A stretch of 36,663 bases of DNA from Cyclobacteriaceae bacterium (GTDB lineage: Bacteria; Bacteroidota; Bacteroidia; Cytophagales; Cyclobacteriaceae), in NCBI GenBank assembly GCA_025455465.1, contig JALOMI010000002.1:1-36663 (forward strand). The letters are read 5' to 3'. Positions 1-36,663 of this stretch are shown one piece after another. A program made the translations under genes and the position numbers. Positions within the stretch are counted from its first letter, which is position 1. Each line of letters opens with the position of its first letter. The notes beneath the pieces are model-generated. The model was not told where the DNA came from and did not search any database. It saw nothing but the letters and a program-made list of their open reading frames with translations.

Positions 1-159
1 ATACGCGGTGCGTGGCTGGGTGTAGGAAGCAAACATATCATCGACTTCCTTGTCGTGTATGGCAAAGCCCTGTCCGCTGGCGCCAAACTCGGGCATCACG
101 GTGCGGATGATGGCGGCTATGGCGGCATTGTCTCCGGGTTGTATGGAACGAACAATCAT
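1..159 (-). CDS. GNAT-family N-acetyltransferase, N-terminal fragment (truncated by window edge)
   Basis: Minus-strand reading from CAT at 157-159 gives MIVRSIQPGDNAAIAAIIRTVMPEFGASGQGFAIHDKEVDDMFASYTQPRTAY, which is open to the window edge and typical of GNAT N-termini. Confidence 0.6.
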   Translation of the reverse strand, partial: MIVRSIQPGDNAAIAAIIRTVMPEFGASGQGFAIHDKEVDDMFASYTQPRTAY

Positions 160-229
160 TCGTGTAAATGTTTCTAAATGGCGGGCAATTTACAGTAACG
201 TGTTATTAAAAAATAGTGCTATTATAGAC

Positions 230-260
230 CCTCATCGTCACCTTCCAGGGGACGATGAGG
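230..260. repeat. Palindromic repeat family A, copy 1
   Basis: CCTCATCGTC-accttccaggg-GACGATGAGG: perfect 10-bp arms with an 11-nt loop. A near-identical copy lies at 1683-1713. Confidence 0.8.
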
Positions 261-267
261 CTGGACT

Positions 268-296
268 TTGTTGGTACCTACCGCAGGCACCAACAA
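268..296. repeat. Palindromic repeat family B, copy 1
   Basis: TTGTTGGT-acctaccgcaggc-ACCAACAA. The core 'cctaccgcaggca' occurs in the reverse complement of the repeat at 1604-1647. Confidence 0.65.
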
Positions 297-374
297 GGGC
301 GAAGCAAGAAGGGGAAATAACAATTACGCTAACAAATAATAAATCCTGCTAGTAATAATGAAACACTGCGACCA

Positions 375-1577
375 ATGAAAAGAATATCCTTAACTCTGAT
401 GCTTGCAATTTGTATTCTTACCATAAGTTGTGACATCTACAGGCCTCAGAAAAAATTCAAATTCGCGGTACCAGAGCAGGACTATTTCTACAATTACATG
501 GCCTCACACTTCAAGCCTTTTTTGGAAAATCACGGCTACCAGATTCAACTCATTAAAGTGCCAAACTCGATTGAAGCTTGCAGACTTGTGGCAAAGGGAG
601 AAGCTGATCTCAGTTTTATTAATAATCACAGCGTGCCAGTTACTGAGCGCATCGGGGGAGAAGCAGGTAAATTACGTACCGTTCTACCAATGACTACACG
701 TCTCTTTTTTGCATATTCAAAAGAACAAGTACCCGACACTGCTACTATCAGAGAACTTTTTGAAAACAGAAAGATTGGCATTGAACTGTTGGGTGGCGAA
801 GCACAGCTAAACCTGGAGCGATTCATTTTAAAATCACAAATAACAGGAACACAATTAGTGTCGTTTAATGATCAACCGGACGTGATTGTATTCTGGGGAA
901 CATTTTATGGCGCAAGGGCCTCGAAATATCTAAGTGAAGGGTGGCATCCATTTTCGTTCAAGGAAAACTGGATTGAATTTATGACTTTAAATGACCCTGC
1001 ATTAAGACCCTATACACTTCCTTCGGTGCCCGGTGAACAAAAGTCAATTCGCATCAACACAATTGCCACGGAAACAATTTTAGTGACTAATCAAAGCATT
1101 GGAGAAAATGCCATTTACGAACTCAAAAATCTCATCCATCAAAACAAACTGGAACTAATGCACCATGACATTATGTACCGTTCGATTAATGAAGACTTTG
1201 ATAGGCAATCATTACTGTTCCCATTGCATGAAGGCTCTGTCGCATTCCTAAGCAGAGATCAACCAAATTTCTTTCAGCGCTATGCTGATATCATTGCATT
1301 GGTCTTATCAATTGCCGCATTGTTATACGGGGGCATTCAAACAATACGTAATACCATTGCAAAAAGAAAGAAGGAGCGGGTGGATAAATACTTCCTGGAG
1401 TTTTTGGAAATCCGACAGGACAAGGAAGTAAAATTGGAACATAAGGTAAAAAGACTTGATAACCTGTTCCAGCGGGCCGTGGAGCAAATGACCAATGAAA
1501 AACTGGAGAAATCGGATTTCCATATTCTATCCAGACTCATACAACAGGAACTTACGATTCTTCGGTTCAATGATTAA
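375..1577 (+). CDS. TAXI-family-like periplasmic solute-binding lipoprotein with C-terminal TM helix and coiled-coil tail
   Basis: 400 aa. Lipobox-like N-terminus (ILTISC), a binding-protein-like body (KVPNSIEACRLVAKGEADLSFINN), then FPLHEGSVAFLSR, a hydrophobic helix (IIALVLSIAALLYGGI) and a charged helical C-terminus. Confidence 0.6.
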   Translation: MKRISLTLMLAICILTISCDIYRPQKKFKFAVPEQDYFYNYMASHFKPFLENHGYQIQLIKVPNSIEACRLVAKGEADLSFINNHSVPVTERIGGEAGKLRTVLPMTTRLFFAYSKEQVPDTATIRELFENRKIGIELLGGEAQLNLERFILKSQITGTQLVSFNDQPDVIVFWGTFYGARASKYLSEGWHPFSFKENWIEFMTLNDPALRPYTLPSVPGEQKSIRINTIATETILVTNQSIGENAIYELKNLIHQNKLELMHHDIMYRSINEDFDRQSLLFPLHEGSVAFLSRDQPNFFQRYADIIALVLSIAALLYGGIQTIRNTIAKRKKERVDKYFLEFLEIRQDKEVKLEHKVKRLDNLFQRAVEQMTNEKLEKSDFHILSRLIQQELTILRFND

Positions 1578-1603
1578 ATCCTGTATGTATTAACTATTTG
1601 GTC

Positions 1604-1647
1604 TTTGCTGGTGCCTGCCTGCGGTAGGCAGGTTCTTCGCCAGCAAA
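1604..1647. repeat. Palindromic repeat family B, copy 2 (nested hairpin)
   Basis: TTTGCTGG-tg-CCTGCC-tgcggta-GGCAGG-ttcttcg-CCAGCAAA: nested inverted repeats. Confidence 0.75.
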
Positions 1648-1682
1648 ACTGCGGCCGTTGATGTTGAGCAAAATTTACAAAC

Positions 1683-1713
1683 CCTCATCATCACCTACCA
1701 GGGGACGATGAGG
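1683..1713. repeat. Palindromic repeat family A, copy 2
   Basis: CCTCATCATC-acctaccaggg-GACGATGAGG. It differs from copy 1 (230-260) at two positions and is in the same orientation. Confidence 0.8.
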
Positions 1714-1887
1714 CTCGATGACAAACTTTTTATAGTTGAAAGTAACTGCGTTACAATCCATAGGTATTTTACTGCTGCTAACCACCCACCAGACATTACA
1801 TCACTTAGTTCAGACAAGTGGCATTGATGGGGAAAACGGATTCTGAAGTCGTTTGAAGAGAGGATTACGCAACAATAATAAATAAAA

Positions 1888-1919
1888 AACCAAGTCCTGT
1901 GTCTTCACAGGACTTGGTT
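1888..1919 (-). terminator. Intrinsic terminator for the 1981-5136 minus-strand gene
   Basis: AACCAAGTCCTGTG-tctt-CACAGGACTTGGTT, a perfect 14-bp stem. On the minus strand it is followed by TTTTTTATTTATT. Confidence 0.85.
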
Positions 1920-1947
1920 ATGAATGATCAATAGTAATTGATTATAT

Positions 1948-1973
1948 CCCGGACTGTGAGGACACAGTCCGGG
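1948..1973 (-). terminator. Second hairpin immediately after the stop codon of the BNR-repeat gene
   Basis: CCCGGACTGTG-agga-CACAGTCCGGG, a perfect 11-bp stem located between the stop at 1981 and the T-tract terminator. It has no T-tract of its own. Confidence 0.6.
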
Positions 1974-1980
1974 AGAGAAA

Positions 1981-4900
1981 TTATTTCGTGATAACAGCGG
2001 GCACGTTGGCTTCGCGGAACAATTTGTTGTAGCTGGCCACTTCCGTGTTCATGATGGCATTCCCCTGATCGCGGTAGCCGGCCCATTGTTTTTCCAGGTC
2101 GCTTAGCCGTTCACGAACACCAGCGGTCAGGCGCGGGTCGTGTACATCCGCGGTAGCAATCACATCAAAGTACTGTGCGTTCAGCTGGCTGGGGAAGTTG
2201 ATCACATCCTGAAAATTCTTCTGGCGTGTTTCTACAATCTTCGCTTCCCACTCGTCCATCTTCTTGATCAGCGCCTTGCCGCTTTCAAAGAGTGCCTTCA
2301 TCTCGGCTTTGTCGCTGAGCAGGCTGTTGTAATGCTCCACCTGCTTCTTCACCTGGCGCATGGTGTTTACCTGCTGATGCATTTCAGCCAGAGAGCGCTC
2401 GGCCTGTGCAAGAAACTGTTGCTGTGCTTTCCAGTCGCTGGCCGATACATTCTTCAGGTTCGGGTCTGCGATAACCTCAAAAGAAACTTCCGACACCTCT
2501 CCTTTGAATGACAGTCGCGCCTTGTAGGTGCCGGGTGCCACGCGATGCCCGCGGTAGTCACCGTACACAAAGGCATTGGGAATGGCCGGCAGTGTTGCTC
2601 CGCGGAAGTCCCACGCAAAGCGGTTCACTCCGGCATTGCCGGGCAACACCTGCGCTGGCGGAGGTCCGCCCGGAAACGGTTTGAACGATTCATCCTTCTT
2701 GCTGGAGTAGGTGCGCAGCACTTTTCCATCTGCTGAAAGAATTTCCAGCGTAGCAACTGCACTGGTGTCTGTTTTCACCGGCAGGTAGTAATCGAGAATC
2801 ACACCCGACATCGGGTTTTGTCCGGTGCCGGGAGGAACCTCCATCCATGACGGTGTATAACTCTCATAGCGATAGGTGGGCTTGGGCTGGAAGATGCGTG
2901 CGCCAGCAAAAGTGCCTTTCGACTGCTGCAAGGCGCTGAGGTCATCGAGAATCCAGAAAGAACGACCGGCAGTAGAAACCACTAAATCATTATCTGCAAA
3001 GGCCATGTCGGTGACGGGCACCACGGGCAGATTCAGCTGCAACTTGTTCCAGGCAGTGCCTCCGTTGAAGGACACATAGAAGCCACGCTCCGAGCCGGCA
3101 TACAACAGGTCTTTCACTTTTTTGTCTTCGCGGATCACGCGGATGAAATCATCGGCATCAATGCCGGTGTTGATCGCAGTCCAGGTCTTGCCATAGTCCA
3201 CCGACTTATAGCTCATGGATTTGAAATCGTTGAACTTGTAACGGGTGGCGGAGATATACACCGTGCCTTTATCGTGCGGTGAAACGTCAATGGAATGAAT
3301 GAGGCTCTCGGGCAGTCCGGCCGGTGTGATATTCGTCCAGGTCTTTCCGCCATCGCGTGTTATATGTACCAGGCCGCAGTCGCTGCCGGTGTAGATCGTG
3401 CCTTTCTCATGCACCGACTCGATGACATAACTCAAGGTGTTGTAGTTCTCACCCCCGGCACCTTCGTTGGTGATGGGCGAACCTCCTTTGCCTTGCTTGC
3501 TTTTTTCGTTACGGGTTAGGTCAGGGCTGACGGCTTCCCACGAAAGCCCGCCATTGGTTGTTTTGAACAGCACGTTGCCACCGTGATAGATGGTGCTGTA
3601 ATCGTGCGGGGAAGCGATGATGGGTGCATTCCAGTTGAAACGGTACTTCATGTCTTTGGCATCGTACGCCAGCACATTGGACGGGTACTGCCGGATGTCT
3701 TTGGTGTGATTGGTTTGCACATCAAGCACATCAATATTTCCCTGGTAGCAGCCGCCATAGAGCAGCACCGGGTTTTTCGGATCGAACGCCACAAAGGCGC
3801 TCTCACAGCCGGGGCCGATGAACCAGTCTTTGTCGGTGAGGCCGATGTAGTTGTTGCGGCTGGCAATCACGACAGACGTATTGTCCTGCTGCCCGCCATA
3901 TACCTTGTACGGAAACACCTGGTCTACATTCACGCGATAAAATTGTGCTGTCGGCTGGTTGTTGAGGCTCGACCAGCTCTTGCCCCCATTGAACGTAATC
4001 TCTCCGCCACCGTCATCACCGAGGATCATGTTTTGTCCGTTAGCCGGATTGATCCACAAATCATGCGTATCCCCATGACCCACGCTGACGTTCTGAAATG
4101 TTTTTCCCCCATCGATGGATTTCATCATCGGTGCGTTGAGTACATACACCACATCGGCATTGGTAGGATCGGCAAACACTTCCATGTAATACCAGGAGCG
4201 CGAGGTGATGCTCTGATCGCTTGAGAGGTGCGTCCACTTTTTTCCGCCATCATCGGAGCGGTACAAGCCGTCTTTGCCTTTCTCCGCTTCGACAATTGCA
4301 TAAACACGGTTCGGGTTGGCGCGTGAAACACTCACGCCAATCTTACCCACCAGTGCAGGAAGGCCTTCATTGATCTTAGTCCAGGTCTCGCCACCATCGG
4401 TGGATTTCCAGATGCCGCACCCTTTGCCACCGCTTTGCACCTGCCACGGCAGTCTGCGGTGTTCCCACGTGGCGGCATAGAGTATGCGCGGGTTGTTGTA
4501 ATCAAGGCTTAACGAAGAGGCACCGGTATTATCGTCCACAAACAACACCTTGCGCCAGGTTTGTCCCCCATCGCTGGTTTTGTAAATGCCGCGGTCGGGG
4601 CTCGGTCCGTGTGCGGGGCCTTGTGCCGCCACCCACACCACATCGGGATTGGACGGATGAATGATCACATCGGAGATGTGCCGTGTTTTTTCGAGGCCCG
4701 TGTTTTTCCAGGTCTTGCCGCCATCGGTGGATTTGTAGACACCGTCACCGTAGCTGGTCATCACCCCTCGGATGGCGTGCTCGCCCATGCCCGCATAGAT
4801 CACGTTCGGGTCGGATTCGCTCACCGCGATATCACCCACGGAACTTGTTTTAAAGAAGCCATCGGAGATGTTCACCCAGGAGATCCCGGCATTCTCGGTC

Positions 4901-5136
4901 TTCCAGATGCCCCCACCGGTATACCCGGTGTAATACAAGCGGTCGTTACCGATAACCCCCGACACGGCATTGGAGCGGCCGCCACGAAACGGACCGATGT
5001 TGCGCCACTTCATGCCTTTGTACAGGTCGGCATTGAAGGCAGGTGCGGGAGCAGGAGCCGGTGCTTTGGATTTTTGAGCAGTTGCGGCAAGTGTGAAGAG
5101 ACACAGCAGTGCCATGATTGTAACGAGTCGAAACAT
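1981..5136 (-). CDS. Secreted BNR/sortilin-like beta-propeller repeat protein (VPS10-like glycosyl hydrolase-annotated family)
   Basis: 1051 aa with an N-terminal signal peptide and repeated S/T-x-DGG-xTW Asp-box motifs ([40 protein letters not shown]). Confidence 0.9.
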
Positions 5137-5222
5137 AGTATTCAGGTTTAGAAAAGTAAGTTAGAAACTAAGGGAGAACATTCAAGATGATTTTGTGTGA
5201 AGGGAAGGCAAAAGTTGGCTGA

Positions 5223-6518
5223 TTAAAAATTTCGGTAAGTCCAGGCACCATCAATCAAGGTGCCGCGTATGGCGGAAGCATCGGCTGTGTAGACAATAGC
5301 CTGCAGGGCATGGTCACCGGCTTGCTGAAGCAGGGGCTCATCCGCTTGATAGATTACCGCATCCAGCGGGTGCCCGATCGCAAAATATTCCGAACGCTGA
5401 TTCCCCATCGCCTCACGACCGGAGAGAATGGCTTGCTGAACAAGTATTGCAGCGCCATCATCGAACGTATTGCGCTTGTGGGTGGTGAGCCGTTGGGCAT
5501 AGTCGAGCCAGCGCAAATCTTCCAGCGGGTTGAGGCTGATGTGACTGTCGGTACCGATGGACCAGCGTCCACCGTGGCGGTGAAAATCCGTCAGCCGGAA
5601 GATACCGTCACCGAGGTTGCCTTCGGTGCCCGGGCAAAGCACCGCGTGGGCTTTGCATTTTGCTAATGCTTCAACTTCTGCATCATTCAGGTGGGTGCAG
5701 TGAACGAGGTGAAAGCGTTCGTTGAGCGGAAGATTTTCCAGAAGCCATTCCACGGGCCTGCGCTTCAGGTAAGCGAGGCAATCATCCACTTCCTTCAGTT
5801 GCTCCGCAGCATGGAGATGAAACGGAATTCCTTTCGGTCCCTGATGAAAAGTATCCATGATGTCGTGCGCAGCAACGGCACGGAGGGAATGCACACCAAA
5901 GCCCAGCTGTGCTTTCGGATAATGCGTAACGGCATGGGCGCTGTCGTCCAGCAACTGAAAATAGTCGTCAATGGTGGCGGATATAAACCTGCGCTGCCGC
6001 GGAAACGGATCGTGGCCGAAATTTCCTTTCTGGTAAAACACCGGCACAAGCGTAATCTTTATTCCGGATGCGGAAGCTGCTGCCAGCAGGCGTTCCCCCA
6101 TTTCCGCCAGGTTGTTGTAGGGCTTTCCGTCTTTGTCGTGGTGGAGGTAATGAAACTCAGCAACCTGTGTATACCCTTTACGAACCATAGCGCGGTAGCA
6201 TGCTGTGGCCACCTGCTCCATCTCCTCCGGACTCATGCGCAAAGCACATTCATACATGGCTTCGCGCCAACTCCAGAAATCATCATTGGTGCCGGCTGTA
6301 TGTTTTTCAGCCATGCCCGCCATGCCGTACTGAAAGGCATGGGAGTGCGCATTCTGAAATCCGGGAAGGGCGAAACCGTTGACATATTCTGTGGCAACAG
6401 GCTCTTCAGGAGGTGAGGTATTGAGGTAGCGAATGATTCCGTCATCGTCAACACCTACCCAGGTGTTGGAATGCCAGCCGGTGGATTGAAGGAGATGGTT
6501 GAAATGATAATACTTCAT
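5223..6518 (-). CDS. hutF: Formimidoylglutamate deiminase
   Basis: 431 aa amidohydrolase with LPGFQNAHSHAFQ, a FHYLHHDKDGKPY segment and LCPGTEGNLGDG...GTDSHISLNPLEDLRWLDYAQRL, the HutF-type pattern. Confidence 0.88.
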   Translation of the reverse strand: MKYYHFNHLLQSTGWHSNTWVGVDDDGIIRYLNTSPPEEPVATEYVNGFALPGFQNAHSHAFQYGMAGMAEKHTAGTNDDFWSWREAMYECALRMSPEEMEQVATACYRAMVRKGYTQVAEFHYLHHDKDGKPYNNLAEMGERLLAAASASGIKITLVPVFYQKGNFGHDPFPRQRRFISATIDDYFQLLDDSAHAVTHYPKAQLGFGVHSLRAVAAHDIMDTFHQGPKGIPFHLHAAEQLKEVDDCLAYLKRRPVEWLLENLPLNERFHLVHCTHLNDAEVEALAKCKAHAVLCPGTEGNLGDGIFRLTDFHRHGGRWSIGTDSHISLNPLEDLRWLDYAQRLTTHKRNTFDDGAAILVQQAILSGREAMGNQRSEYFAIGHPLDAVIYQADEPLLQQAGDHALQAIVYTADASAIRGTLIDGAWTYRNF

Positions 6519-6588
6519 GAGTAAAGATGGAAGTTACTATCTCGTGATTGAATCCTCATAATTAATCTCATTACACGTCAATGGTTAT

Positions 6589-7119
6589 TTAATTTTCACC
6601 CGTTCGTTTAAATCCAATCTTTCGCATGGGTTCAGTTTGCGGATTGAGAAGTTCTCTGAGATACTTGAAAATGAGTTTTATTTCTCCGTCTTGCCTCACA
6701 ACATTACTTTCCAGCTTCTCAAGCTTGAGTAAGATATCTTTATGGGTAAGCAATGTCTCACGGAGTTTGACAAAAATTTCGATAATGCGGATACTCATGG
6801 TAATTGCTTTCTCACTTTTCAGAACGTTGGCCAGCATGAGAACACCATGTTCAGTAAAGGCATAGGGCAAATATCCACCAAGATGTTTTCGGGAAGGTAT
6901 CGCATTTTGCGATACCATCATGTCTACTTCCTTTTCGGTTAGCTGGAACATGAAGTTATCCGGGAATCGTTCACTATTTCGCTTTACCTGTTCTCTCAAA
7001 CGGATGGCTTTTACTCCATAAAGTTCTGCCAGATCTCGGTCCAGCATTACTTTATGATCCCGGATCAGATAGATCTTGTTCATGACCACTTCGTCCGGAA
7101 TAACAAGGCTCTTTTTCAT
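6589..7119 (-). CDS. ORF6N-domain DNA-binding protein
   Basis: IYLIRDHKVMLDRDLAELYGVKAIRLREQVKRNSERFPDNFMFQLTEKE ... LPYAFTEHGVLMLANVLKSEKAITMSIRIIEIFVKLRE is the characteristic ORF6N sequence. Confidence 0.92.
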   Translation of the reverse strand: MKKSLVIPDEVVMNKIYLIRDHKVMLDRDLAELYGVKAIRLREQVKRNSERFPDNFMFQLTEKEVDMMVSQNAIPSRKHLGGYLPYAFTEHGVLMLANVLKSEKAITMSIRIIEIFVKLRETLLTHKDILLKLEKLESNVVRQDGEIKLIFKYLRELLNPQTEPMRKIGFKRTGEN

Positions 7120-7130
7120 TCGGTGGGATG

Positions 7131-7155
7131 GTTACATCGAAGAACTTAATGTAAC
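7131..7155. promoter_or_regulatory. Inverted repeat directly upstream of the ORF6N gene (candidate operator)
   Basis: GTTACAT-N11-ATGTAAC, perfect 7-bp arms, 12 bp upstream of the ORF6N start codon. Confidence 0.4.
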
Positions 7156-7190
7156 GAGAAATTATAATTCACAGGTAACAGCAATCCTTT

Positions 7191-8561
7191 TTATTGTTTT
7201 TCCAGCTTCCTTAAACCCGAATCAATTTCTGCTTTAGATAACCACTTGCCGTTGAGCATCACACCGCTGATGTTCTGGGTCTGCGTAATGTCGGTTAACG
7301 GATTGCCATTAACAAGAACGAGATCGGCAACAGCACCAGTACGGATCACTCCGCTGTCGTCAAGCTTCAGGTAACGCGCAACATTCACCGTACCGGTGCG
7401 CAGCGCCTGGTAGGGTGTGAGTCCGCTTTCGACAAGATAAACTAACTCCTGATGGGTGGAGAAGCCGGGCACATTGAACACCTGTGGCGCATCACAGCCG
7501 AGCAATAATCCGACTCCGTTCTTTTGACATTCAAGAATGAGTTGCCTGCGCAGGCGGATGAGGCTTTCGATGTTGGCGCTGTTGTATAACGGATTGGCGA
7601 GGAGGTTTTTCTTGGTCGTGATCCACTGCTCAACGGTCTGTGGCGCCATGTATTTGCTGTTCGGGTCGTTGCGGAAAGACTCGGCATTGTACGTTGGCGA
7701 AAACCATTTTTCAGCTAATGATTGTGTAGGTACCACCCAGATATTTTTTTCCTTCAGGGCCTTCATCAGTGAAGGGATGCGCGACACATCGGCACGATGA
7801 CCAACGAACATGCCGAAGAGTCCGGCTTCCTGTTCGGTGACGTTGTCAATTCCGGGTACCAGCGCCTCCACAAAACCATCGAGGTGATCGATGGACGAGT
7901 AGCCGGCATCAATCGCACGCCACACACCGACAGCATAAGATACATGTCCGGCAAACGGGATTCCTACTTCGTGTGCCGTGGAGGCGATGGCCGGAAAAGT
8001 CTCCAGGTTCAGCCCCGGGTGGAGTTTGAGAAAATCATAGCCCATTTCTTTTTGCCTGCGCACCATCTCGGCTCCTGCTTCTGCCGTGCGCACGCTGATG
8101 CCGTTGAAGGATGGTCCCGTGGTATAAAAATGTGGTCCGTTAACAGTACCCTGCTGAATCATGCTGCGCAGTTCAAGGTGTTTCGGATGCCCCAGCATGC
8201 CGCGGATAGTCGTGATGCCGTTGGCCGCGAAGAGAAACAATACTTCCTTCATCGGTTCGAGGTCGTCAATGGGCGGAACGTGCGCATGCATTTCAGCCAG
8301 GCCGGGCATCAGGTATTTACCTTTGCCGTCAATCACCAAAGCATTCTTGCTGTATTTCGGTTTGGCATCGATGGCGGTGATTTTGCCCTTGCTGATGACA
8401 ACGGTCTGATTAGGAATCACCAACTCAGCATCCATCGGAATCACATTCACCGAGCGGATAACAATTTCCCGCTCGCGGGAATCGATCCATTGCTGGGCGT
8501 TCAGATTCCACACAGACAATATAATAAGCAACCCGATAGGTAAGGCATGACGGTATTTCAT
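7191..8561 (-). CDS. Secreted amidohydrolase-family protein
   Basis: 456 aa with a signal peptide, GKYLMPGLAEMHAHVPP, LKLHPG, HVSYAVG, GCDAPQ and a C-terminal ADLVLVNGNPLTDI motif. Confidence 0.88.
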   Translation of the reverse strand: MKYRHALPIGLLIILSVWNLNAQQWIDSREREIVIRSVNVIPMDAELVIPNQTVVISKGKITAIDAKPKYSKNALVIDGKGKYLMPGLAEMHAHVPPIDDLEPMKEVLFLFAANGITTIRGMLGHPKHLELRSMIQQGTVNGPHFYTTGPSFNGISVRTAEAGAEMVRRQKEMGYDFLKLHPGLNLETFPAIASTAHEVGIPFAGHVSYAVGVWRAIDAGYSSIDHLDGFVEALVPGIDNVTEQEAGLFGMFVGHRADVSRIPSLMKALKEKNIWVVPTQSLAEKWFSPTYNAESFRNDPNSKYMAPQTVEQWITTKKNLLANPLYNSANIESLIRLRRQLILECQKNGVGLLLGCDAPQVFNVPGFSTHQELVYLVESGLTPYQALRTGTVNVARYLKLDDSGVIRTGAVADLVLVNGNPLTDITQTQNISGVMLNGKWLSKAEIDSGLRKLEKQ

Positions 8562-8634
8562 GGCTCAGGATTTTAATTCTACGATAAGTTACCAAACTTT
8601 ACCGTTACCCTTAAGGACACGATGAGTTCTTACA

Positions 8635-9219
8635 ATGCCGGACAAGAGAGTCGATAAGCGGAAATTGTATTTCATCGCCCTGGTGCCTCCTTCACCATGG
8701 TATGAGCAGACATTTGAATGGAAACACTATTGCGCAAATGAATACAACACGAAGGGTGCGTTGAAATCGCCCCCGCACATCACCCTGTACATGCCGTTTG
8801 AATGGATGGAGGAGAAGGAGAACGTTTTGATGAAATCGCTCACCGAATTTTCAGCAAAGCAAAAACCCTTTGAGCTGACATTTGACAACTTCAGCAGTTT
8901 TCCGCCCCGGGTGATTTTTATTGCGTTTAAGCCATCAGCAGCGTTAACTGAATTACAGAAAACACTGATGCACTTTTGCCGTACAGAACTGAACCTGCTC
9001 AATACCAATAATCGCGACTTGCCCTATCATCCCCACCTCACCATCGCATTCCGCGATTTACGCAAAGCGGATTTTCACCGGGCATGGGAAGAATTCAAAG
9101 ATCGGAAAATGGAAGGAACATTTTTGGTCAATAACCTGGTGTTGCTGAAACACAACGGAGCAATGTGGGAAAGTTACCGCGTGTTTGATTTTGCTTCCAC
9201 GGCAAGTGCTGATGAATAA
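8635..9219 (+). CDS. 2'-5' RNA ligase / 2H phosphoesterase family protein
   Basis: Two H-x-T/S-like motifs (PPHITLYMPF, YHPHLTIAFRD) at appropriate spacing. Confidence 0.85.
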   Translation: MPDKRVDKRKLYFIALVPPSPWYEQTFEWKHYCANEYNTKGALKSPPHITLYMPFEWMEEKENVLMKSLTEFSAKQKPFELTFDNFSSFPPRVIFIAFKPSAALTELQKTLMHFCRTELNLLNTNNRDLPYHPHLTIAFRDLRKADFHRAWEEFKDRKMEGTFLVNNLVLLKHNGAMWESYRVFDFASTASADE

Positions 9220-9232
9220 GCGGTGTCAGAAG

Positions 9233-9877
9233 TTATTTCTCGCAAAAGCTTCCTTTTGCAATCCACAGCTTTTTAATGTCGAACAACATGGTGCCTCCCT
9301 TGATGGCAGGATCAGCTTCGATGACTTCAGGCTCGACTTCTCCCCGCATCACCAGGATGTTGCCTTCCTGTTCGCCAAAGGTTCCTTCGGTAATCACGTT
9401 GCCGCTCATGCTGAGTTGTTTCAGGTACTTTTCATGCTGCCGCAGTAATGCCGGATAATCACCCACGGTTTCTTTGTGAATGTTGGAACGGAAGCGGATG
9501 AAGGTGTACGTTACCATATCGTAAGGTTCTTTCACCGGGCATACAGAACCTGTTCGAGGCTGATAGGGCAGTATTTCCACTTTCCAGCGCTGTGCCTGCA
9601 CGCCCGGGTCGGTGCTCAGCCAGCGTTCAGCTTCTTCCTGTGAGGCGGTGTTGAAAATGAAAATGCCCCCTCCTCCGTCAATCGGTCCGGCTGCCAGCAG
9701 TTTTCCCTCTTTAGCCAGGCGCCCCATGTTATCCATGTGCCCCTTCATGATTTTATCGACTTCTTCCTTTGGCAACTCGGGCTTGTCGGAGCGGGCATTC
9801 AGAAAAATGAACGTATACGATTGGGAGTAGCCGGTTAATCCAAACAACAGACTACAAACAAAAAGTAAGGTGCGCAT
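9233..9877 (-). CDS. Secreted YciI/YCII-related domain protein
   Basis: Preferred start is Met at CAT 9875-9877 (MRTLLFVCSLLFGLTGYSQS signal peptide). The upstream part of the tracked ORF crosses an inverted repeat. Body: YTFIFLNARSDKPELPKEEVDKIMKGHMDNMGRLAKEGKLLAAGPI. Confidence 0.78.
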   Translation of the reverse strand: MRTLLFVCSLLFGLTGYSQSYTFIFLNARSDKPELPKEEVDKIMKGHMDNMGRLAKEGKLLAAGPIDGGGGIFIFNTASQEEAERWLSTDPGVQAQRWKVEILPYQPRTGSVCPVKEPYDMVTYTFIRFRSNIHKETVGDYPALLRQHEKYLKQLSMSGNVITEGTFGEQEGNILVMRGEVEPEVIEADPAIKGGTMLFDIKKLWIAKGSFCEK

Positions 9878-9980
9878 GGGTGATGAAATCAGGTAGTGAA
9901 GGTAAGCAAATGCAGCGAGTATTGCAGGCTGCTGATCAGGTGTTGTAATAAACATACAATGATGCTGCATATAAAAAGTT

Positions 9981-10054
9981 GGCAGTTGACAACAGGCAAT
10001 TGACAATGACTTCAGACTGACCAATATGTTGTCAATTGATCCTTGTCAACTGTC
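9981..10054. repeat. Intergenic imperfect inverted repeat with TTGACAA units
   Basis: GGCAGTTGACAACAGGCAATTGACAA versus the reverse complement of TTGTCAATTGATCCTTGTCAACTGTC. Arms are about 26 bp (21/26 match) with a 22-nt loop. Confidence 0.75.
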
Positions 10055-10089
10055 AATTAGAACGGAATCAAGGTCCACGTAACAGTATA

Positions 10090-11241
10090 CTAAATACTTG
10101 TGAGCGCCTTGACCAGTCGCTGAAAATCATGGGGCGTGTTGTATACATTCGGTGAGACACGGATGGCATTTCCGCGGAAAGAAACGTACACCTTATACTT
10201 CAGCAGGTTCTGTTTGATTTTCTCCCCGTCCATGCCGGGCGCCAGCCGGATGCCGAAGAGATGAGCTCCGCGCCAGGCCTCCTCTTCAATGATGAAACCC
10301 TTTTCGCGTAAGGCATTAACTGCTTCGCGACTGATATTGCGGCAATATTCCTGGATGCGTTCGGGCTGCCATTTGTTGAGTTGGCGGATGGCGGTGAGCA
10401 GCATGGGTACACCGATGAAGTTGCTGTGCTCACCCACTTCATACCGCAGGGCTCCTGGCTGATAATCGTTTTGGTAATTGACCAGCGCTGCAAAGTTTTC
10501 GCTGTCCTTGCGATTGATCCAGTTTTCTTCGATGGGTTTTCCGTTATCGAAATATTCACCGTAGTAGGCCAATCCGATGGCATACGGTCCCAGCAGCCAT
10601 TTATAACCGGCACAGATCAGTGCATCGGGTTGAATCTGTTGCACATCAAACGGTAAAGCACCAACCGATTGGGTTCCGTCTATAATCAGCAGCGCACCTA
10701 CCTCACGTGTGCGTTTGCGAATAGCCTGCAGATCGAACAACGTGCCGTCCGCCCAGTGTACATGCCCGATGGCCACTGCCCGGGTATTGGTGTTGATGGC
10801 ATCGAGAATGTATTCATTCCAGCGCTTGCCGCGATCGCTATAATCCTGTGGTGGAACAACAATATGTAATTCGGCACCCTGCTCATCGCACAGTGTCTTC
10901 CACGGATAGTAGTTGCTCGGAAACTGCTCGGCTACAACCAGGATGTGCTGCCCCTTACCGATGGAGAGGTTCTTCACCACGTTGGCCATGCCATAGGAAA
11001 CAGATGGAATGATGACCATGCGTTTCGGGTCATCGGCATGAATCAGTGAGGCGTAGGCTTCACGCAGTGCATCTGAATCCCGGAAAAAATCATCGGCAGC
11101 AATCAGTACCGGATTGCGCTTTCCGCGCAAGGCACGGATGCCGGCCTTCTCCACGTCTTTGTGCAGCGGAGACATGTACGCGCAGTTCAGATAGGACACC
11201 TGCGGGGGTAACGAAAACTGGGCACGCTTCGAGGTTAGCAT
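10090..11241 (-). CDS. Class V aminotransferase-fold PLP-dependent enzyme
   Basis: 383 aa with AIGHVHWADGTLFDL, LIIDGTQSVGALPFDVQQIQPDALICAGYKWLLGPYAIG (PLP Lys region) and a C-terminal IRVSPNVYNTPHDFQRLV. Confidence 0.88.
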   Translation of the reverse strand: MLTSKRAQFSLPPQVSYLNCAYMSPLHKDVEKAGIRALRGKRNPVLIAADDFFRDSDALREAYASLIHADDPKRMVIIPSVSYGMANVVKNLSIGKGQHILVVAEQFPSNYYPWKTLCDEQGAELHIVVPPQDYSDRGKRWNEYILDAINTNTRAVAIGHVHWADGTLFDLQAIRKRTREVGALLIIDGTQSVGALPFDVQQIQPDALICAGYKWLLGPYAIGLAYYGEYFDNGKPIEENWINRKDSENFAALVNYQNDYQPGALRYEVGEHSNFIGVPMLLTAIRQLNKWQPERIQEYCRNISREAVNALREKGFIIEEEAWRGAHLFGIRLAPGMDGEKIKQNLLKYKVYVSFRGNAIRVSPNVYNTPHDFQRLVKALTSI

Positions 11242-11288
11242 GAAACAATGTTACTAAAAGAGAATCAATTCTGAATTGAAGTTGATAA

Positions 11289-11927
11289 TTACTTCGGGGT
11301 GTTCCAGTCGAATGTATTGATCAGGTGAAGGATGTCCTTCTTCATGTACTCGATGGCTGGTTTCAGCGAATCGTTATGCACTTTGGTATTGAAGTAGAGG
11401 GCGCCCCGTAAAAAATTCTTTGTTGAGTCAGTGATGGTGAACTGCATTTGGCTGGGCACTTCACCGGCCAGTTCAACTACCACCGCTGTTTTTCCGGTCG
11501 GTGTTTTCACAATCACCTCATCAATGGCATAGGCTTTTATCTGGTGCTTGGCGGCCAGCTTATAGGCATCGTCCATGAATTCTTTCAGCAGCTGTTCGCT
11601 GTTGCGGATGGGTTTGTACGTGATGTGAATATTGGATTTCAACTGCGGATAGTAGATCTCCACCCAGTAGCGCTCATGAAATCCAGAGGTGTCGGGCAGC
11701 AGTTTGGCAGCTGTTGAATATTCAAAACGATAGGGAAGGCTGTCGGGTGAAAGGTGGTATTCCGGTGCGGGCAGTTCCAACCGGTTGTAGCCGATGGGCT
11801 TGGGCAGGTAGTCGCGCTGGCAGCTGATGGCCACAAGCAGCAATGTCATCAGCAATAATAAAGTGCTGAATACTGACCCTAAGCCAGTGTGTGAATTGAT
11901 TAATGATTTATTGTTCCTGTTGTTCAT
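11289..11927 (-). CDS. gldD: Gliding motility lipoprotein GldD
   Basis: Lipobox VAISC, then [21 protein letters not shown], plus position directly downstream of gldE. Start placed at MNNRNNKS, overlapping the gldE end. Confidence 0.88.
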
Positions 11928-13233
11928 GTACCTGTACCCGCACGCGCCTGATGCGCTTTTTATCGACCCCTTCAATCACAAACGTATACGGATCATATTT
12001 GATGACATCACCGGCATTGGGAAAGCCCTTATGGATCTCCAGTATCACTCCGCCAAGGGATTCGCTTTCACCTTTAATGGCATCGAATGTGCCGGGCTCA
12101 ATATCGAGCGCTTTGCAGAAATCGTGGAGGGAAGTCTTTCCTTCGAAGATAAACGTGTGATCATCAATTTTCTGATAGGCTTGCAGCGCCTCATCATATT
12201 CGTCATTGATCTCTCCGATGATTTCTTCAATGACATCCTCCAGTGTGATCAGTCCGGCTGTGCCACCGTATTCATCCACCACAATGGCCATGTGCACATG
12301 CTTTTCCTGGAAGTCTTTTAAGAGGGAATCAACTTTTTTGTTTTCCGGAATAAAGTATGGAGCACGGATAAGTTTTTGCCACATGAATGGGGCCTCTTCA
12401 TGAAGAAAAGGAAGCAAATCTTTGATATAGAGCAGTCCTTCGACTTTATCGAGTGTTCCGCGGTATACAGGTACCCGCGAATATCCTGATTTGCGAATGA
12501 ATTCGATCAGTTCATGGAAATTCCACTCAATGTCTACCGCAGAAATATCCATGCGTGAGCGCATCACCTGCCGTACGCTGAGTGTTCCGAAGGTAACGAT
12601 GCCCCGAAGGATCTCCTTTTCTTCTACCGTGGTTTCATCGGTGCTGGTAGCCAGATCCAAAGCCTGGTTCAGTTCTTCCAGCGTAGTATGGTATCCTTTC
12701 TTTTCCACGTACCGTTCGATCAGGTTACTCATGCGTGATAGCGGCACGGAAACAGGCTTGCACAGAATGATCAGCACACGCCAAATGCCGGCCATGAGCC
12801 GGGCAAAGCTCAGGTTGTTGCGGGTGGCGTAGACCTTTGGAACAATCTCACCGAAAAAGGTGATCAGAAAGGTAATGATGAAGGTGACCGCTACAACCAG
12901 GAGTTCAACAGGGGAGCGTGTGCCGGCAAGATCCCACATCAGGAAGGTGGCCAGGGTAACAATGCCCACATTCACCAGATTATTCAAGATGAGAATGGAA
13001 GCCAGCAGCGTCCGCGGATTATCCAGCAGGGCAACAATTGACTTGTCGCGGTCGTGTTCACTCTCGCGGCACCGTTCAAGGTCATCGGGCTTTAATGAGA
13101 AAAAGGCCACTTCAGAACCGGAAATCAGGCCGGACATAATCAACAGAACGATGATGATGGCCAGGTTGACCACATTCATCAGGCTGAAGTCAGCCAGTAG
13201 TGCCTGTAAAATATAACTGGGAGGTTCGTCCAA
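11908..13233 (-). CDS. gldE: Gliding motility-associated CNNM/CBS-domain protein GldE
   Basis: 441 aa with N-terminal TM helices (CNNM-type), a CBS pair ([14 protein letters not shown]..., [36 protein letters not shown]) and a CorC-type C-terminal domain. Synteny mutY-ssb-gldE-gldD. Confidence 0.9.
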
Positions 13234-13258
13234 GGGGGTTCGTTTAGTTCAATACAAA

Positions 13259-13693
13259 TCAAAACGGAAGATCATCCGTGCTGCTGGATTCGGCTGACAT
13301 GGAGATGTTATCGGCAGCAGGTCTGGAAGCGGAATAACCAGGCTCACCGGAACTGTTGCTTCCTTTTGTAGAGAGCATGGTCATGTTGTCGGCAACAACT
13401 TCTGTGGTGTAGCGGGTAACACCTTCTTTCTCCCAGGAGCGGGTGCGAAGCTTTCCTTCGACATAGACCATATCGCCTTTGTGCAGAAACTTTTGTGCTA
13501 TTTCAGCCAGGCCACGCCACAGCACTACATTGTGCCATTCGGTAATTTCTTTTCGTTCACCGGTGGTCTTGTCGCGGTACGTCTCGGAGGTGGCCAGGGT
13601 AAAATTCGCCACGGCCACACCACTGTCAAGATTTCTAACTTCAGGGTCTTTGCCCAGACGGCCAACCAGGATCACCTTATTTACACCTGACAT
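13259..13693 (-). CDS. ssb: Single-stranded DNA-binding protein
   Basis: [37 protein letters not shown]...[38 protein letters not shown]...SSTDDLPF (acidic DDLPF tail). Confidence 0.97.
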
Positions 13694-13797
13694 ATCAGCT
13701 TCAGTTAAATTGATTGTTAATAAAAGAAGTCATTACAGAAGCGATGCGAGTTGCCGCTGCAATGACTGCTTGAGGTACAAAAATACCAATCTTGCCC

Positions 13798-14862
13798 TTA
13801 TGATAAAAGGTGTAAATCGTACAGAAAACGGCTGATCAGCACCGGCTTGGGCAAATCATGCACCTTTTTCATCGAATAAAACTGCAATGTTTCAGGATAC
13901 GAAGCCGGCTTCTTTTTCAGTTCAATGACTACCGCCCGGCTGATGATGGTTTGATGCGACAGCACATGCCGGTATGGTTTGGTAACCCGACTGACTTCCC
14001 CCAGCCGAAGCAGCGATCGCAGCCAGTCATCTTCCTGCAACAGATTTTCCGGCTTGCGAACCCGCTTTTGTTCGAGGAGGTAAAATTCATACAGACCGCT
14101 CCAGATGTCTTTCCCCGTACGGGCCTGCATCATCAGCGAGTTGCCCTGCTTAATAATGTAATAGCTGAAATAGCGGGTGCGGTTCCTGGTGGCTTTGAGT
14201 TTAACCGGCAAGTCGGCCTGCAACCCCCGGCTGCGGGCGATACACTCTTTATTAAATATACAGGTAACACAAGAAGGGTTTCGCGGTGTGCAGTGCAGCG
14301 CCCCGAACTCCATCATGCCCTGGTTGAAATCATCGGGGTTCGATTCAGGGATCAACTGATTGGCCAGTTTGGTAAAAGCTTTTTTACCTTCCGTTGAATT
14401 GATGGGCGTATCAATGCCAAAGACACGCGACAACACACGAAACACATTTCCATCAACAACAGCCACCGGTTCATTGCCGGCTATGGATGCAATTGCTGCG
14501 GCCGTATAGTCACCGATGCCGGGCAAAGTGAGTAAATCCGCGTAAACGAGCGGAAAACTTCCGCCAAATTCGTGGGCCACCTTCCTGGCACAGGCATGAA
14601 GGTTTCGTGCTCGCGTATAATAACCCAGCCCTTGCCACAGGCGCAGTACTTTTTGTTCCGGGGCACGGGCGAGATCATGCACCGTTGGAAATTCACCAAT
14701 GAATTTTTCGTAGTAAGGCAACCCTTGCTGAACACGGGTTTGCTGTAAAATGATTTCAGAAAGCCAGATATGGTAGGGATCTTTGGTCTCTCTCCAGGGC
14801 AGCGGACGTTGGTGTTGACGATACCATCCGATCAGTTTCTTCGCGAATTGCCGAGCCTCCAT
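13798..14862 (-). CDS. mutY: A/G-specific adenine glycosylase
   Basis: Start at MEARQFAKKLIGWYRQHQRPLPWRETKDPYHIWLSEIILQQTRVQQ; HhH LLTLPGIGDYTAAAIASIAGNEPVAVVDGNVFRVLSR; C-x6-C-x2-C-x5-C cluster (CTPRNPSCVTCIFNKEC). Confidence 0.95.
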   Translation of the reverse strand: MEARQFAKKLIGWYRQHQRPLPWRETKDPYHIWLSEIILQQTRVQQGLPYYEKFIGEFPTVHDLARAPEQKVLRLWQGLGYYTRARNLHACARKVAHEFGGSFPLVYADLLTLPGIGDYTAAAIASIAGNEPVAVVDGNVFRVLSRVFGIDTPINSTEGKKAFTKLANQLIPESNPDDFNQGMMEFGALHCTPRNPSCVTCIFNKECIARSRGLQADLPVKLKATRNRTRYFSYYIIKQGNSLMMQARTGKDIWSGLYEFYLLEQKRVRKPENLLQEDDWLRSLLRLGEVSRVTKPYRHVLSHQTIISRAVVIELKKKPASYPETLQFYSMKKVHDLPKPVLISRFLYDLHLLS

Positions 14863-14915
14863 CCCCCTGATTATCAATTTTTTCAATATTAATTTTTTAA
14901 TCTGAGGGCGCAAAT

Positions 14916-14923
14916 TAACTTTG
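14916..14923 (+). promoter_or_regulatory. Candidate Bacteroidota -7 promoter element (TAnnTTTG) for the HU-like gene
   Basis: TAACTTTG in the divergent mutY/HU intergenic region. No clear -33 TTG at canonical spacing. Confidence 0.4.
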
Positions 14924-14954
14924 GCGTCCCATTGAAATTTAAACTTCGATCCCC

Positions 14955-15266
14955 GTGACGAAAGCAGATATAATTAATGAGATAGCAGAAAAAACCGGAG
15001 TCGATAAAGCAGATGTTACCGCATCGGTGGAGGCTTTTTTCAGTGTTGTGAAAGCAAACATGTCGAATGGCCACAACATTTACATTCGTGGCTTCGGCAG
15101 TTTCATCAATAAGAAAAGAAAGAAGAAGATAGCCCGGAATATCTCCCGCAACACCGCACTGGTTATTGATGAACATTACGTTCCCAGTTTCAAACCGGCT
15201 AAAATTTTCGTGAGCAAGATCAAAAACAGCGAGAAAGTAAAGCAGCTCGCTGACAGTGCGGAGTAA
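14955..15266 (+). CDS. HU/IHF-family DNA-binding protein (GTG start)
   Basis: MTKADIINEIAEKTGVDKADVTASVEAFFSVVKANMSNGHNIYIRGFGSFINKKRKKKIARNISRNTALVIDEHYVPSFKPAK. Confidence 0.94.
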   Translation: MTKADIINEIAEKTGVDKADVTASVEAFFSVVKANMSNGHNIYIRGFGSFINKKRKKKIARNISRNTALVIDEHYVPSFKPAKIFVSKIKNSEKVKQLADSAE

Positions 15267-15299
15267 AGCTGCTCTTGATCATCAGCAGGGGTGCTTTCT

Positions 15300-16106
15300 A
15301 TGCAACGTAACCGTATTATCCTGATCGTTCTCAGCGCAGCCTTCATTATCATCTTGTATCAATTGCCCAAGGTGGTGGTGAATAATGAGCAGGAATCAGT
15401 GCTGCCCGACTCAGCCATGGTTTCACCGGCCGATCCGCACGAAGGTCCAACGGCAACGGTTCAGACCTCAATCAATCGAATGCGGAAGGGTTTTTCCAAA
15501 ACTTCATCTGGAGAAAAAAATGCTATCTTTGCCGACTCTTTAGCAGACCTGTACGCAGCAGCCGGACGGTTTGACAGCGCAGCCTGGTTTGCAGAGAGTG
15601 CAGCAGCGTTCTTTGGCACCGAAGGCAGTTGGATGAAAGCCGGTAACAGTTATTACCAGGCGTTCACGTTTGCGATGGATCCGGTTAAGCAGAATGAACT
15701 GGCAGAAAAGGCCAGGGATTTTTTCGGCAGGGTTTTACAGCGCAACCCGTCTAATCTTGAGGCCAAGACCAACATGGCCATGACGTACCTGGCCTCGTCT
15801 AACCCCATGCAGGGAATTACCTTGTTGCGGGAAGTACTGGCGCAGGATCCTCGGAATGAGGGTGCCTTGTTTAACCTGGGCATGCTCTCCATTCAATCGG
15901 GTCAGTACGACAGGGCCATTGAACGTCTTAATGAATTGGTGGCGGTTAACCCCGCTCATGTGCAGGCCCAGTTATTGTTGGGGGTGGCTTACATGAACAA
16001 AGGGGACAAGAAATCAGCCCGGCTGCAGTTTGAAAAAGTGAAGGAACTGGATAAGGATCCGGCCGTTCAGGCCACAGCGGATTCGTATTTAAAAGACCTC
16101 CGATAA
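15300..16106 (+). CDS. Membrane-anchored tetratricopeptide-repeat protein
   Basis: N-terminal TM (IILIVLSAAFIIILYQL) and TPR-like repeats (NPSNLEAKTNMAMTYLASSNPMQGITLLREVLAQDPRNEGALFNLGMLSIQSGQYDRAIERLNELVAVNP). ATG at 15300 preferred over the upstream GTG. Confidence 0.85.
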   Translation: MQRNRIILIVLSAAFIIILYQLPKVVVNNEQESVLPDSAMVSPADPHEGPTATVQTSINRMRKGFSKTSSGEKNAIFADSLADLYAAAGRFDSAAWFAESAAAFFGTEGSWMKAGNSYYQAFTFAMDPVKQNELAEKARDFFGRVLQRNPSNLEAKTNMAMTYLASSNPMQGITLLREVLAQDPRNEGALFNLGMLSIQSGQYDRAIERLNELVAVNPAHVQAQLLLGVAYMNKGDKKSARLQFEKVKELDKDPAVQATADSYLKDLR

Positions 16107-16173
16107 ATTAATTGTTAACCATTTCCCGGTAATCCGACAGGCATCGGAGCGGGAAGTAAAAATGTAAAACATT

Positions 16174-16263
16174 ATGCCAAGCGGTAAGAAAAGAAAGAAG
16201 CACAAAATGGCAACACACAAGCGCAAGAAGCGCTTGAGAAAGAACAGACATAAGAAGAAGTAA
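16174..16263 (+). CDS. 29-aa extremely basic small protein (candidate ribosome-associated peptide)
   Basis: ATG...TAA reads MPSGKKRKKHKMATHKRKKRLRKNRHKKK, with 17 of 29 residues Lys/Arg. It is absent from the ORF track because of length and lies between the TPR gene and rng. Confidence 0.75.
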   Translation: MPSGKKRKKHKMATHKRKKRLRKNRHKKK

Positions 16264-16285
16264 TCTCCCGCATTGTTTCGGGAGA
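16264..16285 (+). terminator. Hairpin immediately after the small basic ORF (weak terminator or leader structure of rng)
   Basis: TCTCCCG-cattgttt-CGGGAGA starts right after the stop codon. No T-tract. Confidence 0.4.
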
Positions 16286-16336
16286 TAAGCTTCTGTCGGG
16301 AGCCGTACACATCATCCATTTTTAACTTGTATTGTT

Positions 16337-17890
16337 TTGAGCAATGAACTAATCATCAGTGCAACTCAAAACGGATGTCGTATAGCCCTGCTGAGAGACA
16401 AAACACTTGTCGAATTTCATGATGATCAGGAAGGAAGCAAATTCACGGTAGGGGATATCTACCTGGGCACTGTAAAAAAAGTAGTACAGGGCCTGAATGC
16501 AGCCTTCATTGATGTGGGCTATGACAAAGATGCCTTCCTGCATTATCTGGATCTCGGGCCGCAATTCAGTTCGCTGCAGAAGTTTACGCAGCTGGTGCGC
16601 TCGAAGAAAATTTTCGGCAAGCTGGAGAAATTTACCCTCGAACCGGATATTGACAAGCATGGCAAAATAGGCCAGCAGCTGTCTAAAGGGCAGGTCATTC
16701 CAGTTCAGATCGTAAAGGAGCCCATCTCTACAAAGGGTCCGCGACTGTCGTGTGAGTTGTCGTTAGCCGGAAGGTACCTGGTACTGGTACCCTTCTCGAA
16801 AACGGTAAGTGTATCCAAGAAAATTACCAGCAGCGAAGAGCGCAAGCGCCTGCTCCGGTTGATTCAATCCATCAAGCCGGAGAACTTCGGTGTTATCGTC
16901 CGCACCGTTGCGGAAGGAGCTGAAGTAGCTGAGCTGGACAAGGATCTGCGAACCCTGGTTAAAAACTGGGAAGACGGAATTGTCCGCCTGCCGGAGGCCA
17001 AGCCCAACGACAAGCTGATTGGTGAAATGAATAAAACATCTTCCCTGCTGCGTGATTTGCTGAACGATTCCTTCGACAACATTCATGTAGACGATAAGAA
17101 GATGTATGATGAGGCGAGAGCTTACATCCGCAGCATTTCGCCTGAGCAGGAAAAAATCGTTAAGTTCTATCAAGGCCGTGCCAAAATCTTCGAGCATTAC
17201 GGTATTGAAAAACAGATCAAATCGGCTTTTGGCCAAACCGTAAGCCTCAAGGGCGGAGGGTATCTGATCATCGAGCACACCGAAGCCCTTCACGTTATCG
17301 ATGTGAACAGCGGCAACAAATCAAACCGCGAAGAAAACCAGGAGACCACAGCGGTGTCGGTGAATATGGAGGCCGCACGCGAAATTGCCCGTCAGCTGCG
17401 CCTGCGCGATATGGGTGGTATCATCGTGGTAGATTTCATCGACATGAAGAACCCGGATAACCGGAAGCTCATCCACAAAGTGATGAAGGATGAGATGGCA
17501 TCCGATAAAGCCAAGTCAACGGTTCTTCCGCTGTCGAAGTTCGGACTGATGCAAATCACCCGCGAACGGGTAAGGCCGCAAGTAAACATCGCTACACTCG
17601 AGGTTTGTCCGGCCTGCAACGGAACCGGCAAGATTACCGCATCGATACTTGTATCGGATCAGATTGAAAAAATGCTGGAGCATCTGATGACCAAACAAAA
17701 CGAAGGCGGACTTGTGCTGGCAGTGCATCCCTACCTGCATGCTTACTTTACACAGGGTCTGATTTCTAAAAGAATAAAATGGTTTCTTCGCTACAAGCGA
17801 TGGATACATCTTGAAAAGGACACATCACTGGGTGTTACCGAGTTCAATTTTCTGACAAAAGAAGGCGAGGAGATTCAATTAAATCCCTGA
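16337..17890 (+). CDS. rng: Rne/Rng-family ribonuclease (RNase E/G), TTG start
   Basis: 517 aa with the S1 region VGDIYLGTVKKVVQGLNAAFIDVGYDKDAFLHYLDL, LHVIDVNSGNKSN, LRDMGGIIVVDFIDM and the Zn-link CPACNGTGK. Confidence 0.95.
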   Translation: MSNELIISATQNGCRIALLRDKTLVEFHDDQEGSKFTVGDIYLGTVKKVVQGLNAAFIDVGYDKDAFLHYLDLGPQFSSLQKFTQLVRSKKIFGKLEKFTLEPDIDKHGKIGQQLSKGQVIPVQIVKEPISTKGPRLSCELSLAGRYLVLVPFSKTVSVSKKITSSEERKRLLRLIQSIKPENFGVIVRTVAEGAEVAELDKDLRTLVKNWEDGIVRLPEAKPNDKLIGEMNKTSSLLRDLLNDSFDNIHVDDKKMYDEARAYIRSISPEQEKIVKFYQGRAKIFEHYGIEKQIKSAFGQTVSLKGGGYLIIEHTEALHVIDVNSGNKSNREENQETTAVSVNMEAAREIARQLRLRDMGGIIVVDFIDMKNPDNRKLIHKVMKDEMASDKAKSTVLPLSKFGLMQITRERVRPQVNIATLEVCPACNGTGKITASILVSDQIEKMLEHLMTKQNEGGLVLAVHPYLHAYFTQGLISKRIKWFLRYKRWIHLEKDTSLGVTEFNFLTKEGEEIQLNP

Positions 17891-17907
17891 ACGACCAACA
17901 TCAACTG

Positions 17908-17938
17908 AAAAGGTCTTCTAAAACGGAAGGCCTTTTTT
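17908..17938 (+). terminator. Intrinsic terminator after rng
   Basis: AAGGTCTTCT-aaaac-GGAAGGCCTT followed by TTTT. Confidence 0.8.
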
Positions 17939-17952
17939 GTTTTTAGGAAGTA

Positions 17953-18651
17953 CTAATCAGACGAAGGCCGGTCGATGAATGGTGATGCCTGCTGATGCAA
18001 TTGAATGGCTTTGCGCGAAAGGATGATGGCCACCACCAGCGAAACAAGAGCACCCAGCCAGATACCGGGAATAAAAGAGATAAATAAAAAGTAATCGTAA
18101 GCACCATGAAAGGCAGTGGCGGCAAGTAATGCCAGCACACTGTTACGCCATTCGTGGCGATGGGTGAATCTGGCGATGCCAAGGTAATACCCCATCAGCA
18201 CGGCAAAGGTGGCGTGCGCAGGAACAGCCGTGAACATGCGTACAATGCCGGTGCCCACTCCGTACTGAAAAACATAAAGAATATTTTCGAGGGTGGCGAA
18301 ACCCATGCCTACCATGATGGCATAGACAATGCCGTCAAATGGTTCGTTGAAATTACGGTTGTAGTACAGGATGAAACGGATGAACAGGAACTTGCTCAAC
18401 TCTTCGATGAAAGCCACGCGAAAGAAGGCATTGGCAAATTGATGCGCTACGTTATCGTCTTCAAAGTGAAGCAGAAAATCCAGCGGCCAGCTTACGGTAA
18501 CAGTCACAAGGACACTGCCCAGGCCGTAAAGGAAGCTGATGAGAAGAAGTCCTGCCGGCTCACGCTCGTGTTTGTCTTTAAGGTATATGTATAAAATGAT
18601 GGCAACTCCTGGTGCGAGTGCGAGAGCCAGTAAAATCAGAAAATCCATCAT
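17953..18651 (-). CDS. PrsW-family intramembrane metalloprotease
   Basis: Polytopic protein with FIEELSKFLFIRF (EExxK), DGIVYAIMVGMGFATLENILYVF, VPAHATFAVLMGYY and AFHGAYDYF. Confidence 0.9.
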   Translation of the reverse strand: MMDFLILLALALAPGVAIILYIYLKDKHEREPAGLLLISFLYGLGSVLVTVTVSWPLDFLLHFEDDNVAHQFANAFFRVAFIEELSKFLFIRFILYYNRNFNEPFDGIVYAIMVGMGFATLENILYVFQYGVGTGIVRMFTAVPAHATFAVLMGYYLGIARFTHRHEWRNSVLALLAATAFHGAYDYFLFISFIPGIWLGALVSLVVAIILSRKAIQLHQQASPFIDRPSSD

Positions 18652-18700
18652 GGTATTACAGCGATCTTTTCATGGTGCAGCTATCGGTATGGATTTCCGA

Positions 18701-19240
18701 TTACTCAATCACATCTTCTACCGCATTCAGCTTCGCGGTTGAAAATTTTCCACTTGTAGCGTAGATGATTTTGCCTTCCTTATCGAGCACAAAAAAGTAG
18801 GGGATATCTTTTTTCTCGAAGTCGAGGGCGTCTTTGTAAGGCTTCAGATCACCTTTATAAAACAGGATGTAAGGCAATAACTGTGGGTCAACATTTTTCA
18901 ATGCCTTTCGCTTGGCCGTGCCTGTGGCAGCTGCATTCACACCGGTAAACATGGGAACAAAAAATACATTTACATCATAACCAAAGCCTTCAAAAAGTCC
19001 TTTGTTTTGCTGAATGAACTTTTCAAAGACGGGCTGAAACCAGGTGTTCAGTTCATCTTCCGATTTTTTTGAATAGGCTAAACCGAGCAATGTGTATTTT
19101 CCCCGGGTGGCATCAGGCAGGGTAACCACTTTGTCTTCTACTGTTTCTGCTTCCATCGATGGAAATGGTTTGCCGATAACCTGTGCTTGAATTGAAGCGG
19201 TACCAAGAAGATAAACGATGAGGATGAGTGATCTTTTCAT
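18701..19240 (-). CDS. Secreted thioredoxin-fold-like protein lacking a CxxC motif (ATP10/TlpA-like, tentative)
   Basis: Signal peptide, then VIGKPFPSMEAETVEDKVVTLPDATRGKYTLLGLAYSKKSEDELNTWFQPVFEKF...IPYFFVLDKEGKIIYATSGKF. Thioredoxin-like C-terminal strand pattern; no Cys pair. Confidence 0.5.
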   Translation of the reverse strand: MKRSLILIVYLLGTASIQAQVIGKPFPSMEAETVEDKVVTLPDATRGKYTLLGLAYSKKSEDELNTWFQPVFEKFIQQNKGLFEGFGYDVNVFFVPMFTGVNAAATGTAKRKALKNVDPQLLPYILFYKGDLKPYKDALDFEKKDIPYFFVLDKEGKIIYATSGKFSTAKLNAVEDVIE

Positions 19241-19373
19241 AACAGGAAGATAGATATTGTTCTTCAGATTCCCGGTATTCCCAACGCATATCAGTTAATT
19301 CTTCAGATCAAGATAAGGTAATGCAGGTTGAATGGATTTTCACACAAAGGACTCAGGAAGAGAATTCAATAAA

Positions 19374-19395
19374 AAAGCCGCATCGCTGCGGCTTT
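19374..19395 (-). terminator. Intrinsic terminator for the 19412-20020 gene
   Basis: AAAGCCGCA-tcgc-TGCGGCTTT. On the minus strand it is followed by TTTATTG. Confidence 0.85.
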
Positions 19396-19411
19396 CAATA
19401 AGTTTGTTTTT

Positions 19412-20020
19412 TCAGGCATTTTTCCATTTGATGGAGCAGCCCACCGCTTTGGTGCGCAACGTGGGGAAATCCTTTCCGCTGAGCAGTGCTTCAATAGCTT
19501 CTTCTACATATTTCTTTTTGGCACCGGCTGCATCGCGTGAGCTGTCATCGATAGCTCCGATGTAAGCAACCTTAAACGTGCCGCCTTCATTTTTCAGTAC
19601 GAAAGTGTGTGGTGTATTAGTGGCACCAAAGGCGCGCGACACAACTTGTGTTTCATCCAGCAGGTAAGGAAATTCGTACTTCTTTTTCTCGGCCTGTTTA
19701 ATCATCTCTTCAAAAGAGTCCCCCGGTGATTGTGCCGGATCGTTCGGCTGAATGGCTACCAGCGGATAGCCCTGTGGTGCATATTTTTTGTTCAGCGCAA
19801 TAATTCGTTCGTTGTAGGCCTTGGAATAAGGGCACGTGTTGCAATCGAATACCACAATCAGGCCTTTGCTGTTTTTGTAATCAGCCAGCGAAACGGATTT
19901 TCCGGTTACATTTTTCAACTTAAAATCAGCGACCACATCACCGATATCGTAACCGCTTTTTACGGGGGTGGCTGCCACGAATACCAGGCACGCCAACATA
20001 AAGAGAATGGATTTTAGCAT
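19412..20020 (-). CDS. Secreted thioredoxin/AhpC-TSA-like redoxin family protein
   Basis: Signal peptide; DYKNSKGLIVVFDCNTCPYSKAYNERIIALNKKYAPQGYPLVAIQPND...RAFGATNTPHTFVLKN. Contains a C-x-x-C-like NTCPYS site. Confidence 0.88.
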   Translation of the reverse strand: MLKSILFMLACLVFVAATPVKSGYDIGDVVADFKLKNVTGKSVSLADYKNSKGLIVVFDCNTCPYSKAYNERIIALNKKYAPQGYPLVAIQPNDPAQSPGDSFEEMIKQAEKKKYEFPYLLDETQVVSRAFGATNTPHTFVLKNEGGTFKVAYIGAIDDSSRDAAGAKKKYVEEAIEALLSGKDFPTLRTKAVGCSIKWKNA

Positions 20021-20039
20021 AACAGTAGATTTTTAATTG

Positions 20040-20516
20040 TTACAATACTTCTGCAATCAGTTTTTCAAGTTCGCCTTCATGGAGTTCGCGCTCAATGAAT
20101 TTTCGTTTACCGGTTTTACCATTGATAATAATGGTAGCCGGGAGCGCACCCGACCAGTTTTTATCAACCTGATCAATCCAGCTGTTGGGGTCGCGTTCAT
20201 CGAGAATCAACACCTGTGACTTGATCTTTCTCCGGTCCAAGAATTTGTAAACCTTTTCCGGGTTCGGATCCAAGTCCAGATCCATACTTACCAGGGTTAC
20301 CTCCACGTTTTGGCGTTCGGCATTCAGCTTTTCAAACAGCGGCATTTCCTTGATACAAGGCGCGCACCAGGTAGCCCAAAAGTTGATGACTTTAACCTTG
20401 TCTGTTTTTGCCTGAATATGCTCCTGCAATTGCTTCAGTTTGATAATTTCTGCCTTCGGCTGAGCGAATAAGGTCAGGGAGATAAGTAGTAAAATGACGG
20501 ACAGTGGAACTCGCAT
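20040..20516 (-). CDS. TlpA-family thioredoxin-like protein
   Basis: Signal peptide (MRVPLSVILLLISLTLFAQ) and active site VINFWATWCAPCIKEMPLFEKL. Start taken at the internal Met. Confidence 0.9.
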   Translation of the reverse strand: MRVPLSVILLLISLTLFAQPKAEIIKLKQLQEHIQAKTDKVKVINFWATWCAPCIKEMPLFEKLNAERQNVEVTLVSMDLDLDPNPEKVYKFLDRRKIKSQVLILDERDPNSWIDQVDKNWSGALPATIIINGKTGKRKFIERELHEGELEKLIAEVL

Positions 20517-20626
20517 AATTATATAAACTCGTGATGTGCAAAACATGTTCCGAAATTACAAAGGAAGCGGCCTGCAGCAACGCGGGCAAAATACTTAAAA
20601 TTCAGGCACTTAACCTGCGGGAAAAG

Positions 20627-20733
20627 AAATCCACAAAACAGCACAGTTATCCACATTACCGGAATGTTATCATATAACAAACTGAATACCAAAAAGATAC
20701 ACCATCGAAAATCAATCGATTCTTTGTGGACAA
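20627..20733. promoter_or_regulatory. Cluster of DnaA-box-like 9-mers in an AT-rich divergent intergenic region
   Basis: TTATCCACA at 20647-20655 (perfect consensus); TGTGGACAA at 20725-20733 (reverse of TTGTCCACA, one mismatch); AAATCCACA at 20627-20635 (two mismatches). Confidence 0.45.
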
Positions 20734-20839
20734 CTTTCATGCGGTGGGAATCAGCGGGTTACCGGGTGCCTTTTTATAACCCTCAGATTTTCAGATTTCT
20801 AGCCTTGTTTTTTTTGTCATTTAAGGCATTTTTACCTGT

Positions 20840-21790
20840 ATGAAGTCATCAGAAAACCGGGTAAAAAAGCTGTTTGAAATTGAGTATCCGATTATTCAGG
20901 CGGGCATGGTTTGGTGCAGTGGCTGGCGACTGGCCGCAGCAGTAAGCAATGCCGGTGGCCTGGGCTTGATTGGGGCAGGTTCTATGTACCCATCGGTACT
21001 GGAAGAGCACCTCATCAAAACGAAAGCAGCCACACCGAAGCCGTTTGGAGTTAACGTGCCCCTGCTTTACCCGGATATCGATCAGCATATGGAAATCATC
21101 GTCCGCCATGGGGTGAAGATTGTCTTCACATCAGCCGGCAACCCGGCATCATGGACGGGTTACCTGAAGGAGCGGGGAATAACGGTTGTGCATGTAGTGT
21201 CCAGCGTAAAATTCGCGCTCAAGGCGCAACAGGCCGGTGTCGATGCCGTAGTCGCTGAAGGCTTTGAGGCCGGAGGGCATAACGGACGAGAAGAGACAAC
21301 CACCCTGGTGCTGATACCCATGGTTCGCGATGCCGTGTCGATACCGGTCATCGCTGCCGGTGGTATTGCTTCCGGCAGGGCGATGCTTGCCGCAGAAGCC
21401 CTGGGCGCAGAAGGGGTGCAGATCGGCAGCCGGTTTGCAGCCAGTGAAGAATCATCCGCCCACAGCAACTTTAAAGAAGCTATCGTAAAAGCCAGGGAAG
21501 GCGATACCCTACTGACCATGAAGCAACTCACCCCGGTGCGGTTGCTGCGCAATGATTTTTTCCGGCAGGTTATTGAAGCCGAACAGCAAGGAGCTAGTGC
21601 TGAAGAAATGAAAGCATTATTGGGGCGCGGCCGCGCCAAGAAGGGAATGTTCGAAGGTGATCTGGCAGAGGGTGAACTGGAAATCGGACAGGTGGCTGCG
21701 GCCATCAATACCGTCAAGCCTGCTGCCGATATACTAAATGAAATCTGGCAGGAATACCTTCAGGCAAAACAAACCATCTGCCGGGACTGA
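20840..21790 (+). CDS. NAD(P)H-dependent flavin oxidoreductase / nitronate monooxygenase family (FabK-like)
   Basis: KLFEIEYPIIQAGMVWCSGWRLAAAVSNAGGLGLIGAGSM...GFEAGGHNGREETTTLVLIPMVRDAVSIPVIAAGGIASGRAMLAAEALGAEGVQIGSRF. Confidence 0.93.
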   Translation: MKSSENRVKKLFEIEYPIIQAGMVWCSGWRLAAAVSNAGGLGLIGAGSMYPSVLEEHLIKTKAATPKPFGVNVPLLYPDIDQHMEIIVRHGVKIVFTSAGNPASWTGYLKERGITVVHVVSSVKFALKAQQAGVDAVVAEGFEAGGHNGREETTTLVLIPMVRDAVSIPVIAAGGIASGRAMLAAEALGAEGVQIGSRFAASEESSAHSNFKEAIVKAREGDTLLTMKQLTPVRLLRNDFFRQVIEAEQQGASAEEMKALLGRGRAKKGMFEGDLAEGELEIGQVAAAINTVKPAADILNEIWQEYLQAKQTICRD

Positions 21791-21797
21791 ACCGACT

Positions 21798-22193
21798 ATG
21801 GAGTTTATCAAGATCAAAGAAACTTGTTTGTATGTCCGTGACCTTGTACGTGCCAGGGAATTCTACGAACAAAAACTCGGCTTAACGTTGATCAGTTACT
21901 TGGAGGGCAAGCACGCGTTCTTCAAAGCAGGCTCCTCGATGCTGTTGCTATTTAATCCGGATGATTCGGCAACGAAGAAAAGTCCACCGGCACATTTTGG
22001 CGAAGGCAAACAACATTTTGCTTTTGAAGTACCTGCTGATCGCTATGCAGAGGCGAAAGGCTCGATTGAAGCAAAGAATATTGTGATTACCGATGAAGTG
22101 ACCTGGAGCGGAGGGATGAAATCATTTTATTTTGAAGATCCGGAAGGAAACGTGCTGGAGATTTTACCTGACCAGGGAATCTGGCCGGAATGA
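21798..22193 (+). CDS. VOC-family (glyoxalase-like) protein
   Basis: MEFIKIKETCLYVRDLVRAREFYEQKLGLTLISYLEGKHAFF...HFAFEVP...GGMKSFYFEDPEGNVLEIL. Start placed at 21798. Confidence 0.92.
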   Translation: MEFIKIKETCLYVRDLVRAREFYEQKLGLTLISYLEGKHAFFKAGSSMLLLFNPDDSATKKSPPAHFGEGKQHFAFEVPADRYAEAKGSIEAKNIVITDEVTWSGGMKSFYFEDPEGNVLEILPDQGIWPE

Positions 22194-22466
22194 TCAGGAC
22201 GCCTTCGTGATAAGCACACCAACTGCTTTACGTTCGGGCTGAGGCTGAATAAATGTTCCTTCTGTACGAGCAACTTTGTATACCATTGAATACCAATCGG
22301 AATATGCAGCATACTGAATACACTCATCGAATACATTGTTGTTCATCAGTATCTTGATTCGTTCCGGATGATTCGGTGAAGCCTGCAGAGCCTGTTGTTG
22401 TTCAGCAGGTAATTCGTGGAGACGAACAAAACTAATTCCTCGGTAATAGGTAGGTTGGGCCTTCAT
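22194..22466 (-). CDS. Hypothetical protein, about 90 aa
   Basis: MKAQPTYYRGISFVRLHELPAEQQQALQASPNHPERIKILMNNNVFDECIQYAAYSDWYSMVYK...; ends adjacent to the convergent VOC gene. No family recognised. Confidence 0.65.
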   Translation of the reverse strand: MKAQPTYYRGISFVRLHELPAEQQQALQASPNHPERIKILMNNNVFDECIQYAAYSDWYSMVYKVARTEGTFIQPQPERKAVGVLITKAS

Positions 22467-22590
22467 TGGGTCTTGATGCGGTTTTAAAGTAAAAGGTAAC
22501 AAATGAATTTTTCAAGTTGCGTTTATAAAATGCTTGCCTACATACGCATGATGACCGGTGTTGTATTTTTAGTTTACTTGTGGCTTCAGC

Positions 22591-24690
22591 ATGAGTAAGC
22601 ACGGTTTTTTTGACAGTCCGGTTGAATACCTTAAAGGCGTTGGTCCGCAGCGCGCTGCGTTACTCAACAAGGAACTGCAGATCTTCACCTTTGGCGATCT
22701 GATTCAGCATTACCCTTTCCGTTACGAAGACCGCACAACATTTTATACCATCCAAGCGCTGAACGATGAAATGCCCTATGTGCAGTTGAAAGGAAAAATC
22801 AGCCGGAAGACTTTGGTTGGCGCAGGACACAAAAAGCGACTGGTAGCATTTCTCGATGACGGCACCGGCACCGTGGAGCTGGTGTGGTTCAAGGGCATCA
22901 AGTGGGTTCAGGATAAAGTTCTTGAAGGAATAGACTATGTGGTGTTCGGAAAGCCGCAGCGCTATGCCAACAAGTTTTCCATTCCCCATCCGGAGCTCGA
23001 AGTGTATGCTCCAAAACATGATCAGGGGGGTTATCTCCAACCGGTATACTCCATCACAGAAAAACTTCGTAACCGCTACCTCGACAGCAAAGCCATCAGT
23101 AAGCTGCAACAGGAGTTGTTGACTCATGCGCGCGATAAGATTCATGAAACCTTACCGGATGCATTGCTGCGCCAGTTGAAGCTGACGGATAAGCGCGATG
23201 CAATTATCAACATCCATTTTCCGAAAGACCATGAGGCGTTAACGCGGGCACAGAACCGACTGAAGTTTGAAGAACTTTTTTTTATCCAGCTGCGGCTTCT
23301 AAAACTCAAGCTGGTTAGAAAGTATAAATTCCGCGGAAAAATTTTTAACGATGCCTCGCTGCTCACCGAGTTTTACAATACCCAGCTGCCGTTTCCGCTC
23401 ACCAATGCACAAAAGCGGGTGATCAAGGAAATTTATGCCGACATGCGCTCCGGACAGCAAATGAACCGCTTATTGCAAGGGGATGTGGGCAGCGGCAAAA
23501 CGATTGTTGCATTTGTATGCATGCTCATCGCCATCGGAGGCGGTTCACAGTGCGCGCTGATGGCGCCAACCGAAATTCTCGCGCAGCAACATTTTAAAAC
23601 ACTCAGTGAGTTAGCCGATGCCATGCGCATCCCCATTGCTTTACTGACCGGCTCCACCAAGCGCTCTGACCGCACGTCCGTTCATGAAGGCCTTCGTTCC
23701 GGAGCATTGAAAATACTGATCGGTACCCATGCGTTGCTGGAAGAAGAAGTACAGTTTCATGATCTTGGCCTGGCGATCATCGATGAACAGCACCGTTTTG
23801 GTGTAGCACAGCGGTCGAAGTTGTGGAGCAAGAACAAAACAACCTATCCGCATGTGCTGGTAATGACGGCCACACCCATACCGCGCACACTGGCGATGAC
23901 GTTGTACGGGGACCTTGATGTATCGGTGATTGATGAGTTGCCGGCCGGCCGAAAGCCAATCAAGACCGTACACAAGTATGACTCTCACCGGCTGGAGGTT
24001 AATGCATTTATTCGCCAGCAGATAGAATCCGGGAGACAAATATACATTGTCTATCCGCTGATCGATGAATCGGAGAAACTCGATCTCAAGCATTTGATGG
24101 ATGGCTATGAAAGTATTTGCCGTGCCTTCCCTGAAGTTGCTCTGAGCATCGTGCATGGCAAAATGAAACCGGAGGCCAAAGAGTATGAGATGGCGCGCTT
24201 TTCCAAAGGGGATACCAAAATCATGGTAGCTACAACGGTAATAGAAGTTGGTGTCAATGTGCCGAATGCCTCGGTGATGATTATTGAAAATGCCGAGCGC
24301 TTTGGCTTATCGCAGTTACACCAGCTGCGCGGCAGAGTTGGCCGAGGAGCGGAGCAATCATATTGCATTCTGATGACGGATATAAAGCTCTCTGCTGATT
24401 CCCGCAAACGCATCCAAACGATGGTGCGCACCAATAATGGTTTTGAAATTGCCGAAACAGACCTTCAATTGCGCGGCCCCGGTGATTTAATGGGTACTCA
24501 ACAAAGCGGTGTACTGGATTTGCTGATTGCTGATCTGGGTAAAGATTCACAAGTACTTACAATGGCACGAGAAATTGCCAAAAGGATATTGGATGAAGAC
24601 CCCGATCTTCAGTTGCCGGTTAACCGGATGATCCGTGAGCAAATCGACCGCATGAGCAAGACGGCAGTCAACTGGAGCCGCATCAGTTAA
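22591..24690 (+). CDS. recG: ATP-dependent DNA helicase RecG
   Basis: 699 aa with an N-terminal wedge domain (VEYLKGVGPQRAALLNKEL), Walker A LLQGDVGSGKT, MAPTEILAQQH, DEQHRFGVAQR, MTATPIPRTLAMTLYGDLDVSVIDELPAGR and RFGLSQLHQLRGRVGRG. Confidence 0.97.
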   Translation: MSKHGFFDSPVEYLKGVGPQRAALLNKELQIFTFGDLIQHYPFRYEDRTTFYTIQALNDEMPYVQLKGKISRKTLVGAGHKKRLVAFLDDGTGTVELVWFKGIKWVQDKVLEGIDYVVFGKPQRYANKFSIPHPELEVYAPKHDQGGYLQPVYSITEKLRNRYLDSKAISKLQQELLTHARDKIHETLPDALLRQLKLTDKRDAIINIHFPKDHEALTRAQNRLKFEELFFIQLRLLKLKLVRKYKFRGKIFNDASLLTEFYNTQLPFPLTNAQKRVIKEIYADMRSGQQMNRLLQGDVGSGKTIVAFVCMLIAIGGGSQCALMAPTEILAQQHFKTLSELADAMRIPIALLTGSTKRSDRTSVHEGLRSGALKILIGTHALLEEEVQFHDLGLAIIDEQHRFGVAQRSKLWSKNKTTYPHVLVMTATPIPRTLAMTLYGDLDVSVIDELPAGRKPIKTVHKYDSHRLEVNAFIRQQIESGRQIYIVYPLIDESEKLDLKHLMDGYESICRAFPEVALSIVHGKMKPEAKEYEMARFSKGDTKIMVATTVIEVGVNVPNASVMIIENAERFGLSQLHQLRGRVGRGAEQSYCILMTDIKLSADSRKRIQTMVRTNNGFEIAETDLQLRGPGDLMGTQQSGVLDLLIADLGKDSQVLTMAREIAKRILDEDPDLQLPVNRMIREQIDRMSKTAVNWSRIS

Positions 24691-24786
24691 GCAATCGGAG
24701 GAATCAGGCATGACAAAATAAATCACAGCACACATCACTGAAGTCCGTTTGCTTCGGTAGATTTGATTGATTAATTCATCACGATC

Positions 24787-25305
24787 ATGATCAAACCCGA
24801 TCCCGCCTTGATTCCGGAATTTTATAAAGGATATGTAAAGCATACTGAACACCTTGATATGATGCAGGCCCTGCAACAAGGTGGTGCCGCGATGATGGCG
24901 TTTGTGCGGACCATACCGGAAGAAAAAGGAGAATACCGTTATGCACCGGGCAAGTGGAGCGTAAAGGAATTACTGTGTCACCTCATGGATGCGGAACGGA
25001 TCTTTACCTACCGCGCCCTGCGTTTTGCCCGCGAAGACAAGACATCGTTGCCTGGTTTTGAAGAGAATGATTATGCCCCGCGTGCCAATGCACATGCCAG
25101 AAGTATCTCCATTCTTGCCGATGAAATGCAACGGCTTCGTGCAACAACAATCGATCTTTTCAACAGCTTTACACCGGCCATGCTCGAAGCTTCAGGTATT
25201 GCCAACAATAATCTGATCTCTGTTAAAAATATCGGCTTTGTTATTGCCGGGCATGAAGTGCACCACCGGCTTGTTCTTCAGCAACGCTATTTCATGACCT
25301 TATGA
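24787..25305 (+). CDS. DinB-family protein
   Basis: PGKWSVKELLCHLMDAERIFTYRALRFARED...VIAGHEVHHRLVLQQRY: DinB four-helix bundle with His triad. Confidence 0.9.
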   Translation: MIKPDPALIPEFYKGYVKHTEHLDMMQALQQGGAAMMAFVRTIPEEKGEYRYAPGKWSVKELLCHLMDAERIFTYRALRFAREDKTSLPGFEENDYAPRANAHARSISILADEMQRLRATTIDLFNSFTPAMLEASGIANNNLISVKNIGFVIAGHEVHHRLVLQQRYFMTL

Positions 25306-26594
25306 GAATCTTGCTGTTGGCGATTGCCGGATTCCTGACAGCCTGCTCTCCGGTGTCAAAAAGGCAGCTAAGCCGAACGATACAGGAAACAGAAAAGAGC
25401 TTTCAGGATCACATGGGTTTTGTGTTGTATGATCCTGCCAAAAGGAAAACCGTTTTTGCCTACAACAGCGACAAATATTTTATTCCCGCATCCAATACGA
25501 AAATCGTCACTTTCTATACTTCGCTGGTTCTTCTCAAGGACTCCATTCCGGGAATCATTTATGGCAGGCTTGGCGATTCGCTGATTATTCGCGGTACCGG
25601 AGATCCATCACTCCTCTATGACCAGGTTAACGGCAGCAACCGTGTATTTAACTTTCTGAAAGAGCAGTCCGGTCAGCTTTATTTTGTGTCCGATAATTTT
25701 CAAACCACAGCGCTCGGACCAGGTTGGGCGTGGGATGATTACAACTATGCTTATTCAGCAGAACGTTCAGCACTTCCGGTTTACGGTAATACATTTCGTG
25801 TGCAAAGCACACCCGACCAAGTACTTTCTGTAAGTCCGCGTTATTTCCGTAACCAGCTGTCGATTGGTGACAGCTTGAATCGCTCAAGCATTGTTCGTGA
25901 ACTCAACAGTAACCGCACGGCTTATTATCCCGGTCAAAAGGCACTCGGGTCCCGCACCTGGCGTGTTCCTTTCCGAACGGATAACGGCTCGGTTGGCAAC
26001 TTGCTGGCCGACACACTTGGCCGAAGCGTTTATACCATTAATGCCTTTCCTGCCGGTGTTCAAAAGCAGGTGTTATGCAGTGTGCCTGCCGACAGCCTGT
26101 ACAAAGTGATGATGCAGGACAGCGATAACCTTATTGCGGAGCAATTACTGCTCATCTGTGCCGGTTTGCTGAGTGATACCCTGCAGCCGGAAATTGCCAT
26201 CCGCTATATGCAAGCCAATCAGCTGCGCGATTTACCTGATCCACTGGTTTGGGTGGATGGCTCCGGCCTGTCGCGTTATAATCTTTTCACACCACGAAGT
26301 ATCGTACGCTTGTGGGAAAAGATAGACGGAATGGTAGAGCGGGATCGACTATTTGCCCTGCTGGCAACAGGAGGTAAGTCAGGTACGCTTCAAAATTTTT
26401 ATACGAACAATAAACCGTATATCTATGGCAAGACCGGCACGCTCAGCAACGTTCATACACTCAGCGGATTTTTGCTCACGAAGAAAGGCGAAACACTTAT
26501 CTTTAGTTTGATGAGTAATAATTTTACCGTGCCGGTGCGGGAGTTGCGTGCGCACATGGAAACCGTTTTGAAACAAATTCACGAGAACTATTAA
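25302..26594 (+). CDS. dacB: D-alanyl-D-alanine carboxypeptidase, S13/PBP4 family lipoprotein
   Basis: Lipobox FLTAC; SxxK PASNTKI; WVDGSGLSRYN; KTGTLSNVHTLSGF. 4-bp ATGA overlap with the DinB gene. Confidence 0.88.
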   Translation: MRILLLAIAGFLTACSPVSKRQLSRTIQETEKSFQDHMGFVLYDPAKRKTVFAYNSDKYFIPASNTKIVTFYTSLVLLKDSIPGIIYGRLGDSLIIRGTGDPSLLYDQVNGSNRVFNFLKEQSGQLYFVSDNFQTTALGPGWAWDDYNYAYSAERSALPVYGNTFRVQSTPDQVLSVSPRYFRNQLSIGDSLNRSSIVRELNSNRTAYYPGQKALGSRTWRVPFRTDNGSVGNLLADTLGRSVYTINAFPAGVQKQVLCSVPADSLYKVMMQDSDNLIAEQLLLICAGLLSDTLQPEIAIRYMQANQLRDLPDPLVWVDGSGLSRYNLFTPRSIVRLWEKIDGMVERDRLFALLATGGKSGTLQNFYTNNKPYIYGKTGTLSNVHTLSGFLLTKKGETLIFSLMSNNFTVPVRELRAHMETVLKQIHENY

Positions 26595-26608
26595 ACCAAT
26601 TATAGCTG

Positions 26609-27859
26609 ATGAATCGAATTTTTCTTTCTGTTATTTTTTATTCTCTTTTTTCTGCAACACTTCATTCTCAGGACAGTCTGAGCATTAAAATCGGTCAGAT
26701 GATTCTGATCGGCATTCCCAAAGCGGAGGTAGATAAGGCCGTGTTGGAAGAGGTGCGCAACGGCAAGGCCGGTTCCCTCATCTTTTTTGAGAAAAATATA
26801 CCGGCAAAGAATTCCTACATGGGTTTGAAGAAAGTCATCTGGACGTACAAACAGGCTGCACCGATACCTTTGCTGGTAGGCATCGATCAGGAGGGCGGCC
26901 GGGTTAACCGGCTGAAGGAGAAGTACGGATTCCCCCGCTCCGTATCGGCAGCCAACCTGGGCAAGATGCCGCTGGATTCGGTACGTTTCTACAGTGAATC
27001 AACTGCGGCAACTTTAGCGGGCCTTGGCTTCAACATTAATTTCAGTCCGGTGGTCGACCTGGCATCGAATCCGGATAATCCGATTATCGCCAGGCCGGAA
27101 CGGGCGTATTCCAAATCACCGGACTCGGTAATTCTCTATGCACGCGAGGTGATCCGCACGCACCAGCGCCTGGGTGTTCTTACATCATTAAAGCACTTCC
27201 CCGGGCACGGCAGCTCAAAAGATGATACCCACATGGGCCTGACGGATGTAACTGATACGTGGAAGGAGGACGAATTAAAACCATACAAGGTGCTGATCGA
27301 AGAAGGGCTGGCAGAGTCGGTAATGACATCACATATCGTGAACAAGAAGCTTGACCCGAGCGGAAATCCGGGAACGCTGTCCAATAAAATTATCCAGGGA
27401 ATTTTACGCGACAGGTTAGGCTTCAGCGGTGTGGTGTTTACCGATGATATGCAGATGCACGCCATCACCAAGTATTACGGACTGGAAGAAGCCATCCGTC
27501 TGACCATCCTGGCCGGGGTGGATATCTTGACGTTTTCCAACAACATCAGCGGAAGCCAGGACCGCACGGTTGACAAGGTGCATGCGATAATACGTGGTTA
27601 TGTGGAAAATGGTACTATACCGCAATCACGTATTGACGAGTCATATAAGCGAATCATGGCTCTGAAGAAAAACCTCTCCATGTCGGCAGCAGATTACAGG
27701 GCTGAACTTAAACGTTCGGAGGAACACGCAAAAAGAGTATATGAGGAATCTTTACGACAGGCAAATGAGGCACGTGCAATAGCGAAAGAAGCTGCTGAAA
27801 AGGAAGTTCAGGTTCAGCCCGATCAATCAACAGGCAAGCCAAAAAAGAAAAAGAAGTGA
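26609..27859 (+). CDS. Secreted glycoside hydrolase family 3 (NagZ-like beta-N-acetylhexosaminidase) with basic coiled-coil C-tail
   Basis: GIDQEGGRVNRL, SLKHFPGHGSSKDDTHMGL, GVVFTDDMQMHAI. C-terminal ELKRSEEHAKRVYEESLRQANEARAIAKEAAEKE...GKPKKKKK. Confidence 0.92.
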   Translation: MNRIFLSVIFYSLFSATLHSQDSLSIKIGQMILIGIPKAEVDKAVLEEVRNGKAGSLIFFEKNIPAKNSYMGLKKVIWTYKQAAPIPLLVGIDQEGGRVNRLKEKYGFPRSVSAANLGKMPLDSVRFYSESTAATLAGLGFNINFSPVVDLASNPDNPIIARPERAYSKSPDSVILYAREVIRTHQRLGVLTSLKHFPGHGSSKDDTHMGLTDVTDTWKEDELKPYKVLIEEGLAESVMTSHIVNKKLDPSGNPGTLSNKIIQGILRDRLGFSGVVFTDDMQMHAITKYYGLEEAIRLTILAGVDILTFSNNISGSQDRTVDKVHAIIRGYVENGTIPQSRIDESYKRIMALKKNLSMSAADYRAELKRSEEHAKRVYEESLRQANEARAIAKEAAEKEVQVQPDQSTGKPKKKKK

Positions 27860-27919
27860 AGTTTTGGGTAACGTTTCGGAAAACTCATCAATCAGCTAAT
27901 AATAACAATTTACATCACG

Positions 27920-28195
27920 ATGAATACACGCATTACAATCGTCACCTTAAGTATCCTGTTGCTGGCGGCTTTGTCGGCAGCCGTGTACACCGCCAGTCAA
28001 ATGGCTGCGATGTCTTCACAGGCAGAAGAGTGGAAAGAAAAATACGAGGAAGCCATCATTGATGTGATGGATGCACACAAGCGGCTGGAAGAAAAGGAGA
28101 AGCAACTGCAGGAAGCCTTGGTGGAAGCACAACTCCAGCGCGCCATCGCAGAAGAGGCATTGAAAAATTCACAGCAGCAACGTGGCAGAAAGTGA
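27920..28195 (+). CDS. Small membrane-anchored coiled-coil protein (91 aa)
   Basis: N-terminal hydrophobic segment (IVTLSILLLAALSAAVYTA) followed by a heptad-like E/K/Q-rich helix ending QQQRGRK. Overlaps the next GTG start by 4 bp. Confidence 0.7.
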   Translation: MNTRITIVTLSILLLAALSAAVYTASQMAAMSSQAEEWKEKYEEAIIDVMDAHKRLEEKEKQLQEALVEAQLQRAIAEEALKNSQQQRGRK

Positions 28196-28998
28196 AGCAG
28201 CCTTTTCAAATTATTGAACCTGCTGCAGAACAAGTTCCATTCATTCTCAGCATCCCGCACTGCGGCACTGCATTTCCTGACGAGTTGGTCAATGAGTTCA
28301 ACGGAGAACTGATTCAGGCACCGGATGACACCGACTGGTATGTTCACCAGCTCTATGATTTTGCGGCTGAAATGGGCATCACCACCATTCATGCTGTATA
28401 TAGCCGTTGGGTCATTGACTTAAACCGTGATCCGGAAGACAAGCCTTTGTACAGTGACGGGCGAATTATTACGGGGCTTTGCCCGGTGACCAATTTTTTT
28501 GGTGAATCGTTGTACAGGGATGAACGCATTGCGGTCAGGCAGGAAGAGGTAGAAAGGCGGAGGAAGCTATACTATGAGCCTTATCATACCGCATTATCAT
28601 CACTGATTGGCAAAGCAAAAGAGGCATTCGGTATTGCATTGGTATGGGATTGCCACTCCATCCGGCAGCATGTGCCTACCATCCGGCCTGAAAGATTTCC
28701 TGACCTCATCCTTGGCGATGCCGATGGCACCAGCGCCTCACCAGGACTTATTGAGGCCGCCATTAAAAAACTGGAGAATGCCGGCTATGACTTCAGTCAT
28801 AACCATCCCTTTAAAGGAGGATACATTACCCGGCATTACGGACGACCTTCATTAAACCAGCATGCACTCCAACTGGAGATGAGCAAGGTTAATTATATGG
28901 ATGATGCGGAAAAGTATTATCATCATGGGCGCGCTGAAAAAATGCGCAGCCTGCTTCGTCACACACTGGGAGAACTGATTGATCAGTTAAAGGGATAG
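28192..28998 (+). CDS. hutG: N-formylglutamate amidohydrolase family protein (GTG start)
   Basis: FILSIPHCGTAFPDEL, DTDWYVHQLYDFA, SRWVIDLNRDPEDKPLY, VWDCHSIRQHVP, NHPFKGGYITRHYG, LQLEMSKVNYMD. Confidence 0.87.
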   Translation: MKQPFQIIEPAAEQVPFILSIPHCGTAFPDELVNEFNGELIQAPDDTDWYVHQLYDFAAEMGITTIHAVYSRWVIDLNRDPEDKPLYSDGRIITGLCPVTNFFGESLYRDERIAVRQEEVERRRKLYYEPYHTALSSLIGKAKEAFGIALVWDCHSIRQHVPTIRPERFPDLILGDADGTSASPGLIEAAIKKLENAGYDFSHNHPFKGGYITRHYGRPSLNQHALQLEMSKVNYMDDAEKYYHHGRAEKMRSLLRHTLGELIDQLKG

Positions 28999-29006
28999 AG
29001 AAAATG

Positions 29007-29032
29007 AGAGGCCGGCTTTTTTGCCGGCCTCT
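29007..29032. terminator. Hairpin terminator between convergent genes
   Basis: AGAGGCCGGC-tttttt-GCCGGCCTCT, a perfect 10-bp stem between the ends of 28192-28998 (+) and 29044-31203 (-). No strong T-tract. Confidence 0.75.
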
Positions 29033-29043
29033 AAAATGATTCA

Positions 29044-31203
29044 CTAAAGATTTTCAAGAATAAAATCCGTCATCATCGTATGCAGGTGATGACGCTTTCT
29101 TCCGCCACGAATGCCGTGAGGCTCATCCGGATAATAGAAGGAACGGAACTGTTTTCCGGCATTGATCAAGGCATCCTGCAACGCCACGGAGTTTTGAAAA
29201 TGCACGTTGTCATCACCGGTGCCGTGGATGAGCATGAAATGCCCCTGCAGCCGGTCGGCATACTTGATGGGCGAATTGTCATCGTAGCCGCTGGCATTAT
29301 CTTTCGGCAGTTGCATGAAGCGTTCCGTGTAAATATTATCGTAATACCGCCAGTTGGTTACCGGTGCACCGGCAATACCGAGCTTGTAAACGCCTGCTCC
29401 TTTCGTCATTACAAGCGAAGCCATAAAACCTCCATAGCTCCATCCATATATACCGAGACGATTTCCATCGACATAAGGAAGGGAAGCGAGGTATTTTCCG
29501 CCAGCCAGCAAATCGTCCAGTTCCAGCTTGCCCATTTCTTTGTAGGTCTGTTTGGTAAAGGCTTCCCCGCGGTAACCGGTGCCGCGCGTATCGAGTGTTA
29601 CAACCAGGTATCCTTTCTGTACAAGCAGTTGTGCCCAGCCATCCGGGCCGTACACATTGCGCACACTGGGTGAGCGCGGACCGCTGTACTGAAACACCAT
29701 CACCGGATACTTTTTATTCGGATCAAAGTCGCGTGGTTTCAAAATGGAGGCATCGAGTTGGGTGACTCCATCGGCAGAAGGGTATTTGAAAAACTCCCGG
29801 GTTACTAGGCCGTATTCTTCAGCCCGTGCCAGCAAGCCTGCATTATCTTCCAACACTTTGAGCTGCTTATTTCCTTCAGTTTGATATAACCGAACAGTAT
29901 TTGGTGTGGAGGCATTGGTGAAGTAATCCAGGTAATAGGCATGGTCCGGGCTCATGTTGATCGTATGTACACCCGGAAGCGAAGTGAGCGCGGTTTTCTT
30001 TTTTCCGTCCAGCCCGATGCTGTACAGCTGGCGGTTCAGGTAGTTGCCTTCGGTGGAGATGTAGTAAGCCAATTTGGCTTTTTCATCAATACCAACCAGT
30101 TGAATAACCTCCCATTCTCCCTGCGTGATCTGACGGATCAGTTTTCCCTCCATGTTGTAGAGGTAGAGATGCTTATAACCGCTCTGTTCACTGGAATAAA
30201 TAAAATGCTTACTGTCTTTCAGGTACTTAAGGTCATCGCAGTAATCGATATCTACATAACGGGAATTTTTTTCAGTAAGCACAATGCGGGTGTTGCCGTT
30301 GGTAACATCAGCATGTAAAACATCAAGCACATTCTGTAACCGGTTTAGTCTCCTGATGGAAAGCAGGTTGGCATCGTTGGTCCACTGTACGCGCGGTATG
30401 TAGATGTCTTTTTCTGAGCCGATATCGGCTTTTACTTTAGTTCCGGAAGCGAGATCATAAATCCAGATTTCAATGACTGAGTTATCTTCTCCGGCTTTCG
30501 GGTATTTGAAGCGGTAGTCTTCCGGGTAAAGTGCGCCCCGGTTCCATTTCTGCATGTTGTACTCACGTACACCGGATTCGTCAAAGCGGTGGTAGGCCAG
30601 TTTCTTTCCGTCAGGTGACCAGTAGAACGCTTTGGCAAAGCTGAATTCTTCTTCATACACCCAGTCGGTGCTGCCGTTGATGATGTGGTTGTATTTTCCG
30701 TCATCGGTTACCTGTATTTCGCTGCCGGTTGCCACGTTAACATAGAACAGGTTGTTGTTCCGAACGAACGCCACAGCCGATCCATCGGGTGAGAACGTGG
30801 CATAAGATTGTTTACCGTTGGCTGAAAGCGGACGAACCGTTTTCGCGGAAACGTCATAGATGTAGTAATCAGCTTTGTACGATCTGCGGTAAATGCCTTC
30901 CCGTCCGGTCATCAGCAGGATGCGTTTTTCATCCGCACTGAATTCGTAACTCTGAATGGGAATGACCGGGTTAAGCAGGTCACCGTCCAGCACGGTTTCC
31001 ACGGCCTGACCGGAAGTGATGGAATACCGGATGATTTTATTGCCATCCTGCGAAGTATAGAATTGCCCGTCATTCATCCAGTTAATGCCATACACCGATC
31101 GCTGGGCAAAGGTGTTGCGGAGGGTGAAGTCGTCAATGGTGATTTGCTTTTGCGCTGACAAGGTCAGCGGGAAGAAAATCAGGAGGAAAATAATTCGTTT
31201 CAT
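29044..31203 (-). CDS. S9-family (DPP4-like) dipeptidyl peptidase
   Basis: Signal peptide, N-terminal propeller, GIYGWSYGGFMASLVMTKG (nucleophile Ser), HGTGDDNVHFQNS (Asp), YPDEPHGI (His). Confidence 0.93.
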   Translation of the reverse strand: MKRIIFLLIFFPLTLSAQKQITIDDFTLRNTFAQRSVYGINWMNDGQFYTSQDGNKIIRYSITSGQAVETVLDGDLLNPVIPIQSYEFSADEKRILLMTGREGIYRRSYKADYYIYDVSAKTVRPLSANGKQSYATFSPDGSAVAFVRNNNLFYVNVATGSEIQVTDDGKYNHIINGSTDWVYEEEFSFAKAFYWSPDGKKLAYHRFDESGVREYNMQKWNRGALYPEDYRFKYPKAGEDNSVIEIWIYDLASGTKVKADIGSEKDIYIPRVQWTNDANLLSIRRLNRLQNVLDVLHADVTNGNTRIVLTEKNSRYVDIDYCDDLKYLKDSKHFIYSSEQSGYKHLYLYNMEGKLIRQITQGEWEVIQLVGIDEKAKLAYYISTEGNYLNRQLYSIGLDGKKKTALTSLPGVHTINMSPDHAYYLDYFTNASTPNTVRLYQTEGNKQLKVLEDNAGLLARAEEYGLVTREFFKYPSADGVTQLDASILKPRDFDPNKKYPVMVFQYSGPRSPSVRNVYGPDGWAQLLVQKGYLVVTLDTRGTGYRGEAFTKQTYKEMGKLELDDLLAGGKYLASLPYVDGNRLGIYGWSYGGFMASLVMTKGAGVYKLGIAGAPVTNWRYYDNIYTERFMQLPKDNASGYDDNSPIKYADRLQGHFMLIHGTGDDNVHFQNSVALQDALINAGKQFRSFYYPDEPHGIRGGRKRHHLHTMMTDFILENL

Positions 31204-31246
31204 CGCCATGCGTTTTGGAGGCGGTAAAACTACAAAAGGTAATTAT

Positions 31247-32116
31247 TCAGGAAAGCCTTTTCAGAATACTTCTTACGCTTTGACTGTACCCTCCGCCAAA
31301 GAGATTAACATGCACCAGCAGGGGATAGAGATTATAGATATCAACGCGAGAAGCGAAGCCGGGCAACAGCGGAAATGCTTCCTGATAGGCCTGGTAAAAG
31401 GCCTCATCGAATCCTCCAAATAATTGGGTGAAGGCGATTTCTGCTTCCCGGTGTCCGTAATAAACGGCCGGATCAATCAGGCAAGGTTCCCCGTGATCAT
31501 CCACCATCAGGTTACCGCTCCACAAGTCGCCATGAAGCAAGGATGGTTTATCTTCAGGCAACAATTCGTTCAGCCGAAGAAATAGTGTATCAAATTTTTT
31601 GGCATCATCTGCATGGAGTCGGTAACTCTGCAAAGCCATTTCCAGTTGTGGTCTCAATCGCTGCTTAACAAAGAACTCAACCCATGAATCAGCCGGAGTA
31701 TTTTGTTGCGGCAATGAGCCGATGTAGTTGTGGTGATCTAAACCAAATTGTGACTGGCTGTGATTGTGCAAGGCGGCCAGACGTTGTCCGAGTAACTCAA
31801 AGTAATTTTTCTTACGAGGTGCCGGACGGATAAACTCCATGACTATAAACTGCATGCCATCGGCTTCACCGACATGATGAACCGCGGGAATGGTGATGCA
31901 GCGGGCATCAGCCAGTATGTTCAAACCCCGGGCTTCTAGGACAAACATATCCGGGTAGCGCTGGGCATTGTTCCACTTGAGAAAGTACGATGAAGACGTG
32001 GTGGTAAGCTGACCGCCATGATTGATGCACCCGCCTGTTGCCGGTGAAAAACCGGTGATGCGTTGCATCAGCAGTTCTTCCAGTGTTTTCTTCAGCGGCT
32101 GCGGCAGGCTCGTCAT
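31247..32116 (-). CDS. Fructosamine kinase family protein
   Basis: INHGGQLTTTSSSYFLKWN, FIVMEFI, FGLDHHNYIGSLPQQN, PSLLHGDLWSGNLMVDDHGEPCLIDPAVYYGHREAEIAFTQLFGGF. Confidence 0.93.
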   Translation of the reverse strand: MTSLPQPLKKTLEELLMQRITGFSPATGGCINHGGQLTTTSSSYFLKWNNAQRYPDMFVLEARGLNILADARCITIPAVHHVGEADGMQFIVMEFIRPAPRKKNYFELLGQRLAALHNHSQSQFGLDHHNYIGSLPQQNTPADSWVEFFVKQRLRPQLEMALQSYRLHADDAKKFDTLFLRLNELLPEDKPSLLHGDLWSGNLMVDDHGEPCLIDPAVYYGHREAEIAFTQLFGGFDEAFYQAYQEAFPLLPGFASRVDIYNLYPLLVHVNLFGGGYSQSVRSILKRLS

Positions 32117-32178
32117 CCGGTGAAGTTGATCAAAATTTTTATCGGATAGAAGTTAACTGAAGTTGGAATTCTACTTCA

Positions 32179-34299
32179 TCAAAAAGAAAGTTTCACTTTC
32201 AGGCCGCCATAAAAACTTCGGCCGGCAGCGGCATTGTAGTAACGACCGCCAACGGCATTGAGATCGTTGCCCAGGCTGTAGGTCTGGTCCAGCAGATTTT
32301 CTCCACCGGCATACACTTCAAATCGCTGATGCTGATAACCGATACGAAAGCCGGGCAGCAGGTAGGCATCGGCATAAACGGTGTTGGCATCATTCAGCGG
32401 CAGCTTATCGGTATACAGGCAGGTGGCACGAAGGTATAATCCAGGGCGGGTAAGCACATCGACACCTCCGCTGAAAATATGAGCCGGTGTACCGGTGAGT
32501 TCATTGCCGGAAAAGTCCTGCTGCCCTTTGATGTAGTTTCCGAAACGGTAATGATTATAGCCGTAGCTCGTCCACACTGTGATTGATTTCAATAGGCTGC
32601 CTTGTGTGAAATCCTTCTTGTAAGTAATTGCAGCCTCCAGTCCGTTTTGATTGGTGTTGCCGGCATTTTCAAAATACTCTCCGCCATCGGGCTCCCGCCT
32701 GATGACAATGGTTTCCTCCAGTTGGAAAGCATAGCCGGTCAACTCAACCGTCAGCTGATTATTCAACAGCCTGCTCCGCAAACCCAGCTCATAATTATTG
32801 CCTGTTTCCGGTTGCAGGTTTTTGTTGAACACTCCGTTGGAAGCATTGATTTCTGCCAATGTAGGCGGAGAAAAACCACGGCTGTAGCTGGAGAATATCA
32901 CCAGGCTGTTTGATGCGTTCCACAGCAATGCCAGTCGAGGCATAATCTCGGGGTCATAGTTAATTTCTTCTTCCGGAGTGCTCACATCGGATAGCCGTTG
33001 AAAATTCAGATGCTGCCGGTTAAAGCTGAGTCCTCCGGTTGCACTCCATCGTTTCCAGCTGATTTCTCCTTGTCCGAATAAAGAGTATATGAAAACAGAA
33101 GATTCATCATCAGCGAGCAAAGCCCCTTCCTTACCACCTATATTTTGATAGGATTTGGTCGGTAGAAAGCCCCATTGAAATTCACCTCCGCCCAACAGCG
33201 TTAAGCGAGCTTCACCCAGTTGAGAATTTAATGTTGTCACTGAACGGGCACCCAGACTTTGTTCATTGCGATGGTCATAATTGCGGATGGCAGCATTCTT
33301 AAAGTTCACCTGGTTGCCGTACACACTGGTTCGGTTTGAAAGGTTTTTGCTGAAGGTGTACTCATGGGCAACACCCATGTAGAAGGATCGGAGCGAAACG
33401 TAGGCGTTCTGCTCTACGGCACCAGGCAACGTTGGTGTTGCCGGACGCGCCTGCCGGGGGTTGCTTTCAAATTCTGCCAGGTTTAATCCTCCGGGTGTTT
33501 GATAGAAGAGGTCGCTGTAAAAAATAAATGTCTCAAGAAGTTGATTATCGTCCAGTTCAAAACGGAAGACACTGTTGAACATATCGCGGCTCATCCGGGT
33601 GTGATCGCGGTAGCCATCAGCCTGCTGATGAAGGTACTGCACCTGGTGGGATGACTGCCTGCCGGCCTCTTCATAACTCAGATTCCACAAACCACTTCCA
33701 AAGGAACCGAACTGAAGTCCGGCTTTGAGCAAATGACCGGTGGTGATGGTTGGACTGGCCAGCAGCAATGCACCTCCGGTTCCGGCACCGTACAGGCTGG
33801 ACCCCGGTCCCTTTACAATTTCAGCGCTGCCGATAACGGCCGGGTCGAGCTGGTTGAGATAGGTATTGCCGCCCGGGTCGGTTAAGGGGATGTCATTCCA
33901 GTAGACTTTTACGTTACGCACGCCAAACGGAGAGCGGATGGTGCTGCCGCGCACCGACAACCGATAGCTGCCCGGTGATCGTTCTTCCAGCCGTACCCCG
34001 GGCACAGTATTGAAAGCAGGAACGAGGGTAGTCTCATTAAAGCGCTGCAGCTCGTTTACCCGGATGACCCCGATCGAGGCCGGAGTTTTAAAGACCGGGC
34101 GTTTGTATTGGTATGCCTGAACGACCACCTCCTCCAGCTGGCGCGTGGTATCGGCAGCGTTGGTTTCCTGTGCCCAGGCTGCGGAGGGAAAGCCCGGAAC
34201 CATCAGGATTGTCAGCAATAAAAAAAAGAATGTGGCAGGGCGATGCACCAGATATCCCAGTAAAACGCCCAATAACTTGTATTTCAATCGAATACACAA
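32179..34299 (-). CDS. TonB-dependent receptor
   Basis: 706 aa with a signal peptide and plug domain (VNELQRFNETTLVPAFNTVPGVRLEERSPGSYRLSVRGSTIRSPFGVRNVKVYWNDIPLTDPGGNTYLNQLDPAVIGSAEIVKGPGSSLYGAGTGG). Barrel ends ...FYGGLKVKLSF. Confidence 0.93.
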   Translation of the reverse strand: MCIRLKYKLLGVLLGYLVHRPATFFFLLLTILMVPGFPSAAWAQETNAADTTRQLEEVVVQAYQYKRPVFKTPASIGVIRVNELQRFNETTLVPAFNTVPGVRLEERSPGSYRLSVRGSTIRSPFGVRNVKVYWNDIPLTDPGGNTYLNQLDPAVIGSAEIVKGPGSSLYGAGTGGALLLASPTITTGHLLKAGLQFGSFGSGLWNLSYEEAGRQSSHQVQYLHQQADGYRDHTRMSRDMFNSVFRFELDDNQLLETFIFYSDLFYQTPGGLNLAEFESNPRQARPATPTLPGAVEQNAYVSLRSFYMGVAHEYTFSKNLSNRTSVYGNQVNFKNAAIRNYDHRNEQSLGARSVTTLNSQLGEARLTLLGGGEFQWGFLPTKSYQNIGGKEGALLADDESSVFIYSLFGQGEISWKRWSATGGLSFNRQHLNFQRLSDVSTPEEEINYDPEIMPRLALLWNASNSLVIFSSYSRGFSPPTLAEINASNGVFNKNLQPETGNNYELGLRSRLLNNQLTVELTGYAFQLEETIVIRREPDGGEYFENAGNTNQNGLEAAITYKKDFTQGSLLKSITVWTSYGYNHYRFGNYIKGQQDFSGNELTGTPAHIFSGGVDVLTRPGLYLRATCLYTDKLPLNDANTVYADAYLLPGFRIGYQHQRFEVYAGGENLLDQTYSLGNDLNAVGGRYYNAAAGRSFYGGLKVKLSF

Positions 34300-34419
34300 G
34301 ATTTTCAGGGGATATTGGTAAAAAATGACGACCTTGCGCCCCGCTGAACTAAACGCCCCCGGCTGTCGTTATACCATCGGCCTAAACAAAGGGGAAAATC
34401 ATCATAAACAACAATAAAA

Positions 34420-34659
34420 ATGGGTAGACCACCAGTATTACCGAAGAAGAAAAAAGACGGATTCTACATTGAAATTCGCAATAAAGGCACCAAAGGACCG
34501 GGTACGATAATCATTCGCGATACGTACGAGGCTATGATGCAGGCCGCCCGCATGTACGAGATCACCAAGGATGTATCCATCCTGGGCGAACACCGCAACG
34601 GCAAGCGCGTAGAAGAAGCCAAAAAAAGAAGTTCTTCGAAATCAAAAGTAGGGGCCTAA
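34420..34659 (+). CDS. Conserved-looking small basic protein (79 aa), unknown function
   Basis: MGRPPVLPKKKKDGFYIEIRNKGTKGPGTIIIRDTYEAMMQAARMYEITKDVSILGEHRNGKRVEEAKKRSSSKSKVGA; its own terminator follows. Confidence 0.75.
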   Translation: MGRPPVLPKKKKDGFYIEIRNKGTKGPGTIIIRDTYEAMMQAARMYEITKDVSILGEHRNGKRVEEAKKRSSSKSKVGA

Positions 34660-34665
34660 GCCCCT
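34650..34665 (+). terminator. Intrinsic terminator overlapping the stop codon of the 79-aa gene
   Basis: AGGGGC-ctaa-GCCCCT followed by TTCTTTTTT. The TAA stop lies in the loop. Confidence 0.8.
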
Positions 34666-34683
34666 TTCTTTTTTCTGCTGGAT

Positions 34684-34691
34684 TACCTTTG
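34684..34691 (+). promoter_or_regulatory. Candidate Bacteroidota -7 element (TAnnTTTG) for the ENPP-type gene
   Basis: TACCTTTG about 17 nt upstream of the GTG start. No clear -33 element. Confidence 0.4.
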
Positions 34692-34708
34692 CCGCAAAAT
34701 TCTGTGGC

Positions 34709-35926
34709 GTGAGATATTTATTACTCAGTTTACTCTATCTGGCATTTTCCCTTTCTGCTTTTGCCAGACAACAGGAGCGCCCTTATGTACTGATGGTTTC
34801 CTTTGATGGTTTTCGTCACGATTATGTGGAGAAATACCAGCTTCCTAATTTTTCTGAATTCATTCGCACAGGCGCTGCCGCTCAGGCACTGATTCCCGCT
34901 TTCCCGAGCAAAACATTTCCGAACCATTATACCCTCGTTACCGGATTGTACCCCGGCAACCACGGATTGGTAGACAATGCATTTTATGACCGTGAGTTGA
35001 ACGTACAATATGGCATGCGCGACCGTGATCGGGTGGAAGATGCTGCCTTTTACGGGGGAATACCACTCTGGCAACTTGCCCAGCAGCAAGGATTAAAATC
35101 AGCCTCTTATTTCTGGGTAGGCTCGGAGGCACCGGTTCAGGGGCAATACCCGAGCTATTACTACCGCTATGAAGAATCTGTTCCTAACCGTGACCGTGTC
35201 GACCAGGTGATTCAATGGCTGAAGTTGCCGCCCGCAGAACGTCCTCATCTGATCACACTGTACTTTTCGCTGGTTGATTCGGAAGGGCATAGCACCGGCA
35301 CGCAATCAGAAAAATTACAGGAGACGTTGATGGAAGCCGATGCTATTCTGGGTTATTTGATGGAGGCTTTGCGAAGTGTCGGCCTTCCGGTTAATGTCAT
35401 TCTTGTTTCTGATCACGGCATGCTTGAATTGGCGCAACAGGAAAAAACATACATCACCTTATCCCGGCTGATGCATGTTAAATCTCCATCTGTGCGCATC
35501 ATCAACGGTGGCACGCAGGTGCACCTGTACACGTCCAACGTGGATTCCCTTTATCAGGCATTGAAAAGATCGGCAGTCAACTTCAGGGTATACCGCAAAA
35601 CAGAACTGCCGAAGTCATGGCATTACCGCCACCAACGCGTTGGGGATATCCTGCTGGTAGCTGAGCCCTATTATTACTTTACAACAGTTGATAAAAATTT
35701 TGGCAACATCAGCTATCCGGTTTTTGGTGTGCACGGCTACGATCCGTATCGTGTACCGGATATGAACGGGATCTTCTATGCAAACGGACCTAATATCAAA
35801 GCAGGGTTATCAGTTACGGCCATTGAGAATGTGCATGTCTATCCTTTCATTGCCCACCTGCTGGGATTGAAAGCGCCAAAGACAGACGGGAACCTGAAAC
35901 TCCTGATGCCTTTATACCGGAAATAA
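34709..35926 (+). CDS. Secreted alkaline-phosphatase-superfamily ectonucleotide pyrophosphatase/phosphodiesterase (ENPP-like; GTG start)
   Basis: YVLMVSFDGFRHDYV; FPSKTFPNHYTLVTGLYPGNHG (Thr nucleophile); SLVDSEGHSTG; VSDHGM; VHGYDP. Confidence 0.93.
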   Translation: MRYLLLSLLYLAFSLSAFARQQERPYVLMVSFDGFRHDYVEKYQLPNFSEFIRTGAAAQALIPAFPSKTFPNHYTLVTGLYPGNHGLVDNAFYDRELNVQYGMRDRDRVEDAAFYGGIPLWQLAQQQGLKSASYFWVGSEAPVQGQYPSYYYRYEESVPNRDRVDQVIQWLKLPPAERPHLITLYFSLVDSEGHSTGTQSEKLQETLMEADAILGYLMEALRSVGLPVNVILVSDHGMLELAQQEKTYITLSRLMHVKSPSVRIINGGTQVHLYTSNVDSLYQALKRSAVNFRVYRKTELPKSWHYRHQRVGDILLVAEPYYYFTTVDKNFGNISYPVFGVHGYDPYRVPDMNGIFYANGPNIKAGLSVTAIENVHVYPFIAHLLGLKAPKTDGNLKLLMPLYRK

Positions 35927-36663
35927 TCAGGAAAATTCCTCCATCACTTCGTCAACAGATTTTGCCCCCGGGAAATAACTCAGCAACCGGAATAGAACGC
36001 GATCGACAACCGTATCCGGACAGGAAGCTCCGCTGGTAAGAATGATTTTTAAAGGCTCTTTTTTCGGCAGATAATGGTTGTTGATGAGGTGTTGCTTGCG
36101 CGGATAATCGAAGTGATGCAATTCCGTGGCGGATTTAATCTCACTCTCGGCATTGATAAAATAGGTGGGGAATTTTCGCTCACACAGTTCCACAATGTGC
36201 GAGGTATTCGAGCTGTTGTAACCTCCGACCGCGCGTATCAGCAAAATGGTATCGGATGTTGCCTTCCCCGTATTGCTGCACCATCAGGGAGCGAAAATAA
36301 TCAGCGATGCCCTGTGTTTCTGAGGCGAGCATAGTAGTTTGATTGACCACCCCTACACGCTTTAAATGCACATCCGGATCAAAACCCGGAGAATACTTTC
36401 CGGCAAATTCCGTATAAAATTCATCCCGTGATTTTTGGCCGAGCAGATATGCGCCCAGCTTAACGGATTCTGCCATATCACGCACGATAACAGAGGAACC
36501 GGTATGCGCGCTATGCGAAAATGTAGCCCGTGTTTCTTCATGTTTAGGCTTGCCGTGGATGATGATGGTGTACTGATCTTTGCCCAGCTTCTCCGCCCGG
36601 TTCCAGACTTTCTCCACAAAGGGGCAGGTGGTGTTGTATTTCTGAATCTCCACACCCTTGTCG
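35927..36663 (-). pseudogene. ispH: 4-hydroxy-3-methylbut-2-enyl diphosphate reductase, frame-disrupted with apparent internal deletion and truncated by window edge
   Basis: Two minus-strand frames both match IspH: 36180-36653 (NTTCPFVEKVWNRAE...GKPKHEETRATFSH...VVNQTTMLASETQGIADYF...YHFADTR) and 35927-36244 (VGGYNSSNTSHIVELCERKFPTYFI...LTSGASCPDTVVD). They meet near 36231-36239, and the DTLCYAT-type segment expected between them is missing. Confidence 0.8.

Follow-up and report, generated by a model that had tools for sequence, protein, structure and literature searches.

A 29-codon gene for ribosomal protein bS22 upstream of rng in a Cyclobacteriaceae genome, and its homologues on large phage contigs

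The ribosomal protein bS22 lies in a pocket formed by the 16S rRNA helices h2, h27, h44 and h45, with a contact to H68 of the 23S rRNA, and it has been called analogous to mS38 and eL41 (PMC10618245). Both the actinobacterial bS22 and the mitochondrial mS38/COX24 (PF08213) are short, basic and reported in this same rRNA pocket, and the bS22 of Borrelia is nearer to that of Flavobacterium than to the mycobacterial protein (PMC10618245). The archaeal/eukaryotic eL41 occupies the same h27/h44/h45 cavity as bS22 (PMC7005279).

The window, that is, the whole stretch of 36,663 nucleotides of a Cyclobacteriaceae contig analysed here, contains a very short ORF in the following surroundings.

14955..15266, + strand: HU-family DNA-binding protein (PF00216, E 1e-24), a conserved neighbour
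15291..16106, + strand: TPR protein upstream of bS22 (Pfam TPR families), in the same place in most relatives
16174..16263, + strand: bS22 gene, 29 aa plus TAA, assigned from the end-to-end match to PDB bS22 chains, phylum conservation and pS/pN
16263..16286, + strand: hairpin at and just after the bS22 stop, 8-bp stem and 8-nt loop
16337..17890, + strand: rng, RNase E/G (PF10150, E 2e-101), TTG start at 16337

The ORF starts with ATG at 16174, stops with TAA at 16261-16263 and encodes MPSGKKRKKHKMATHKRKKRLRKNRHKKK, in which 17 residues are Lys or Arg and 3 are His. The window has 234 ORFs of 25-61 aa that start with ATG; this one has by far the highest K+R fraction, 0.59 against 0.32 for the runner-up, and 200 mononucleotide-shuffled versions of the window reached 0.43 at most. 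The ultra-basic 29-aa ORF, the flanking genes (TPR protein on the 5' side, RNase E/G on the 3' side) and the hairpin directly after the stop were all found as a preceding sequence-only reading had described them. Proteins of the Bacteroidota/Borrelia bS22 type have 28-34 aa, about 60% Lys/Arg and the blocks KRK, THKRKK and NRHKK, all of which are present in the window peptide; the window's own genome has one bS22 copy.

When the window peptide was compared with all PDB chains, three distinct sequences matched, every one end to end. The closest was a chain of 9i5v named AURKAIP1/COX24 domain-containing protein (26/29 identical, E 6e-10; a literature search found no paper describing this structure), followed by chain 5 of 7jil, the Flavobacterium johnsoniae ribosome (PMC9976891), named 30S ribosomal protein S22 (25/29 identical, E 2e-9). 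Both alignments span residues 1-29 of the window peptide, and both chains equal it in length within one residue. The third was chain V of 8fmw, the 30S ribosomal protein bS22 of Borrelia burgdorferi, which is 71% identical over window residues 1-28 (E 1e-5) and has the THKRKK and NRHKK blocks in common with the window peptide. A search of the PDB chains with a bS22 profile gave stronger scores than the peptide alone, the same chains being rows of the alignment, so that these scores are not independent. Since the match to bS22 chains of solved ribosomes extends over the full length, the ORF at 16174-16263 (+) is almost certainly the gene for the small-subunit ribosomal protein bS22. The peptide is of an already-known kind, and the Bacteroidota protein has previously been built into cryo-EM models. 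The bS22-like ribosomal protein suggested by the sequence-only reading is right, but no new find.

Relative to the 7jil and 9i5v chains, the window peptide carries four and three substitutions, respectively, which would not be expected to have structural consequences. The Borrelia gene, from another phylum, starts with GUG (PMC10618245), whereas the window gene starts with ATG. As in Flavobacterium and Borrelia, the window bS22 would form a bent helix buried in the h2/h27/h44/h45 pocket and touching H68 of the 23S rRNA, and in this position it would stabilise h44 at its base, close to the decoding site and to the subunit interface. The pocket position is established for the relatives, and for the window peptide it is predicted from them.

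Pfam and NCBIfam scans of the window peptide returned no match, and PF08213 (COX24_C) matched neither the peptide (E up to 10) nor anything across the whole window genome, while a control Corynebacterium genome did match. BLASTP of the window peptide against mycobacterial bS22 gave nothing at E up to 100, and hhalign of the two bS22 types gave a probability of 4.5% over 4 columns, both comparisons being of low power with such short peptides. With mycobacterial bS22 as query, mitochondrial mS38 was found weakly. For eL41, no sequence match to the window peptide or to the bS22 profile was observed at E up to 10. The HMM comparison with PF08213 suggested by the sequence-only reading was negative, and its bS22/COX24 idea is supported with a qualification: the protein is a bS22 of Bacteroidota/Borrelia type, but neither pairwise nor profile comparison detects a relation to actinobacterial bS22 or mS38, and homology to COX24_C is not demonstrable. 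Membership of COX24_C is not claimed for the window peptide, and the equivalence of the binding sites is that reported from published structures (PMC10618245). A nearly phylum-wide ribosomal protein that is invisible to Pfam and NCBIfam means that annotations and ribosomal-protein surveys undercount bS22, and a profile built from Bacteroidota bS22 sequences would fix this annotation gap. As a side observation on the mycobacterial protein, chain x of PDB 9j1m is a tandem duplicate of mycobacterial bS22.

A bS22 match was present in 95 of 99 sampled genomes of the window's family and in 378 of 393 sampled genomes of its phylum. The 15 negatives of the phylum are clustered: seven are all the sampled members of one family, and five belong to a single genus of another family, which has bS22-positive members too and about half of which is without bS22. 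Profile searches of the negative genomes for a diverged bS22 gave nothing convincing, and the negatives likely reflect lineage-specific loss or strong divergence. Since the protein is absent from about half of one genus and from all sampled members of one family, bS22 is not indispensable everywhere. Against 56 homologues, the window bS22 showed a mean pS of 0.88 and a mean pN of 0.05, and in ten relatives with an identical protein the nucleotide differences were nearly all at third codon positions. Mean identity was 81% in the ORF, compared with 34% in the 30 nt of 5' flank and 26% in the 60 nt of 3' flank. The bS22 gene is under strong purifying selection and its flanks are unconserved. The synonymous bias that the sequence-only reading had proposed to look for is present, and the lack of ORF conservation in relatives that it held would speak against the gene was not seen, the frame being conserved in phylum genomes.

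The gene order was followed in named genomes retrieved through rng (Cyclobacteriaceae, Fulvivirga, Chryseolinea, Ohtaekwangia and others). In all 78 named loci with enough upstream sequence, rng is directly downstream of bS22 with a gap of 16-154 nt. The usual order across the class is HU, TPR, bS22, rng. Outside the class but within the phylum, 13 loci were inspected; none showed rng in the 1.5 kb downstream of bS22, while HU is near bS22 in 12 of them and in nearly all same-class loci; the link between HU and bS22 is therefore broader than that between rng and bS22. RNase E/G is an enzyme class known for trimming rRNA ends, and bS22 adjoining rng could allow 30S assembly to be coordinated with rRNA processing. 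A TACAC motif ahead of rng occurred in only 22 of the 78 loci and was dropped. The bS22 start is without a Shine-Dalgarno sequence in class members, as expected for Bacteroidia (PMC9976891), and GGAG-type sequences were observed at several loci outside the class.

The very basic composition, together with HU and rng as neighbours that are both nucleic-acid proteins, would also suit a small RNA- or DNA-binding peptide acting off the ribosome, for example by regulating rng or by binding nucleoid DNA like HU. This is very improbable, because near-identical homologues are ordered chains within solved ribosomes (PMC10618245), a fixed rRNA pocket agrees with the conserved blocks and with conservation across the phylum, and outside the class bS22 is kept without rng. 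A reading frame that arose by chance from lysine-rich, low-complexity codons and yields no product, for which the mere 29 codons, the simple composition and the silence of Pfam and NCBIfam might speak, has a negligible probability and is refuted by the phylum-wide conservation of the frame and the strong synonymous bias (pS/pN), the K+R content also lying beyond all 200 shuffles. The short basic ribosomal protein of bS22/mS38 type that had been proposed for this ORF is thus supported, as bS22, by the full-length PDB match, conservation, synonymous bias and synteny.

The hairpin after the bS22 stop has no T-run following it on the + strand and is therefore not a classical terminator in the + direction. 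Over 78 relatives, the 60 nt 3' of the bS22 stop had a mean folding z of -3.2 against dinucleotide shuffles, with 71% of loci below -2, compared with -1.6 (37% below -2) for the 60 nt 5' of bS22 and -0.45 (11% below -2) for random 60-mers from the same 78 loci, a control that carries the reservation that structure may be commoner in intergenic regions generally than in random sequence. The hairpin recurs after the bS22 stop in relatives, and its sequences differ widely. Such a recurring element of free sequence suggests mRNA processing or end protection between bS22 and rng, and it might set the processing of the mRNA or the bS22:rng ratio. A recurring hairpin of changing sequence between bS22 and rng goes beyond what was known.

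IMG/VR was searched with degenerate patterns for ATHKRKKR and HKRKKxxxxxRHK, and three contigs (L147, L151 and L150) yielded convincing bS22 homologues. Most other viral pattern matches were rejected as chance frames.

L147, 3342-3434, + strand: phage bS22 MSGAKKKKKIKIATHKRKKRSRKDRHKTKR (IMGVR_UViG_3300030202_003189, 231 kb)
L151, around 9151-9189, + strand: phage bS22 MSGAKKKKPSKISTHKRKKQSRKNRHKTKK (IMGVR_UViG_3300027771_001853, 297 kb)
L150, around 8832-8870, - strand: phage bS22, MSGAKKKKPSKISTHKRKKQSRKNRHKTKK with SS for PS (18-kb contig)
L147, 214878-215018, - strand: phage bS21, above the Pfam cut-off

The copy on the 231-kb contig matched the bS22 profile with E 3e-7, and its stop and the following start codon overlap as ATGA. 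The copy on the 297-kb contig matched the bS22 PDB chains with E 2e-4 to 4e-3, and between it and the copy on the 18-kb contig, 9 of 10 differing codons are synonymous. The two long contigs are phage, since both encode a terminase and the 231-kb contig further encodes a DNA polymerase, a head-tail adaptor, a helicase and a head-maturation-protease-type gene. In addition, bS21 was found above the Pfam cut-off on the 297-kb contig as well, and the bS21 of this contig, the one compared, had its nearest matches in the bS21 chains from 9i5v and F. johnsoniae. Shine-Dalgarno sequences are nearly absent from the ORFs of the phage contigs (1 strong among 71), consistent with hosts that would belong to the Bacteroidota. 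A search for further relatives with phage bS21 added one short contig only, and tblastn of the phage bS22 peptide against a phage record collection gave no match, which the low-complexity filter may hide. In the window's own genome, whose assembly is 87% complete, bS21 (PF01165) was not found, a negative from which no conclusion is drawn.

On this evidence it is reasonably probable that some large Bacteroidota phages have a bS22 of their own, accompanied in two of the three cases found by a bS21, and may replace two host small-subunit proteins, biasing translation towards phage mRNA. Such a bias is conceivable because bS21 and bS22 both sit by the 3' end of the 16S rRNA and the decoding region. 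Phage-borne bS21 has already been described, and bL12 and others are also among the ribosomal proteins borrowed by phages. The principal papers on ribosomal proteins carried by phages leave bS22 unmentioned (PMC6375957, PMC9723584), and a full-text search for phages with bS22, in a literature collection with few subscription papers and no bioRxiv preprints, returned nothing relevant; phage-borne bS22 may thus be undescribed so far. With the phage copies, the borrowed ribosomal proteins come to include one from the core of the small subunit, and the joint entry of phage bS21 and bS22 into the ribosome is raised as a testable case.

Separately, another viral contig (L153) has a possible bS22-like peptide, MPSDRKWHRKKVKKHKRKKKRRKQRHKSKNR, around 9599-9637 on the + strand, with a TTG start and E 0.0035 to Borrelia bS22; this contig uses Shine-Dalgarno sequences.
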